From Shouchella clausii (lineage in GTDB: Bacteria; Bacillota; Bacilli; Bacillales; Bacillaceae_D): DNA of 64,000 bases. The stretch covers positions 4,030,001 to 4,094,000 of the forward strand of contig NZ_CP019985.1 of assembly GCF_002250115.1 (NCBI RefSeq). Direction: 5' to 3'. The position numbers were made by a program, and so were the translations under genes. The notes beneath the pieces were generated by a model. That model had not been told where the DNA came from. It worked only from the letters and a program-made list of their open reading frames with translations, and did no database searches. This document shows, piece by piece, positions 1 through 64,000 of this stretch (the first letter of the stretch is position 1; each line of letters starts with the position of its first letter).

Positions 1-967
1 TGTAATCTAAAGCAAGTTCATCTCCAGGAACAAGCTTCGTAACGATATAGGCCAGTACAGCGATACACGGAAATTGAATGATTACATTTGCGACGTTATA
101 GACACCGTGGGCTGCAGCAATTTGCATGGAAGGGCCTAAATTGAATTGTCCACCTAAGAATGCAATAAAGTTTACGAAAAGTGGAAATGCAATCATTACT
201 AGCACCGCGCCAATCGTATTAAACACAACGTGTGTTAGTGCGGCTCTCCGTGCCCCTACTGTGGCGCCAATCGCGACCAATACAGCCGTAAGGGTAGTAC
301 CGATGTTATCGCCAATTAATACCGGTAGCGCCGCTTGCAATTCCATTGCTCCTTGCTCATACAATTGTTGGACCAACCCGATTGCCGCTGAAGAGCTTTG
401 CAGAGCAACAGCCAGGATAATTCCAACAACAATTCCTAAAAACGGGTTTTCTCCCATCCTAACGGTGAAATCAACAAACGGTTCCCAATTGCTAAGTGGC
501 CGCAAGCTACTGCCCATTAGATCGAGACCATAAAAGAGCCCACCAAACCCAAATACGACTTGGCCAATATAATTGACTTTTTTCTTTTTGAAAAAGAAAA
601 TTAAAAATGCCCCTACTGCCATAATCGGCAAGCTATATTCTTTCAAATTAAGTCCAATAATAAATGCTGTTGTTGTTGTCCCAATATTTGCGCCCATTAT
701 AACAGCAATCGCTTGCCTAAGCCGCATAAAGCCCGCATTCACAAGACCGATCGTCAACACCGTTGTCGCTGTACTACTTTGTAGCAAAACCGTTACGACA
801 ATCCCTGAAATAAGACCCATAAAAGGATTCGTTGTGTATTTGTCTAGCAAATCCCGCAATCGGTCCCCTGCTGTCTTTTGGAGGCCGTCTCCCATATATT
901 TGACGGAAAATAGAAAGATTCCTATCCCTCCAAGAAACGTAAACAGCAACGTTTGAAACTCTCCCAC
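1..967 (-). CDS. Na+/phosphate cotransporter family protein (NptA-like), 3' truncated by the window edge
   Basis: A reading frame of about 322 codons runs off the left edge, so the C-terminus is missing. The translation has the duplicated glutamine-serine-serine transmembrane repeat of the Na/Pi cotransporter II family: VTVLLQSSTATTVLTIG near residue 60 and IILAVALQSSSAAIG near residue 190, each followed by a GANIGTT or GDNIGTT motif. These integral membrane proteins couple sodium to phosphate entry, or act as a phosphate/c-di-AMP-linked transporter when a PhoU tail is present; the tail would lie outside the window. I chose the GTG at 967 because AAGGGATG lies 8 bases upstream. An in-frame ATG at 976 is the alternative. 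It is the first of two family members here (see 41590). Confidence 0.88.
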   Translation of the reverse strand, partial: MGEFQTLLFTFLGGIGIFLFSVKYMGDGLQKTAGDRLRDLLDKYTTNPFMGLISGIVVTVLLQSSTATTVLTIGLVNAGFMRLRQAIAVIMGANIGTTTTAFIIGLNLKEYSLPIMAVGAFLIFFFKKKKVNYIGQVVFGFGGLFYGLDLMGSSLRPLSNWEPFVDFTVRMGENPFLGIVVGIILAVALQSSSAAIGLVQQLYEQGAMELQAALPVLIGDNIGTTLTAVLVAIGATVGARRAALTHVVFNTIGAVLVMIAFPLFVNFIAFLGGQFNLGPSMQIAAAHGVYNVANVIIQFPCIAVLAYIVTKLVPGDELALDY

Positions 968-1367
968 GCATCTCATCCCTTCATCCAACTCATTTTTGGG
1001 CGTCTTTCGACAAACCTCAACATCATGGTCCGTGTCTATTATTAAACAATTATTGAGTATTTGTAAATGATATTTACCGTTTCTTAATGTTTTCTTTACA
1101 AAACAAAAAAATGAGTGGCTATAGGCAGCTAACTTGTCGTTATAATATGTGATTTGTCTAGTCTTATACAAAAAGACAGCCAATAAATGAACCGCTGCTT
1201 GGCCACATGGTCAGCGCTGATGTTTCATTTATCGACTTTAAAGGATACAGTTTGTGTTTTGCATTGATAAAAAACAGGAAAAAGAGTGAGTTCAGTAAAC
1301 TGGCCCTTCATTTACAGTTTACAGGTCTCACTCCCTTTTGATCAACCGTGTTCAGTCGGGTATGCCT
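968..1367. other. 400-base intergenic region with AT-rich upstream region and two hairpins
   Basis: This gap separates the leftward Na/Pi gene from the leftward monooxygenase gene. The right part (1279-1338) is the terminator of the monooxygenase gene. The middle (about 1168-1237) has an imperfect inverted repeat with ATAAATGAA on one side and TTTCATTTAT on the other, with GCTG/CAGC inside the stem. The left part is AT-rich and should carry the promoter of the Na/Pi gene. I see no ORF with a plausible ribosome-binding site and no clear PhoP box array. Confidence 0.5.
1279..1338 (-). terminator. Rho-independent terminator of the monooxygenase gene
   Basis: On the minus strand GAGTGAG pairs with CTCACTC and an inner TGTAAACT pairs with AGTTTACT, giving a long stem followed by a run of T. 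It lies about 30 bases beyond the stop codon at 1368. Confidence 0.75.
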
Positions 1368-2417
1368 TTATTGCGACGTTTCCCACCGGAAGACTTCCTC
1401 CCTTACGCGGGGCGCCGTTTCTTTTCCGAAAAGCTCAATTGCCTTCATGACATCTTCATGTGGCATTGAACCGACTGGCACATGGAGCATAAATCTTGTG
1501 ATCCCTACATATTTACGCAGGTGAATAATTTTTTCAGCCACCGTCTCAGGATCTCCAACATAAAGAGCGCCCTCAAAGCTCCGTGCAGCATCAAAGCTTG
1601 AGCGGGTGTATACTCCCCAGCCTCTCTCCCGGGCAAGCGTATTCATCGCCTGCTGGGTAGAAGGGAAGAATGTGTCTGCCGCAGTTTCCACATCTTCGGC
1701 AATAAATCCATGTGAATGAGAGGCGACTTGGAGTTTTAATGGGTCATGTCCTCCATGCTCAGCTGCTTTATAATAAAGTTCCACTAGAGGAGCAAAGTGG
1801 AGTGGATTTCCACCGATGATCGCGAGGACAAGCGGAAGACCGAGGAGCCCTGCCCGAATAACAGATTCCTGGTTGCCTCCGCTCCCAATCCATATAGGCA
1901 GCGGGTTTTGTACAGGCCGTGGATACACACCTAAATTTTGAATAGCCGGGCGATGCTTGCCGCTCCACGTTACTCTTTCTGACTTTTGTAGATGCATAAG
2001 CAAATCAAGTTTCTCGTCAAACAGCTCATCATAATCATTTAAGTCATAGCCAAATAACGGAAACGACTCAATGAAAGAGCCCCTGCCTGCCATCACTTCC
2101 GCCCGTCCGTTTGAAAGCCCGTCAAGCGTTGCGAAATCTTGGAAGACGCGTACAGGGTCAGCTGATGAAAGCACAGTCACCGCACTTGTCAGCCTAATTC
2201 GTTTCGTTTGCGAAGCCGCCGCAGCCAATACGACAGCAGGGGAAGAAGCGGCATAATCTTGGCGTTGATGTTCTCCTACGCCAAATACATCGAGCCCAAC
2301 CTTGTCGGCAAGGACAATTTCCTCAACGACTTCCCGTAGTCGTTGGGCATGGCTGATTGTTTTCCCCGTCTTTATATCCGGAGTCGTTTCTACAAAGGTA
2401 CTAATGCCTAATTCCAT
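1368..2417 (-). CDS. LLM class flavin-dependent oxidoreductase (luciferase-like monooxygenase)
   Basis: The 349-residue product has the bacterial luciferase-like monooxygenase fold: an N-terminal strand MELGISTFVETTPD, the GVGEHQR stretch near residue 46 typical of the family, then LTSAVTVLSSADPVRVFQDFATLD and PIWIGSGG near residue 175. Family members use reduced FMN or F420 to oxidise varied substrates in the cytoplasm; Bacillus proteins of this kind use FMNH2. The substrate cannot be told from sequence. GGAGG stands 8 bases before the ATG. It follows the NfeD-family gene by 52 bases on the same strand with no terminator between, so the two may be co-transcribed. Confidence 0.85.
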   Translation of the reverse strand: MELGISTFVETTPDIKTGKTISHAQRLREVVEEIVLADKVGLDVFGVGEHQRQDYAASSPAVVLAAAASQTKRIRLTSAVTVLSSADPVRVFQDFATLDGLSNGRAEVMAGRGSFIESFPLFGYDLNDYDELFDEKLDLLMHLQKSERVTWSGKHRPAIQNLGVYPRPVQNPLPIWIGSGGNQESVIRAGLLGLPLVLAIIGGNPLHFAPLVELYYKAAEHGGHDPLKLQVASHSHGFIAEDVETAADTFFPSTQQAMNTLARERGWGVYTRSSFDAARSFEGALYVGDPETVAEKIIHLRKYVGITRFMLHVPVGSMPHEDVMKAIELFGKETAPRVREEVFRWETSQ

Positions 2418-2469
2418 TGTCTTTCCTCCATTTTACTTTTCCCCTAGCTGCAGTGAGACAAGCTTTGCC

Positions 2470-3153
2470 TTACTGGTGATCCTTATTACTTTGATTTGCT
2501 GGTTGATCATCTTCATTTTCCACTTCGACGGCTTTGACTAAAATTCTCGTTCCATCGACGGAGACAACTTCCACTTCTGTATCGGCTTTGATCCAACGGC
2601 CCCCGCTTGTTGCACTGTATGGGTTCCCCTCAATGTCTATGGTCCCAGTAGGACGAAAGTCAGTCAAAGCTACCCCTTTCTTTCCAACAAGTTCTTTGTA
2701 GCTTTCGTTCATTGAGTTATAGCCTTTTTCAGAAGAAAGTTGGTCTTTTAGTGTCATTTTCGCCCACATATTCCGATGGGGAAAAACTTTTAAGAACAAA
2801 AGAGACGCAAAGGCACCGATCACGGTTGCAAATGAAACAAGCACGCCATAAACGAAATCCGGGGCAGGGATCGCCAGACCGATGATCATTAGTATAACCC
2901 CAATCGCAGCAATTGTGCCGTCTGATGTCACGTTGCCGTCAAATATAATGAGTCCGAGGCCAATTAAATAAAAAACAATCACCCAAGTGCCAACATCCCC
3001 GTTTAAATGGTAGATAAAATACATGCATATTAATCCAATGCCGAGAAGGCCAAATAGACCCCTTGCCCTAACCAACAATTCGCCGATTAAAAATAATGTC
3101 CCAAAAGCAACTACGATAAATCCAATCGAAGCTGAATCGAGCCAATCAATCAT
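2470..3153 (-). CDS. NfeD family membrane protein without protease domain
   Basis: The 227-residue product starts with several hydrophobic segments (roughly residues 10-110, GLFGLLGIGLICMYFIYH and later). It ends in a soluble beta-rich domain (residues about 150-210: LVGKKGVALTDFRPTGTIDIEG, then WIKADTEVEVVSVDGTRILV) that matches the OB-fold NfeD C-terminal domain. Such short NfeD proteins usually partner flotillins in membrane microdomains; B. subtilis YuaF next to FloT is the known example. Here no flotillin gene is adjacent. GGGAGG precedes the ATG. A SigW-type promoter lies just upstream (3189-3214), which points to envelope-stress control. Confidence 0.82.
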   Translation of the reverse strand: MIDWLDSASIGFIVVAFGTLFLIGELLVRARGLFGLLGIGLICMYFIYHLNGDVGTWVIVFYLIGLGLIIFDGNVTSDGTIAAIGVILMIIGLAIPAPDFVYGVLVSFATVIGAFASLLFLKVFPHRNMWAKMTLKDQLSSEKGYNSMNESYKELVGKKGVALTDFRPTGTIDIEGNPYSATSGGRWIKADTEVEVVSVDGTRILVKAVEVENEDDQPANQSNKDHQ

Positions 3154-3188
3154 AAAATCGACCTCCCTATCATCACTTATACCTTTTC

Positions 3189-3214
3189 TACGTGCTGCTC
3201 TTCAAAAAGTTTCA
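3189..3214 (-). promoter_or_regulatory. SigW-type ECF sigma promoter of the NfeD-family gene
   Basis: Minus strand TGAAAC (3214-3209), a 16-base spacer with a T-run just after the -35, and CGTA (3192-3189). This equals the B. subtilis SigW consensus TGAAAC-N16-CGTA. The predicted start of transcription is about 30 bases before the gene at 3153. Confidence 0.72.
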
Positions 3215-3224
3215 GTCCCATAAC

Positions 3225-3250
3225 AAAAAGAGAGGAGCACTCCTCTCTTA
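3225..3250 (-). terminator. Terminator of the DUF1002 gene
   Basis: GAGAGGAG and CTCCTCTC form a perfect 8-bp stem with a 2-base loop, followed by TTTTT on the minus strand directly after the stop codon at 3251. It separates that gene from the downstream SigW-type promoter. Confidence 0.85.
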
Positions 3251-4135
3251 TTATGAACGAAATAGGTCAGCAATGGAATCAAAAAAGCGTTTCATCGCAT
3301 CAATAAAACTATCGAGGAATGATTTTGCCTCTTCGCTTTCGACAAAATTACCAAAGTTCTCCCTTACTTTAGATAGCTGATCCTTTAAGTGATCCCAATC
3401 AATATCAAGATCTTTCATTTTCATAAATAACGCTGTAAGTTCATCCGTTTCCTGATCCGATAGCGTCACATTAATTTCATCAGCAAGCTTAATAATAATC
3501 GTCCGCATTTCCTCTTCTGTTTCAATGCTGGTGCTAGCAATTTCTTCTTTCACTCGGGTAATTAACTCATTTGCCTCTTCACTGCCAATCGATTCAGCCA
3601 GCTCTGCTGTTCGGATCATTTCCTCATTGGCAACGGTCTTTTGCTCCTCTGGAATATCCAAGTCAGCAGCTGTCTCATATGCTTTAATCAACCCAGTGAG
3701 AGCAGCGGTACCTGAAACTTCAAACGGAGCTGTGACATATACTTCAGCGTCTTGTACGCCAGCTGTTACTAAAGCATTGGCATACATTTCATTTGATACC
3801 CAGCTAATTCGATCAGAAGTCACTTGTATGCCGGTGCCAGCAGGGGCAATTGTAATTTTCGACGAAGACAAGGCTTTATTGCCGATTTGGCTGGCGCTAA
3901 TATACTGACCTAAGTATAAGTGCTCTTCTTCATTGGTTACATAAATGGTTTCATACTCATCGGGCAGTTCCATCCGTTTTAAAATATCCCGTTTCTGCTC
4001 CTCAGATAAGTTTTGGCCAAGGGTGACAATCACATCACCAGGGACAGCATCTGCAAATGCTAGTTTTGGCATAAACGAAATAACAAGCAATAGCGCAGTC
4101 AAAGCGATGCTTATTTTCTTTAACTTTGTTCTCAT
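3251..4135 (-). CDS. Secreted DUF1002 protein (YpuA-like)
   Basis: The product (about 294 residues) begins with a positively charged N-terminus and a hydrophobic core ending in a probable signal-peptidase site (SFMPKLAFADA). The mature part has the DUF1002 features: GDVIVTLGQNLSEEQKRDIL, the ITIAPAGTGIQV stretch and VQDAEVYVTAPFEVSGTAALTG. B. subtilis YpuA belongs to this family and is tied to cell-envelope stress; its biochemical role is unknown. The C-terminal third is acidic and helical. The ATG at 4135 lies 11 bases after AGGAG; a TTG at 4138 or GTG at 4147 is also possible. Confidence 0.82.
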   Translation of the reverse strand: MRTKLKKISIALTALLLVISFMPKLAFADAVPGDVIVTLGQNLSEEQKRDILKRMELPDEYETIYVTNEEEHLYLGQYISASQIGNKALSSSKITIAPAGTGIQVTSDRISWVSNEMYANALVTAGVQDAEVYVTAPFEVSGTAALTGLIKAYETAADLDIPEEQKTVANEEMIRTAELAESIGSEEANELITRVKEEIASTSIETEEEMRTIIIKLADEINVTLSDQETDELTALFMKMKDLDIDWDHLKDQLSKVRENFGNFVESEEAKSFLDSFIDAMKRFFDSIADLFRS

Positions 4136-4240
4136 CAAACTGATCACTCCTGTTCGTGAGGCAACTGTTTTTACAGCCCTCTCAAATAGGTAACCTCTTT
4201 TTGGTTCATCCGAGAAGGGTCTAAAGTCCTGGTTCGCTGC

Positions 4241-5395
4241 TTAAATTTGTGTGATATGTTGGTTTTTTTCCCTGTGACGGCATACTCCTATTATAAAGAA
4301 AGCCGCCAAAACGACAACTAGGCTGCCAATTGCAACCATGCCATTGCCTATCCACATTTGATAAAAAAGAGGCGCTGCCGCAATGCTTAAAAACCTTGCC
4401 ATCGACAGACATGCAATTAGATGTTCACGAACAGCCCCTGCTGTCTTCCCCCCCAAGGCGTTGCTTGCAAGAGGCAAGGCGACCCCTGTACATCCGCCGC
4501 AAATCGAAAGAACGACACAAAGTACAATCGCTTGCTCACTAAAAAATAGCAGCAAAAGTGTGCAACATAGCAGCAAACTTAGCAGTACACCACGTATGGC
4601 TGTTTGACCCACGTTGGCAACAAAGCGAATATTCGCTGAGCACAGCACCATTGCCAAAAACGGAAGTGCTAACAGCACACCCCGAACGGCAGGAGAAAAA
4701 CCGAAGAGCGAGAATAAATAAGAAGCATAAAAAAACAAACCATATAATAAAAACAAATGTACTAGGCTTAACGTATACTCAGAGACGGCAACGAAAAAAT
4801 AGCGCCGGAAAGAGAGTGGACCCACTTTCGGATTTCCCCATTTTAGCGGCGCAATATTGCGCCAGACAAAAAAGATGCTGCCAACAGCCAATAAGAGAAA
4901 CAGGTATGGGCTTAATGTCCAAGTCAAATACAGTAGCAAACTCCCTATAAGTGGACTGCTTACTTTTGCGATGCCATTGCTAAGTTCAAGCCGCCCAAAG
5001 AGGACCAACTTTTCGTTGCCTTTTGCAAAAGCACCTGCATACGTGTACGCAAGAGAAGTTGCGCCGCCTGCTCCCATCCCGGAAACTATCCGACCAGCAA
5101 ATAAAAGAGTGGCACCCCCATTCATTTGGGCCCACACACTGACAAGCGACCCTACCATAACTAAACAACAGCTTATGACCATTGCCTTGCGAATATTCGT
5201 ACGCCTGGCCATTTGTTGGGCAAACGGAATAGCGACCACACCTGCTAATGTAAAAATGCTTAAAAACCAAGTGCTTTCCGTTTGTGTAAATGCGTATGTT
5301 TGTTGGATAACGGGCAAAAGCGGCACATACATCGAATTCCCTAAGACGATCAGTGTCGGCAGTAAAAACAGCCCTGAATAATCATTCTTTTTCAT
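4241..5395 (-). CDS. Major facilitator superfamily transporter
   Basis: The product (about 384 residues, around 12 hydrophobic segments) has the MFS layout. LLPTLIVLGNSMYVPLLPVIQQ is the first helix. A loop with QQMARRTNIRKAM resembles the conserved loop 2-3 motif, and GRIVSGMGAGGATSLAYTY is a helix 4-5 antiporter-like motif. The substrate is not evident; drug or metabolite export is usual for such proteins. The start at 5395 was preferred because GAGGG lies 6 bases before it; a start 11 codons upstream is in frame. It occupies the place of B. subtilis yqgE, also an MFS gene. The last codons run to 4241 with no strong terminator seen. Confidence 0.82.
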   Translation of the reverse strand: MKKNDYSGLFLLPTLIVLGNSMYVPLLPVIQQTYAFTQTESTWFLSIFTLAGVVAIPFAQQMARRTNIRKAMVISCCLVMVGSLVSVWAQMNGGATLLFAGRIVSGMGAGGATSLAYTYAGAFAKGNEKLVLFGRLELSNGIAKVSSPLIGSLLLYLTWTLSPYLFLLLAVGSIFFVWRNIAPLKWGNPKVGPLSFRRYFFVAVSEYTLSLVHLFLLYGLFFYASYLFSLFGFSPAVRGVLLALPFLAMVLCSANIRFVANVGQTAIRGVLLSLLLCCTLLLLFFSEQAIVLCVVLSICGGCTGVALPLASNALGGKTAGAVREHLIACLSMARFLSIAAAPLFYQMWIGNGMVAIGSLVVVLAAFFIIGVCRHREKNQHITQI

Positions 5396-5486
5396 TAGAG
5401 CCCTCACGAATGAATAGATTTTAAGCAAACGTCCACTCTATAGGTTGTACATATTGAAGCCATTCATGCAAAAAGGAGGCCGCACT

Positions 5487-5837
5487 GTGAAACGGATCTT
5501 TTACGGGATTGTCTTGGTTATTGTTATTCTTGGCATACACCATGATTTAACTGGCGGCACGTTTGCAGAAGAAAAAGGGACTCCTCCTGCCCCTTTAGCC
5601 GTTCAGGTGGAAGAGGGTCAAGGAGAGGATGAGCCATCACTACCCTATCAAGAAGTGATTATTGAACCAGGGCAAACTGTCCTCTCTGTCGTTGAACATT
5701 TGCATGGCCGCCAAGTTGACCGTCCAATCGAATCAATCATCGCAGACTTCCGCGAATTAAACGAGCAAATGGAGCCAAACGCGCTTCAAGTCGGCGGGCG
5801 TTACCGATTTCCTTTGTATGATGATGAACCTGAGTGA
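5487..5837 (+). CDS. yqfZ: YqfZ-like protein with signal anchor and degenerate LysM-type domain
   Basis: The product (116 residues) starts with a membrane segment (FYGIVLVIVILGI) followed by an acidic linker and a C-terminal part EPGQTVLSVVEHLHG ... LNEQMEPNALQVGGRYRFP. That ending has the shape of a LysM repeat (PGxT ... LN ... NxLQxGxxxxFP) that binds peptidoglycan. The gene lies directly upstream of ispG, as yqfZ does in B. subtilis. The GTG at 5487 is chosen because AAGGAGG (5473-5479) is 7 bases upstream; the longer ATG frame has no site. The role is unknown. Confidence 0.68.
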   Translation: MKRIFYGIVLVIVILGIHHDLTGGTFAEEKGTPPAPLAVQVEEGQGEDEPSLPYQEVIIEPGQTVLSVVEHLHGRQVDRPIESIIADFRELNEQMEPNALQVGGRYRFPLYDDEPE

Positions 5838-5843
5838 ATATCC

Positions 5844-5873
5844 TTGCCAGCCCCAGTTATTCATTGATAGAAT
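5844..5873 (+). promoter_or_regulatory. Probable SigA promoter of ispG
   Basis: TTGCCA (5844-5849), an 18-base spacer and TAGAAT (5868-5873) in the gap between yqfZ and ispG. Transcription would start near 5880 and include the short upstream ORF at 5900. Confidence 0.5.
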
Positions 5874-5899
5874 AGAACAGACTCCATAGGAGACAAAAG

Positions 5900-5932
5900 A
5901 TGGGCACAAAAGCCCCTCAAAGGAGCGATTAG
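5900..5932 (+). CDS. Ten-codon upstream ORF in the ispG leader
   Basis: ATG at 5900 is preceded by AGGAGA at 7-8 bases, a good ribosome-binding site, and opens a frame encoding [10 protein letters not shown] that stops with TAG four bases before the ispG ATG. The ispG ribosome-binding site AAAGGAG (5919-5925) lies inside this frame, 11 bases from its own start. That spacing suggests translation of ispG could be coupled to the leader peptide. The frame is short enough to be chance; conservation would decide. Confidence 0.4.
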
Positions 5933-5936
5933 GTCT

Positions 5937-7040
5937 ATGGCCGAGAGAGTTCACCGCAAAAATACGCGCCCTGTTAAGGTAGGAAACCTGACAATAGGGG
6001 GAAATGATGAAATTATTATCCAAAGCATGACGACAACAAAAACGCATGATGTCGAAGCGACTGTTGCGGAAATTAATCGATTAGAAGAAGCTGGCTGCCA
6101 GATTGTACGTGTAGCTTGTCCAGATATGCGAGCTGCAGAAGCAATCTCTGAAATAAAAAAACGCATCAATATTCCCCTTGTCGTTGATATTCATTTTAAC
6201 TACAAGTTTGCGCTTAAAGCAATTGAAGGTGGCGCTGACAAAATCCGCATCAATCCTGGCAATATCGGCAAGCGCGAGAATGTAGAAGCAGTCGTAAAGG
6301 CAGCAAAAGAAAAAGGCATTCCAATCCGCATTGGCGTCAACGCCGGCTCGTTGGAACGCCATTTGCTTGAGAAATACGGCTACCCAACTGCTGACGCGAT
6401 GGTCGAAAGTGCATTGCACCATATCCGTATTTTAGAAGAACTCGATTTTTACGATATTATCGTATCGATGAAAGCCTCGGATGTGCGTTTAGCGATCGAA
6501 GCTTATGACAAAGCGAGCAAAGCATTCGACTACCCGCTCCATCTGGGCATTACTGAATCAGGCACGCTTTTTGCCGGGACGGTAAAAAGTGCAGCAGGAA
6601 TTGGCGCCCTTCTGCATATAGGTATTGGCAATACATTGCGGATATCGCTGTCTGCTGATCCGGTTGAAGAAGTAAAAGTGGCACGGGAACTATTGAAATC
6701 GTTTGGCCTTGCCGCTAATGCAGCAACACTCATCTCCTGCCCAACGTGCGGGCGGATAGAGATTGATTTGATTAGCATCGCCAACGAAGTGGAAGAATAC
6801 ATTGCAAAAATTAAAGCACCGATAAAAGTCGCTGTTCTCGGTTGCGCCGTAAATGGCCCAGGCGAAGCCCGAGAAGCAGATATCGGTATTGCCGGAGCAC
6901 GGGGCGAAGGACTTTTGTTCATGAAAGGCGAGATTGTCCGTAAAGTCCCAGAAGAAACAATGGTGGAAGAGCTAAAGAAAGAAATCGATAAACTTGCAGA
7001 AGAGCATTATGCAAAACAACGCGAAGCTCAGCCGAACTAA
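5937..7040 (+). CDS. ispG: (E)-4-hydroxy-3-methylbut-2-enyl-diphosphate synthase (flavodoxin), MEP pathway
   Basis: IspG (GcpE) converts 2-C-methyl-D-erythritol 2,4-cyclodiphosphate to HMBPP in the cytoplasm with a [4Fe-4S] cluster. The 367-residue protein matches the Bacillus form almost throughout: [40 protein letters not shown], and the cluster ligands in SCPTCGR (near residue 265) and [21 protein letters not shown] (near residue 300). The length is normal. The next enzyme, IspH, is encoded at 17447, so this window holds both iron-sulfur enzymes that end the pathway. The ribosome-binding site is 11 bases from the ATG and sits in an upstream ORF. Confidence 0.97.
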
Positions 7041-7047
7041 ACCATTT

Positions 7048-7079
7048 AAAAGCCGACTCGGGTCCGAGCCGGCTTTTTC
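7048..7079. terminator. Bidirectional terminator between ispG and yqfX
   Basis: AAAAGCCGACTCGG pairs with CCGAGCCGGCTTTTT around a GT loop, with one mismatch. T-runs follow on both strands, so it can end ispG on the plus strand and yqfX on the minus strand. Confidence 0.88.
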
Positions 7080-7081
7080 GT

Positions 7082-7507
7082 TTAAAAATAGGGTGAAAAG
7101 ATAAGCGTAGAGAGAACAGAAACAATGCCTATTGCAGTGGCCCAAATGCCTAACCCTCTTGCCCCCCGTGAAATTGCAACAGCGCCGCAAATAATGCCGG
7201 CTGTGCCTAACAATAATGGGACAAGAAACAAGGAAGTAATGGAGAGGATGAGCGCCAATGTACCTATCCCTTTCCCGGCATCTGTTCGGTCTGCCTCTTC
7301 TTCTGGATCTTGTTCTCGCAACCTTTCGTCTGCTGAAAATTCGCTTGCCGTTTCCTCGTTAAAACGGTTTTCATCTTGATTGTCCAGCAAGTAGTCTGAA
7401 CCTTCTTCGCCATCATGGCCATCAACATGCGTATTTAAGAAGGTTAGCGATGGATCATTTTCATCGACTAATTTAACCGGTTCTTTCTGTTTGTTTTCCG
7501 CCAACAT
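7082..7507 (-). CDS. yqfX: YqfX-like membrane protein
   Basis: The 141-residue product has an acidic, low-complexity N-terminal half (DGHDGEEGSDYLLDNQDENRF) and two C-terminal hydrophobic segments, IGTLALILSITSLFLVPLLLG and GLGIWATAIGIVSVLSTLIF. The pair resembles the short two-helix DUF4190 type, where GAVAISRG is the loop between helices. Its place between ispG and the yqfW-type nucleotidase matches B. subtilis yqfX. The function is unknown. It runs opposite to ispG and is divergent from the gene at 7601. Confidence 0.68.
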   Translation of the reverse strand: MLAENKQKEPVKLVDENDPSLTFLNTHVDGHDGEEGSDYLLDNQDENRFNEETASEFSADERLREQDPEEEADRTDAGKGIGTLALILSITSLFLVPLLLGTAGIICGAVAISRGARGLGIWATAIGIVSVLSTLIFSPYF

Positions 7508-7600
7508 GCTTCCCCCGCTTTCTTATGAAGATTGTCGTTAGTTTGCCGTAAAAGGAAGCGATACATGCTGCCAAGTATTACTAAAAGAGGTGTAATTGTA

Positions 7601-8185
7601 ATGAAAAAACGGATTGGACTCGATATTGACGGTACGATTACAGACCCGGCTACGTTTGTCCCTTATTTAAATAAAGATTTTAATAAGCAATTCACACTAG
7701 CTGATTTGTCTGAATACGACTTGACTAAAATACTCCGCATTACAGACAAAGAATTTTGGGATTGGATGGAAATAAATGAACCAACGATCTATGCTGAAGC
7801 AGAGCTCGCTTATGGTGCCAAACAGGCCCTTCTAAATTGGAGTAAAGAACATGAGCTCATTTACATCACAGCCAGGCGTAAACACTTAACAGACGTTACT
7901 ACCTCTTGGTTCGCGAATCGCCAAGTGCCTTATCACCATATTGAACTTGTCGGCAAGCATGATAAACTCGAGGCCGTTAAAGCGCAAAAGCTTGACGTTT
8001 TTCTTGAAGACAAACATGATAATGCCGTCATGATATCCGAAGAATTCGCTATCCCTGTCCTCTTATTCGATACGCCTTACAACCAAATGCCAACCCCCAA
8101 ATCTGTCGTACGGGTGCGAAACTGGCAAGAGGCATATCATTGGATGGCACGCTGGCTTAAAAGCGGAGAGGTGTCTTCTATATAA
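7601..8185 (+). CDS. yqfW: YqfW-type 5'(3')-nucleotidase, HAD superfamily
   Basis: The product (194 residues) opens with the HAD motif I in RIGLDIDGTITDP (nucleophile Asp and the second Asp two residues on) and has YITARR as motif II (Thr), GKHDKLE with the motif III Lys, and DVFLEDKHDNA as motif IV. This is the 5'-nucleotidase, deoxy (NT5C-like) group, which dephosphorylates (deoxy)nucleoside monophosphates or related small phosphates. The physiological substrate is not known. The start at 7601 has AGAGGTG 8 bases upstream; the frame extends further to 7532 without support. Confidence 0.82.
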   Translation: MKKRIGLDIDGTITDPATFVPYLNKDFNKQFTLADLSEYDLTKILRITDKEFWDWMEINEPTIYAEAELAYGAKQALLNWSKEHELIYITARRKHLTDVTTSWFANRQVPYHHIELVGKHDKLEAVKAQKLDVFLEDKHDNAVMISEEFAIPVLLFDTPYNQMPTPKSVVRVRNWQEAYHWMARWLKSGEVSSI

Positions 8186-8335
8186 AAGGGCTTGCCAAGC
8201 AAGCCCTCAGACTGTAGACAAACGCCCAAACGCTCGCATACTTCGTCGTTTGCCTCACTCATATGAGCCCCCGTTCTATTCACATCTTCCCTCGGCCGCA
8301 CTCCTCGTCTGACAAGCGTTTTCTATCCGTCTGAG
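8186..8335. repeat. Dispersed repeat, copy 1 (hairpin plus conserved block)
   Basis: Directly after yqfW, GGGCTTGC/GCAAGCCC forms a hairpin (8188-8206). Its 3' arm runs into CAGACTGTAGACAAACG, which begins at 8208. After an 8-base insertion that repeats CAAACG comes CGCTCGCATACTTCGTCG (8231-8248) and TTTGC. The far end is ATCCGTCTGAGCGG (to about 8337). CTCAGAC (8206-8212) and GTCTGAG (8329-8335) are inverted ends. Copies 2 and 3 are at 10917 and 43542. Confidence 0.75.
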
Positions 8336-8360
8336 CGGTTATTGACTTGGTTGGTAAACC

Positions 8361-8585
8361 TTAGTGTTCTTTTTTTGGTTTGAAGGTTTGGCAACACGTC
8401 TCTGCGCTTTGTTCGGCATGCTCGTGTACATCCTCTTGTGCATCGGCATGCCATTCACTGCTTGCTTCGACTTCATAGTCTGCTGCGTAAGGATCGGTTT
8501 CTACAAGAATTTCTTCAGCGCCACATTTGTTTCCCTCTGCCCAAAATGTGCAGTTAGATACTCGGCAATGGACAATTGGACTCAT
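8361..8585 (-). CDS. Small cysteine-rich DUF1540 protein
   Basis: A 74-residue protein with the DUF1540 arrangement: VHCRVSNCTFWAEGNKCGAEEI gives three cysteines within the first 22 residues, and a CC pair sits near the C-terminus. The spacing suggests metal binding. The middle is acidic and histidine-rich (EWHADAQEDVHEHAEQ). AGGAGGGG lies 8 bases before the ATG. Proteins of this kind are common in spore formers; their role is unknown. It sits next to the zinc operon, but no functional tie can be shown. Confidence 0.75.
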   Translation of the reverse strand: MSPIVHCRVSNCTFWAEGNKCGAEEILVETDPYAADYEVEASSEWHADAQEDVHEHAEQSAETCCQTFKPKKEH

Positions 8586-8669
8586 TGATATCCCCTCCTG
8601 CTTTTAGCTTTCGCGCTAAAACAAGCCGAAATACATGGCAACGCTTGCCTATTTCCTTCCTCCTAAACG

Positions 8670-8701
8670 CAAAAAAGCTTAAGGGCTCTCCCTTAAGCTT
8701 T
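8670..8701 (-). terminator. Terminator of zur
   Basis: AAGCTTAAGGG pairs with CCCTTAAGCTT around a short loop, followed by TTTTTT on the minus strand right at the zur stop codon. Confidence 0.88.
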
Positions 8702-9117
8702 TACTGCTGGCATTGTTCGCACATGCCGTATATTTCAAATTTATGTCCCGTAACATGGAAATGGGGAAATCGTTTTGCAAGCGACTCGTCCATTGGGCAA
8801 TTGTGAAAATGCTCCGTTTTCCCACACTCTAAGCAGATAAGATGGTGGTGATGGTCGGACGTCCCACAATTGAATCGAAAACGCTTTTCCCCATCCAGCT
8901 CTGTCGTTTCCAGCAAGCCAATCTCAGCAAAAAGGGAGAGGTTCCGATAAATGGTATCGAAACTTAGTCCTGGATAGCTGTCTTGCATTGCTTCCAACAC
9001 CCCTCGTGCACTTAAATAACGGGAGTTAGCTGCAAACAGCTTTAGCATCTCTTCCCGCTTGCCCGTATACTTATACCCTTCTTCTTTTAGACGATTAAGT
9101 GCAGTTGATACATCCAT
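8701..9117 (-). CDS. zur: Zinc uptake regulator, Fur family
   Basis: The 138-residue protein follows B. subtilis Zur along its length: EEGYKYTGKREEMLKLF then LSARGVLEAMQDSYPGLSFDTIYRNLSLF (winged helix), the histidine cluster DHHHHLICLECGKTEHFHNCPMD and the C-terminal GHKFEIYGMCEQCQQ. The CxxC pairs (CLEC and CEQC) bind a structural zinc, and the His-rich stretch binds the regulatory zinc. With zinc it represses uptake genes; without zinc they are expressed. It is the last gene of a znuC-znuB-zur run (46 bases after znuB), so its own level probably follows the transporter. Confidence 0.92.
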   Translation of the reverse strand: MDVSTALNRLKEEGYKYTGKREEMLKLFAANSRYLSARGVLEAMQDSYPGLSFDTIYRNLSLFAEIGLLETTELDGEKRFRFNCGTSDHHHHLICLECGKTEHFHNCPMDESLAKRFPHFHVTGHKFEIYGMCEQCQQ

Positions 9118-9163
9118 GCAATCGACCCTCTTTTTAGACTTTCTTTTAGTTTAACGGATTTTT

Positions 9164-10045
9164 TTAAGCTTGACTAGGTGTGTTTCCCCTACCGAACAGA
9201 AATAAGCCTTTTTTGCGATTTCGGCCAAACGCCAGTGACAAAAGCAAAATGATGACAGCAATCATGACAATCGCCCCACCTGGTGCTATTTGCAGCTGGT
9301 AGGCAGCAATTAAACCGCCAATTACTGCAATTTCGCCAAAGGCAACAGCAAATACAAACAATTGTTTAAACCCTTTAGCAAAACGCATGGCGCTCGCAAC
9401 AGGCAGTGTCATAAGCGAGGAAACAAGCAGAATCCCCACAACCCGCATAGAGGCTGCAATCACAAGGGCAACCATTACCATAAACACGAGGTGGACAAGG
9501 CGCCGGTTAATTCCTGAAACAATTGCTTGCTCCTCATCAAACGACAAAAAGAACAATTCTTTGTAAAAAAAGATCAGCACAACAAAGACGACAACCGTTA
9601 TGATCGCGATCGTAATAAAGTCACTGCGATTGACGGCAATGACTGAACCAAACAAATAATTGAGCAAGTCATTGTTAAAGCCATTGGCCAATGAAATGAA
9701 AATAACGCCAAGACCAATTCCAGCAGACATAATAATCGGAATCGCGATTTCTTTGTAATGGGCGTATACTTGGCGAAGTTTCTCGATAAAAAGGGACCCC
9801 CCTACAGAAAATGCCATTCCTAAGTAAAGAGGGTTCACCCCGCTCATAAACGGAAAGTAACTGCCAAGCAATAAGCTAAATGCAATTCCTGACAGGGTGA
9901 TATGTGAAAGGGCATCAGCGATGAGCGACATCCGCCTGACCACTAAAAATACTCCTAGCAGTGGGGCTAACACACCGATTAGCATCCCTGTAAAAAAAGC
10001 ATATCGTAAAAAATCATAAGTCAAGAACGCACTAAACATGGGCAA
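9164..10045 (-). CDS. znuB: Zinc ABC transporter permease
   Basis: The 293-residue membrane protein has about eight hydrophobic segments and the ABC-3 family signature (RRMSLIADALSHITLSGIAF near residue 38; later MRVVGILLVSSLMTLPVASAMRFAKGFK). ABC-3 permeases carry zinc or manganese across the cytoplasmic membrane with a ZnuC-type ATPase. The assignment to zinc rests on the adjacent zur. The start overlaps the end of znuC by 14 bases, a sign of translational coupling. No substrate-binding lipoprotein gene (znuA) is in the operon, so it must be encoded elsewhere. Confidence 0.9.
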   Translation of the reverse strand: MPMFSAFLTYDFLRYAFFTGMLIGVLAPLLGVFLVVRRMSLIADALSHITLSGIAFSLLLGSYFPFMSGVNPLYLGMAFSVGGSLFIEKLRQVYAHYKEIAIPIIMSAGIGLGVIFISLANGFNNDLLNYLFGSVIAVNRSDFITIAIITVVVFVVLIFFYKELFFLSFDEEQAIVSGINRRLVHLVFMVMVALVIAASMRVVGILLVSSLMTLPVASAMRFAKGFKQLFVFAVAFGEIAVIGGLIAAYQLQIAPGGAIVMIAVIILLLSLAFGRNRKKGLFLFGRGNTPSQA

Positions 10046-10805
10046 CTCCTTCGTGGTTATGGGTTAGAAGTTGAACGTCATGCCCATAAAAGTCAAGTTT
10101 ATCGGTTTTGGCAACAAATTCGTCTGACGTCCCATGAAAATGGATCGTTTTATTTAAGCAGGCAACTTCATTCACGTATTCCGTCATTGCTCCAATATCA
10201 TGGGAAATCAGCAGCAATGTTTTCCCCTCTTCTTTATGCAGCTTTCTTAATAGCCCATAAAAATCACTAACACTTTTGGCATCGACCCCAACTGTCGGCT
10301 CGTCTAAAATAAGGAGTTCTGGGTCGCTCACAAGGGCTCTTGCAATAAAGACGCGTTGTTGTTGCCCCCCTGACAATTCACCGATGTTTTCATGCATATA
10401 CTCTGACATGCCTACTTGGCGAATCGCCTCATTAATTTTGTCTTTATCCTGTTTGCGCAAAAAGCGAAACAACCCGACTTTGGCGTACAATCCCATTGAC
10501 ACTACTTCAAAAACAGTCGCCGGGAAGCCGCTAGAAAAGCTATTTGCTTTTTGGGAAACATAACCGATTTTATCCCATTGTTTAAATTTGTCTTGTGGCT
10601 GATTGAATAAAGAAATGCTGCCTTCGTCTGGGCGCAGAAGCCCAAGAAGCAGTTTTACTAGCGTTGATTTCCCTGACCCATTGGGACCGACAATCCCTAA
10701 GAAGGCGCCTTTTTCAATCGTTAACGAAATATTGCTTAAAACGGGACGCTTCCCGTAATGAAATGATACGTTTTTTAACTCTGCCAGCGGAGCATAGCGG
10801 TCCAT
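10032..10805 (-). CDS. znuC: Zinc ABC transporter ATP-binding protein
   Basis: The 257-residue ATPase carries the Walker A motif GPNGSGKST (near residue 40), Q-loop, the ABC signature LSGGQQQRVFIARAL (near 143), Walker B LLILDEPTVGVDA and the switch His in LLISHDIG. It powers the ZnuB permease. It is the first gene of the znuC-znuB-zur operon. A promoter-like pair with a Zur-box-like half-site lies 50-80 bases upstream. The ATG has AGGACGGTG at about 5 bases. Confidence 0.93.
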   Translation of the reverse strand: MDRYAPLAELKNVSFHYGKRPVLSNISLTIEKGAFLGIVGPNGSGKSTLVKLLLGLLRPDEGSISLFNQPQDKFKQWDKIGYVSQKANSFSSGFPATVFEVVSMGLYAKVGLFRFLRKQDKDKINEAIRQVGMSEYMHENIGELSGGQQQRVFIARALVSDPELLILDEPTVGVDAKSVSDFYGLLRKLHKEEGKTLLLISHDIGAMTEYVNEVACLNKTIHFHGTSDEFVAKTDKLDFYGHDVQLLTHNHEGVAHV

Positions 10806-10855
10806 GTTTTCACCGTCCTACTTATTCAGAATGCTTCCGATTTAATCCTTCTCCT

Positions 10856-10883
10856 ATTATAACGATTATTTTTTAAATGTCTA
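10856..10883 (-). promoter_or_regulatory. Probable znuC promoter with Zur-box-like half-site
   Basis: Minus strand TAGACA (10883-10878), a 16-base spacer and TATAAT (10861-10856). The spacer contains AATAATCGTTAT, which resembles one half of the B. subtilis Zur box (AAATCGTAAT ...). The second half is not recognisable. Repression by Zur is therefore an inference from position and gene content. Confidence 0.42.
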
Positions 10884-10909
10884 GAGCTAAAAGCAATCTG
10901 TTGGGCCAT

Positions 10910-10972
10910 TAAAAAAAGAGCGCTAAGCGCTCTCAGACTGTAGACAAACGCTCGCATACTTCGTCGTTTGCC
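10910..10972. repeat. Dispersed repeat, copy 2, fused to the terminator of the transglycosylase gene
   Basis: AGAGCGC/GCGCTCT (10917-10933) with a run of seven T on the minus strand is a terminator for the leftward gene at 11035. The conserved block CAGACTGTAGACAAACG (10934-10950) and CTCGCATACTTCGTCGTTTG (10951-10970) continue from its stem without a gap. The distal end seen in copies 1 and 3 is missing, so this copy looks truncated. Confidence 0.75.
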
Positions 10973-11034
10973 CGCTCGTGTGCCCTATAAACACACATTT
11001 TTCGTACTTCATTCAAATTTACTCATGTTGTTTG

Positions 11035-11760
11035 TTACTCATCGCCTGCGTACACGACGGCAGGTGCTCCATGTCGCTTTGCTGCCGTTTGGATCTTTAC
11101 CGCGTAACTGCTTTTTGCATCGCCGTTTTCATTGATGTACGATTCTAAACCACCCATGCCGCGGTTGTAGGCGGTCAATGCTTTATCCCAATCGCCATAT
11201 TGGTCATAAAGAAAATCCAAATATTCAACGGATAGTTGAATCGCGTAGAATGGATCAAAAAGCAGTTCTTGACGATATTCTACACCAGCCATTTCAGCAA
11301 TCCACGGAGCTGTATTTGTCATAAACTGCGCCATTCCATAAGCATGACCATACTTTGTCTTTGGGCCGACTGCATTTGTATCAAACTGCTCGCCGCTCTC
11401 AACTTTGAGCAATTCATACACAAGGTAGGGATTCATTTGCTTCTGTTCCGCTAAATGAGCTAAATACATCCCCCACTCTTTTTTAAAATGGCCATCGCTG
11501 TCTTCATATAATTCATCCGCAAGCTTCATTGCTTCTGACCAGACTTGATGATTGTCTTCAAATGACAATTCTTCGGCAACAGCACCTGTTTCTTGCAGTT
11601 CCTCTTCCATCGAGCCAAAAAGCTGCCTCATTTCCTCATTTTCCTTGGCCAGCTCCTTGTTTGTTTCACGGTAATCATGTATAAGTAAAAAGGCGCTACC
11701 AACTAAAGCCGCTAAAGCAGCTGCCAGCAGTACTTTCATTGTTCGCTTCACACTGTTCAC
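11035..11760 (-). CDS. Membrane-anchored lytic transglycosylase (SLT domain)
   Basis: The 241-residue protein has an N-terminal anchor (VLLAAALAALVGSAFLLIH), a short coiled coil rich in Glu/Lys (residues 30-70) and a C-terminal SLT goose-lysozyme-like domain. LLKVESGEQFDTNAVG holds the catalytic Glu. YGMAQFMTNTAPWIAEMAG is the second motif, and LTAYNRGMGGLESYINENG the AYNxG motif. Such enzymes cut the glycan strand of peptidoglycan between MurNAc and GlcNAc. The gene is monocistronic, with a terminator fused to the dispersed repeat. Its biological role (growth, sporulation or germination) cannot be assigned. Confidence 0.85.
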   Translation of the reverse strand: MNSVKRTMKVLLAAALAALVGSAFLLIHDYRETNKELAKENEEMRQLFGSMEEELQETGAVAEELSFEDNHQVWSEAMKLADELYEDSDGHFKKEWGMYLAHLAEQKQMNPYLVYELLKVESGEQFDTNAVGPKTKYGHAYGMAQFMTNTAPWIAEMAGVEYRQELLFDPFYAIQLSVEYLDFLYDQYGDWDKALTAYNRGMGGLESYINENGDAKSSYAVKIQTAAKRHGAPAVVYAGDE

Positions 11761-11987
11761 TCCTTTGTCCTTTGAACGCTGAAAGCATAAGCGATTGCGT
11801 CATTAGGAACAAGGAGACAAACAAAGGCTAGAAGCGGCAAATGCCGAAAAATCAATTAAAAACCTTGCATTTCCTCCAGAATACTCTCTCAAAGGGCGAA
11901 TTGCTCCCCTATTTCATTTGAGCCGCGCCAATAAAAGGCTCATCCAGGCTCAAAAAATGACTGGAACAAAACCAATATATATCCATG

Positions 11988-13127
11988 TCACACTAATAAT
12001 GGCAATACCATCTCAATCCGCGTCCCAACATTGGCCTCACTCTGAATATAAAATGTGCCTCCATGGTCTTCAATAATCTTTTTGCATAACGGGATACCGA
12101 CGCCCGTCCCTTTTTCTTTTGTCGTAAAAAATGGTTTCCCAAGTTGGCTTAGAACAGTATCAGGCATGCCTTTGCCATTATCGATCAGCTCAATAACTAC
12201 TTGCTCGCCAACTTCTCTGCTTCTTATTTCCAACCGCCGTCCAGTTGACTGCTCTTCATAAGCTTCAATCGAATTGCGCAACAAATTAAGCATAACCTGC
12301 TTAAACATCGATTCATTTACGTGGCAAATCGCAAACGTTTCTTCAATGTCAAGTTGAAATTCAACACTGTGCAAAGAGCATTCCGCCCGCATCAGTTCAG
12401 CAAGTGATTGGAGCAACTGTGCTGGCGATTGCCATTTACGGTCGTTCTTTTTGCGTGAAACCGATAGAAAATCTTCAATAATGACATTCATACGGTTTAG
12501 CTCTGAAATAATCGTATTGTAATACTTCTGAAAATCGCTCGTCAAATGGGATAATTGCAAAAACCCCTTTATGACAGACAACGGGTTCCGGAGTTCGTGG
12601 GCGACACTGGCAGCAATATGCGATACTGCCTGCATTTGATGTTGAAATGTGACTAATTCCTCGAATTTTCGTTTTACCGTCAAGTCTTCTAAAAGCACAT
12701 AGTACACAAAAGCATATGTCCCTCTCTCAGGAAATACAGTCACTTTGATCGTAGCATCGTCATCTTCATAACAGTTTTTAACAATTTGGTTGCCTCGCCC
12801 GACTGAAATGCTTAATTGTTCATTAATAAAATGCAGCAAATGATCAGAAACGCCTAACTCTGCCAGTGTTTGTTCTTCAAGGTCTTTTTCTGCCAAATCA
12901 GTGAGATGAACAAAGGATTCGCTCCAGTGGAGCTGTCGAAAGCACTCGTCTACCTTTAAGTAAGGGATATCCATCGCTTTAATAAAGGAAAACATTGAAT
13001 GTGCGACGTCAGGCGGTTGTTTTATGTAAAGTAAATGGTCATCATGTACATCTACGCTTTTCGCCATTTGCCGCACTTGGTTACTCCCTATAGGGGCTGC
13101 TTTTTGATTTTGGGAAAGCTTGCACAT
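11988..13127 (-). CDS. Orphan sensor histidine kinase (sporulation-kinase-like)
   Basis: The 379-residue protein has no clear membrane segment. An N-terminal sensory part (to about residue 150, PAS-like) leads to a HisKA domain with the phosphoacceptor in SVAHELRNPLSVIKGFLQL (His near residue 175) and an HATPase domain with N-box LNLLRNSIEAYEE, G1 LIDNGKGMP and G2 KGTGVGIPLCKKIIEDHGG. The phosphoacceptor region closely resembles the Kin kinases that feed the sporulation phosphorelay. No response regulator lies nearby, as is usual for those. GGAGGGG stands before the ATG. Confidence 0.85.
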   Translation of the reverse strand: MCKLSQNQKAAPIGSNQVRQMAKSVDVHDDHLLYIKQPPDVAHSMFSFIKAMDIPYLKVDECFRQLHWSESFVHLTDLAEKDLEEQTLAELGVSDHLLHFINEQLSISVGRGNQIVKNCYEDDDATIKVTVFPERGTYAFVYYVLLEDLTVKRKFEELVTFQHQMQAVSHIAASVAHELRNPLSVIKGFLQLSHLTSDFQKYYNTIISELNRMNVIIEDFLSVSRKKNDRKWQSPAQLLQSLAELMRAECSLHSVEFQLDIEETFAICHVNESMFKQVMLNLLRNSIEAYEEQSTGRRLEIRSREVGEQVVIELIDNGKGMPDTVLSQLGKPFFTTKEKGTGVGIPLCKKIIEDHGGTFYIQSEANVGTRIEMVLPLLV

Positions 13128-13298
13128 CCTTGCCCCTCCTTCTTCAGTAGTGATCCTTATCTAACAACCTTGGCCGTAAACATTCCCCGCTACACTATTC
13201 TTATTCGAGATAATGGCGTTTTTTCCTGTTTTTGTTCTAATTAAAATTCCCGCTCATATAGTAACAAGACTTTCTTTTAAAGGGGGCGGTTTTGCACA

Positions 13299-13565
13299 GT
13301 GAATATCATCATGCAGCAGCTCATTAACCAAAAAATCAATTCGATTACTGAACCAGAATTTATTCAATTAGCCCACAAACATGGCTATCAAGTAACGTCA
13401 GCACAAACAAAAGCAATTTTCAAAATTATAAAGGCACAACGGATCGACATCGGGAATCGAGCACAAGTCGACCAAATTTTAGAGAGGCTGCGAACGGAAA
13501 CAGACCCGTATATTGCCGCTGTTGTCGACGAATTGTTTGAGCAATTTCAACATTTTTTGGATTAA
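13299..13565 (+). CDS. yqfT: DUF2624 protein (YqfT-like)
   Basis: The 88-residue product is soluble and helical with no recognisable catalytic motif. It matches the DUF2624 family and B. subtilis YqfT by size and place next to nfo: INQKINSITEPEFIQLAHKHG and RTETDPYIAAVVDELFEQF are typical. The GTG at 13299 has GGGGGCGG 9 bases upstream; an ATG four codons later is possible. It faces nfo and shares the terminator between them. The function is unknown. Confidence 0.75.
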   Translation: MNIIMQQLINQKINSITEPEFIQLAHKHGYQVTSAQTKAIFKIIKAQRIDIGNRAQVDQILERLRTETDPYIAAVVDELFEQFQHFLD

Positions 13566-13568
13566 CAC

Positions 13569-13604
13569 AAAAAGCTCACGTCCTCTATTGAGAACGTGAG
13601 CTTG
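13569..13604 (-). terminator. Terminator between yqfT and nfo
   Basis: AAGCTCACGT pairs with ACGTGAGCTT. The T-run is clear only on the minus strand, so it mainly serves nfo, and weakly yqfT. Confidence 0.75.
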
Positions 13605-13652
13605 ATCAAATTTTGGCCACACAGCCCATAAAAAATCTTTGTGTTGGGAACT

Positions 13653-14531
13653 TTATTTTTCAATAGGGTCAAGCAACTCCCGGCGCAACAACGCAATTTC
13701 ATGTTTGTATGGAGGCCTTTTATCTTTCTTATCTTTACCTATGAAAGGCGTTTCTAGAATTTTAGGAATGTCTTTAAATTGGTCATGATGGACAATATAG
13801 TCGAGCGCTTTAAGGCCAATATGGCCATGGCCAATGTTTTCATGGCGGTCTTTCCGAGAACTGCGTTCATTTTTAGAATCATTGACATGGACGACTTTAA
13901 TCCGTTCTGCTCCGATGATCCGGTCAAATTCATCGAGTACGCCGTCAAAATCATTGACAATATCATAGCCTGCATCGTGTGTATGGCATGTATCGAAACA
14001 AACCGATAAACGCTCATTGTGTGTGACGCCGTCTATGATTTTAGCAATTTCATCAAACGTACAGCCGCACTCAGACCCTTTTCCAGCCATCGTCTCAAGA
14101 GCGATTTGCACATCGCGCTTTTCAGTTAGAACTTCGTTTAAGCCTTCAATGATCTTTTTAATGCCTTCCTCTGCCCCTGCACCTACATGAGCACCTGGAT
14201 GAAGTACAATCTGTTTTGCACCTATCGCTTCAGTGCGTTCAATTTCAGATCGCAAAAAATCAACGCCGAGGCGAAAGGTTTCTGGCTTTTGCGTATTTCC
14301 AATATTGATGATATATGGAGCATGGACGACAATGTTTGATAGGCCATGCTCCGCCATATGAGCTTTCCCCGCTTCAATGTTCAAATCCTCAATCGCTTTG
14401 CGCCGTGTATTCTGGGGCGCCCCTGTATAAATCATGAATGTCGTTGCACCGTAAGAGGATGCTTCCTCACTCGATTGCAGCAGCATTTTCTTTCCGCTCA
14501 TCGACACATGGGAACCAATTAACAATGACAT
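13653..14531 (-). CDS. nfo: Endonuclease IV (AP endonuclease)
   Basis: The 292-residue protein is a complete Nfo: [19 protein letters not shown] at the start, [12 protein letters not shown], the zinc ligand motif [33 protein letters not shown] and [27 protein letters not shown]. The enzyme cuts DNA 5' of abasic sites during base excision repair and uses a trinuclear zinc centre. It lies just downstream of cshB (16 bases), as yqfS does after yqfR in B. subtilis, so the two are probably co-transcribed. Length and motifs are intact. Confidence 0.96.
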
Positions 14532-14547
14532 AAAATCTCCCTCCGTA

Positions 14548-15909
14548 TTATTTCTCTTTACGCGCGTTTAAGCGTCTCTCCCGTTTTTTCTGTTTGGCAA
14601 TTGCCGCTCTCGCTTTTTGTTTATAGCCAGGCTTTACTTTTTTAGGCCTAGCTTTTGCCTTGCCGCCGGTCCGAATGGGCCGGTTGCCTGTTTGTTTTTC
14701 AACAGTGGCTTTCCCTTTGTCTGTTGGTTGCTTTCGATTGATCCGGCCCGCTCCTACAGGAGGCTTAACGAGCTCTGTCCATTCACCATGTTTGAATTCC
14801 ACAAACGAAAACACAATCCCGCGACTGGCAAGCTTCGCACACGCGGCTTCATCACTTTGCTCATACAGCGACAAGGCAATGCCGTCTGCGCCAGCCCGCG
14901 CTGTCCGCCCAACACGGTGGACGTAAAAATCCAAGTCTTGCGGAAACGCGTAATTGATGATGTGTGTCACGCCTTTAATGTCAATGCCTCGCGCAGCCAA
15001 ATCTGTTGCAACCAAATACTGGATTGATAAGTCCTCAACCCGTTTCATTACTTTTTTTCGTTCCCGCGGTGACAGGCCACCGTGGAGGCAATCAACGAGT
15101 ATATCCTCAGTAGCTAAAGCTGCTGTCACTTCGTCGGCTTGCTCTTTTGTATTGGTAAAGATGATCGCCAAATATGGGTTTAAACCGCGAATGGTCTCTT
15201 TCAACACGGTCAACTTGTCCCGGTGGCGCAATGGAACAAGCTGGTGGGTAACACGCTCTGCCGCCAGCTTTTCTGGTTGAACGTGGACATGCCGTGGGTT
15301 ATTCATATATTTTTTTAAAAATGGCTGCAGCTTTTCAGGAACGGTTGCCGAAAAGACAAGCATTTGCAGGTCCTCGGCTAATCTTCCAGCAACTTTGTCA
15401 ACGTCTTCTAAAAAGCCCATGTCGAGCATCTGATCTGCTTCGTCAACGACAAGCGTCTTTGCCGTGTATACAAGCAAGGAAGATGTATTGACAAGGTCAG
15501 CAATCCGCCCTGGCGTGCCGATGACAATGTGCGGTTGCTTAGTGGACAACCGTTGTGCTTGCCGTTTTCTGTCCGTGCCGCCAACGAAAAGCTGCGCATC
15601 TACTTGACCGTCATAATAGACAATCAGCTTTTTTAACTCATCAAATAATTGGGCGCAAAGCTCTCGTGTAGGGGCAGTGATCACTGCCTGTACCTCGTTT
15701 CGGTCGATGTCGAGCTGTTCGATGATCGGCAACAAAAAAGCGAATGTTTTTCCTGTCCCTGTTTGTGACTGGCCAATAACATCTTTTCGATTTAAAATCG
15801 CTGGAATCAACCGTTCCTGGATCTCGGTTGGCCGCTTGACCCCAATAGCGCTCAATCCTTTGAGCAGTCGCTCGTTTAAGCCTAAACGGCTAAAATGTTC
15901 AGCATTCAT
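14548..15909 (-). CDS. cshB: DEAD-box ATP-dependent RNA helicase CshB
   Basis: The 453-residue helicase shows the Q motif ([23 protein letters not shown]), motif [14 protein letters not shown], Ia PTRELCAQL, motif [11 protein letters not shown] (DEAD), III FSATVP, and motifs IV-VI through [16 protein letters not shown] and [11 protein letters not shown] basic C-terminal tail (residues about 400-453, rich in Lys and Arg) fits RNA binding. CshB takes part in cold adaptation and ribosome assembly in B. subtilis. The start [11 protein letters not shown] fits the family. The upstream gene yqfQ is divergent. Confidence 0.92.
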
Positions 15910-16055
15910 TTTTAACTCCTACTTTCCGTTCGATTGCAATACTTCATTTTACCATACTGGCATGTATTTCGTCCATTTGCATTTGCAGACACGATTTATA
16001 CGACTGTTGCATAGGTTGCAGGTAAGAGACTATATAAAGATGGGGGAAAATTGAC

Positions 16056-16703
16056 ATGCACTCTTTTTTAGGCCCTCCTGCAAGTTCCCTTCCGATGCAA
16101 CCGTTCCCAGCGACTCCCAATCCCTTTTTTGGTCCTAGCTCAATAATGGGGCCAGGCATGGCGCCAAGATTGGTCCAATCTGCCGCACGGCCTCTGGCGA
16201 CCATTCCTGGGCAGGTGGCGCCTTCCTTTGCGACACAAAGGGTCGGAGGCGGTTTATTATCACGCTTGTTTGGCAGCGCCGCCTCTCGTGTTGGCACCGG
16301 CGGCTTTTCAGCTGGCAGCAGGTTGTTCGGTAGTGGCATGAACTTAACAACGATCCTGAATAATACGCAACGCGTGCTAGGCATCACTCAACAAGTGGCA
16401 CCGATGATCCAACAGTACGGGCCGCTAATTAAAAATGCGCCGACGCTTTGGCGGATTTTGCGCTCTTCTCCTCAGACGGCAGGTGAAGATACAACAGGCC
16501 CGGAAGACACAATAGAACCAGAAACGGATTCGACTGGCATTGAGGAAACAGCAGAACTAAAAAGCGCTTCTGCTGACAGTGAGGAAACAGAACGACAAGT
16601 GGGCGAGAAAACGCAAGCCAAACCTTCAGATACAGCAGTTATTGTCAGAAAAAGAAAGAAACCTGCTGGAGATGAACTTCCAAAGCCTAAACTTTATGTG
16701 TAA
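16056..16703 (+). CDS. yqfQ: YqfQ/VrrA-like protein
   Basis: The 215-residue product has three parts. The Pro/Gly-rich N-terminus (PMQPFPATPNPFFGPSSIMG) and glycine/serine-rich middle (GGGLLSRLFGSAASRVGTGG) lead to a short helical segment ILNNTQRVLGITQQVAPMIQQYGPLIKNAP typical of the YqfQ-like family. An acidic Glu/Thr-rich linker and a basic end follow. B. anthracis VrrA is the known variable-repeat member; this copy shows no perfect tandem repeat. A role in the spore envelope has been proposed for the family. It is divergent from cshB and upstream of the CarD-like gene. Confidence 0.7.
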   Translation: MHSFLGPPASSLPMQPFPATPNPFFGPSSIMGPGMAPRLVQSAARPLATIPGQVAPSFATQRVGGGLLSRLFGSAASRVGTGGFSAGSRLFGSGMNLTTILNNTQRVLGITQQVAPMIQQYGPLIKNAPTLWRILRSSPQTAGEDTTGPEDTIEPETDSTGIEETAELKSASADSEETERQVGEKTQAKPSDTAVIVRKRKKPAGDELPKPKLYV

Positions 16704-16720
16704 AAATTTCGTTTTGGTTA

Positions 16721-16750
16721 TTGACAAGTTTCTGCCCTCAGTAGTATAAT
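16721..16750 (+). promoter_or_regulatory. SigA promoter of the CarD-like gene
   Basis: TTGACA (16721-16726), an 18-base spacer and TATAAT (16745-16750), both hexamers perfect. The predicted start is near 16757, giving a leader of about 53 bases. Confidence 0.8.
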
Positions 16751-16809
16751 TTGAAATTTATCTTTAAATGTGGTATACTAACTTCTATCACTTGATTGGA
16801 GGAATGTCC

Positions 16810-17301
16810 ATGTTTAAAGTTGGCGACAAAGTTGTTTACCCCTACCATGGTGCAGGGACGATCCAAGAGGTGGAGGAGAAAAATGTATTGGGTGAGACGC
16901 ATTTGTATTTCATCCTTCATTTCCCATTGGTAGATATAACGCTTATGCTTCCAGAGTCTCGAATCGAGCAATCAGGGCTCCGAAAGGTCATTCCCTCCTC
17001 TGATATTGAAAAGGTCGCAAAAGCATTGCAAAACGGGCCTGATACGCCGCCTTCAACGAGTCAATTTTCTCGAGATACGGAAAATTTATTAAAGACAGGC
17101 AGCATTATCGACGCTGCTCATTTAGTGTCGTCACTCTCGAAAAAACAGGCAGAACGGTCAAACGGACTCCATATCCAAGATCGCCATCATTTGCAAAAAG
17201 CACGGCAAGTGTTAGCCAGCGAACTTGTAGCTGTCCAAGATTTTTCAGAAGAACAGGCCTATGAATTTATTGACAACAATTTGCTCGATACAGCCAATTA
17301 A
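16810..17301 (+). CDS. CarD/CdnL-family transcription regulator
   Basis: The 163-residue product has an N-terminal Tudor-like RNA-polymerase-interaction domain (MFKVGDKVVYPYHGAGTIQEVEEKNVLG, then LHFPLVDITLMLPESRIEQSGLRKVI) and a helical C-terminal part (residues 85-160). CarD proteins bind the RNA polymerase beta subunit and tune open-complex formation, often at rRNA and stress promoters. The start at 16810 is chosen because GGAGG lies 7-8 bases before it; a longer frame from 16768 has no site. It has a perfect-hexamer promoter and sits between yqfQ and ispH. The family call is good; the target genes are unknown. Confidence 0.82.
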   Translation: MFKVGDKVVYPYHGAGTIQEVEEKNVLGETHLYFILHFPLVDITLMLPESRIEQSGLRKVIPSSDIEKVAKALQNGPDTPPSTSQFSRDTENLLKTGSIIDAAHLVSSLSKKQAERSNGLHIQDRHHLQKARQVLASELVAVQDFSEEQAYEFIDNNLLDTAN

Positions 17302-17337
17302 GCCATTATTGTTCTATGAAATCATAAGGCTTCCTGA

Positions 17338-17366
17338 TTGTCAGGCTCCTTGATCTCCATTACAAT
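17338..17366 (+). promoter_or_regulatory. Probable SigA promoter of ispH
   Basis: TTGTCA (17338-17343), a 17-base spacer and TACAAT (17361-17366). The predicted start is near 17373, only about ten bases ahead of a terminator-like hairpin. Confidence 0.6.
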
Positions 17367-17382
17367 AGAAGAGAAATCATCA

Positions 17383-17428
17383 AAACAGGGCTCTCACTTT
17401 TTCGGAAAGTAAGTAGCCCCGTTTTTTT
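17383..17428 (+). terminator. Terminator-like hairpin in the ispH leader
   Basis: CAGGGCT pairs with AGCCCCG and, inside it, CACTTT pairs with AAAGT around a TTCGG loop, with one mismatch and one bulge. A run of seven T follows. It has every mark of an intrinsic terminator, yet it ends one base before the ispH ribosome-binding site AGGAGG (17429-17434). It may end readthrough from the CarD-like gene, or act as an attenuator for ispH. Confidence 0.7.
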
Positions 17429-17446
17429 AGGAGGCCACTAAATCAA

Positions 17447-18391
17447 ATGGACGTTTTAAAAATTTCGCCAAGAGGGTACTGTTACGGCGTAGTGGATGCA
17501 ATGGTGATGGCGAGACAAGCGGCGCAAAACTTGGACTTACCAAGACCTTTATATATACTGGGGCAAATTGTTCATAACCAACATGTGACGGACGCGTTTA
17601 AAGAGGATGGCATTATTTCATTAGACGGACCAAACCGCCTTGAAATTTTAAAAAACGTCACTCATGGAACAGTCATTTTTACAGCGCACGGTGTATCGCC
17701 TGAAGTTCGCCGTCTCGCTAAAGAAAAAGGACTGACTTGCATTGATGCGACATGCCCAGACGTGACTCGAACACATGATTTAATACGGGAAAAAGCAGAA
17801 GAAGGCTATCAGTTTATTTACATCGGCAAACAAGGTCACCCTGAGCCAGAGGGGGCCATGGGTGTCGCTCCTGACTCTGTGCACCTTGTCGAGACATTGG
17901 AAGACCTTGAGCAGCTTACATTGGATGACCGCGACATTATTATTACCAACCAAACGACGATGAGCCAATGGGATGTAGCCGATATTATGAAGCGCGCTAT
18001 GGAGCTCTATCCAAACGCAGAAGTACACAATGAAATTTGTTTAGCAACGCAAGTCCGCCAAGAGGCGGTTGCTGAACAAGCTTCTCAATGTGACATCGTG
18101 ATTGTTGTCGGCGATCCAAAAAGCAACAATTCCAACCGATTGGCACAAGTTTCCGAGCAAATTGCCGGTACACCCGCTTACCGTATTGGCGATTTGTCCG
18201 AACTGAAGCTAGAGTGGATCAAAGACGCCAAAAAAGTCGGCGTAACGTCAGGCGCGTCAACGCCGACGCCGATTACAAAAGAAGTGATAACCTTTATCGA
18301 GAACTATGACCCAAATGATGAATCAACATGGGATACGACGAAAAAAGTGCCGATCGAAAAAATTCTTCCAAAAGTGCGTGTAAAAAAATAA
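17447..18391 (+). CDS. ispH: 4-hydroxy-3-methylbut-2-enyl diphosphate reductase, MEP pathway
   Basis: IspH (LytB) reduces HMBPP to IPP and DMAPP in the cytoplasm with a [4Fe-4S] cluster. The 314-residue protein shows the first cluster cysteine in [14 protein letters not shown], the second in [12 protein letters not shown] and the third in [14 protein letters not shown]. It also has the [21 protein letters not shown] and [12 protein letters not shown] motifs. The length is normal for Bacillus. AGGAGG precedes the ATG at good spacing. It shares the pathway with ispG at 5937. A promoter and a terminator-like hairpin lie in the leader. Confidence 0.97.
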
Positions 18392-18395
18392 CGCC

Positions 18396-18438
18396 CAACA
18401 AGCAAGCGACGCGAAAGCGCGGCTTGCTTGTTTTTTAT
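18396..18438. terminator. Terminator between ispH and yqfO
   Basis: AACAAGCAAGC pairs with GCTTGCTTGTT and the inner bases GCGC/GCGC pair around GAAA. A run of six T follows on the plus strand. It ends ispH; yqfO converges on it from the other side. Confidence 0.85.
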
Positions 18439-18440
18439 TC

Positions 18441-19562
18441 TCATAAAAATTGAAATGGCTCTGTGCTTTGGGCAGAAGCGAATATATCTATATGGTAGCC
18501 GTTTTCGTTCAATAATGCTGCCATTTTCTCAGCAACGCCTTCTTTCATAATCGCCTCGATATGATGGCCCGCATCAATGACACACATCCCTGCCATTAAT
18601 GCATCTTGAGCAACATGGTAATACAAATCTCCAGTGATAAGCACATCTGCCCCAGCTCGTTTGGCTTGCATCACATACTTATTGCCATCGCCTCCGAGCA
18701 CAGCTGCTTTTCTGATTTTCGTATCCAACTCACCGACAACACGAACTGTTTTTACACCTAGCGCCTGTTTAACAAATTCAACATATGAGGCTAGCGTATG
18801 GTCGCCCTCAACTTTCCCGATACGACCGAGTCCTCGTTGCCATTGCGGTTGATCAAGTGGATACAAGTCGTAGGCAGGCTCCTCATACGGATGCGCCTTA
18901 ACCAACGCTGCAATGACTTTGCCGCTCATATTGGCAGGCACAATTGTTTCAATGCGTACTTCGCCTACTTCTTCTTCTTTCCCTACCGTGCCAATATAAG
19001 GGTTGGTTCCTGCTTGTGGACGAAAACGCCCCATTCCCTCCGCCGAAAAGGAGCAGTGGCTATAGTTGCCAATGTGACCAGCACCAGCAGCGCCAAGGGA
19101 CTCACGGATTTGTTTCGCATGGGAAGCCGGAACGAAAGCAACGAGCTTTTGCAATGTTTCTGTATAGGTCGGCGCCAGCACATTGCTATCTTTGAATTGA
19201 AGGCGCTCTGCAAGCAAATCATTAACGCCCCCTTCGGCAACATCAAGATTCGTATGGGCAGCATAAATGGTAATCTCATGTTCAATTGCTTTTTTTATCA
19301 TTCTCCCCATCGGCGTGTCTACATCGATTTGCTTAAGAGGATGGAACAACAACGGGTGGTGGGCCAGGATAAAGTCAACGTCCTTTTCAATCGCTTCATC
19401 GATCGTTTTTTCCAGTACATCAAGGGCAACCATTGCTTTTTTGACCTTTTTTTTCAGTGACCCAACCATTAAACCGTTTTTATCACCTTCAAGTGCATAT
19501 GACTTTGGGGCAAAAGACTCAAAGTATTGGATAAGCGTATTTGCTGCAACGGCGTTTTTCAT
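18441..19562 (-). CDS. yqfO: Nif3-like dinuclear metal-centre protein (YqfO)
   Basis: The 373-residue protein has the Nif3/DUF34 domain at both ends: FILAHHPLLFHPLKQI with metal-binding histidines (near residue 65), YAAHTNLDVAEGGVND, and VLITGDLYYHVAQDALMAGMCVIDAGHHIE near the C-terminus. An inserted PII/CutA-like middle domain (about residues 130-240) marks the long Gram-positive type. Nif3 proteins bind two metal ions; a GTP cyclohydrolase I type 2 annotation is common, but the true activity is uncertain. It overlaps trmK by 4 bases (ATGA), so the two are translationally coupled. Confidence 0.9.
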   Translation of the reverse strand: MKNAVAANTLIQYFESFAPKSYALEGDKNGLMVGSLKKKVKKAMVALDVLEKTIDEAIEKDVDFILAHHPLLFHPLKQIDVDTPMGRMIKKAIEHEITIYAAHTNLDVAEGGVNDLLAERLQFKDSNVLAPTYTETLQKLVAFVPASHAKQIRESLGAAGAGHIGNYSHCSFSAEGMGRFRPQAGTNPYIGTVGKEEEVGEVRIETIVPANMSGKVIAALVKAHPYEEPAYDLYPLDQPQWQRGLGRIGKVEGDHTLASYVEFVKQALGVKTVRVVGELDTKIRKAAVLGGDGNKYVMQAKRAGADVLITGDLYYHVAQDALMAGMCVIDAGHHIEAIMKEGVAEKMAALLNENGYHIDIFASAQSTEPFQFL

Positions 19563-20263
19563 TCTCCCAATGCCTCCTTTACAAGCTGCAAATTTCTTTC
19601 AAGCTTTCTTTGTTTTTCGCTCATTTCCTTTGTCTGTTTCCCTTTTTTCAGTTCCTCTAATACTTGAAGCCAGCTTTGTTGTTCGCGGCGCCACTTTTTG
19701 TGAAAAGCCGACGTTTGTTCACGTCGCAAAATCGGGCCAAGCAGCAAGTCTGCTTCTGTAAGAGGCGGTGTGTCTTTTTCTGCCACTGCCACGATAATTT
19801 CATATATTTTGCCGTCTTCCTCTATGATTTCCTCGGCCGAAATCGAAAATTCGTGATGTGAAAGCCACTCCCGCACTGCATGGGCTGCAATATTAGGCTG
19901 AAGCACAAGGGTTTGAACCCCTTGCAACTTTGTTTTGCCCTCTTCTAAAATCGAAGCAATTAACGGCCCGCCCATACCTGCTATTGCAATAGCTTCAACC
20001 TTATCATCGCTTTTCAGCACTTCTAAGCCATTTCCTTTACGGACTTCTACCGCATCAGAAAGACCTGAGCGACTCACTTGCGCACAGGCCGATTGATAAG
20101 GCCCTTCATTCAACTCACCAGCGATTGCAGTCAGACCGGGGCACCGCAATGCCAGGTAGCAAGGGAGGTACCCATGATCGGATCCAATGTCTGCAATGCG
20201 CTTATAATGGTATAAGTAGGAGGCTACCCGCTCAAGGCGCAAGGATAGCTGTTTGTCATTCAT
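19559..20263 (-). CDS. trmK: tRNA (adenine-22-N1)-methyltransferase TrmK
   Basis: The 234-residue protein has the class I SAM fold: YKRIADIGSDHGYLPCYLA is motif I, followed by IAGELNEGPYQSA, the glycine-rich AIAIAGMGGPLIASILEEG (the catalytic IAGMGG of TrmK) and LVLQPNIAAHAVREWL (LQPN). The C-terminal helical coil (about residues 180-234) fits the family. It makes m1A22 in bacterial tRNA(Ser) and tRNA(Tyr). The ATG at 20263 has GGGGG upstream; the frame extends to 20374 without support. The neighbouring cccA and sigA match the B. subtilis order. Confidence 0.92.
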   Translation of the reverse strand: MNDKQLSLRLERVASYLYHYKRIADIGSDHGYLPCYLALRCPGLTAIAGELNEGPYQSACAQVSRSGLSDAVEVRKGNGLEVLKSDDKVEAIAIAGMGGPLIASILEEGKTKLQGVQTLVLQPNIAAHAVREWLSHHEFSISAEEIIEEDGKIYEIIVAVAEKDTPPLTEADLLLGPILRREQTSAFHKKWRREQQSWLQVLEELKKGKQTKEMSEKQRKLERNLQLVKEALGE

Positions 20264-20357
20264 TTTGGAACCCCCAATGTATACGGATTGCAATAAATCT
20301 CTAACCGTTCTAAGAACGCTAAAGCGAAATGGAAAAAGAGCAAGGTTTCCCCTGCTC

Positions 20358-20741
20358 TTATTGGGAAGCGTCAAGCAAATACTCTGCTACGGCTTCAATT
20401 TCATTCTCTTGCAATTGGCCTCCGAAGGCCGGCATGCCGCCGTCAAGCCCATTGGTGACAATTTCAACAATTTCCTCATGAGACAAACGTCCCTCTAAAT
20501 TATTGATAGCCGGAGCATTTCCGGTGCCTGATAAGTCATTGGCATGGCAGGCAATGCACGATTGTGAGACAACTGTTTCGCCGTATTCGATTGGATCATC
20601 AATCACGACTTCCTCTTGTGCCCCTTCTCCGCCTTCCTCAGCAACGTTGCGCATATGGTTGCCAACAGCTGAAAGCGCAACCATTAAAACGACACCAAGC
20701 AATGCAATAATGGCAAAAGGGATTAATGGGCGTCCTTTCAT
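20358..20741 (-). CDS. cccA: Cytochrome c-550 (membrane-anchored)
   Basis: The 127-residue product has an N-terminal anchor (PLIPFAIIALLGVVLMVALSA), an acidic linker and a class I cytochrome c domain with the haem motif SCIACH (near residue 69) and a distal methionine in GLDGGMPAFGGQLQ. It is a small electron carrier on the outer face of the membrane, as CccA is in B. subtilis. The acidic linker EEGGEGAQEEVVIDD may reflect alkaliphile biology. GGAGAG lies upstream of the ATG at 20741; a longer start at 20825 lacks support. No terminator is evident at the 3' end. Confidence 0.92.
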   Translation of the reverse strand: MKGRPLIPFAIIALLGVVLMVALSAVGNHMRNVAEEGGEGAQEEVVIDDPIEYGETVVSQSCIACHANDLSGTGNAPAINNLEGRLSHEEIVEIVTNGLDGGMPAFGGQLQENEIEAVAEYLLDASQ

Positions 20742-21005
20742 TAAAAGTGCTCTCCTTTCTAAGTTAGAGGTCTTTTTCTTATGTAAAAAAGCACGAATCT
20801 TCTTTAGTTTACTGTATATGGACACTTCTGAAAAGGGCTCGTCCCTATTTTAATTGAAAAACCAACAATTTGCCAGATGATACTATTAAGAAAATTTCAA
20901 ATGGCGATTTGCATTTCCCTTTCATACCCAGTAAAATAGGAATTAAGCAAAATAGAATCGTTTGGCTTGCAAAGGGGCAAGCCAAACGATCAGCAATATC
21001 ATTAA

Positions 21006-22127
21006 TTAATCAAGAAAGTCTTTTAAACGCTTGCTGCGGCTTGGATGGCGCAATTTACGGAGCGCTTTTGCTTCAATTTGGCGAATTCGCTCTCTCGTAA
21101 CGCCAAACACTTTGCCTACTTCTTCAAGCGTTCTTGTCCGGCCGTCATCAAGCCCGAAACGCAAGCGCAATACGTTCTCTTCACGGTCGGTTAGTGTATC
21201 GAGCACGTCTTCAAGTTGTTCTTTCAACAGCTCGTACGCGGCCGCATCCGATGGCGCTAGAGCTTCTTGGTCTTCGATAAAGTCGCCTAGATGGGAATCA
21301 TCCTCTTCACCAATTGGCGTCTCTAGCGATACAGGCTCTTGGGCAATTTTTAAAATCTCTCTTACTTTGTCAGGGCTTAAATCCATCTCTTTGCCGACTT
21401 CTTCTGGAGTTGGCTCGCGCCCATAGTCTTGTAAAAGTTGGCGTTGTACGCGGATCAGTTTATTAATCGTTTCGACCATATGAACAGGAATGCGGATCGT
21501 ACGGGCTTGGTCTGCAATGGCCCGTGTAATCGCTTGGCGAATCCACCAAGTGGCATATGTGCTAAATTTAAAGCCTTTGTCATAATCGAACTTTTCAACA
21601 GCTTTAATTAAACCCATATTGCCTTCCTGAATTAAATCAAGGAATAGCATGCCGCGGCCAACATAACGTTTTGCAATCGAAACAACGAGGCGCAAATTCG
21701 CTTCCGCTAACCGTTTTTTCGCCTCTTCGTCGCCTTGTTCAATCCGTTTTGCCAAATCGATTTCTTCTTCCGCTGAAAGCAATGGAACACGGCCAATTTC
21801 TTTTAAATACATGCGGACTGGGTCATTTATTTTAATCCCTGGAGGGACGCTTAAATCATTTAAATCAAACTCTTCTTCGTCTTTTGCTACTTGAGCAAGC
21901 GATGGCACGTCGTCTTCGCTTTCGTTCAAAAGTTCCACGCCTTGTTCGCCAAGATACTCGTAAAATTCATCCATTTGGTCTGAATCTTGTTCAAACGCAG
22001 CCATTTTCTCTGTAATTTCGGCATACGTCAATGTACCACGTTTTTTCCCAGTTTCCACCAGTTGTTCTTTTACTTGATCGATGGTAAGGTCACCTTCTGT
22101 TACAGGACGCAACGGTTTGTCAGCCAT
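21006..22127 (-). CDS. sigA: Primary RNA polymerase sigma factor SigA (RpoD)
   Basis: The 373-residue sigma-70 factor has regions 1.2 ([31 protein letters not shown]), 2.1-2.4 ([40 protein letters not shown], then [22 protein letters not shown]), 3 and 4 ([23 protein letters not shown]). It lacks the long non-conserved insert of E. coli RpoD, as usual in Bacillus. AAGGAGGGG precedes the ATG at 22127. It follows dnaG closely in the macromolecular synthesis arrangement. Confidence 0.97.
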
Positions 22128-22159
22128 TCGATCCCCTCCTTCCAAAATTAAACCATACA

Positions 22160-23971
22160 TTACTGGCTTTGGAGCTCTTTTTTTAAGCGAATCAACTCCA
22201 TTTGCAGTTTTGCCGCCCGGATAGGGTCTTGTTCAAACCGCGCAGCCTGCTGCTGTTCTTTCAGTTTTACCCATTTTGGGTATTGCTCAATCCGCTTTAT
22301 ATAATCAGCAAGCTCCTCGTCTGAACACTCATTTTTTAATGGTTGCATGAGCAAATATGCCGCCAGCTTTGCCAGCCTTCGATCTTCAAGGCTTTCTACA
22401 AAACGCTTCATGCTCGCATCAGGCTCTCTAGTAACAAATGAAAGCAAATAAGCATAAAGGGCTTGGTGTTCTTCGAGGTTAAAGCCAGTTCCTAGCTTTT
22501 CTGAGACGCGCCACACCATTTCCGTGTCTTGGAGCATATAAGCTAGCAAGATCCGTTCGGCTTTTATATGAGCTGGTACAGGCCGTGCGCTTCCTTGCTT
22601 TCGGCCTGAAGTAGGCTTTTCCGCTCGCGGCAGCGCCTTAGGTGTCTCTTTTGTTTGTTTGAGCAGGCGTTCGGCCCGGCTTAACTCTTGGCGCAACACA
22701 TCCATCGGCAGTGTAAAACTTTCTGCAAGTTGCTGCAAATAGTATTCTTGTTCGACAGAATGCTCGAGTTTTGCCAACATCTGTACGATTTCTTCGATAT
22801 ATTGGAGCCGATCTCCTTCATTTTGCATATTCTTGCCTTGCTTTAAATCCAACATTCGGAATGCCATTACGGATAAGCATTCGTTGTCGAGTATGCGCAC
22901 AAATGCCTCTTCGCCATGCTGCTTCACATAATCATCTGGGTCGAGCCCTTCGGGAAGTAGGCAAATCGACACTTTGCAGCCAGCTTCCTCCAACACGGGA
23001 ATCGCTTTGCGAATCGCTTCTCTCCCGGCACGGTCGCCATCATAACATAAAATGACTTCTTCTGCATTGCGGCGAAGAAGTTTTGCATGATCGCTGCTTA
23101 AAGCAGTGCCTAGCGTAGCAACAACATTTGTCACTCCAGCTTTCCAAGCAGCCATTACGTCAAATGCCCCTTCTACTAATAGGGCTTTGTTTTGTTTACG
23201 TATGCTCGGACGAGCTTCATGCATATGGAATAACGTCTTTGCTTTGTGGAAAATCGGCGTTTCCGGGCTGTTTAAGTATTTCGGTTGGCCTTCGCCAATG
23301 GCCCTACCGCCAAATGCCACTACGCTTCCTTGACTATCCGTAATCGGAAACATAAGTCGCTCACGAAACAAGTCATAATAACCCTTTCCTTGTTTGCGTT
23401 TCGCCAAAAGGCCTGATTCTGCCATTACAGCTAAGTCAAGACCATTTTTTTCAAAGATCACAGCGAGCGTTTCCCAATCATTAAGGGCATAGCCGATTCG
23501 GAAATGTTCAATCTGTTCTTGCGTGAAAAGTCTCTCTTGTGCATAAACACGCCCTGGAGCCCCTTCTTCTGTTAGCGTCAAAATGCTATGGTAAGTAGAG
23601 GCAGCGAGCTCGTGGCCTTTTTTCATTTGCCTGATGCGCGCATCTTCAGGTTTGTCCGTCTCTGTTCTTTGCATTTGCGGCAAAGCTATTTTTGCACGTT
23701 CTGCGAGGTGAGAGACAGTTTCAGAAAAAGACCAGCCCTTCAATTCCTGCAAAAAAGTAAACACATTCCCACCGGCTCCGCAGCCAAAACAATGGTACAC
23801 TTGTTTGTCTTCCGATACAGAAAAAGACGGCGTTTTCTCGTCATGGAACGGGCAAAGGCCTCCGTACTGACGCCCTTGCTTTTTTAGCTGCACATATTCG
23901 CCGATGACCTCAACAATATCACTTGCTTCCCTGATCTCTGTAAGTGTTTCATCGGGTATTTTCACAGCCAC
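22160..23971 (-). CDS. dnaG: DNA primase
   Basis: The 603-residue primase has the N-terminal zinc finger ([29 protein letters not shown]), the TOPRIM core ([30 protein letters not shown] and [10 protein letters not shown] with the catalytic acidic residues) and a C-terminal helicase-binding part. It makes RNA primers for the replisome. Two GTG codons lie in frame at 23971 and 23965 with only a weak ribosome-binding site, so the start is uncertain. It is the first gene of dnaG-sigA; the sigA start lies 32 bases beyond its stop. Confidence 0.96.
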
Positions 23972-23989
23972 TAGGCAATCACCACAATT

Positions 23990-24454
23990 CTATTCCTTTG
24001 CTATCTTTTCAAGTACGGCATATAGAGCATGATAGAACGCGGCGCGGTCAGATGCTGTAAATTTTTTCGGGCCACGCGTCTTTTCCCCAGCTCTCCGGGC
24101 TTTCTGTGAGGTATGCCTCCATGCAAGCATAGCTGGCATTTCCTCTTCTTTATACACATGCCCGCGGGGCGACAACACGATCACACCTTTTACAAGAAGG
24201 AGTGACGCTAACGCATGATCTTGCGTCACACAGACATCTCCGCGGTGGACAGATTGCAGCAAATAAAGATCTGCTGCTTCTTTACTCGTATCGACAATAG
24301 CCGTTTCTACATCCTTTGGCAAACTCATGGTATGCGCATAAGAATAAACAAAGACCATTTTTTTGCCGAATGTCCGCGCAAGCGAAATGACTTCTTCTTT
24401 TACTGGGCAAGAATCCGCATCAACGTAAACAGTCGTGTTAGATGGAATCACCAT
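23990..24454 (-). CDS. yqxD: YqxD/YaiI family protein (UPF0178)
   Basis: The 154-residue product has the UPF0178 features: TTVYVDADSCPVKEEVISLA at the N-terminus, VCVTQDHALASLLLVKGVIVLSPRG and GPKKFTASDRAAFYHAL. The family adopts a PIN-like (NYN) fold with conserved acidic residues, and a nuclease role is often guessed but not shown. The gene precedes dnaG with 18 bases between, as in B. subtilis, so the three (yqxD-dnaG-sigA) may form an operon. The ribosome-binding site is weak. Confidence 0.88.
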   Translation of the reverse strand: MVIPSNTTVYVDADSCPVKEEVISLARTFGKKMVFVYSYAHTMSLPKDVETAIVDTSKEAADLYLLQSVHRGDVCVTQDHALASLLLVKGVIVLSPRGHVYKEEEMPAMLAWRHTSQKARRAGEKTRGPKKFTASDRAAFYHALYAVLEKIAKE

Positions 24455-24645
24455 ACACTATCATTCAACATTTTCAACAGATCTCCTTCTTCCTTGACGA
24501 AAAAAATAAAAATGTGTCGAAAAAAGCGCTACAGCTATCCTTCCTTCAGTTCTATCATTGCCAAAAAAATAAGAATAAGTCTTGACTTTTTAAATTTATT
24601 TGTTCTCTTAGGGTTTTATACATAAAAACAATGAATCATCAATGA

Positions 24646-24684
24646 TAAAATCCCCAATGTTCAATTATACTTGATTGGGGATCA
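24646..24684 (-). terminator. Terminator of the ccpN-ppsR operon
   Basis: ATCCCCAAT pairs with ATTGGGGAT around a 15-base loop, followed by TTTT on the minus strand, 30 bases beyond the ppsR stop codon. Confidence 0.75.
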
Positions 24685-24712
24685 TTTGAACAGTAAGAAG
24701 TATCAACAATAC

Positions 24713-25528
24713 TTAATTTCGTTGAAACATGCTTGAAATTAAATTGGCTGTTTCTTCAACTGCTTTATTTGAAACATCGATAACAGGGCAATTGACCCGA
24801 TCCATTACCTTTTTCGCATATTCGAGTTCTTCTTTAATACGATCGATGTTTGCATAGTTGGCTTCCGATTTAAGCCCTAGCGCTTTTAATCGCTCAGTGC
24901 GAATGCTATTTAGTTTTTCTGGACTGATTTTTAAGCCGATGCATTTTTTGGAAGAGATTTTGAACAATTCTTCCGGCGGTTCGACCTCAGGAACAAGAGG
25001 GACATTCGCCACTTTTAGTCGTTTATGGGCTAAGTATTGAGAGAGCGGCGTTTTCGAAGTACGGGAAACACCGATCAGTACAATGTCGGCAAGAATAATA
25101 CCACGGGGATCCCGTCCGTCATCGTATTTAACCGCAAATTCAATTGCTTCAACTTTGCGGAAATAATCTTCGTCCAACCGGTAGATCAGCCCAGGTTCAT
25201 AGCGCGGCTTTGCATTGGTTAAGTCGGTAATCTTTGAAAGTACTGGTCCAATGATGTCCACCGTTTCTACATTCGCCGCCTTTGCGCTTTCCAACAAAAA
25301 GTCCCTTATTTCTGGGACGACAAGCGTAAAAGCAATCAGCGCCTTGGCTTTGCGTGCAATTTGCACCACTTCTTGGATCGTCCCTTTGTCCTCTACATAG
25401 GGAATCCTTCTAAGCTCCACATTGGAGCCACTAAACTGGCTGACAGCAGCTTTTACAACAAGCTCCGCCGTTTCCCCTACGGAATCGGAAACAATGTAAA
25501 CAACTAGGCGTTCTGTGTCGTTTGTCAT
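24713..25528 (-). CDS. ppsR: Bifunctional kinase/pyrophosphorylase (PPDK regulatory protein family, YqfL)
   Basis: The 271-residue protein starts [19 protein letters not shown] and has the P-loop-like [18 protein letters not shown] and the [16 protein letters not shown] stretch of the DUF299/PSRP family. Members phosphorylate, with ADP, and dephosphorylate pyruvate phosphate dikinase or PEP synthase. In B. subtilis YqfL is encoded after ccpN and acts with it on gluconeogenic gene control. Here the gene follows ccpN by 24 bases. No PPDK gene is in the window. Confidence 0.9.
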
Positions 25529-25552
25529 AAGCGCGCCCCTTTTCTTTTGAAG

Positions 25553-26197
25553 TTACATTCCGTCTTTACTGGCTAGATCTACAAGCAGCTGAGTAATATT
25601 GGTTTTAGTAATACGCCCCACCACTTCGAAACCTGATCCAGCGTCTACTTTTTTTACAATTGGCAATCCATCAATTTGCCGGGAGATGAGCTTTTGTGCG
25701 ACTTCAATTACCGAATCATCCTTCTCACACATTGTAATGTTTGGCATTCGCGTCATGATGACACTCACAGGAATAGACTCAATCGACTGTCCGCCCATGC
25801 TTGCCCGCAGCAAGTCTTTTCGAGAAGCAACTCCAACCAATGTTGCATGGCTATCTACAATAAAAAGTGTGCCTACATCTTCTAAGAACATCGTGCAAAT
25901 CGCTTCGTATACAGAAGCTGATTGCTCAATCAAAACGGGCCTCGATTGATAATGGTGAACTTTGATTTCCTGGAGCTTATCGGCAAGAACGGGGCTTTCA
26001 CTTTTCCCCGTATAAAAGTAGCCTACCCGAGGCCGGGCGTCCAGGAACCCGGCCATTGTTAAAATAGCCAAGTCTGGACGTAGAGTCGCCCTCGTTAAGG
26101 ATAGACGTTCTGCAATATGTTCGCCGGTAATTGGGCCATTTTCTTTTACAATATCGACGATTTGCTGTTGCCTAGTTGATAATTCGATTGGACTCAC
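25553..26197 (-). CDS. ccpN: Transcriptional repressor CcpN of gluconeogenic genes
   Basis: The 214-residue protein has an N-terminal winged helix (LSTRQQQIVDIVKENGPITGEHIAERLSLTRATLRPDLAIL) and two CBS domains (about residues 80-135 and 145-205, with EDVGTLFIVDSHATLVGVASRKDLLRA). CcpN represses gapB and pckA in B. subtilis and senses ATP and ADP through the CBS domains. The GTG at 26197 lines up with the B. subtilis start, but lies within its own AAGAGGTGAG, so a clear ribosome-binding site is lacking. The glyS stop is 27 bases upstream, so readthrough or coupling is possible. Confidence 0.92.
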   Translation of the reverse strand: MSPIELSTRQQQIVDIVKENGPITGEHIAERLSLTRATLRPDLAILTMAGFLDARPRVGYFYTGKSESPVLADKLQEIKVHHYQSRPVLIEQSASVYEAICTMFLEDVGTLFIVDSHATLVGVASRKDLLRASMGGQSIESIPVSVIMTRMPNITMCEKDDSVIEVAQKLISRQIDGLPIVKKVDAGSGFEVVGRITKTNITQLLVDLASKDGM

Positions 26198-26224
26198 CTC
26201 TTTTTTAAGCCAGTGCCAATAATC

Positions 26225-28306
26225 TTAGGCCGAGAAGACGATCTTTTGAAAATCAGCATAGGACTGGATTGATTTCGCCAATCGGTCAAGCAGCGCAAGG
26301 CGATTATTGCGAATGGCTTCATTGTCGGCCATCACCATCGTATGGTCAAAGAACGTGTTGATCGTGTCACGACACTGAGCCAACGCTTGATAAGCAGCAA
26401 ACGCATCTTTGGTCTTCCAAGCCTCAGCCAAGCCGAACTCGACCTCTAGCGTAGCAGCAAGCAACCGTGACTCCGTTTCATTTTCAAACAGATCTTCGGA
26501 AATGAGACCACCTTTTGGCGCTTTTTTAGCCAAATTTGTGACACGACTCAAGCTTTCGGTCACTTCTTTAAACTCCCGGTCTTCCGCACGTTCAGTTAAC
26601 AGCCTTGCCTTGGCGAACATCGTATACACATCGACAAGCGGAGCGGCAAGCACCGCATCGACAATATCATAGCGAAAGCCAGCTTCTAGCATGACATGCT
26701 TTAAGCGATTCGCAAAGAAGCTGATTAATTCCTGCTTGGTCGTTTCGACTTTTTCTGTCATAAACCCTTTTTTTGCAATGGAATCAAGCGCATGCACAGC
26801 CATGTTTTTAAGTGTCAAAGGCATTTCAGTTTGGAGAAGAATGTGGATGATCCCAGTTGCTTGACGGCGCAACGCATACGGATCTTGTGAGCCAGTGGGG
26901 ATTAAACCAATGGAAAAACAAGAGACGACCGTATCGAGTTTGTCGGCAAGCGCCAACACTGCACCCGCTTCAGTTTCAGGCACTTTGTCCCCTGCAAAGC
27001 GAGGCAAGTACTGTTCATAAATAGCTTTCGCTACTTGAGGGGTCTCGCCTGCTTTTTCCGCATATTCCTGCCCCATTCTTCCTTGTAGTTCTGGAAATTC
27101 GCCAACCATGTAAGTCACAAGGTCGAACTTGGCAATAGCGGCCGCCCGCTCCACTGTTTGTCTTTCTTGGGCACCTAAGTTCGCCTCACCTGCAAGCCAT
27201 GTGGACAATTCGCCGATACGGGCCACCTTTTCGCCCATTGTACCAATCGCTTCATGAAAAACAATGTTGTCTAGTTTGGCGTTTGCTGCCTGAAGGGAAA
27301 TTTTTTGGTCTTCATGATAAAAAAAGGCAGCATCAGACAAGCGAGCACGTAACACTTTTTCATTGCCCTTGGCGACATTTTCAATAAATTCTTCATTTCC
27401 GTTTCGCACTGTAATAAAGTACGGAAGCAAACGGCCATCTTTCGCTTCTACTGGAAAATAACGCTGATGTTCACGCATCGTCGTAATCAATACTTCTTTC
27501 GGCAAAGCTAAAAACGAATCGTCAAATGAGCCTGATAGCGCAGTTGGATACTCGACTAATTGTGTCACTTCTTCAAGAAGCGCTTCATCTATTGGCACAA
27601 TCCAACTATGCTCTTCCTCCATTTGCTTTAACTGACTTACAATCGCTGCTTTTCGTTCGTCAGCATCGGCAATGACATAGTGACGTTTCAGGGCGTCGGC
27701 ATACTCGATTGGATTCTCTAATGGAAAGTTAGTCCCTAAAAAACGGTGTCCCGTCGTGTTTCGCCCTGTTTCGATACCGTTAATTGAGAAAGGAATGACG
27801 TCCTCGCCATAGAGAGCGACAAGCCACTGGATCGGCCGAGCATAGCGAAGGGAGTAGGTGTTCCATCGCATGCTTTTTGGAAATGTTAAGCCCGTAATCA
27901 ATTCTTTAAGTTCCGGCAATAGCACGCTTGTTTTTTCACCCTTTTTATGTGTTTTGGCAAACACATAATCAGTGCCATTTACCGCTTTTATTTCCAACTG
28001 GCTCGTTTCTACTCCTTGGCCTTTCGCAAATCCAAGCGCCGCTTTTGTCCAAGCGCCGCTTTCGTCTTTGGCAATTTTTAAGGCAGGACCTCTTGTTTCA
28101 TCATGTATATCAGGCTGCCGATCCGCCAAATTTTCAACGAGTACAGCCAACCTTCTTGGCGTAGCGTAAGAATGGATTTCTCCGTACGAAAGGCCTTTGT
28201 CATCAAGCCATGCTTGCACTTTTTCAGCGAGCTGTGTAATGGAAGGCGTAACAAAACGAGCCGGCAACTCCTCCAATCCTAGTTCAAGTAAAAATGGCTT
28301 ATTCAT
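26225..28306 (-). CDS. glyS: Glycyl-tRNA synthetase beta chain
   Basis: The 693-residue beta subunit opens with [18 protein letters not shown], carries [44 protein letters not shown] and the HD-like region [15 protein letters not shown]. It ends in an anticodon-binding domain with [26 protein letters not shown]. With GlyQ it forms the alpha2beta2 enzyme that charges tRNA(Gly). The frame extends upstream to 28405, but the family start [10 protein letters not shown] is the ATG at 28306, which overlaps the end of glyQ by 8 bases. Both are under the T-box leader at 29207. Confidence 0.97.
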
Positions 28307-29186
28307 CGTGGGCGTCCTCCTTTTTAAGCATAGGAAAGCCAAGCTTTTCTCTCTCTTCATAGTACTTGCGCGCCGCTTTTCGAGCGAGTGTGCGAACCCG
28401 GGCAATATAGCCGGTTCGTTCTGTTACGGAAATGGCGCCCCGGGCGTCAAGCAAATTGAAGCTATGGGAGCATTTTAAAATATAGTCATACGCAGGAAAA
28501 ACAAGATCGCGCGCTAGTGCTCTTTCTGCTTCTTTTTCATAAGTAGAAAACAACTCAAACAACATGTCTACATCAGAAACTTCGAATGTATACGTAGAAT
28601 GTTCATACTCTGGCTGTAAAAAGATATCGCCATAGGTGAACCCTTCGACCCACTCCAAGTCAAATACATTTTCTTTATCTTGGATATATGTGGCCAATCG
28701 TTCCAATCCATAAGTAATCTCTGCAGACACGGGATTAGCCTCCATGCCGCCTACTTGCTGGAAATACGTAAATTGGGTAATTTCCATCCCATCTAGCCAT
28801 ACTTCCCAACCGAGGCCCGCACACCCGAGCGTTGGGTTTTCCCAGTTGTCTTCTACGAACCGAATGTCATGTTTTAAAGGATCAATGCCTAATGCACGAA
28901 GACTATCCAAATATAACTCTTGGATGTTCAATGGAGACGGCTTCATAATGACTTGAAACTGGTGGTGTTGGTAAAGCCGGTTCGGGTTTTCACCATAACG
29001 CCCATCAGCAGGACGACGGGATGGCTCCACATACGCAACATTCCAAGGCTCTGGGCCAATCGTGCGCAACAACGTATGGGGGCTCATTGTGCCTGCCCCT
29101 TTTTCGGTGTCATACGCATTTAAAATAATGCAATTTTGTTTCGCCCAGAATGATTGGAGCGTTAAAATCATGGTTTGTACATTCAT
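28299..29186 (-). CDS. glyQ: Glycyl-tRNA synthetase alpha chain
   Basis: The 295-residue class II subunit matches Bacillus GlyQ throughout: [41 protein letters not shown], motif 2 [58 protein letters not shown] and the motif 3 end [15 protein letters not shown]. It makes the glycyl-adenylate. It is the first gene of the glyQS operon, just after a T-box leader, and overlaps glyS. Confidence 0.98.
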
Positions 29187-29206
29187 TGATCAACTTCCTC
29201 CTTTTT

Positions 29207-29475
29207 CAGCGCAGAAGACAAAAAAGCGCCCCTACGCCTATTGGCGTAGGGACGAGGTTCACCCGCGGTTCCACCCTACTTATTAAACGCTTATTAAGTT
29301 CCTCAGACATCAGCCTAAGTGACCTCAACTTAATTTAAGCGTCTAATCTCTTTCTTCCGAATGTGCTCAGGAAGCGCCTTCAACATTTTCTGGCTCTTTG
29401 GCTTCCACCCTCCCAAAGTCGCTACAAACCAGTCGGCAAATGCTGTTTTTTTCCGTCACTGCACCTATAATCGTA
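29207..29475 (-). ncRNA. glyQS T-box riboswitch leader
   Basis: On the minus strand the T-box motif AGGGTGGAACCGCGGG lies at 29278-29263 and is followed by a terminator, GTCCCTACGCC/GGCGTAGGGGC plus six T (about 29256-29221). Upstream bases form the long stem I region. T-box leaders of glyQS read uncharged tRNA(Gly) through a GGC specifier; a GGC stands at 29378-29376 but I did not fold the stem to prove it. Readthrough occurs when tRNA(Gly) is uncharged. Confidence 0.93.
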
Positions 29476-29480
29476 TCCAC

Positions 29481-29509
29481 ATTATACGCTTGCTCCTCCT
29501 ACTTGTCAA
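29481..29509 (-). promoter_or_regulatory. SigA promoter of glyQS
   Basis: TTGACA (29509-29504), a 17-base spacer and TATAAT (29486-29481), both hexamers perfect. The -35 and half the spacer lie within the last codons of recO, whose stop is at 29499-29501. Confidence 0.85.
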
Positions 29510-30269
29510 CGTCACTGTTTAAGCCGCCAATTTTGTCTAGTTGGCTAATAAAGCGGCGCGCTTTTAACTGTACCCCCACATACTCATCGTAGTAGGTGCG
29601 GATAATCAATTCCAACCGCCGCTTCGTTTCAGCTTTCACAGAAATGGTGCCTACTTTCGTCAAATCGACGTAATAAAGCACTCGAAACAACTTGGCAAAT
29701 GGGAGAGTAATCGGGAAAGCGCGCTCGTCTTTATGAATACAATTCCTGCATAAAAACCCAGCAAAAGCAACTGAAAAAGCAACAGGATCACGGGTCTCTG
29801 AGCGGCAAGAGGCACAGCAATCAAGCTCCGGTTTAGCTCCAGCTAGTGGAAGCATCTTCATATCCAAGATTCGGGCAATTATTTCCGCGTCTTGTCCGGC
29901 GTTGATTTGCCGCAACGCCAGCAGAAGCCAATCAAATAAAAAGAACGTCGGTTTGCGCTCTTCCGTCAGTTTGTCGACAAGTTCAGTTATATAAGCGGCA
30001 TAGGCCGATTTAACGATATCAAATTGCAGTTCTTTAAATGAATCGACGGCCTCCCCTTGGCTTAAAGAGGGAAGACCGTTTCCTTGAAAATATAAGTAAC
30101 TTCCATAAACAAACGGCTGTGTTACAGCGGCAAAGCGACTGTTAGGCTTTTTTGCCCCCTTCGCCAAAACAGCAAGTTTGCCGTCTTCTTTTGTAAAAAG
30201 AGTCACGACTTTATTTGTTTCGCCATAATCAATTGATTTTAGCACGATTGCATCTTGTTTTTTTAACAT
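29499..30269 (-). CDS. recO: DNA repair protein RecO
   Basis: The 256-residue protein has the N-terminal OB fold (DAIVLKSIDYGETNKVVTLFTKEDGKLAVLAKGAKKPNSR), a helical middle and a four-cysteine zinc-like site (ELDCCASCRSETRDPVAF then GFLCRNCIH near residue 165-190). RecO with RecR helps RecA load on gapped DNA. The C-terminal end overlaps the glyQS promoter. It is preceded by the small gene yqzL on the same strand. Confidence 0.93.
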   Translation of the reverse strand: MLKKQDAIVLKSIDYGETNKVVTLFTKEDGKLAVLAKGAKKPNSRFAAVTQPFVYGSYLYFQGNGLPSLSQGEAVDSFKELQFDIVKSAYAAYITELVDKLTEERKPTFFLFDWLLLALRQINAGQDAEIIARILDMKMLPLAGAKPELDCCASCRSETRDPVAFSVAFAGFLCRNCIHKDERAFPITLPFAKLFRVLYYVDLTKVGTISVKAETKRRLELIIRTYYDEYVGVQLKARRFISQLDKIGGLNSDVDK

Positions 30270-30297
30270 TGTCCATCCTTACAGCAAGCAACAGGAT

Positions 30298-30441
30298 TTA
30301 AGATAAGGTTGAATCCGATAAATCATCTGGTTCATAAGCCGTTTCCTCTTGCACTTCCATGTCCCGCTCCAACTCTTTATGAAGCAGGTATGTTTCAACG
30401 TTGCCCGTTTGCGAAAACACTTTCCATGTTAGAACAAGCAT
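30298..30441 (-). CDS. yqzL: YqzL-like small protein
   Basis: A 47-residue frame starts MLVLTWKVFSQTGNVETYLLHKEL and ends in an acidic tail. The block TWKVFSQTGNVETYLL aligns with B. subtilis YqzL (TWNVFSQTGNVDTYLL), which also stands between recO and era. A good ribosome-binding site (GGAGAGGGAGG) precedes the ATG. The function is unknown. It overlooks a long AT-rich leader to 30592. Confidence 0.85.
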   Translation of the reverse strand: MLVLTWKVFSQTGNVETYLLHKELERDMEVQEETAYEPDDLSDSTLS

Positions 30442-30591
30442 GTTAAACGCCTCCCTCTCCTTAAGTCTTCGGTTGTATCATTCCCTTATCCGCATCGCCC
30501 ATTCGATGGAAATATTGTTAATTGCCTGCGCTTGACTTTTTTGATTTGGTTAATTTTATCAGATTGTTTGTTTAATCATAAATCAGGCGAC

Positions 30592-30638
30592 ACAAAAAAA
30601 CAATGGTCAAACGCCCAGTTTGAACCCATTGTTTTCCC
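30592..30638 (-). terminator. Terminator of the era operon
   Basis: AACAATGG-TTCAAAC pairs with GTTTGA-CCATTGTT with one mismatch, followed by seven T on the minus strand, just after the era stop. Confidence 0.88.
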
Positions 30639-30640
30639 AG

Positions 30641-32324
<1,684 letters not shown>

Positions 32325-32350
<26 letters not shown>

Positions 32351-32807
32351 AGGATTGTAAAATCTCCTCTTGTTTAGTGAACATTTGCTTTTCCTCTTCC
32401 TTGTTCATATGGTCGTAGCCAAGCAAATGAAGAAAGCCATGGACAACAAGGAAAGCAAGTTCCCGTTCAAACGAATGGCCATAGTCAGCAGCCTGCCTCT
32501 CGACATGGGGGACTGAAATGACGATGTCCCCTAACAAATTAGGTAAGCCAAGATCCTCATGAAAGGTTGGATCGAATTCGCCTGTCTCATCATTTAAGGC
32601 AAATGACAGTACATCCGTCGGGCGGTCAATCCCTCGATGTTCACGGTTTAACTCGTGAATGTCCTCTTCGGTAGTAAATGTCACCGACACCTCACTTTGC
32701 TGCAACAAGCTCACTTCTTTCGCAGCATGGTTTAGGACGTCCTTAACTAGTTGCAATTGCTCGCTTGAAAGAAACTGCCCTTCATCATTTAATTCCACAT
32801 CAATCAT
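32325..32807 (-). CDS. ybeY: Endoribonuclease YbeY (rRNA maturation factor)
   Basis: The 160-residue protein ends with the catalytic zinc motif HGFLHLLGYDH preceded by the Arg-containing RPTDVLSFAL and LLGDIVISVPHVERQA. It is a single-strand-specific RNase in 16S rRNA 3' end maturation and ribosome quality control. It overlaps pgpH by 4 bases and dgkA by 26 bases, part of the coupled run phoH-pgpH-ybeY-dgkA-cdd-era. Confidence 0.96.
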
Positions 32808-34978
32808 GGCTTTTCTCCTTTAGGCTTTTCTTCTGGATACTCGATTCGTTGATGGAATGTGCCATTTAACGTTTCACATAAGGAAACTTTAATGGCGTTT
32901 AATTCGGCTAGCGTCAGATCAGACTCGTCGAATTGCCCATCTTCCAGCTTATCTTTAATAATTTTATCAACCAGATTTTCAATTTTATCAGGGGTCGGCT
33001 TTTGCATAGAACGAACTGCCGCTTCTACACTGTCCGCAATCGAAATGATTGACGTCACTTTCGTTTGCGGTTTTGGCCCAGGATAGCGAAATTGTGATTC
33101 TGGCAAAGGTTTTTCCGCATCCTCATTTGCTTTGTGGTAAAAAAACTTCAGCAAACTTGTGCCGTGGTGCTGTTCGGCAATATCAATAATCTCCTTAGGC
33201 ATCTTATGTTGCCTAAGCAATTCTGCCCCATCGTAAGGATGGGAAATGATAATGGTCTTGCTGAGTTGGGGCGAAATTTTATCATGTGGATTTTCGCCTT
33301 TAAGTTGGTTTTCAATAAAAAAGTGGGGCCTCCGTGTTTTCCCTAGATCATGGTAATAAGCGCCAACACGGGCTAACAGCCCATTTTCCCCGAGCACCTC
33401 GCAAGCAGCTTCAGCCAAATTGCCGACAACCACACTATGATGGTATGTCCCGGGAGCTTCAGTCAAGATTTTCCGCAAGAGCGGATGGTTCGGGTTCGAG
33501 AGTTCGATTAACCTTGTAACTGATAAAATCCCAAAAGCTGTTTCAATAAATGGCAAAAGCCCAATCGTCAGCACCGCAGCTATAAATGCAGACAAAAATG
33601 CTGCTGAAAAATGCAAGCCAATCTCCATTACATTTAAATGGATGCTTTTCATTAATAATAGCGCAAGTACAGTGATAATATTCGCGCAAGCAACAAACAG
33701 ACCGGCCCGCAAAATCCGCGTAGCTTTGTTGGTACTATTTAAAAAGTAGGTAGCCGTTAAACAGCTTATAAATATATAGAAACCATACGTAAATGAAAAT
33801 GTGCTCGTAGAATCGTGATTGTAATAAACGCTGCCAATAATCGCAAACAAAAAGCTAGAAACAATCGCGATTTTTGGCTGCAACAATAACGTAAGGAGCA
33901 TTGCCCCTGCTGCAGCTGGGACAACAAACCCAAATCCGTTTATCATCAATAGGCTCTCTAAGTAACTCGATGTTTTCATTAATGCCACAATCACGGTAAA
34001 GACGATCGCATACATGAGCAAATGGGAGTTGTCAGTGGCAACGGTCGTTTGCGAATCGTTTAAAAAATAGGCTAAAACCGCGATCAGAATGAAAACAAAT
34101 AGGGCTAACCCTATGTAGGGATAAATGATTAATGAATCATCGAGCAAGCCGACAAGGCGGAGCTGTTCGTAAACTTGGTGGTTAACGATGTCCCCTTGTT
34201 TTACAATTAGCTCCCCTTCGCGAATGAGAACAGGCTCGATCGCTTCAGATGTTTCCTGCCTTAATCGTTGTGTTGCTTCTGCATCATATGTAACATTGAA
34301 CACAATCGCCATGTCAACAATTTCAGCGACAGCATGGCGCACATCAGAAACAAGCGTCGAAATGCTTTCAATTTGGTCTCGCGCTTCTTGTTTTACCTCC
34401 TGCAAATCGCCAACACGAATTTGTTGGCTCATCGTTTCATGAACTGTATTTACCGAGGTGTCCAGGGCTAATTGGAATTGGGCATCCGTAGCCTCAAGCA
34501 AGGCGACGATCGTTTCATCTTGCAAATCAGCATTTGTAGTATCGGAGAAATCAGCGCGCACACGTTCAACTTGGTCTTCAAGAGGCATGTTCTGGTCATC
34601 GCTGTCCTCCTCCTCCCCTTCCAGCTCGGCTGAGTCTTCCCTCACACTTCCAATTACACTAAAGATATCATTGACTTGCTGAACTCTGTCTTCTTCGTAT
34701 TTTGTATTGTGCTTCATTTGGGAATCAATGCTGGCGATCGCTTCCGTCCTTCGCTGCTCCGTTGCCGCTTGGTCCACTACCGTCATAGGTGCACGAATAT
34801 CTTGCTCCGCTGGCTCGGACAAATTTACGTTTAGCCGCTCTGGTATGACGTTGTCTAACATCGATACATAAATCAGAACGCCTAGGATCGCGAGAATGGT
34901 TACACGAATATAGGGTTGGTGTTTAATTTTTCGCCACCATGCACGAGTGGAAGGCGCTTTACGTTTGTCTGCAGCCAT
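32804..34978 (-). CDS. pgpH: 7TM-HD cyclic-di-AMP phosphodiesterase PgpH (YqfF)
   Basis: The 724-residue protein has an N-terminal membrane helix (VTILAILGVLIYVSM), a large extracellular 7TMR-HDED domain (about residues 60-280), seven membrane helices (about 290-490) and a cytoplasmic HD domain: TYHHSVVVGNLAEAAC, VGAYYHDLGKTRRPHFFIENQ (HD pair) and EIIDIAEQHHGTSLLKFFYHKA. It degrades c-di-AMP. The acidic inserts EEDSDD near residue 125 are unusual but short. It lies between phoH and ybeY. Confidence 0.95.
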   Translation of the reverse strand: MAADKRKAPSTRAWWRKIKHQPYIRVTILAILGVLIYVSMLDNVIPERLNVNLSEPAEQDIRAPMTVVDQAATEQRRTEAIASIDSQMKHNTKYEEDRVQQVNDIFSVIGSVREDSAELEGEEEDSDDQNMPLEDQVERVRADFSDTTNADLQDETIVALLEATDAQFQLALDTSVNTVHETMSQQIRVGDLQEVKQEARDQIESISTLVSDVRHAVAEIVDMAIVFNVTYDAEATQRLRQETSEAIEPVLIREGELIVKQGDIVNHQVYEQLRLVGLLDDSLIIYPYIGLALFVFILIAVLAYFLNDSQTTVATDNSHLLMYAIVFTVIVALMKTSSYLESLLMINGFGFVVPAAAGAMLLTLLLQPKIAIVSSFLFAIIGSVYYNHDSTSTFSFTYGFYIFISCLTATYFLNSTNKATRILRAGLFVACANIITVLALLLMKSIHLNVMEIGLHFSAAFLSAFIAAVLTIGLLPFIETAFGILSVTRLIELSNPNHPLLRKILTEAPGTYHHSVVVGNLAEAACEVLGENGLLARVGAYYHDLGKTRRPHFFIENQLKGENPHDKISPQLSKTIIISHPYDGAELLRQHKMPKEIIDIAEQHHGTSLLKFFYHKANEDAEKPLPESQFRYPGPKPQTKVTSIISIADSVEAAVRSMQKPTPDKIENLVDKIIKDKLEDGQFDESDLTLAELNAIKVSLCETLNGTFHQRIEYPEEKPKGEKP

Positions 34979-35016
34979 AGCTGGTCACCTCGCTTTCTGC
35001 CCAAAAAACGTTTTGG

Positions 35017-35982
35017 TCACTGCTCGTTTTCTGTACGTTCGTATGCCTCAAGAATTCGTTGGACTAGCAAATGCCTGACTACATCGCTTGCTTGCAAGTA
35101 AACGAAACCAATGCCTTTCACGGTTTTCAGCTTTGCCAATGCTGCTTGTAAACCTGACCGTTTGCCTTTTGGCAAGTCCACTTGTGTCAAGTCTCCATTT
35201 ATAACCATTTTCGAACCAAAACCTAACCGAGTAACAAACATTTTTATTTGCTCTTCGGTTGTGTTTTGGGCCTCGTCCAAAATGACGAACGCATCATCAA
35301 GTGTACGCCCTCGCATATAGGCAAGCGGCGCGACCTCGATCGTCCCTCTTTCCATTAACCTTGCTGTATGCTCCACGCCTAAAACTTCATGGAGCGCGTC
35401 ATAAATGGGACGCAAGTAAGGGTCCACTTTTTCTTTCAAATCCCCTGGCAAGAAACCGAGGCTCTCTCCGGCTTCAACAGCAGGCCTAGTCAAAACGATC
35501 CGTTGCACATGGCCCTCTTTTAAGGCAGCAACAGCCATGACGACAGCTAAATAGGTTTTGCCAGTCCCCGCTGGGCCGACACCAAAAACCATGTCGTGTT
35601 TTTTAATCGTCGATACATAGTGCCTTTGGCCAAGTGATTTTGCGCGGATATTTTTCCCTTTTACAGTCGTTGCAATATTTTCGTCGTATAAATCATGAAG
35701 TTCCTCCAGCTTGCCAGCCGCTTCTAGCTGTACGGCGTACAAGACATCACGCTCACTTATTTGCTGTTGCCGTTCGACCACTTGTTCAAGCGCTTGAAGG
35801 ACATTGGCGGCGCGCTCAATTTCACTTGCTTCACCAATCGCTAATATTGCTTCGCCTCTTGTGACGAGTTGGATCGACAACTCTTCCTCCAATCGTTTTA
35901 AATGCTGGTCATTTGGCCCATATAGCGCTTGCGTAATACGAGCGTCTTTTGCGCCTAGCTGGATTAAAGATGTTTCAGACAA
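35017..35982 (-). CDS. phoH: PhoH-like ATPase
   Basis: The 321-residue protein has a short KH-like N-terminus and a P-loop: GVGPAGTGKTYLAVVMAVAALKEG (Walker A), LTRPAVEAGESLGFLPGDLKEKVDPYLRPIYDAL, VILDEAQNTTEEQIKMFVTRLGFGSKMVINGDLTQ (Walker B and downstream motif). The family is an RNA-linked helicase-like ATPase near ybeY and era. It follows yqfD by 5 bases and precedes pgpH. Confidence 0.95.
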   Translation of the reverse strand: MSETSLIQLGAKDARITQALYGPNDQHLKRLEEELSIQLVTRGEAILAIGEASEIERAANVLQALEQVVERQQQISERDVLYAVQLEAAGKLEELHDLYDENIATTVKGKNIRAKSLGQRHYVSTIKKHDMVFGVGPAGTGKTYLAVVMAVAALKEGHVQRIVLTRPAVEAGESLGFLPGDLKEKVDPYLRPIYDALHEVLGVEHTARLMERGTIEVAPLAYMRGRTLDDAFVILDEAQNTTEEQIKMFVTRLGFGSKMVINGDLTQVDLPKGKRSGLQAALAKLKTVKGIGFVYLQASDVVRHLLVQRILEAYERTENEQ

Positions 35983-35987
35983 TCGCC

Positions 35988-37175
35988 TCAGTCTCCTTGG
36001 ATAATTGGTTTTTCGCGTGCAATTTCTTCTAGAACTTGGTAATGAATCATTAAAGAAACTTTATCATTTTCGACCGCTTCTTGCAAAACATGTTCAGACA
36101 TGATTTCCGCATCTTCTGGAATTTTCTCTCTTAACTCCCGCCGCGCTTCCTCTTTCGCGACTGCAACAGCTTCCTCTTTTGTATACGTGCGAGTAAATTC
36201 TAAGGTTTCACGCTGTTCGATCGTACGGAACTGAATCGGCAAACGATAGCCAAATAAAGACCACTCCGTCTCCTGTTCAAACGTCTCATACGTCTCATAA
36301 TCCGGTTCTTTTATGTTCCAAAAAGGAATCTCTATGTCACCTAATACAAGCACACGCTTGCTTTGTTGCTCGCCTGTCAAAGAAGCAAATGTGTTTTCGA
36401 ACGGAACAGTTACAGAAGAAGTATACCATATTTCACCGATTACCGATGCTTTTGCAGCTACAGTCTGTTCTTTTCCTTCAGCGCCAATAAATCCGGATAC
36501 AAGCAATTCGCCTTCTTCTACAAAATCATTGGTTTTTTTCACCGCTTTGCCATCTTCTACAAACATTTTATGGATGACCGCTTTTTTTGCGGCAACAAGA
36601 TGACGGGGACTCAACAACTCAGGGGCTTCTTGGCGTACTTGCTCGACTACCTCAAATTCAAAGGTCGTCCCTTTTTTGCGCACACCAATCCAAGTTGCCT
36701 CATCGATATGCTCCGTTACAATGCGTTGCACTTCGTCAGGTTGCGGTAATGTAAACTGAAAAGCGCCTCGCCTAATGCCAATTTCATCGATCACTTCACG
36801 CAACTCTTGTTCGACGTGGGGGGACGCTCCCTTGATGTGAATTCCCCATACCATACTCGACGAAAACAACATGAGCATGAAAAAGGCCACCATCCCAATG
36901 GCAAACCCGGCGCGGATTTTTACTTTTTTCATAAAAAAAGGCAAACCAGATCGTTTTGTAAAGGTTGTCTTACATCCAGAATGTCGAAAGAGAACACGGA
37001 TTTTTGCAATATTGTTCAACGCTACATCAAACTGAATGTTGTCATTACCTCCATGCCGGACATTCCAGACATGGACATCGTTTTTTAGGCATGCATTCAG
37101 TAGCCTTTCTGGATATTGGCCAGCCACTTCTACCGTAACAGACCCAATAAATGATTTAAGGAAATCATTTCGCAT
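35988..37175 (-). CDS. yqfD: YqfD, sporulation protein family
   Basis: The 395-residue product has a membrane helix near residue 90 (IRAGFAIGMVAFFMLMLFSSSMVWG) between a small cytoplasmic domain and a large outer domain with WIGVRKKGTTFEFEVVEQV, KKTNDFVEEGELLVSGFIG and the end KEKIPEDAEIMSEHVLQEAVENDKVSLMIHYQVLEEIA. B. subtilis YqfD is made in the mother cell under SigE and is needed late in sporulation. The outer region resembles a stage IV sporulation domain. It follows yqfC by 18 bases on the same strand. Confidence 0.9.
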   Translation of the reverse strand: MRNDFLKSFIGSVTVEVAGQYPERLLNACLKNDVHVWNVRHGGNDNIQFDVALNNIAKIRVLFRHSGCKTTFTKRSGLPFFMKKVKIRAGFAIGMVAFFMLMLFSSSMVWGIHIKGASPHVEQELREVIDEIGIRRGAFQFTLPQPDEVQRIVTEHIDEATWIGVRKKGTTFEFEVVEQVRQEAPELLSPRHLVAAKKAVIHKMFVEDGKAVKKTNDFVEEGELLVSGFIGAEGKEQTVAAKASVIGEIWYTSSVTVPFENTFASLTGEQQSKRVLVLGDIEIPFWNIKEPDYETYETFEQETEWSLFGYRLPIQFRTIEQRETLEFTRTYTKEEAVAVAKEEARRELREKIPEDAEIMSEHVLQEAVENDKVSLMIHYQVLEEIAREKPIIQGD

Positions 37176-37193
37176 CTCCGTCTGGCTCCTTTC

Positions 37194-37487
37194 TTAACGG
37201 TTCTTTTTGTCATCAATGAACAGCACTTCATCAATCCGCCCTTCCAACAGTAACTCTTCGGGCAAAATCGTTTTTAATACAAACCCGTCACCTTTTATCA
37301 GCAACTGACCTTGCTTTAAAAGAAGGCGAAGCTCCTGGCTGGAAAAACGGAGCACACCTTGATGGTTTTCAATGTAAATATGCAGCTGGCCGATCATTGT
37401 GATTCGCGGCAAATCCATGAGGACATCAGCAGGAAGCTGCATGTGATGGGCAATCCAGTTTTTCATTCGGCTCGTCATCTTTTTCAT
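37194..37487 (-). CDS. yqfC: Sporulation protein YqfC
   Basis: The 97-residue protein carries the YabP/YqfC family signature VLMDLPRITMIGQLHIYIENHQGVLRFSSQELRLLLKQGQLLIKGDGFVLKTILPEELLLEGRI. The family is expressed in the mother cell; the job of YqfC is not known. The frame runs to 37556, but the ATG at 37487 fits the family and has GGAGAGGGGG upstream. A terminator (37540-37572) lies just upstream, so transcription starts in the short gap. Confidence 0.9.
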   Translation of the reverse strand: MKKMTSRMKNWIAHHMQLPADVLMDLPRITMIGQLHIYIENHQGVLRFSSQELRLLLKQGQLLIKGDGFVLKTILPEELLLEGRIDEVLFIDDKKNR

Positions 37488-37539
37488 TTGGCAGCCCCCT
37501 CTCCTAACGAGTCTATGAATCAATGAAGGGAAATAGCAC

Positions 37540-37572
37540 AAAAAACCGCAGCCCAATGGGGGGCTGCGGTAA
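37540..37572 (-). terminator. Terminator of the nfeD-floA operon
   Basis: CCGCAGCCC pairs with GGGCTGCGG around a 6-base loop, with six T on the minus strand. It follows the gene at 37617 and precedes yqfC. Confidence 0.9.
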
Positions 37573-37616
37573 GGTTGCCGACAAAGTCGACAATATCAAG
37601 CTGAAATGCCTGTTTA

Positions 37617-38180
37617 TTAATACTGTCTACGAGGGTATTTTGCCAATTTCCGTCCTTTAGGCGGGCCTAAAATTTCCGCCAAAACAACGGCTTTCATCGC
37701 TTCTTTTCCAGAAAGCTGAGACAGGTTTAAATCAAGGGGCTCACCGGCATTCGCCTCGTCCCTTTTTCTAGAAGCTAAATTCTGTTCTGCCTCTTTAAAC
37801 CTGTTGACACGTTCTTGCAGTTGGTGTCTGCGCTCCTGGAGTTTTTCTGTTTTCTCTAGTGCACGCTCACTTGCTTCAACACTTGCAGGTTGAATATCTG
37901 GTTGAGCAGGCGGGGCGGATTCTTGCGGAAAATAGTCTTCCCAGCGTATTTCCTGCTGCTTCGGCTGTCTATGATCGACGCGAGGCTGCGTTTGTACCGG
38001 TCCTCGTTGCGGCCGTTGCTGCGGCTGTTGTTCAACAGGAGGCTGTTCTGGTTCTTCTTCGCCTCTGTTGTTCTGTTGTTGAGTGGCCTGACCCATTCGC
38101 GAGAAAAAGCTGACCAATCCACCAATAAGCAAAATCAGAAGGAACGGATTGGCAAACAGAAAATCAAATAAACCGGACAT
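37617..38180 (-). CDS. Membrane-anchored Gln/Pro-rich protein (position of YqfB)
   Basis: The 187-residue product starts with a hydrophobic helix (FLFANPFLLILLIGGLVSFFS), then a Gln/Pro/Glu-rich linker (EEPEQPPVEQQPQQRPQRG). A Lys/Glu/Gln-rich coiled-coil-like stretch (SERALEKTEKLQERRHQLQERVNRF) and a conserved-looking end LSQLSGKEAMKAVVLAEILGPPKGRK follow. I do not recognise a domain. It is the third gene of the nfeD-floA operon, where B. subtilis has yqfB, so it probably acts with flotillin in membrane organisation. The anchor plus extended linker looks like a scaffold or adapter. Confidence 0.7.
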   Translation of the reverse strand: MSGLFDFLFANPFLLILLIGGLVSFFSRMGQATQQQNNRGEEEPEQPPVEQQPQQRPQRGPVQTQPRVDHRQPKQQEIRWEDYFPQESAPPAQPDIQPASVEASERALEKTEKLQERRHQLQERVNRFKEAEQNLASRKRDEANAGEPLDLNLSQLSGKEAMKAVVLAEILGPPKGRKLAKYPRRQY

Positions 38181-38195
38181 TCAATCCCCTCCTGT

Positions 38196-39218
38196 TTATT
38201 TGTCGTTACGGTTGCGAGGGTCATTTTTCGAATGCTGTTCGTCTTTCGTTCCAGATGCTTTGCTGATCGAATCTCTCATATCCGTATCAGCCATTACATT
38301 TTGGTAATTCATATAATCCATTACGCCCATATGGCCTTGACGGAGTGCTTCGGAAAGAGCCATTGGTACTTCTGCCTCTGCTTCCACAACCTTCGCGCGC
38401 ATTTCTTCGACACGGGCCTTCATTTCTTGCTCTTTCGCTACAGCCATCGCGCGACGCTCTTCTGCTTTGGCTTGAGCAATGTTTTTGTCTGCTTGCGCTT
38501 GGTCTGTTTGCAATTCTGCACCAATGTTTTTGCCGATATCAATATCTGCAATATCAATCGATAAGATTTCAAAGGCTGTTCCTGAATCAAGCCCTTTTGA
38601 AAGGACGGTCTGTGAAATCATGTCTGGGTTTTCAAGCACTTTTTTATGATCGTCTTGTGAACCAATTGTCGAAACAATCCCTTCGCCGACACGGGCAATG
38701 ACCGTGTCCTCCCCGGCACCACCAACCAGGCGGTCAATGTTGGCACGAACGGTGATTCGCGCTTTCGCTTTTACTTCAATTCCATCCATTGCTACACCAG
38801 CAATAAACGGCGTTTCAATGACTTTCGGGTTAACACTCATTTGCACTGCTTCCAGGACGTCACGTCCAGCAAGGTCAATTGCTGCTGCCCGTTCAAAACT
38901 TAAGTCAATGTTGGCGCGCTGCGCAGCAATCAAGGCATTAACGACACGGTCGACGTTCCCCCCTGCCAAATAATGCCCTTCCAATCGGGATGTATCCAAG
39001 TCAAGGCCCGCTTTTACTGCTTTAATGAGCGGGTTGACGACACGCGCTGGCACTACCCGACGGAGCCTCATCCCTACAAGTTCAAAAATACCGATTTTCA
39101 CACCGGCCGCAATCGCAGATATCCATAGTGCGACTGGCACAAACGTAAACAATATTGCAATTAAAATAATTGCAAGTGCAATGGCAATCAAAACGAAAAT
39201 CGTTGAATCATTCATCAT
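38196..39218 (-). CDS. floA: Flotillin-like protein FloA
   Basis: The 340-residue protein has a hydrophobic hairpin at the N-terminus ([28 protein letters not shown]), then [26 protein letters not shown], the SPFH-like core ([54 protein letters not shown]) and a C-terminal helical coil with Ala/Glu repeats ([21 protein letters not shown]). It builds functional membrane microdomains. It starts one base after the nfeD stop, with GGAGGAG in the nfeD end. An acidic/basic tail of about 20 residues ends it. Confidence 0.95.
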
Positions 39219-40583
39219 CTAGTCTGTCTCCTCCTTCTTTAATGTCTGTACCGGATCTACTTTCCGCACAACGACACGGGCACCGGATACATGAATCACT
39301 TTGAGCGAACTGCCTTTCTCAATATAGCCCCCTTCAGAAACGACGTCAAGCCGCTCGTCTCCTATCAGGGCAATACCAGCTGGTCGAAGGACACTAAGCG
39401 CTTTGCCTTCCATTCCGACAAGTGACGGGTCCGTTTCTACAGAGAGATACCCTTCTTCTACTGTCGGCTGGGTGGATAAGACAAGCCTTTTCCACGGTCC
39501 TTTGTCACCAAAGAACACGAACAACACAATAGCCGCCACAATAGACACAAACAAGGCAATACCGACCGAAAAAACCATCACCGTCGTCGAAAAAGAGGCC
39601 ATAAAGAATCCGCCGACGATTAAACCAATTCCTAGAAGGCCAAATATGCCGAACCCAGGTGCTATAAATTCAATACCGAGAAGCACTCCCCCAACAACGA
39701 CTAAGATGAGGGACTCCCAGCCAGCAAAACCGGCAACCATGTGGCCAAAAAAGAATAGTAGCAATGCGCTTATCCCCATAATACCTGGGACGCCAAACCC
39801 TGGCGAGTACAGTTCCATAATTAAGCCTAAACTGCCAATCGAAAGCAAGATCGGAATGACAATTGGATTCGTCACAAACCGAGCAATCTGTTCAGCAATG
39901 CTCACATCCGCTTCCGTCACATGGACTTCCTCTTTATCATAGCCTAAATAGTTAAGCACACCTGCTAAATCATCCTTAATGGCTTCGGCATAGCCGACTT
40001 CATACGCCTGTTTGGCATTTAGCGTGAGATAACCGGAAGGGAACCCTTCTACATCAAATTCAGCATTTGCCATCGCCTCTGCATAATCAGGATTCCGGCC
40101 GCCTTCAGGGCCATGTTCACTAGCGGCAGTCTTCATGCGACTGATCCAGAGAGACTGGGTTTTCTCTTCTGCTGCATTACCAGACCCATCAATCACACCA
40201 GCGGACCCAATTTGGCCATTCGGTACCATGATGATTTCATCTGCATTTAAAGCAATATAAGCGCCTGCTGAAATCGCTTCACTATTGATAAAGGCGGTAA
40301 CAGGAATATCCGTGCTATTGATAATATTAGCGATATGGCCAGCTGCGTCGACAGCGCCTCCTGGGGTGTTAATATTCAAAATGATATGGTCCGCGCCGTT
40401 TTCCTCAGCCTCTGAAAATGAGCGCTCAAGAAAGGCTTCAAGGCCCCGTTCGACCGTTTGTTCAATCGGAATTACATAAATGGACGCGTTCTTTGAATCG
40501 GCTTGGTTGGCAAGCACCTGAAACGGCAAAAGCACACACGCCAGCAGCCAGGACACTAAGGCGAATTTCATCCACTTGCCCAC
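39219..40583 (-). CDS. yqeZ: NfeD-family membrane serine protease (YqeZ)
   Basis: The 454-residue protein has a signal peptide (FALVSWLLACVLLPFQVLA), a ClpP/SppA-like protease domain (ILNINTPGGAVDAAGHIANIINS, SEAISAGAYIALNADEIIMVPNGQIGSAGVI with the catalytic Ser in ISAGAY), four or five membrane segments and the C-terminal OB-fold NfeD domain (MEGKALSVLRPAGIALIGDERLDVV). It acts with FloA. In B. subtilis yqeZ-yqfA-yqfB is under SigW and protects against sublancin. GTG start with GGAGGAGG upstream. A SigW-type promoter is at 40621. Confidence 0.93.
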   Translation of the reverse strand: MGKWMKFALVSWLLACVLLPFQVLANQADSKNASIYVIPIEQTVERGLEAFLERSFSEAEENGADHIILNINTPGGAVDAAGHIANIINSTDIPVTAFINSEAISAGAYIALNADEIIMVPNGQIGSAGVIDGSGNAAEEKTQSLWISRMKTAASEHGPEGGRNPDYAEAMANAEFDVEGFPSGYLTLNAKQAYEVGYAEAIKDDLAGVLNYLGYDKEEVHVTEADVSIAEQIARFVTNPIVIPILLSIGSLGLIMELYSPGFGVPGIMGISALLLFFFGHMVAGFAGWESLILVVVGGVLLGIEFIAPGFGIFGLLGIGLIVGGFFMASFSTTVMVFSVGIALFVSIVAAIVLFVFFGDKGPWKRLVLSTQPTVEEGYLSVETDPSLVGMEGKALSVLRPAGIALIGDERLDVVSEGGYIEKGSSLKVIHVSGARVVVRKVDPVQTLKKEETD

Positions 40584-40620
40584 TCGTCTATCCTCCTCCT
40601 TTTCCAGGTGTTACTTTATG

Positions 40621-40647
40621 TACGATTCCATTCGCCTAGAGGTTTCA
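40621..40647 (-). promoter_or_regulatory. SigW-type ECF sigma promoter of the nfeD-floA operon
   Basis: Minus strand TGAAAC (40647-40642), a 17-base spacer and CGTA (40624-40621), close to the SigW consensus, which prefers 16 bases. The gene starts about 40 bases downstream. In B. subtilis the orthologous operon is in the SigW regulon. Confidence 0.72.
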
Positions 40648-40719
40648 GTTCCTTCATAAAAAAGTGTATCACGCCATCCGGAGAAAACCAAACAATTCTA
40701 TTGTTACGCTAGGGAATAG

Positions 40720-40752
40720 TAAAAAACCTCCGCTTAACAGCAGAGGTTTTAT
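40720..40752 (-). terminator. Terminator of rpsU-yqeY
   Basis: ACCTCTGC pairs with GCGGAGGT around a short loop, then six T on the minus strand at the yqeY stop. It separates rpsU-yqeY from the nfeD-floA operon. Confidence 0.85.
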
Positions 40753-41207
40753 TCGTTCGATTCATTCGTTAAATGCTTGACAACAAGGCAATTAACGAGG
40801 GCACCATCGGCTTTGCCTTTTACTTTTGGCATGATTGCGCCCATTACGTTTCCCATATCAGCTTTTGAGGTAGCATTTGTTTGTGCAATTGTCTCTTTTA
40901 CAATTGCTTCCAATTCATCGTCTGACAATTGCGCAGGCATATATTCGTTCAGCACGGATAGCTCCGCTTCCTGCTTTTTTACTAGATCTTCACGATTCGC
41001 TTGTTGAAATTCATGGAGGGATTCTTTACGCTGTTTGACTTCTCGGCTAAGAACAGCTAAGCTCTCGCTCTCAGTCAAATCACGCCCAAGCTTAATTTGC
41101 TCGTTTTGCAATGAGGACTTCACCATACGGATGACAGAAAGCCTGTCTTTATCTCTATTCTTCATCGCAGTCTTCATATCTAGGTTTAACCTCTCAAGAA
41201 GATCCAA
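40749..41207 (-). CDS. yqeY: YqeY/GatB-type protein
   Basis: The 152-residue protein matches the YqeY family: [37 protein letters not shown], then [22 protein letters not shown] and [26 protein letters not shown]. The C-terminal region resembles the GatB tail that grips tRNA, so a tRNA-linked role is often guessed. The start is a TTG at 41207 with GAGGGTGG before it, as the family begins xxLLERL; the ATG at 41225 has no support. It follows rpsU by 21 bases. Confidence 0.9.
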
Positions 41208-41228
41208 GGGAAACCACCCTCTCAAAAA

Positions 41229-41402
41229 TTAGAACTTGCGTTTACGAGCCGCTTCAGATTTCTTTTTACGTTTTACACTTGGCTTTTCAAAGTGCTTGCG
41301 TTTTCTTACCTCAGCTAACGTTCCTTCTTTAGAGAGTGATCTCTTAAAGCGACGAAGTGCAGCATCAATCGATTCGTTTTTGCGAACACGAGTTTCTGCC
41401 AT
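41229..41402 (-). CDS. rpsU: 30S ribosomal protein S21
   Basis: The 57-residue protein is the complete S21: [38 protein letters not shown] and the basic tail [15 protein letters not shown]. It helps the 30S subunit start translation. The frame extends to 41453; the family start is the ATG at 41402 with GGAGGG upstream. It heads rpsU-yqeY under a consensus promoter. Confidence 0.97.
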
Positions 41403-41464
41403 TTTATTTCCCTCCCTCCGAAAACAACCAAACTCAACACGTACATAAAGCACGTCTGCTTAAC

Positions 41465-41494
41465 ATTATAATACAGTGGCTCTTTTTAAGTCAA
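41465..41494 (-). promoter_or_regulatory. SigA promoter of rpsU
   Basis: Minus strand TTGACT (41494-41489), an 18-base spacer and TATAAT (41470-41465). The leader to rpsU is about 56 bases. Confidence 0.78.
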
Positions 41495-41589
41495 CTGCAA
41501 TCCGAAAACTTCCGCCTTCGCCTATACCACCAAAAGTTGCTGTCATGTTCTCTCCACTTGTCCATATAGTGTAAGGACGAGGTGGTTGC

Positions 41590-42516
41590 ATGGGAAAAGA
41601 ACTGTTTACAGTTATGGCTGTATTTATTACGCTTTTTCTGTTCGGCATGTTCATCTTGCGAGCCGGATTATTACAGATAGGGGTAGAAAAAGTCCAAACG
41701 CTTTTGTTGAAAGCGACTGACTCCCCTTGGAAAGGGCTGATTGCAGGTACACTTATCACAGCGCTTTTTCAGTCAAGTTCTGTTGTAATGGTGCTTTTAG
41801 TTGGCCTTGTTGCTGCTGGCATCATTTCATTCAGGCAAACGATCGGCGTCATTTTAGGGACAAATATCGGTTCTTGCTTTACATTAGAACTGGTTGCCTT
41901 CCAACTATCCGATCTGGCAGTACCGCTGCTGCTATTCGGTCTCGTTTTGCTTATGTTTAAAAATGCGGCCTCCTACACAGCAGGATGTGTTTCATTTGGA
42001 ATTGGCTGCATTTTTTTAGCGATGACGGGACTTGAATCATTAGCAGATCCACTCGCCTCCTTCCCTGTCACTCATCACTTTTTTCAATGGACAAATGACA
42101 GCCACTTAACAGGCATCGGAGTCGGTGCTATCGTGACGACCATTATTCAGTCCAGCACAGCTACGATCGGCATGGCAATGGGTTTTATCCAAGATCAAGG
42201 ACTTTCAATGGAATCTGGAATCGCGATTATGCTCGGCGCCAATATTGGCACTTGCTTAACCGCATACATTGCAAGCATCGGCGCAGGGCACACCGCTAGG
42301 CTTGTAGCCCATGCCCACATTTGGCTCAATTTATTGGGGGCCGTTTTGTTTTATGCTTTGATCCCTTATTTAGCTGATGTTTCCTATCTGCTTGCAAAAA
42401 CGGCTAGCGTCCAACTGGCTCATGCAAGTACGCTGTATAATATTGCTTGCTCACTCCTTGTCCTCCCTTTCACCGCTAAATTTGCCCAGTTTGTCGAACG
42501 TGTGGCGAAAGGATGA
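41590..42516 (+). CDS. yqeW: Na+/phosphate cotransporter family protein (YqeW)
   Basis: The 308-residue membrane protein has the two Na/Pi repeat motifs: LITALFQSSSVVMVLLVGLV (near residue 55) and AIVTTIIQSSTATIGMAMGF (near 180), each followed by GTNIGSC or GANIGTC. It lacks a PhoU tail, so transport of phosphate is an inference from family. The place beside rpsU and mtaB matches B. subtilis yqeW. GAGGTGG precedes the ATG. This is the second family member in the window. Confidence 0.88.
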   Translation: MGKELFTVMAVFITLFLFGMFILRAGLLQIGVEKVQTLLLKATDSPWKGLIAGTLITALFQSSSVVMVLLVGLVAAGIISFRQTIGVILGTNIGSCFTLELVAFQLSDLAVPLLLFGLVLLMFKNAASYTAGCVSFGIGCIFLAMTGLESLADPLASFPVTHHFFQWTNDSHLTGIGVGAIVTTIIQSSTATIGMAMGFIQDQGLSMESGIAIMLGANIGTCLTAYIASIGAGHTARLVAHAHIWLNLLGAVLFYALIPYLADVSYLLAKTASVQLAHASTLYNIACSLLVLPFTAKFAQFVERVAKG

Positions 42517-42597
42517 CCACTTCCTTGCATGTCCTGGTTTTTAGTGGCTATTATAAGGGAAATAGCACCAAGAAACCATTTTTAAGGAGGAGATTGA

Positions 42598-43530
42598 ATG
42601 AAACAGTCGATTCTCGGAAAATCAGGGCTACGTGTATATCCCATTGGTCTTGGCACCAATGCTGTTGGCGGGCACAACCTTTACCCGAACTTAGATGAAA
42701 ACGCTGGTAAAGACTTGGTGCGCCAAAGCATTCAACATGGCGGCAATTTTCTTGATACAGCATTTATTTATGGCGAAGGACGCTCAGAAGAATTAATTGG
42801 CGAAGTTCTGCAAGAGTTTAAGCGAAGCGATGTGATTGTTGCTACCAAAGCCGCCCATAAAAAACAAGGCAACGATTATGTATTTGATAATTCTCCGTCC
42901 TTTTTAACAAAAGCAGTCGATGATGCGTTAAAACGACTGCAAACGGATTACATTGATTTGTTTTATATTCATTTCCCTGACGAATCAACGCCAAAAGACG
43001 AGGCCGTCCAAGCATTGGCTGAATTAAAAAAGGCAGGAAAAATTCGTGCAATAGGTGTGTCAAACTTTAGCTTAGAACAATTAAAAGAGGCAAATAAAAA
43101 CGGGGATGTCGATGTTTACCAAGGTGAATACAATTTACTGAACCGGGAGGCAGAAGAGACGATTTTTCCGTACGTCACAGAGCACCGAATTTCATTCGTC
43201 CCTTACTTCCCACTCGTATCAGGCTTGCTTGCTGGTAAATATGACAAAGAAACCACTTTCCCTAGCGGCGATTTGCGCAATTCACAAAAGCATTTCCAAG
43301 GAGAAACGTTTAAGGAAAACATCGACAAGGTCAACAAACTACAACCTATCGCAGACAACCATGGCGCCGACATCGCCCATGTAGTGCTGGCTTGGTATTT
43401 GATGCGTCCAGAAATCGATGTTGTCATCCCTGGAGCAAAGCGTGCTGAACAATGGATAGCTAACAAAAAGGCCGCTGATATCCAGTTAACAGACACAGAA
43501 AAAGCGTATATAAGCGACCTGTTTTCATAA
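42598..43530 (+). CDS. Aldo/keto reductase
   Basis: The 310-residue protein has the AKR TIM-barrel marks: [28 protein letters not shown] (catalytic Asp and Tyr), IVATKAAH (Lys), [11 protein letters not shown] (His), [10 protein letters not shown], and a C-terminal NADPH site ([18 protein letters not shown]). It uses NADPH on carbonyl substrates; the substrate is not known. GGAGGAG precedes the ATG. A hairpin of the dispersed repeat follows the stop codon. Confidence 0.92.
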
Positions 43531-43541
43531 AAAGACACAAC

Positions 43542-43622
43542 AAAGGCGGAGCATCTCTCCGCCTTTCAGACTGTAAACAAACGCTCGTATACTCCGTCGT
43601 TGGACAGGCCTATCCGTCTGAG
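43542..43622. repeat. Dispersed repeat, copy 3, with terminator hairpin
   Basis: AAAGGCGGAG/CTCCGCCTTT (43542-43566) is a hairpin between the convergent aldo/keto reductase and deoC. Without a gap it runs into CAGACTGTAAACAAACG (43567-43583), then CTCGTATACTCCGTCG and TTGG, and the far end ATCCGTCTGAG (to 43622). TCAGAC and GTCTGA are inverted ends. It differs from copies 1 and 2 by a few transitions, such as T for C in CTCGTATACT. Confidence 0.75.
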
Positions 43623-43641
43623 TGGTTAGCGCCTTTGTGTA

Positions 43642-44316
43642 TTAGTAGCCGCTGCTTCCTGTTGCACCTGTTACGATCGCTACTCCTGCACTTGCGCCAA
43701 TACGAGTTGCGCCTGCTTCTACCATCGCATTCACAGCTGCTAAATCACGAATACCGCCTGAAGCTTTGACACCTACATCAGCGCCGACAACTCGGCGCAT
43801 TAGCGCAATATCTTCCACCGTAGCTCCTCCTGTTGAGAAGCCTGTAGACGTTTTGACATAATCAGCTCCTGCTTGAACAGCAAGTGCACATGCTCGCTCT
43901 TTTTCCTCGTTCGTCAACAAGCATGTTTCGAGAATGACTTTTGTCAGTGCTTTGTCTTTTGCAGCATCGACAACTGCTCGAATATCATTTAACACCATTT
44001 GGTCTTGTTTATCTTTAAGAGCAGCAACATTGATAACCATGTCGACTTCAGTGGCGCCATTGTCAATCGCATTTTTTGTTTCATACGCTTTCGTTTCAGG
44101 CGTTGATTGGCCTAGAGGAAAGCCAATTACTGTACAAACTGCAACATGTTTGTCCTCTTTCAATTGTTCAGCGGCGAGTTTTACCCAATAGGGGTTAATG
44201 CAGACTGAGGCAAATTGGTATGTTTGTGCTTCTTTGCATAATTGGAGAATTTGTTCCTTTGTCGCATCTGCCTTAAGCAGTGTATGGTCAATCAACCTTG
44301 CAATATCGGTTGCCAT
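43642..44316 (-). CDS. deoC: Deoxyribose-phosphate aldolase
   Basis: The 224-residue class I aldolase splits deoxyribose 5-phosphate into acetaldehyde and glyceraldehyde 3-phosphate. It shows [35 protein letters not shown], the Schiff-base lysine in [19 protein letters not shown] (near residue 155) and [17 protein letters not shown] with the second conserved Lys. The ATG at 44316 has AAAGGA 8 bases upstream; a start three codons earlier also exists. It stands alone and not next to nucleoside uptake genes. Confidence 0.96.
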
Positions 44317-44408
44317 TGAACCCATCCTTTCCTGATTTGTACGTGCCTATGCTATCATACCATGAAAAAAAGGCAAAACGAACAGCCAGCAAGACGAGCA
44401 ATTGGCGA

Positions 44409-44437
44409 TTGTCGTTTTGCCTTATCCTATGTATGAT
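44409..44437 (+). promoter_or_regulatory. Probable promoter of the dicarboxylate symporter
   Basis: TTGTCG (44409-44414), a 17-base spacer and TATGAT (44432-44437), about 40 bases before the start codon. Confidence 0.52.
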
Positions 44438-44475
44438 AAGAGAGCAGCAATGTACATTTGTAAGGAGAAATGACG

Positions 44476-45726
44476 ATGAGACAATTTTTACAGCAGTACC
44501 GCTTTTCACTGATTTTACTAGGAGCCGTTGCTATAGGAGGGGCATGCGGCGTTTATTTTGGGGAGGATGCGACGATCGTTCGCCCATTTGGCGATCTATT
44601 CCTTAACTTTATGTTTATGATGATCGTACCACTTGTGTTTTTTAGCATTTCCTCAGCGATTGCAACGATGAACGGGATGAAGCGCTTAGGAAAAATAATG
44701 GGCACCATGTTTGCAGTCTTTTTTGTGACAGCGGCAATTGCCGGCGTTTTGGCACTTTTTGGATCTTCCCTTGTCCCGCCTTTATCAGAGACTGAAACAG
44801 CTTCACTGCAAGGAGAGCTCTCTTCTTATACGCCTGAAGAAGCTAATGAAGAATTCAATTTGCTTGAAGAGCTTGTACAAACAATTACTGTCCCAGACTT
44901 CGCCGATCTTTTTTCGCGAAGCAACATGCTACAATTGATTGTTCTATCTGTATTTGTTGGTTTGGCCACTACAGCCGTTGGTGAACAGGGCAAGCCGTTC
45001 GCCCAATTTTTACGTTCAGGTCAGACTGTCATGATGAAAATTATTTCTTATATTATGTATTACGCTCCGATCGGTTTAGGATGTTATTTTGCCGCTATTA
45101 TTGGCGAACTCGGAAGCCAACTACTTGGTGGATATTTACGCGTACTCCTCCTATATATCGGCATTACAGTGGTTTATTTTTTTGGTTTTTTTACTTTATA
45201 TGCATACGTTGCCGGCGGCAAGTTTGGCATCAAAACATTTTGGAAACATGCGGTCGCGCCATCGACAACTGCGTTGGCAACATGTTCAAGTGCAGCGAGC
45301 ATTCCCGTTAATTTGCAGGCAGCAAAACGGATGGGCGTTCCAAAGGACATTGCTGAAACGGTAATTCCTTTAGGGGCTAATACCCATAAAGACGGGTCTG
45401 TGATTGGCGGCGTTTTAAAGATTGTCTTTCTCTTTACGCTTTTTGGTAAAGAAATGGCAAGCCCTACCGCTGTTTTAAGCATCTTGGCAGTCGCTTTTTT
45501 AGTTGGCGCCGTGATGGGAGCCATTCCTGGCGGTGGCCTTGTTGGTGAAATGCTTATTCTTAGCATTTTTGGCTTTCCACCAGAAGCATTGCCGTTAATT
45601 GCTGTCATTTCCACGATTATTGACGCCCCAGCTACACTGCTTAACTCATGTGGAAACACCGTTTGTTCGATGTTGACTGCCCGTTTTGTTGAAGGGCGAC
45701 AGTGGCTCAGTACCCAGCGATCATAA
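44476..45726 (+). CDS. Dicarboxylate/amino acid:cation symporter (DAACS family)
   Basis: The 416-residue membrane protein has the family core: MMIVPLVFFSISSAIATMNG, the re-entrant serine-rich loop TTALATCSSAASIPVNLQAAKRMG (about residue 265), VIPLGANTHKDGSVIGGVLK and the ending IIDAPATLLNSCGNTVCSM. Such carriers take up glutamate, aspartate or C4-dicarboxylates with Na+ or H+. An acidic extracellular insertion (EGELSSYTPEEANEEFNLLEEL) lies near residue 115-135. The second ATG is chosen because AAGGAG is 8 bases upstream. Confidence 0.9.
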   Translation: MRQFLQQYRFSLILLGAVAIGGACGVYFGEDATIVRPFGDLFLNFMFMMIVPLVFFSISSAIATMNGMKRLGKIMGTMFAVFFVTAAIAGVLALFGSSLVPPLSETETASLQGELSSYTPEEANEEFNLLEELVQTITVPDFADLFSRSNMLQLIVLSVFVGLATTAVGEQGKPFAQFLRSGQTVMMKIISYIMYYAPIGLGCYFAAIIGELGSQLLGGYLRVLLLYIGITVVYFFGFFTLYAYVAGGKFGIKTFWKHAVAPSTTALATCSSAASIPVNLQAAKRMGVPKDIAETVIPLGANTHKDGSVIGGVLKIVFLFTLFGKEMASPTAVLSILAVAFLVGAVMGAIPGGGLVGEMLILSIFGFPPEALPLIAVISTIIDAPATLLNSCGNTVCSMLTARFVEGRQWLSTQRS

Positions 45727-45735
45727 GTGCATACG

Positions 45736-45769
45736 AGCATGGCGCAAGGACCCACCTTGCGCCATGCTG
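45736..45769. terminator. Bidirectional terminator of the symporter and methyltransferase genes
   Basis: GCATGGCGCAAGG pairs perfectly with CCTTGCGCCATGC around ACCCA. It lies between convergent genes at 45726 and 45774. Confidence 0.85.
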
Positions 45770-45773
45770 CTTT

Positions 45774-46538
45774 CTAGTTTTTTTCAAGCTCAAGCAAAAT
45801 TGATTGCCCACAAAATGTAGAGACCTCTCCGTCTACTTCTTTGATCGCATATGCCCGTTTTTCTCTTTCTCCTGCCGCTAACATCCACTTTCCTAAATCG
45901 CGTTTTTTTGCTTCATTCAACTGCACCCTCGCTGTCCAGTCATGAAAATCAAATTGCTTGCAAAACGTGTGCAGCTGTTTAACTGCAAAACCAGCTTCTT
46001 CTGCCATTTTTAACCATTCTGATTTTTTATAAGCGCGAACATGGCTCGGATCGCGGTATGTTTCAAGCTTATTATAAAAGCGGTCAAGGGCGTCTTCCTC
46101 AAAAGCCACATTATCGAGCAAATAGAGCTGCCCTCCTTGTTTGAGGACTCTGTAAGCTTCCCTTAAAAAAGCAGGCACTTCGTCAAAATGGTGGGCGGCA
46201 ATACGGCAAACGGCTAGATCAAACGAAAAAGCGGAAAATGGTAGCTTTTCAGCAGTAGCTTCGACAAATTCAATATTGGTTATGTGATTCGTCGCTGCTA
46301 CATTTTTAGCGGCAGCTAGCATTTCTGGCGTCACATCGACAGCTATGACGTTCTGCACATAAGGGGCAATCGTTTTAGCAGCATGCCCCGCCCCGGTCGC
46401 GATATCAAGCGCCGTCTTCGCTTCGCTGTTGCTAATAAGCGCCTTTAACAGTTCTAAATCTTCTCCTTTCGCATGGTTCTTGCTTGTTACATAGGCATTC
46501 GCATTCGGTCCAAACGTGTCTCTTGCTTTTTGTGTCAT
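45774..46538 (-). CDS. Class I SAM-dependent methyltransferase
   Basis: The 254-residue protein has motif I in ALDIATGAGHAAKTIA, VIAVDVTPEMLAAAK, VEATAEKLPF and SFDLAVCRIAAHHFDEVPAFLREAYRVLKQGG (post I/II). It is of the UbiE/YcgJ type that acts on small molecules or quinones; the substrate is not evident. It ends in VDGEVSTFCGQSILLEL. It is convergent with the symporter and not linked to a clear pathway. Confidence 0.85.
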   Translation of the reverse strand: MTQKARDTFGPNANAYVTSKNHAKGEDLELLKALISNSEAKTALDIATGAGHAAKTIAPYVQNVIAVDVTPEMLAAAKNVAATNHITNIEFVEATAEKLPFSAFSFDLAVCRIAAHHFDEVPAFLREAYRVLKQGGQLYLLDNVAFEEDALDRFYNKLETYRDPSHVRAYKKSEWLKMAEEAGFAVKQLHTFCKQFDFHDWTARVQLNEAKKRDLGKWMLAAGEREKRAYAIKEVDGEVSTFCGQSILLELEKN

Positions 46539-46614
46539 CCCTTCCCCTCCCTTTGCTTTTAGTATAAAACACGGCGGTAGGGAAAGATATTCGGAATAAA
46601 TTATCGCCCTCTAT

Positions 46615-46657
46615 AAAAAAAACGCATCCCGAAATTTTTCGGGAATGCGTTTTTTAC
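46615..46657 (-). terminator. Terminator of the hrcA-dnaK-mtaB operon
   Basis: AACGCATTCCCGAAA pairs with TTTCGGGATGCGTT with one bulge, followed by seven T on the minus strand at the mtaB stop. Confidence 0.9.
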
Positions 46658-47991
46658 ACAATTTGCTTGTAATCTTCTAAAACGCGGACAAATTCGCCAC
46701 GGTTATATGGATAGCCCGCCTCTTTGATTTTTACGCGCACCAATTTTCCAATCATTGTTTCATCAGCCTCTAGTTTTACTTTTAAATAGTTATCTGTATA
46801 GCCGACAAACAAGCCGCTTTCAGGGTTGTCTTTATCTCGCTCTTCTGGTATGACTTCAAGCACTTCATTCTCAAAACTTGAAGCATATTCTTTCGCTAAT
46901 TGGTTTGACAATTCAATTAAGCGGTGCACACGTTCATTTTTTATGGCCTCATCAATTTGGTCTGTCATCCGGGCAGCTGGCGTACCTGTGCGCATCGAAT
47001 AAGGGAATACATGCAATTCACTGAACTTATGTTTGGCGATAAAGTCGTATGTTTCTTGGAACTCTTCTTCTGTCTCGCCAGGAAAGCCAACAATGACATC
47101 AGACGTAATTGCAAGCCGTGGAAGGGCTTGTTTTAACTTTTCGATCCGTTCTTCATAAGCAGCCATCGTATACTTCCTGCGCATCCGTTTCAGCACAGTA
47201 TCCGATCCAGATTGGAGCGGAATATGCATATGGCGGACCACTTTGCTTGATTTGCCGATCACCGCAATGACCTCGTCGGTTAATTGGCTCGCCTCAATCG
47301 ACGAAATACGAAGCCGTTTCAGCCCCTCTACCTTTTCCAAATCCTCTAACAAACGGGCAAGGCTATAATCCTTCAAATCTTCGCCATAGCCGCCAGTATG
47401 AATGCCAGTCAACACGATTTCTTTGTAGCCAGCATGAACAAGTTGCTGGGCTTGGCGCACGACTTCTTGCGGATCACGGGAACGCATCAACCCTCGCGCC
47501 CAAGGAATAATGCAAAATGTGCAGAAATTGTTGCAGCCTTCTTGAATTTTTAAGGACGCCCGTGTCCGATCTGTAAATGAAGGCACATCCAATTCTTCAT
47601 ATACCCTTGATTTCATAATATTGCCGACAGCGTTGATTGGCTGCCGCTCTTTTTTATATTGGTCGATGTAACCAAGCATTTTCGAGCGGTCTTGCGTACC
47701 GACAACAATATCGACCCCAGGAATGGCCATCACTTCCGCAGGGGACGTTTGCGCATAACAGCCAGTTACGCAAATAACAGCGTCTGGGTTTTTGCGAATC
47801 GCGCGGCGAATGACTTGCCTGCTTTTTTTGTCACCTGTATTGGTGACCGTACATGTATTAATGACATAGACGTCTGCAGTCTGTTCAAACTCGACTTTTT
47901 CATAGCCTTCTTGTTTAAACAGCTGCCAAATCGCTTCCGTCTCGTAATGGTTTACTTTACAACCTAATGTATGAAACGCAACAGTTGACAA
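46654..47991 (-). CDS. mtaB: tRNA t6A37 methylthiotransferase MtaB
   Basis: The 445-residue radical SAM enzyme makes ms2t6A at position 37 of tRNA. It has the UPF0004 domain (HTLGCKVNHYETEAIWQLF, NTCTVTNTGDKKSRQ, VTGCYAQ), the radical SAM motif KIQEGCNNFCTFCIIPWARG (CxxxCxxC), ISSIEASQL and the TRAM domain near the end. The mtaB gene (B. subtilis yqeV) is the last gene of the dnaK-dnaJ-prmA-rsmE run. A 30S/tRNA modification theme fits the neighbours. Confidence 0.97.
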   Translation of the reverse strand: MSTVAFHTLGCKVNHYETEAIWQLFKQEGYEKVEFEQTADVYVINTCTVTNTGDKKSRQVIRRAIRKNPDAVICVTGCYAQTSPAEVMAIPGVDIVVGTQDRSKMLGYIDQYKKERQPINAVGNIMKSRVYEELDVPSFTDRTRASLKIQEGCNNFCTFCIIPWARGLMRSRDPQEVVRQAQQLVHAGYKEIVLTGIHTGGYGEDLKDYSLARLLEDLEKVEGLKRLRISSIEASQLTDEVIAVIGKSSKVVRHMHIPLQSGSDTVLKRMRRKYTMAAYEERIEKLKQALPRLAITSDVIVGFPGETEEEFQETYDFIAKHKFSELHVFPYSMRTGTPAARMTDQIDEAIKNERVHRLIELSNQLAKEYASSFENEVLEVIPEERDKDNPESGLFVGYTDNYLKVKLEADETMIGKLVRVKIKEAGYPYNRGEFVRVLEDYKQIV

Positions 47992-48002
47992 CTGGATTCA
48001 CC

Positions 48003-48749
48003 TCATAATTCAAATTGGTACGAAAGAGCGGCTAACACGTACATAGCAGCCGTTTCGGTACGGACAATGCGAGGGCCTATGCTGCAAGAGACCGCGCCCT
48101 TGGCCGACAAAAGCGCCACTTCCTCACGAGTCAGCCCTCCTTCAGGACCGACAATGACCAAAAGGGACATGCCTGGTTTGAGCATAGCAAAGGCGCGCTT
48201 TAAATTTGCCTTTTCACCTTGCTTCGCTTCTTCTTCATCACAAACAATGCAGACATCATAATGAGTAAGAGCCTCGGCAACCGTTTTTAACGGCACAGGC
48301 TTGGCCACGGTTGGCACGAAAAGACGATGTGCTTGTTCTGCGGCTTCCTTAGCAATCTTTTGCAAACGCTCCGTTTTCTTTGTGCCCTTCTTTTCATCCC
48401 ATTTTACTATAGATCGACTCGCAGAAAAAGGCGCGAATGAGTACGCGCCAAGTTCTGTTCCTTTTTGGACGATGGTTTCAAGCTTATCGCCTTTCGGCAG
48501 GCCTTGCGCGACCGTCACCCGGATCGGCAATTCTGTCTCGTTGTCCACTTCGTTGAGGACAGTGCCTTTGACGCTAGATGGATCGAATTGCGAAAGCTGA
48601 ACAAGCACGGCTTTGCCGTCTTCATTGACGCAAATGACTTCATCACCTGCTTGCATTCGCATCACTTTTGTAATGTGTGCGGCGTCGTCTCCAGTTATTT
48701 CGACAACTTCATTTGTCAACTGTTCATTTTTAATAAAATAACGCTGCAT
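48003..48749 (-). CDS. rsmE: 16S rRNA (uracil-1498-N3)-methyltransferase RsmE
   Basis: The 248-residue SPOUT-fold enzyme has an N-terminal PUA-like domain (DDAAHITKVMRMQAGDEVICVNEDGK), GLPKGDKLETIVQKGTELG and the knotted C-terminal SAM site LLVIVGPEGGLTREEVALLSAKGAVSCSIGPRIVRTETAAMYVLAAL. It methylates U1498 in 16S rRNA. It stands between prmA and mtaB in the dnaJ operon and follows prmA by 14 bases. Confidence 0.96.
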   Translation of the reverse strand: MQRYFIKNEQLTNEVVEITGDDAAHITKVMRMQAGDEVICVNEDGKAVLVQLSQFDPSSVKGTVLNEVDNETELPIRVTVAQGLPKGDKLETIVQKGTELGAYSFAPFSASRSIVKWDEKKGTKKTERLQKIAKEAAEQAHRLFVPTVAKPVPLKTVAEALTHYDVCIVCDEEEAKQGEKANLKRAFAMLKPGMSLLVIVGPEGGLTREEVALLSAKGAVSCSIGPRIVRTETAAMYVLAALSYQFEL

Positions 48750-48763
48750 GCCTTTGCACCTGC

Positions 48764-49711
48764 CTACGCTTGGCTGGGTTTTTGCGCAACAATCGCTACC
48801 CAGTCGTCCAATTCGTTCACTTCTTGAACCGTAAAACCTGCTGCCTTTAATGCCCCTTCGACAGCTTCTCTTTTGCTAGAGATAATTCCAGAAGTTAAAA
48901 AGAGCCCGCCTCGTTTGACAACACGGTAAGCATCGGCCGTAAACTGCAAAATGACTTCTGCTAGAATGTTGCTAACAAGCACATCAGCGCTTTCGCTAGC
49001 AACACCGTTTAGGAGATTGCCTTGCTGCACATCGACAAAGTCACTAGCGCCGTTTAAGGCCACATTCGCCTTCGCGCTATTCACAGCTACCTCATCCAAG
49101 TCCAACGCTGTAATCGCCTCGGCGCCGAACTTCCATGCAGCAATCGCAAGTATGCCAGAACCCGTGCCAACATCGATGACCGCATCCCCTTGCTTGACCG
49201 CATGCTCAAGAGCTTGAAGCGACAGAATCGTCGTTGGATGTGTTCCAGTGCCAAACGCCATCCCTGGATCTAATTCGATGACGATTTCCCCTGGACGAGC
49301 GCTATACTCTTCCCATGTCGGCACAATTGTGACTTGCTCCGTTACTTGAACGGGGTGGTAAAAGCTCTTCCATGCCGTTGCCCAGTCTTCTTCTTTTACT
49401 TCTGTATAATCCATTGTCCCGTGGCCAATGTCAATTTGAAAGGAAACGAGATTATGGACGCGCCTTCTTACTTCAGCAATCGTTTCCTTAAAAGTGGCGC
49501 CCATTGGAAAATAGGCTTTAACCATCACACCTTCATCTGGGTAATCCTCAGGGGAGAGCTCATACACCTCCCCATACTTTACACTCCACTCTGTCACAAG
49601 GTCCTGGGGATCCTCAATCGCTACGCCTGCGGCACCTAATTCATGGAGAATATTTGATACAGGCTCCACCGCTTCCTGCGTCGTATGGACGCGAAATTCA
49701 GCCCACTTCAT
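48764..49711 (-). CDS. prmA: Ribosomal protein L11 methyltransferase
   Basis: The 315-residue SAM enzyme trimethylates ribosomal protein L11. It has an N-terminal substrate-recognition domain and the motifs LDPGMAFGTGTHPTTILSLQALE, VIDVGTGSGILAIAAWKFGAEAITALDLDEVAVNSAKANVALNG and VLVSNILAEVILQFTADAYRVVKRGGLFLTSGII. The start at 49711 (GAGGTGG upstream) is preferred to the frame start at 49738. It is 23 bases beyond dnaJ. Confidence 0.96.
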   Translation of the reverse strand: MKWAEFRVHTTQEAVEPVSNILHELGAAGVAIEDPQDLVTEWSVKYGEVYELSPEDYPDEGVMVKAYFPMGATFKETIAEVRRRVHNLVSFQIDIGHGTMDYTEVKEEDWATAWKSFYHPVQVTEQVTIVPTWEEYSARPGEIVIELDPGMAFGTGTHPTTILSLQALEHAVKQGDAVIDVGTGSGILAIAAWKFGAEAITALDLDEVAVNSAKANVALNGASDFVDVQQGNLLNGVASESADVLVSNILAEVILQFTADAYRVVKRGGLFLTSGIISSKREAVEGALKAAGFTVQEVNELDDWVAIVAQKPSQA

Positions 49712-49734
49712 TTGTTCGGCCACCTCGCTTGATC

Positions 49735-50853
49735 TCAATCGCCTTTGAAAGCACGGCGCAGTTTGTCAAAAAATCCGTCATTTTGCTCCTCTGGCCTTCC
49801 GCCGCTCATACCGGCAAATTCACGCATTAATTCTTTTTCATTTTCAGTTAAATTTTTGGGCGTTACGACACGGACTTGCACATGCTGATCGCCTTGGCCG
49901 CGCCCATGCACATTTGGCACTCCTTTTCCTCTCAGACGGAAACTAGTGCCTGTTTGCGTGCCTGCTGGAATTTTTAATTTAACTTTCCCAGTCAAAGTTG
50001 GCACTTCAATTTCATCACCTAGGGCAACTTGGGGAAAGGTGAGCGGTACTTCACAATAAATGTCTTCTCCATCACGTTCAAAAAATTCATGTGGCTTCAC
50101 TTGGAAGACGACGTAAAGGTCGCCTGGAGGGCCCCCGTTTGCACCAGCTTCACCTTGTCCAGCTACACGGAGTTGTTGGCCATTATCAATTCCTGCTGGC
50201 ACTTTAATATTGATTTTTTTACGTTTCCGCACTTTGCCTTTGCCGCTGCATGTAGAACATTTTTGCTTAATGATTTTTCCAGTTCCTTCACAATAGTTAC
50301 AAACACGGCGATTGACAACACGGCCAAATGGCGTGTTTTGCTCAACATTTAGTTGACCAGACCCACCGCAATGGGAACAAGTATCTGGCTTTGTACCAGG
50401 TTTGGCTCCTGATCCATGGCACGTACCGCATGTTTCCTCACGGGGGATTTCAATTTCGGTTTCCTTGCCAAATACCGCTTCTTTAAACTCCAATGTCATC
50501 GTATATTGAAGGTCATCCCCTTGGCGCGGTGCATTTGGATTGCGGCGCCCACCTCCGCCGCCAAAAAACATATCAAAAATGTCGCTAAAACCACCAAAAT
50601 CGCCACTTGCGCCGGCTCCTCCAAACCCTTGGTTTGGATCTGCATGGCCAAACTGGTCATAACGGGCTTTCTTTTGGGGATCGCTCAATGTATCATAGGC
50701 TTCTTTTACTTCCTTGAATTTCGCCTCAGCGTCCTCTTCCTTGTTGACATCAGGGTGATATTTTCGCGCTAGTTTTCGATATGCTTTTTTTACTTCTTCT
50801 ACTGAAGCATTCCGGTCTACGCCAAGCACTTCATAGTAATCTCGTTTGCTCAC
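49735..50853 (-). CDS. dnaJ: Molecular chaperone DnaJ
   Basis: The 372-residue co-chaperone has the J domain ([37 protein letters not shown] motif), the Gly/Phe region, the four CxxCxGxG zinc repeats ([36 protein letters not shown]) and the C-terminal peptide-binding domain. It brings unfolded clients to DnaK. GTG start with GGAGGGA upstream. It follows dnaK after a weak hairpin. Confidence 0.98.
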
Positions 50854-50961
50854 GTGCAGTTTCCCTCCCGACTGAAGCTGTCTATCGCTTCACGTTTTCT
50901 CACATAACGTTCATCATACCACCATATAAAGCGCCGTTCAATCTCAACGCTTTTTTCAGAG

Positions 50962-50995
50962 AAAAAAGCCAAAGCCACTACTGACTTTGACTTTC
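50962..50995 (-). terminator. Weak terminator-like hairpin after dnaK
   Basis: AAGTCAAAG pairs with CTTTGGCTT around about ten bases, with one mismatch, followed by TTTTTT on the minus strand. It may reduce dnaJ relative to dnaK expression. Confidence 0.5.
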
Positions 50996-51010
50996 TTCCA
51001 TTAAGCAAGC

Positions 51011-52837
51011 TTATTTTTTGTCGTCGTCGTTCACTTCTTCGTAGTCTGCGTCAACAACGTTGTCGTCTTGCTTATCTGCACTTTCATTGCCGCTGTCTTG
51101 TTGAGCTTGTGCCGCTTGCTCATACAACTTTGTCGTCAAAGCAGTGACGATTTCTTGAAGTTCGTCCTTGGCAGCTTTAATGTCGTCTGTGTTGTCGGCT
51201 TCAAGTGCTTTTTTCAACTTGTCTTTCGCCGCTTCGGCTTTGTCTTTTTCTGCTTGATCAACATTGTCGCCTAAATCTTTTAACGTTTTTTCAGTCGAAA
51301 AGACGAGCTGATCTGCTTCGTTACGCAATTCTACTTGCTCGCGACGCTTTTTGTCCGCTTCAGCATTTGCTTCGGCTTCTTGTACCATTTTATCAATTTC
51401 TTCTTCTGATAGGCCTGAAGAAGACGTGATTGTAATCGATTGTTCTTTGTTGGTTCCAAGATCTTTCGCCTTAACATTGACAATGCCGTTAGCGTCAATA
51501 TCAAATGTCACTTCAATTTGCGGAACTCCCCGTGGTGCTGGCGGGATGTCTGTTAACTGGAAACGGCCAAGCGTTTTGTTGTCGGCAGCCATTTCCCGTT
51601 CCCCTTGAAGCACATGAATATCAACGGATGGCTGATTGTCAGCAGCTGTTGAAAACACTTGTGATTTTGACGTAGGAATTGTCGTGTTGCGTTCGATTAG
51701 TTTTGTGAATACGCCGCCCATCGTCTCAATTCCAAGGGACAATGGTGTTACGTCAAGAAGCACAACGTCTTTAACATCACCAGTCAAGACACCTGCTTGC
51801 ACTGCAGCCCCAAGCGCTACTACTTCGTCAGGGTTGACGCCTTTATGAGGGTCTTTGCCCGTTAGCTTTTTGATTGCCTCTTGTACAGCCGGGATACGAG
51901 TCGATCCACCAACAAGGACGACTTTGTCGATGTCCGATGCGGACAGACCAGCATCGGAGAGCGCACGGCGTGTTGGGCCAAGCGTCCGTTCTACAAGGTC
52001 AGCAGACAACTCATCGAATTTCGCACGAGTCAATGTTAACTCTAAGTGCTTAGGACCTGTTGCATCAGCAGTAATAAATGGCAACGAAATTTGCGTTTGC
52101 GTAACGCCAGATAAATCTTTTTTCGCTTTCTCGGCAGCATCTTTTAAGCGTTGCATCGCCATTTTATCTTGCGACAAGTCGATGCCATTTTCTTTTTTAA
52201 ACTCTGCTACAAGATGATCCATGATCACTTCATCAAAATCATCGCCGCCTAGTTTGTTGTCGCCAGAAGTGGCTTTTACTTCGAAGAAGCCGTCTCCTAG
52301 CTCTAGGATGGAAACGTCGAATGTTCCACCGCCAAGGTCATAAACCAAAATTGTTTGGTCATCTTCTTTTTCAAGACCATATGCAAGAGCAGCAGCTGTC
52401 GGCTCATTGACGATACGGTCCACTTCAAGGCCAGCAATTTTGCCCGCGTCTTTTGTCGCTTGGCGTTGGGAGTCATTAAAATAAGCTGGCACGGTAATGA
52501 CCGCTTTGGTAACTTTCTCGCCAAGATATGCTTCTGCATCGGCTTTTAACTTTTGCAAAATAATCGCTGAAATTTCTTGAGGGGAGTAACTTTTCCCTTC
52601 AATATCTACTTTGTAATCAGTACCCATATGGCGTTTAATGGAAATGACCGTATTTGGGTTAGTGATCGCTTGGCGCTTTGCCACTTCCCCAACGAGACGC
52701 TCACCATCTTTAAAAGCGACTACAGAAGGCGTTGTCCGGTTGCCTTCTGGGTTTGGGATAACGGTGGCTTCGCCGCCCTCCATTACGGCCACACAAGAGT
52801 TTGTTGTCCCTAAGTCAATACCAATAATTTTGCTCAT
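51011..52837 (-). CDS. dnaK: Molecular chaperone DnaK (Hsp70)
   Basis: The 608-residue Hsp70 opens with [20 protein letters not shown], has [49 protein letters not shown] and the peptide-binding domain from [17 protein letters not shown], then an acidic C-terminal tail that ends in the usual EEV-like region. It folds proteins with DnaJ and GrpE. The ATG at 52837 has GGAGG upstream. Confidence 0.99.
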
Positions 52838-52855
52838 GCGTCGTTCCTCCAAGTC

Positions 52856-53437
52856 CTATTGATTTACTTTCACCATTGAGTGACGAATCACTCGGTCTTT
52901 TAGTTTGTACCCTTTTTGAAGTTCCTCAACAATTTGGTTCGGCTCATAGCCTTCCTCTGACACTTGCATTACTGCTTGGTGGAGATGTGGGTCGAACAGC
53001 TCACCTTCTGTAGGAATCGGTTCTACCCCTTCTTGTTTTAATGCTTCTTCTACTTGGCGGTACACCATTTCCATTCCTTGGAGCAATTGTTTTGCTTCTT
53101 CATGTTTAGGTTCGACCAACAAAGCGCGTTCGAAGTTATCAAGTGCAGGGAGCAATTTTTCAATAAAGCCTTGGGCGCGGTATTTTGCCTGCGCCTCTTT
53201 CTCCTCTTTCGTGCGACGGCGAAAATTTTCATAATCAGCACGAACGCGAGCGAGACGGTCTTTTAATTCATTTAGCTCTATTTCAAGAGGGTGAACCTCT
53301 GGCTCTTCTTGTTCTTCAACTTCACTTCCGCTATTGTTTTCAGTCTCTTCTTGCTCAGCGGAATCGCCGTGGCCGTCTTCTACTTTTGTTTGTTCTGTTT
53401 CTTCTGTTTGCAGTTCCTCGTTCTTCTCTTCTGCCAC
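52856..53437 (-). CDS. grpE: Nucleotide exchange factor GrpE
   Basis: The 193-residue protein has an acidic disordered start, a long coiled coil ([52 protein letters not shown]) and the beta-wing end [44 protein letters not shown]. It releases ADP from DnaK. GTG start with CAGGAGGTG upstream. It stands between hrcA and dnaK. Confidence 0.97.
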
Positions 53438-53541
53438 GTTTGTTCACCTCCTGTAAAATCATCGTCTATAGCTTGCGGGCTTTGCACATTTGCCCGCGCC
53501 TTCTATGTATAGCAGCAGATGACTGCTGCGTATACGAAATA

Positions 53542-54570
53542 CTAACGTTCAAAACCAGTTAACCGCTTTGTCAAGTCTTTCGACAAGGAGTCAACCACTT
53601 TAATCATCCGCTTATATTCCATTCTTGTCGGACCGATCACGCCTAGCGTCCCGACATGGCGGCCGTCAATCGCATAAGACGCTGTAATGACACTGCAAAA
53701 CTCGAACGCTTCCAGTTCGTTTTCTTGGCCAATCGAAACATGGAGCCCATCTGTTTGTTGTGCGCGCAGCCACTTTTGCAATAAATTTTCCTCTTCAAGT
53801 GTTTTATAGAGAAGCCTCATTTTCTCAACATCTTGAAATTCAGGCTGTTCCATTAAATTGGTTTTCCCTGAGAAGAATAGTTTCTCTCCAGAAGCGGGAA
53901 CCATTGACTGCTGAAGCATATGGAGTATATGTTCGTAGTTGTTAATATGCGCTTTAAAAAGTTGGGCAAGTTCTGTATTCAACTTCCGTTGCAAAGAAGA
54001 CAACGGCGTGCCAACGAGGCGCTCATTTAACAAATTGACCGTCCGCTCTAAATCGGAAGGCGTAACATTTTCATCCACTTGGACAAGCCTGTTTTCAACA
54101 TGCCCGTTTTCGCTTACAAGGATCACAACAGCCTTTTGGTTGCTCATCGGGATGATTTGTATATGGCGCAAACGTTCATTTATCGATTCTGGGCCAAGTA
54201 CAATCGACACATAGCTAGTCATTTCTGACAAAATCCGCGCCGATTCTTGGAATACCTCTTCCATTGCCTGGAGCCTGGCTGTTGTCAGCCTGGAAAGGCC
54301 AGCTCGCTCAGCTACAGTCAAACGGTGCGGCGACAATAAATGGTCGACATAGTACCGGTACCCTTGTTGAGAGGGGACACGGCCAGCTGAACTATGGGGT
54401 TTTTCCAAAAATCCCAGTTCTTCGAGATCAGCCATTTCGTTCCGAATCGTTGCTGGACTGTATGGGATATCCTCTCGTTTCGAGATGCTGCGCGAACCAA
54501 CCGGCTCAGCAGAGCGAACATAGTCGTCAACGATCGCATGTAACACCAACAGTTGTCTTTCCGTTAACAT
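53542..54570 (-). CDS. hrcA: Heat-inducible transcription repressor HrcA
   Basis: The 343-residue repressor has the N-terminal winged helix (LTERQLLVLHAIVDDYVRSAEPVGSRSISKREDIPYSPATIRNEMADLEELGFLEKPHSSAGRVPSQQGYRYYVDHL) and the IDD/GAF-like domain. It binds CIRCE and needs GroE to stay active. The ATG at 54570 has AGGAGGTG upstream, seven codons inside a longer frame. It heads the operon hrcA-grpE-dnaK-dnaJ-prmA-rsmE-mtaB. Confidence 0.97.
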   Translation of the reverse strand: MLTERQLLVLHAIVDDYVRSAEPVGSRSISKREDIPYSPATIRNEMADLEELGFLEKPHSSAGRVPSQQGYRYYVDHLLSPHRLTVAERAGLSRLTTARLQAMEEVFQESARILSEMTSYVSIVLGPESINERLRHIQIIPMSNQKAVVILVSENGHVENRLVQVDENVTPSDLERTVNLLNERLVGTPLSSLQRKLNTELAQLFKAHINNYEHILHMLQQSMVPASGEKLFFSGKTNLMEQPEFQDVEKMRLLYKTLEEENLLQKWLRAQQTDGLHVSIGQENELEAFEFCSVITASYAIDGRHVGTLGVIGPTRMEYKRMIKVVDSLSKDLTKRLTGFER

Positions 54571-54584
54571 CCCAGCACCTCCTG

Positions 54585-54611
54585 TTAGCACTCAAATGCA
54601 ACGAGTGCTAA
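54585..54611. promoter_or_regulatory. CIRCE operator
   Basis: TTAGCACTC, nine bases, GAGTGCTAA: both arms equal the consensus. The operator lies just before hrcA and downstream of the predicted transcription start, so HrcA represses its own operon. Confidence 0.97.
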
Positions 54612-54621
54612 TACTATTGAT

Positions 54622-54650
54622 ACACTATCAAACAGGTGTCCATTTGTCAA
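54622..54650 (-). promoter_or_regulatory. Probable SigA promoter of the hrcA operon
   Basis: TTGACA (54650-54645), a 17-base spacer and TAGTGT (54627-54622). The -10 is weak but position and the CIRCE site just downstream support it. Confidence 0.55.
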
Positions 54651-54661
54651 TGAAAAAACGC

Positions 54662-55828
54662 TTAATGATCGTCTTGCAGCTCGCTGTCTTCTAAAACAGC
54701 CACAAACAATGCAAATGCTTCATTCCCAAGCAACAATCCATTTTCTGTCAGACGAATAACGTGGTCGTTTTCTTCTAGCAGCCCTTTTCGTTTCCCTTCT
54801 GCGATTTCTTTGGCAAACAGCGACTCCACTTCTAACCCATAACGCGCAAAAAAATCAGCTTTATTTACACCGCTACGAATACGGAGCCCTAAAAAAACAG
54901 CTTCTTCTAAACACTCGGCCCGACTGACGACATGGGTTCGCAACCGCGGCTCTCCAGTAGCCCACACAGCCTCAATATATTTTGCAACGGGATTGATATT
55001 TTGGTAGCGCACTTGATTTTCATAGCCAGAAGCACCGGCACCAAAACCAGCGTATGGTTCATTGCGCCAATAGACAAGATTATGTTTGCTCTCATAGCCA
55101 GGTTTGCCGAAATTGCTAATTTCATACTGGTTAAGGCCAGCTGCTGCTGTTTTTTCCTTAAGCAGCTCATACATCGCTACATCATCGTCTTCAGGGGGCA
55201 AGTGGAGCTGCCCTTTTTTGTAACGGTTATAAAAGACAGTCTGTTTTTCAATTTTTAAAGCGTAAGCGGAAATATGTTCTACGTCTAAGGACAAAGCGCG
55301 ATCGACTGAGCGTTCAAAGTCTGCAACTGATTGGTTTGGCAAGCCGAGCATTAAATCAATAGATAGATTAGTAAATCCTAATGAACGGGCCTTGCGAACA
55401 GCTTGCTCCACCCCTTCGGGCGAATGGGTTCGCCCAATATCTGTTAACAGCTTTTGGTTGAATGTTTGCGCGCCTATGCTTAAGCGGTTGACACCGTAAC
55501 GTTTCATAACTCCGAGCTTATCCTCATCAGCGCTGTCTGGGTTCACTTCAACTGTCCATTCTTCGAGTTCGCTTAAATCAAAAAGGCTCTCTATCGCTGA
55601 AAACAGTCGTTCTAGTTGTATAGCCGTTAATGCTGTCGGCGTGCCCCCACCAACATAAATCGTCTTCACTAGGCCATCTCTTCGACGGCTTCGGGCTTGT
55701 TTCATTTCTTCAATTAAAGCGTCAATGTAGGCATCGACAGGCTGGTTTTCAATAAATACTTTATTAAAATCACAATAATGACAGATATGTTCACAAAACG
55801 GAATATGCACATATAGCGAGTGGCTCAC
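54662..55828 (-). CDS. hemW: Radical SAM protein HemW (HemN-like)
   Basis: The 388-residue protein starts SLYVHIPFCEHICHYCDFNKVF with the CxxxCxxC cluster motif, then TIYVGGGTPTALTAIQLERL, GVNRLSIGAQTFNQKLL, DLMLGLPNQSVADFERSV and QYEISNFGKPGYESKHNLVYW. It resembles oxygen-independent coproporphyrinogen oxidase, but the HemW group acts in haem trafficking. The GTG at 55828 has AAGGAGG upstream and fits the family; a start at 55849 is possible. Confidence 0.92.
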   Translation of the reverse strand: MSHSLYVHIPFCEHICHYCDFNKVFIENQPVDAYIDALIEEMKQARSRRRDGLVKTIYVGGGTPTALTAIQLERLFSAIESLFDLSELEEWTVEVNPDSADEDKLGVMKRYGVNRLSIGAQTFNQKLLTDIGRTHSPEGVEQAVRKARSLGFTNLSIDLMLGLPNQSVADFERSVDRALSLDVEHISAYALKIEKQTVFYNRYKKGQLHLPPEDDDVAMYELLKEKTAAAGLNQYEISNFGKPGYESKHNLVYWRNEPYAGFGAGASGYENQVRYQNINPVAKYIEAVWATGEPRLRTHVVSRAECLEEAVFLGLRIRSGVNKADFFARYGLEVESLFAKEIAEGKRKGLLEENDHVIRLTENGLLLGNEAFALFVAVLEDSELQDDH

Positions 55829-55931
55829 GCGTCTCTCCTCCTTGCTCATTTAAGTGTCCTTTCCTCAAGCCTACCCTTGGAGGAGGCGTAGCAGCCCCAG
55901 CAAATTTGTAGCAAAAGGAATTGATTTGACA

Positions 55932-55998
55932 GAAAAAAGCCGACCTCCTAAATACAGAAGGTGGCCTCTACGTATTTTCGTTTAGAGGTCGGCTCTTT
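55932..55998 (-). terminator. Terminator of lepA
   Basis: AGCCGACCTCTAAA pairs with TTTAGGAGGTCGGCT with an inner GTATTT/AAATAC stem and six T on the minus strand. Confidence 0.85.
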
Positions 55999-56047
55999 TA
56001 CGGCCGGAAGCGGGCAATTCTATAAGGGCATCATGCACAAGCATTGC

Positions 56048-57871
56048 TTACTTGTCGTCCATGCGCAGTACAGCCATAAAAGCTTCCTGTGGAATCTCGA
56101 CGTTTCCAACTGCTTTCATTCGCTTCTTGCCTTCTTTTTGCTTTTCAAGAAGCTTTCGTTTACGGGAAATGTCGCCGCCATAACATTTAGCTAACACATT
56201 TTTGCGGATTGCTTTGATCGTCGAACGAGCGATAATTTTTGTGCCAATACTTGCTTGGACAGGCACTTCAAATTGCTGGCGCGGAATTAACTCTTTCAGT
56301 TTTTCGACGATCACTTTCCCTCGTTCATAAGCAGAATCGCGGTGGACAATGACGGACAAGGCGTCAACTTTCTCGCCGTTCAATAAAATGTCCATTTTCA
56401 CTAATTTTGATTGTCTGTAGCCGATCAGTTCATAATCAAAAGAGGCATACCCTTTCGTATTCGATTTCAATTGATCAAAGAAATCGTAGACAATTTCCGA
56501 TAAAGGGATCTCATAAATGATTTGTACGCGGTTTTCATCCAAATACTGCATGTCCACAAAAATGCCGCGCTTGCTTTGGCAAAGCTCCATGACTGCACCA
56601 ACATAGTCATTAGGCACCATCACAGTCGATTTGACATACGGCTCTTCGACATGGTCCATTTTTTGGGGATCAGGCATATTTGTCGGGTTGTCAATCTGAA
56701 TCGTATTGCCGTCTGTAAGCGTCACATGGTAAATAACCGATGGCGCTGTCGTAATTAAGGAAATCCCAAATTCCCGTTCAATCCGCTCCTGAATAATTTC
56801 CATGTGAAGCAACCCTAAAAAGCCGCAGCGGAAACCAAAACCAAGTGCTTGTGACGTTTCTGGTTCATACTGGAGAGAAGCATCATTCAGCTCGAGGCGT
56901 TCCAACGCCTCGCGTAGATCGTTGTAATCATTTGTATCGATTGGATAAAGGCCGCAATAGACCATCGGATTCATCCGACGATAGCCAGGCAATGCCTCTG
57001 GTGCTGGATTGACGGCGCTTGTTATCGTGTCGCCGACACGAGAGTCGCTGACATTTTTGATCGCTGCCGTTAAAAAGCCTACATCACCTACAGTTAATTC
57101 TTCGCATTTGACTGCTTTTGGCGTGAATACGCCAACTTCATTCACTTCAAATTCCTTCCCTGTTTGCATCATCCTAATTTTTTCGCCTGGACGAACGGTG
57201 CCCTCGACGATACGGATATAAGCAATGACGCCACGGTATGGATCATAGAGCGAGTCAAATATTAACGCTTTAAGCGGTGCCGTTGGATCGCCAGCAGGGG
57301 CAGGCACTTTCTCAACGACCTGTTCCAAGATGTCTTCAATGCCGATGCCATTTTTGGCAGAAGCCAGTACAGCATCGGAAGCATCAAGGCCAATGACGTC
57401 TTCCACTTCTTTTTTCACACGTTCTGGCTCTGCGCTTGGCAAGTCGATTTTATTAATTACAGGCAAAATTTCCAAGTCATTGTCTAATGCCAAGTAAACG
57501 TTGGCGAGTGTTTGCGCCTCAATTCCTTGGGCGCTATCAACGATAAGAAGCGCCCCTTCACAAGCAGCGAGGCTGCGGGACACTTCATAAGTAAAATCGA
57601 CATGTCCTGGCGTATCAATTAAATGAAAAATATACTCGTTTCCATCTTTGGCTTTGTATTTCAATTGGACTGCGTTTAGCTTAATCGTTATGCCACGCTC
57701 GCGTTCCAAGTCCATTGCATCAAGCGCTTGTTCTTTCATTTCACGGTCAGTCAATGCCCCGGTCCTTTCAAGGATGCGGTCTGCCAATGTTGATTTCCCG
57801 TGGTCAATATGGGCGATAATCGAGAAATTTCGGATTCTCGACTGCCGCTCAAGTCGTTGGTCGTTGTTCAT
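56048..57871 (-). CDS. lepA: Elongation factor 4 (LepA)
   Basis: The 607-residue GTPase has the G domain [21 protein letters not shown], the G2 Thr (RGITIK), G3 DTPGHVDF, G4 NKIDLP and the LepA-specific C-terminal end ([45 protein letters not shown]). It acts on the ribosome in initiation or back-translocation. The start at 57871 (AGGGGTGAG upstream) fits the family; the frame extends to 57997. It follows yqxA by 70 bases. Confidence 0.97.
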
Positions 57872-57941
57872 TTTTCTTGACTCACCCCTAAAATGCGTAC
57901 ATGTACACTGCCCCTTATTATAGCAAGCCAATGGCGGCGCT

Positions 57942-58289
57942 TCAATAAGAGCTTTCAGCGGATTCGTCATGGCGTTCGCTTTCTTTATTGATCCCATTGC
58001 GCACTGCTGTCATCAGCCCCTCTAAACCGCTTCTCGCCGCAGACTCTGCTCCGCTTGCAAGCGTTAATCCCAATTCAGAAAAAAAGTTCGTCGTGCCAGC
58101 AAATTCTGCGTCTGCTACTGCAGGTGTAGGAGGAGGGGCCGGAATTTCCTTATCAGGCTCTTCCTTGTTCAGCTCAAGTGGTTTGGTTTCGCTTAAGCCG
58201 GCGTGTTCGCTCATAAGCTGGACTCCGAGCATCATGCCAAACAGCATGCACACAATAAGCAACACCCCGAATTTCCCCAAGCGCTTCAT
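57942..58289 (-). CDS. yqxA: YqxA-like protein (DUF3679)
   Basis: The 115-residue product has an N-terminal membrane segment ([19 protein letters not shown]), a Pro-rich linker ([14 protein letters not shown]) and a helical end. It matches YqxA by place between spoIIP and lepA and by size. The function is unknown; expression with spoIIP suggests a sporulation link. It overlaps spoIIP by 4 bases. Confidence 0.82.
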
Positions 58290-59464
58290 TCCCTCTCCCC
58301 TTCTTTCTCGTTATAGTAGTAATCAGCGAACACTTCAGCAAACGCATCGATTGAACGGTACGCTTCTTCAAGCGAATTGTCGACCCCACCTACTTCGAGC
58401 AAAATCGAATTGGCGAACAAATCTTGGTTAAACCGCCCATTTGTACTTGCTCCACTCTTTTTAAAGACGCCTCGGCTTAATGACGGGTAAATTTCCTCTA
58501 GCTTTTTATGAAGCTCGTTTGCAATTTGCAAATTCGATTCAAAATCAGCGTAGTTTTGGCCGACGACAAAGAATGGACGCGCGAATGTTTCGCCATTTAT
58601 CGTCACCGTTGTTTTATCTCTTCGGATCGAATCCCTGTGCAAGTCAAAGAAATACATTAAGTCGTCGTTTTCAGCTTTAGCTGACTTAATAAATTCACGA
58701 GAAACGTCATAAGAAGCCTCATATCCTAATCCACGTTCCACTAACGTTGCCTGGACATCGCGCTCCTCTACTTGCGCGTAAATGCCATGTTGTTCCAACG
58801 CTTGCTTTAAACGATCCGCTACCATTGTCATATTGATCTCCTTGTGCGTCGCTTTATTGGCGTTTTCTGTATCCTCAATCTCCAATTCAGGAAAGAATGA
58901 TTCATACGTATGGGTTGTGCCAATGTACACATCGACCACTTTGTCTTCGTCCGCTTTGTTTGCTTGCTCCGCTTCTTTTTTCTTCGCTGCTTCCTCTTCC
59001 GCCTTTTTACGGTCAAGCGCCTCTTGTTTTGCTTTCTGTTCGCTGGCGAGCAAATCGTCTGGCGGCGATGATTCAACAGGCAAACTTGTATAATCAGTGC
59101 CTTCACCGGCAATATGAATGGTCGTGTCAAACAATGAAAAACCAGGAAGCTCACGACCAAGCAGGCTTCTTGGATCATCTGGGTTGATGCTTGTCGTGAT
59201 CGCAAAAAACAACGAGCCTAACGAAAACGAATGACTTTCCTCGTCAGGCAACGCTTCCGTAAAAACGCGGTTTTCTGTGCCCATCAACTTTAGGAAATGT
59301 CCCCCGCTTAACGTGGTTGTCCAATTTGCGAGCGCACGGGAAGAGAATGTTTTGCTTGGCCCTGATGACACCAATACACTCGTGCAAAGAAAGACCGCCA
59401 TCAACGTAATGACCAAGCTAGCTGCAATACGCATAAGGCGCGAATGTGGTTGGCCTTGTTTCAT
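58286..59464 (-). CDS. spoIIP: Stage II sporulation protein P
   Basis: The 392-residue protein has an N-terminal anchor (ASLVITLMAVFLCTSVLVSSG), a linker with Lys/Glu repeats (residues about 165-200) and the SpoIIP domain: GTTHTYESFFPELE near residue 210, FFDLHRDSIRRDKTTVTINGETFARPFFVVGQNYADFESN, and ILLEVGGVDNSLEEAYRSIDAFAEVFADY. It degrades septal peptidoglycan with SpoIID and SpoIIM during engulfment. The ATG at 59464 has GGGGAGG upstream. It follows gpr, an arrangement seen in B. subtilis. Confidence 0.94.
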   Translation of the reverse strand: MKQGQPHSRLMRIAASLVITLMAVFLCTSVLVSSGPSKTFSSRALANWTTTLSGGHFLKLMGTENRVFTEALPDEESHSFSLGSLFFAITTSINPDDPRSLLGRELPGFSLFDTTIHIAGEGTDYTSLPVESSPPDDLLASEQKAKQEALDRKKAEEEAAKKKEAEQANKADEDKVVDVYIGTTHTYESFFPELEIEDTENANKATHKEINMTMVADRLKQALEQHGIYAQVEERDVQATLVERGLGYEASYDVSREFIKSAKAENDDLMYFFDLHRDSIRRDKTTVTINGETFARPFFVVGQNYADFESNLQIANELHKKLEEIYPSLSRGVFKKSGASTNGRFNQDLFANSILLEVGGVDNSLEEAYRSIDAFAEVFADYYYNEKEGERE

Positions 59465-59562
59465 ATTTGACGACCTCCCCTGTTGTGCTTGTCCTTCCAT
59501 CTTATGTATCAAAGGGAGGCCATAGAACAGAAAAGAAAGCAGGCGATACCTGCTTTCTATCA

Positions 59563-60681
59563 TTAGTAAGTATAAGCGCCGACGTTTTTTTGATCGACTT
59601 GGCCATGTAAAGCTGCATTTAGCCCGCCAGCCACTACATGGGCCATGTCTTCAATAAAGACGTCTATTTCTTTTGGCGTTACCATTAAGTTATGGCCAAG
59701 GGGAGCGAGTACTTCTTGGATCAATTGCCGCTTTTCAGGGCCTTCAAGCCCTCCGACCATCCCCATAATGGCTTGTCTGCCCTTTTCATCAGGCAAATCT
59801 TCATCGGTTAATTGCCGCTTTTCGCCAAACATCATCCCAGCTGGCGCTAGCCTTTTTGACGGCTTATTGCCTTCACGCATTTCTTTGCCCAAATGTTTCA
59901 TCACATAATCAATCGCATCGGACGTAATCGTCACAGCGTCTACGACCGTAGGAATGCCGATTGCAATAACGGGAATGCCCAGTGTTTCTTCGTTCATTGC
60001 TTTGCGGTTGTTGCCGACGCCACTCCCTGGGTGGATGCCTGTATCTGCAACTTGAATGGTTGTATTTACCCGCTCAATGGAACGAGAAGCAAGAGCGTCA
60101 ATGACAACGACAAAGTCTGGTTTTGTTTTTTCAATAACGCCGAAAACAATGTCGCTTGTTTCAATCCCAGTCGTCCCCATCACGCCTGGTGTCAATGCAC
60201 TTACTGGTCGGTAGCCCTCCTCTATTTCTTCGGGAGCCAATTGAAACAAATGCCTAGTAACAAGTAATTCTTCTACCGCCAATGGTCCTAGAGCATCAGG
60301 TGTCACATTCCAATTGCCCAATCCAACAACTAAACAAGTGTCCGAGTCTTTAATTCCTTTATTGCGTAAAAAAGCAGCAAACTCTTTTGCAAAGATGCGT
60401 TCGATGTTGTCTTGGAGGGCCGTGTCTTTTTTCCTTATTCCTTGCGCTTCAAACGTCAAGTAATGGCCAGCACGTTTATTTAACCGTTTCGCCCCTTCCT
60501 CCCCTATTTCTACAGTGGTAATTTTAACGCCTTCCACCGTTTCCTCTTTTACCACTACGTCCGTTACCGCACTTGAGCTTTCTTCACCGGTTTTTTCACG
60601 TTGTTCTTCAACCGCCATTTCGTGCGCTTCAAGCGCTAAATCCGTTCTAATTTGAAATCGTTCCATATTTAAATCAGGCAT
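59563..60681 (-). CDS. gpr: Germination protease GPR
   Basis: The 372-residue protein matches [120 protein letters not shown] and [29 protein letters not shown]. It cuts small acid-soluble spore proteins when spores germinate and is made as an inactive zymogen in the forespore. AAGGAGG precedes the ATG. A possible SigG promoter lies upstream. Confidence 0.97.
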
Positions 60682-60713
60682 CTAAAACCGCCTCCTTTTT
60701 ATCAGTGGACTAC

Positions 60714-60745
60714 TTGTATTGTCTCTCACGCACGAAAAAACATTC
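60714..60745 (-). promoter_or_regulatory. Possible SigG-type promoter of gpr
   Basis: Minus strand GAATG (60745-60741), a 19-base spacer and CAATACAA (60721-60714). The SigG consensus is about GHATR-N18-CATWMTA, so both boxes are close but not exact. Forespore expression of gpr is known in B. subtilis. Confidence 0.38.
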
Positions 60746-60777
60746 GCCCCTTTTGCAAGCTGTTTCCCTCGTTTGTA

Positions 60778-60806
60778 TTGCAATGGGCTTCTAGTTTTGA
60801 TAAAAT
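60778..60806 (+). promoter_or_regulatory. Probable SigA promoter of rpsT
   Basis: TTGCAA (60778-60783), a 17-base spacer and TAAAAT (60801-60806). The leader to rpsT is about 64 bases and contains a hairpin (60826-60861). Confidence 0.6.
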
Positions 60807-60825
60807 GCAGATTGTTGTACTAGCG

Positions 60826-60861
60826 CTTAATGATGGCTATAAGTGGAATAAGCCATTTAAG
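60826..60861 (+). promoter_or_regulatory. Hairpin in the rpsT leader
   Basis: CTTAA-TG-ATGGCT pairs with AGCCAT-TTAAG with a 2-base bulge and a 12-base loop. The stem ends where the ribosome-binding site GTTGGAGG begins, so it could affect translation of S20. Confidence 0.5.
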
Positions 60862-60876
60862 TTGGAGGTGAAATAA

Positions 60877-61143
60877 ATGCCAAATATTAAATCTGCGATT
60901 AAACGTGTGAAAACAAACGAAAAACGCCGCGCGCAAAATGCTGCGCAAAAATCAGCGCTCCGCACAGCAGTGAAACATTTTGAAACTGCTGCAGCAAATG
61001 GGGATGTAGAAAAAGCGCAAGCTGCGTTTGTTGAAGCATCGAAAAAGCTTGATAAAGCCGCTACAAAAGGTCTTATCCATAAAAACGCTGCATCCCGTCA
61101 AAAATCGCGCCTAGCGAAAAAGTTGAACGGATTGTCTGCTTAA
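60877..61143 (+). CDS. rpsT: 30S ribosomal protein S20
   Basis: The 88-residue basic protein matches S20: [34 protein letters not shown] and [23 protein letters not shown]. It binds 16S rRNA early in 30S assembly. It is monocistronic, on the opposite strand to its neighbours, with its own promoter, a leader hairpin and a terminator. GGAGGTG precedes the ATG. Confidence 0.97.
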
Positions 61144-61153
61144 TAAGACTTGC

Positions 61154-61187
61154 TAGATCTCGGGCGTTGCCCCGTGATCTTTTTTTA
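61154..61187 (+). terminator. Terminator of rpsT
   Basis: GATC-CGGG pairs with CCCG-GATC with single unpaired T on each side and a short loop, then eight T. Confidence 0.82.
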
Positions 61188-61195
61188 TGGCAAAA

Positions 61196-61230
61196 CAAAA
61201 AGCCTTAGACGCTAGTCTTAGGCTTTTTAC
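61196..61230 (-). terminator. Terminator of holA
   Basis: AAGCCTAAGAC pairs with GTCTAAGGCTT around TAGC with one bulge, then TTTTT on the minus strand at the holA stop. Confidence 0.85.
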
Positions 61231-62249
61231 GTGCTCGCCAATCGCAGCAGCAACAGCTCGACGGCCAGCTCTTTATCGGCCTGCCCTGTCTTAATGGCAT
61301 AGTCGGTTTCTTCGCAAACGATAAGGGCTTGTCTTAATTGCGTGGTCGTTAACGCTTTGACTTGCTGCATAGCGAGCTTTACTACATAAGGATGCAATTT
61401 AAGCTGTGACGCCATCTCTTTTTGCGTGTACCCTTTAGCTAGCCTCGTTTTCACCTGGAAAAATTGCCGAAACTGCCGCGTCAACAACGCCAGTATGGCC
61501 AGCGGCTCTTCTTTTTGCCGCAACAGCTGGTGGTAAAGCCGGACCGCGTCACCAGCGCGTCCTTTCGCTGTGTAGTCAATGACAGTAAATACACTTTGTT
61601 CAACCGTCTCAGCTACGAGTTCGTCGACAATGCTTGCTGTTACTGGATCCCCGTCTTCGCCATACAACATGCACTTCTCCAATTCCCGGTGCAACAACAT
61701 CAAGTTAGGCCCTGTATGCTTATATAGCAATTGCTTCGCGTCTTGCTCGATCGCAACGCCCTCCTGTTTAGCTATCGCCTCCATCCACGCAAATGTTTCC
61801 TTTTCATCTAATGGATTCACATCGATGGCGCTCGTTTGTTTTTTTAATTTTTTGGTGATTTTCTTGCGTTCATCTAATTTTTCATACGGTGCGACAACGA
61901 CAAGCACTGTTTCTTGTGCAGGCGAGTCGAGATAGGCTTCCAACGCGGAAATGTCATGCTCCAGTTTTGTCGCTACTTTCTGGCTAGTTGCCAAATAAAA
62001 GTCTTGAATCACAACAAGCTTCCGCGTTGAGAAAAACGGAACAGTCTCCGCTTCCTCGACGACTTCCCCTAGTGGCGTATCTTGTAAGCGAAAGCGAATA
62101 TCATTCATTTCGCCTTCTTCCCCTGCAAATAATGCTTCGCTTGCTTTTTGTAAAAATTGCTCGATTAAGTAACGTTCTGTTCCATACAAAAAGTATACCG
62201 GCGCCATTGTCTCACTCGACAATTGCTTCATTTCCGTAATGATGCTCAT
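61227..62249 (-). CDS. holA: DNA polymerase III delta subunit HolA (YqeN)
   Basis: The 340-residue clamp-loader subunit has PVYFLYGTERYLIEQFLQKA, the AAA+-like core and the C-terminal helical part (FTVIDYTAKGRAGDAVRLYHQLLRQKEEPLAILALLTRQFRQFFQVKTRL). It opens the beta clamp during loading. The ATG at 62249 has GGGGATAGG upstream; a TTG at 62255 is the alternative. The gene stands between yqzM and rpsT, in B. subtilis order. Confidence 0.94.
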   Translation of the reverse strand: MSIITEMKQLSSETMAPVYFLYGTERYLIEQFLQKASEALFAGEEGEMNDIRFRLQDTPLGEVVEEAETVPFFSTRKLVVIQDFYLATSQKVATKLEHDISALEAYLDSPAQETVLVVVAPYEKLDERKKITKKLKKQTSAIDVNPLDEKETFAWMEAIAKQEGVAIEQDAKQLLYKHTGPNLMLLHRELEKCMLYGEDGDPVTASIVDELVAETVEQSVFTVIDYTAKGRAGDAVRLYHQLLRQKEEPLAILALLTRQFRQFFQVKTRLAKGYTQKEMASQLKLHPYVVKLAMQQVKALTTTQLRQALIVCEETDYAIKTGQADKELAVELLLLRLAST

Positions 62250-62502
62250 ATCCAACCTATCCCCTATATTCCTGACCTGTTCATGTTTATTCTAATGCCT
62301 TTATTGCCCATGAAGCAAGAGGAAGGCCATTCGCCTCCCTCTTTGCTAATTGATCTATAATGAACGCATGCCGCCAAGAACCCTAGGTATTCTAAAAGCA
62401 TGCGGGCAACCCTATCGTTTATGGCATTGTATGCATGTAAAAAGGAAATGGTGCTTTTTATAGACGCTTTCAGACAGCCTTTTCATTTTTAGGCGAATCG
62501 CG

Positions 62503-62508
62503 TATACT
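62503..62508 (+). promoter_or_regulatory. Probable -10 element of yqzM
   Basis: TATACT at 62503-62508 has TTTTCA (62480-62485) 17 bases upstream; the -35 is weak. It lies about 25 bases before the gene. Confidence 0.4.
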
Positions 62509-62531
62509 AGACGTAGACAAGGAGGTGCCTT

Positions 62532-62669
62532 ATGAACAAATTCGAACAGGACGTTCAAGATAAAGCAAATGACATCGTCCCTTCAGGTATCGGCTTTATT
62601 GCTTCATTTGCTTTTTTCACAATCATCTTCCTTATCGCCAATATTGTCGACGTGGCAAGCTATTACTAA
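62532..62669 (+). CDS. yqzM: YqzM-like small membrane protein
   Basis: A 45-residue frame with AAGGAGGTG upstream encodes MNKFEQDVQDKANDIVPS then a hydrophobic helix GIGFIASFAFFTIIFLIANIV and a short end. It matches YqzM by size and place between holA and comEC in the reverse orientation. The function is unknown. It is too short for most gene finders. Confidence 0.82.
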   Translation: MNKFEQDVQDKANDIVPSGIGFIASFAFFTIIFLIANIVDVASYY

Positions 62670-62749
62670 TGGATCGATTCAGACTGATCGGAAACGCTTG
62701 TCAACCGAGGGGAACAACGAAGGATGCGAGCGTTTTCCTATAAAGTCTG

Positions 62750-62777
62750 GGGCAGATTATTTTCTGCCTTTTTTATG
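62750..62777 (+). terminator. Terminator after yqzM
   Basis: GGCAGA pairs with TCTGCC around TTATTT, with six T on the plus strand. It may also serve comEC weakly from the other side. Confidence 0.6.
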
Positions 62778-62778
62778 T

Positions 62779-64000
62779 TTACGGTTTTAGCATCGTTTCC
62801 ACCGCCTCAATTTCTCCATTGCTAAGCGTAAGTTCAACCATTCCATGTATGTCTGTTCGCCACACGACGATATTCGCCCTTTCTAGCCGCTCAACCACTT
62901 CAGGGTGAGGGTGGCCAAAGCGGTTTTGTGCCCCTGCCGAGATGAATGCATAGCGCGGCGCCACTTGGCTAATAAACGGTTCTGTCGTAGACGATAAACT
63001 GCCATGATGGCCAACTTTTAGCACATCCGCCTGCATGCCGGGATACGAGCGAATAAGCCTCTGTTCTCCTGCCTCTTCCAAATCTCCAGTGAATAAAAAC
63101 GTTACCCCTTCAATTTTAGCAAATAACACGACAGAACCGTCATTTCCTTTAACATGTTCTCCCTCTGGCGGATGCAACACATACCAATTCTCAGCAAGCA
63201 CCTCGTTTGCTTTCGTAAAATGGAGATTCGTTGGCGATGCATCAATGTTTTCAAGGAGCTCGATTTCAGTCTCCTTTTCAATTGGCCCTTCCGGATAAAT
63301 AACCTGTTCAACATTGATTTCATTCAACAATCCAGTTGCCCCGCCAATATGGTCGTAATCGCCATGTGTTAAAACAAGCATGTCTATTTTGCTGATGCCT
63401 TTCGCTTTTAAAAAAGGAGCAATCACATCACTTCCTGGGTCAAACGTGTTTTTCCGTTGTTGCCAGTCTTCTTCCTCGCCATAAACTGCCACTCCCCCAG
63501 TGTCGATCATATAAACCCCTTTTCGGTAAGGAAGCTCAATCAAAAAACTATCGCCTTGGCCGACATCAATCATCGTCACAACTGCTTTTGACTGAACATA
63601 AGGCGCTAAAGCACCAACGATCAAACATACAACAAAAGGCAAAAAGGCGAACCGCAAAGGCCATTTTTGTTCCTGCCAATGGACAAAAGCAAAAGCTAGG
63701 GCGACATACATCGCAACTACAAGCCATATCGGAGGTTTCCCAAGCACAAGCTGAAAAGTAGATCCACTTAGCTTAAGAATTGCAGGATGAACAAACGTCA
63801 AAAGCGATTCGAGCAATACAATAAACAGATTCACTTGCTCAGGAAGCCATACAAACGAAAACAGAGAGAGGAAACTAAAGGGAAGAACGATAAAAGAAAC
63901 GAGTGGAATATACACAAGGTTTAGGAGAAGGCTTAAAGGAGACCATTCGTAGAAATGGAAAAAGATAAGCGGCAATCCGGCAAACTGGGCAATTGTTGTG
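62779..64000 (-). CDS. comEC: DNA internalization competence protein ComEC, C-terminal part (5' end outside the window)
   Basis: The frame is open to the right edge (upstream codons read TTIAQFAGLPLIFFHFYEW), so this is the C-terminal part. Membrane helices (about the first 130 residues shown) lead to the metallo-beta-lactamase-like domain: VTMIDVGQGDSFLIELP, IDTGGV, LVLTHGDYDHIGGATGLL (HxDxDH), GVTFLFTGDLEEAGEQRLI and DVLKVGHHGSLSSTTEPFI. ComEC makes the channel for DNA uptake and its soluble domain may cut the non-entering strand. The product ends before 62779. Confidence 0.95.
   Translation of the reverse strand, partial: TTIAQFAGLPLIFFHFYEWSPLSLLLNLVYIPLVSFIVLPFSFLSLFSFVWLPEQVNLFIVLLESLLTFVHPAILKLSGSTFQLVLGKPPIWLVVAMYVALAFAFVHWQEQKWPLRFAFLPFVVCLIVGALAPYVQSKAVVTMIDVGQGDSFLIELPYRKGVYMIDTGGVAVYGEEEDWQQRKNTFDPGSDVIAPFLKAKGISKIDMLVLTHGDYDHIGGATGLLNEINVEQVIYPEGPIEKETEIELLENIDASPTNLHFTKANEVLAENWYVLHPPEGEHVKGNDGSVVLFAKIEGVTFLFTGDLEEAGEQRLIRSYPGMQADVLKVGHHGSLSSTTEPFISQVAPRYAFISAGAQNRFGHPHPEVVERLERANIVVWRTDIHGMVELTLSNGEIEAVETMLKP

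Follow-up and report, generated by a model that had tools for sequence, protein, structure and literature searches.

In Bacillus subtilis, pyrG attenuation uses a promoter followed within tens of nt by a terminator, a distance too short for an upstream sensor domain, and requires a run of G where transcription starts. Similar to pyrG, the ispH gene in the Shouchella clausii DNA analyzed here (a stretch of 64,000 nt, hereafter the window) places a terminator-like element tens of nt past its promoter; it differs in that its inferred start region reads GAAATC. The rimP-leader type also resembles ispH, as it consists of a lone terminator hairpin near or overlapping the Shine-Dalgarno (SD) sequence with no visible antiterminator; it was found across many species by synteny, and NusA was proposed as the factor there (available text of PMC2965389). 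However, it precedes another gene, and its GGGc..gCCC stem, although present in the window, was seen in just 4 of the 10 Shouchella leaders aligned (L001, L002, L004, and L012), so that a conserved stem of this type is not a feature of the Shouchella ispH leaders. The NusA/NusG-dependent terminators of B. subtilis have terminal A-U stem pairs and a T-rich tract as their common feature (PMC8060035, in excerpt), and such dependence is only predicted for ispH. Stabilizing 5′ stem-loops of the aprE type likewise have a hairpin no more than ~10 nt from the 5′ end, with an SD after it (PMC3997798, in excerpt). The stabilizer role of these stem-loops needs no conserved T-run, whereas one is present in Shouchella.

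The MEP isoprenoid pathway ends with IspH. The enzyme has been called a rate-limiting step for isoprenoid flux (PMC9745026, in excerpt), and a leader terminator matters here as it would sit before a reportedly essential and rate-limiting isoprenoid gene (PMC1914294 and PMC9745026, both in excerpt). No report was found among the matches listed for an ispH leader terminator, premature termination, attenuation, a riboswitch, or yqfP, and an entry in a table of 3′-ends is quite possible. Neither ispH nor yqfP is named in the main texts of PMC2965389, PMC3574147, PMC12350095, PMC8208703, PMC8060035, PMC12207403, and PMC12288461, and lytB is likewise unnamed in the main text of PMC2965389. As read from sequence, the element is of a known kind, a real and recurrent ispH leader terminator, at a gene for which none was reported in the literature searched.

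Architecture of the ispH leader in the window

The window groups with Shouchella clausii, its IspH being 99% identical to those of S. clausii, S. tritolerans, and S. rhizosphaerae. The arrangement read from the sequence is listed in Table 1, and it places promoter, hairpin, T run, and SD where the first-pass annotation had put them, that is, TTGTCA-N17-TACAAT, a hairpin ~9 nt past the inferred start, and a T7 run abutting the SD.

Table 1. Features of the ispH locus, in window coordinates.
Feature	Position	Strand	Remarks
CarD-like gene promoter, TTGACA-N18-TATAAT	16721–16750	+	12/12 consensus matches
CarD-like gene (PF02559 + PF21095)	16810–17301	+	co-directional, upstream neighbor of ispH
ispH promoter, TTGTCA-N17-TACAAT	17338–17366	+	−35 at 17338–17343, −10 at 17361–17366; kept in relatives
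ispH +1 (inferred)	17373	+	from usual distance to −10
Leader hairpin, terminal A-U pairs and GGGCT/AGCCC core	17382–17425	+	folding, scan, Shouchella covariation
T7 run of terminator-like element	17422–17428	+	predicted end of ~55 nt leader RNA
SD, AGGAGG	17429–17434	+	sequence; directly abuts T run
ispH (LytB; PF02401; NCBIfam NF002187, TIGR00216)	17447–18391	+	domain and family matches; start codon ATG

The CarD-like protein, which combines PF02559 with the CarD C-terminal domain PF21095, is encoded between yqfQ and ispH, and by eye the end of the same CarD-like gene was seen to precede ispH in many family relatives. In the window, 36 nt separate its stop codon from the ispH −35 box. The ispH promoter matches the consensus at 10 of 12 positions with a spacer of 17. 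Promoter-like sites alone are uninformative (7 in 16500–18000 vs. 2.6 expected), and the promoter is credible because it is conserved in relatives, not because of its consensus match alone.

The hairpin, AAAAC(A)GGGCT...AGCCC(C)GTTTT, accounts for −14.5 kcal/mol in our own terminator scan. The leader at 17373–17446 was folded at −18.9 kcal/mol, vs. −11.3 ± 2.4 for shuffled sequences (z −3.2), and none of 200 shuffles folded as well. A simple terminator scan did not list the hairpin, presumably because of the stem mismatches, while our own did. A stable GC-rich stem on the transcribed strand with a T-rich tract directly after it, as in an intrinsic terminator, thus follows the promoter of ispH and precedes its start codon, as in a leader terminator. 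The 18 nt from the T run to the ATG are too few for another promoter, in agreement with the first-pass annotation, which had seen none between hairpin and gene.

Across the whole window, a terminator-like hairpin lies ≤60 nt upstream of 4 of the 52 gene starts with a good SD, and only at ispH is it preceded by a good promoter. No second copy of the leader was found in the genome. A terminator on the minus strand was rejected: that strand folds even better, but has no more than four T, and the closest gene found on it ends at 18441, ~1 kb away.

Conservation of stem and tail within Shouchella

Terminator matches were called at ΔG ≤ −6 and at least five T in seven; at a stricter ΔG ≤ −8, 92 of 103 matches remained. 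The scan found promoter, hairpin, and T-rich tail in all 11 distinct Shouchella leaders, which represent 13 genomes. In the ten leaders whose stems could be aligned, pairs 2 and 4 are invariant, while pair 1 is GC in six, AT in one, and CT, a mismatch, in three; pair 3 is GC in eight, GT in one, and AT in one; and pair 5 is TA in seven, TG in two, and GC in one. The tail after the core arm holds 6–8 T in 10 nt in all ten. The eleventh leader, that of S. lonarensis, carries an unrelated hairpin in the same place. These alignments point to selection on the Shouchella stem and tail, though few independent changes stand behind the covariation.

Folding without the tail bears on another role of the hairpin, namely, a 5′ stem-loop that would protect the ispH mRNA from 5′ decay or tune its translation, with the Shouchella T-run being secondary. 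After removal of the last 10 nt, 9 of the 11 Shouchella leaders still had z below −2, the exceptions being the window leader (−1.9) and L012 (−0.8). Among the 22 leaders from other genera of the same family, 19 had z below −2, and so did 12 of the 14 without a called terminator, vs. just 8 of the 70 leaders from the remainder of the order in which no terminator was called; this fold test took in the 143 of 187 leaders of sufficient length. Thus, a hairpin lacking a T-run is often kept in the Shouchella family, which makes a role in mRNA stability or translation a live rival. The hairpin also begins ~9 nt from the inferred 5′-end, and B. subtilis mRNAs are stabilized by hairpins near the 5′-end (PMC3997798, in excerpt). 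However, the T-run is retained in all ten aligned Shouchella leaders despite diverged stem and loop, and accompanies the hairpin in many other lineages, while a stabilizer needs none. A purely stabilizing or translational role is hence considered unlikely.

Recurrence across Bacillales and in the Bacillus subtilis genus

IspH matches came from all 60 relatives and, at the level of the order, from 388 of 397 genomes. From 218 loci, 188 distinct ispH leaders were obtained and 187 were scored, using the best hexamer pair within 400 nt as promoter; no pair was accepted for L052, which was excluded. The counts retain a few rows with a doubtful promoter pair (e.g., L038 and L058), as well as 4 of the 218 loci that start inside the gene by about a codon.

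A terminator-like hairpin between −10 box and ATG was found in 59 of the 187 distinct leaders, vs. 6.4 expected from ten shuffles each, and was lacking in 128. The clades with the element are Shouchella, a sister group, Fictibacillus, Sutcliffiella, Metabacillus, and Aeribacillus with relatives, and their stems differ, none being common to these lineages. On an IspH tree of 103 whole-gene rows, 45 of them with the element, at least 11 state changes were required, compared with a mean of 34 under shuffled labels (500 shuffles, minimum 25); this is a quick tree, with 30 of 100 inner branches open.

With promoter cut-off and scan unchanged, ispH was then compared with other gene starts in the best 80 of 136 named loci. 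The arrangement occurred at 35 of 65 ispH starts vs. 1 of 67 other starts, and at 0 of 27 other starts in tandem pairs; the other starts, unlike those of ispH, were admitted only with a good SD and an intergenic stretch of 60 nt or more. Fisher p-values of 7e-13 and 1e-7, respectively, are only indicative, the sequences being related. Short hairpins with T-runs do arise by chance, at the rate given by the shuffles, and a functionless hairpin at ispH was considered accordingly, but it is contradicted by the genus-wide retention with compensatory changes and by the enrichment over both shuffles and other genes, and is therefore highly improbable.

Further leaders, mostly one per newly sampled genus, showed the element in 8 of 60. 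Three of these eight come from one genus, whose member G171 has a SigA nearly identical to chain 7ckq_F; we take this chain to be B. subtilis SigA, and the genus is treated here as the B. subtilis genus. All 39 distinct leaders of this genus (44 genomes) carry the element with a stem unlike that of Shouchella, and an AGCCG/CGGCT core is invariant in the 24 that were aligned. In G444, whose SigA is identical to 7ckq_F, the ispH leader contains GAGCCGTTTGATTACGGCTTTTTATATT. This genome has 4 matches to the pattern AGCCG..CGGCTTTTT vs. 3 to the reversed control, and the pattern is thus not specific as a motif. Of the 283 distinct leaders scored in all fetched data, 103 have the element, the B. 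subtilis genus being over-represented.

A promoter-then-terminator layout thus probably recurs, with different sequences, in many relatives including B. subtilis. The first-pass annotation had suggested a search of related leaders for a conserved hairpin and an antiterminator, and would have abandoned its reading had the hairpin lacked conservation; the hairpin is conserved within Shouchella and, with another stem, in Bacillus, and no antiterminator was seen.

The ispH promoter across the order

The −10 box is TATAAT in 161 of the 187 leaders. At the −35 box, the fourth position is T in 147 of 187 (TTGTCA, TTGTAT, TTGTAA, etc., in a TTTGTA/TTTGTC context), off the TTGACA consensus, although the scorer is biased toward TTGT and yields T in 93 of 187 shuffled upstream sequences. 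Conservation of this T is thus suggestive, not proof, and it could possibly reflect a conserved weak −35 box or an operator. The predicted ispH promoter itself is conserved across the order and would hence be old. With this promoter present order-wide, and leader terminators exceeding both shuffles and other genes, the data support the earlier proposal that a terminator-like hairpin has to be passed in making ispH mRNA.

A similar promoter was observed at ispG, where all six genomes checked have TTGTCA or TTGCCA with an 18-nt spacer (window ~5840–5940; L327–L332).

Relation of the leader hairpin to the upstream gene

The hairpin might in essence be the 3′ terminator of the upstream gene, the CarD-like gene here and YqfQ in many others, that ispH tolerates without regulation; with the ispH promoter lying just behind the stop codon, such a terminator could only sit after the promoter. 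Terminators were counted in the leader and before the promoter: 53 leaders have one in the leader only, 3 in both places, 25 before the promoter only, and 86 in neither, while the remaining 20 of the 187, of which 3 carry the element, lack an upstream stop in reach. Among the 56 leaders with both the element and a stop in reach, 53 have no other terminator between that stop and the promoter, and the gap from stop to −35 box is 2–36 nt in 49 of the 53 leader-only cases. The two terminator positions exclude each other with a Fisher p of 0.004, on sequences that are not independent. This rarity of coexistence fits a hairpin that mainly ends the upstream gene, and makes this explanation a strong rival.

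However, the upstream gene does not need a terminator, as the 86 of 187 leaders with neither one show, and both terminators occur together in the three leaders found by script (L028, L086, and L175) as well as in L184 by eye. Moreover, the hairpin lies after the ispH start and must act on ispH transcripts too. A terminator serving only the upstream gene is thus regarded as rather unlikely. The two alternatives of the first-pass annotation, a leaky terminator of the CarD-like transcript or attenuation of ispH, both stay alive, and one hairpin could serve both. Most likely, upstream-gene termination and ispH leader termination are combined in one hairpin.

Proposed leaky termination ahead of ispH

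We give a slight preference to the reading that the hairpin is a real, selected, and leaky intrinsic terminator in the ispH 5′ leader, met by polymerases from both the carD and the ispH promoters. Its anatomy, its conservation, and its enrichment at ispH are the observations described above, while actual termination, leakiness, and Nus dependence are what we infer from them. Because the hairpin follows the ispH promoter and precedes the SD, polymerases from the CarD-like gene and from the ispH promoter would both reach it; a fraction would halt at ~17428 and free a short leader RNA, and ispH would be expressed from the read-through transcripts. Since ispH was reported to be essential in B. subtilis (PMC1914294, in excerpt), read-through must suffice. 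Consistent with leakiness, the leader terminators are slightly weaker than those before the promoter, with medians of −10.0 kcal/mol (n = 59) vs. −11.7 kcal/mol (n = 36).

NusG together with NusA aids terminators with terminal A-U/G-U stem pairs (PMC8060035, in excerpt). The ispH stem terminates in four A-U pairs and its tail is a T run, so that dependence on NusA and/or NusG would be expected, as for such terminators in B. subtilis. Termination efficiency could also depend on the age of the complex, young when it comes from the ispH promoter and mature when it comes from carD; as a pure inference, read-through might be more frequent for young complexes, only a few tens of nt past the promoter, than for mature ones. 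By this leaky terminator, ispH may be throttled through early stopping of its own transcript.

Regulation through the leader terminator would be a further step. It would mean that ispH in many Bacillales, B. subtilis included, is under regulated attenuation at a promoter-proximal terminator whose layout persists while its sequence differs, with a factor acting on early elongation complexes (e.g., NusA/NusG availability or an RNA-binding protein). We put this forward tentatively, as a somewhat unlikely extension; if it were true, the ispH leader would be a short regulatory RNA.

Candidate signals and other structures in ispH leaders

As the hairpin begins ~9 nt past the inferred start, there is no room for an RNA sensor or a leader peptide, the latter being rejected on this ground, and any control would have to run via a protein or elongation factors. 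Minimum-energy folds of the leader showed no competing pairing that could serve as an alternative antiterminator. Rfam gave no match at gathering score in the window or in 14 relative loci; two matches in the leader, at E 4.6 and 6.2, were far below gathering, and no match at E ≤ 1 was obtained for six loci from Bacillus and allied genera.

ispG encodes the other late enzyme of the pathway, which is also a [4Fe-4S] protein. In none of six genomes did its leader contain a terminator-like hairpin, so that a shared iron-sulfur or isoprenoid signal, which the first-pass annotation had offered as a possible input, found no support here, nor in the antiterminator and Rfam searches.

In the fold of a carD read-through transcript, the SD was sequestered by sequence upstream of the −35 box; this possibility was rejected, as by eye the pairing occurs only in the closest relatives.

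Longer ispH leaders of ~90–140 nt were observed in Metabacillus and relatives, and their 5′-end can pair with the SD-adjacent stretch. These leaders enclose one, in some cases two, terminator-like hairpins (L077, L078, L079, L082, L088, L095, L100, L108, L111, L115, and L139). The pairing is of TTAAGAGAT with ATCTCTTAA, around a GCCG..CGGC terminator, and can form only after read-through. Across the 11 aligned leaders, out of 14, it shows little or no variation, and therefore has no covariation support. The Metabacillus-type ispH leader may be a structured leader RNA.

In sister genera (L013–L016, L026, and L037), the ispH leaders share hairpins resembling CCTGTTC..GAACAGG, with a stretch similar to CTCTCATTTTAGGAGG after them, and some of these leaders have a copy of CCTGTC behind the SD as a further potential pairing partner of the 3′ arm.
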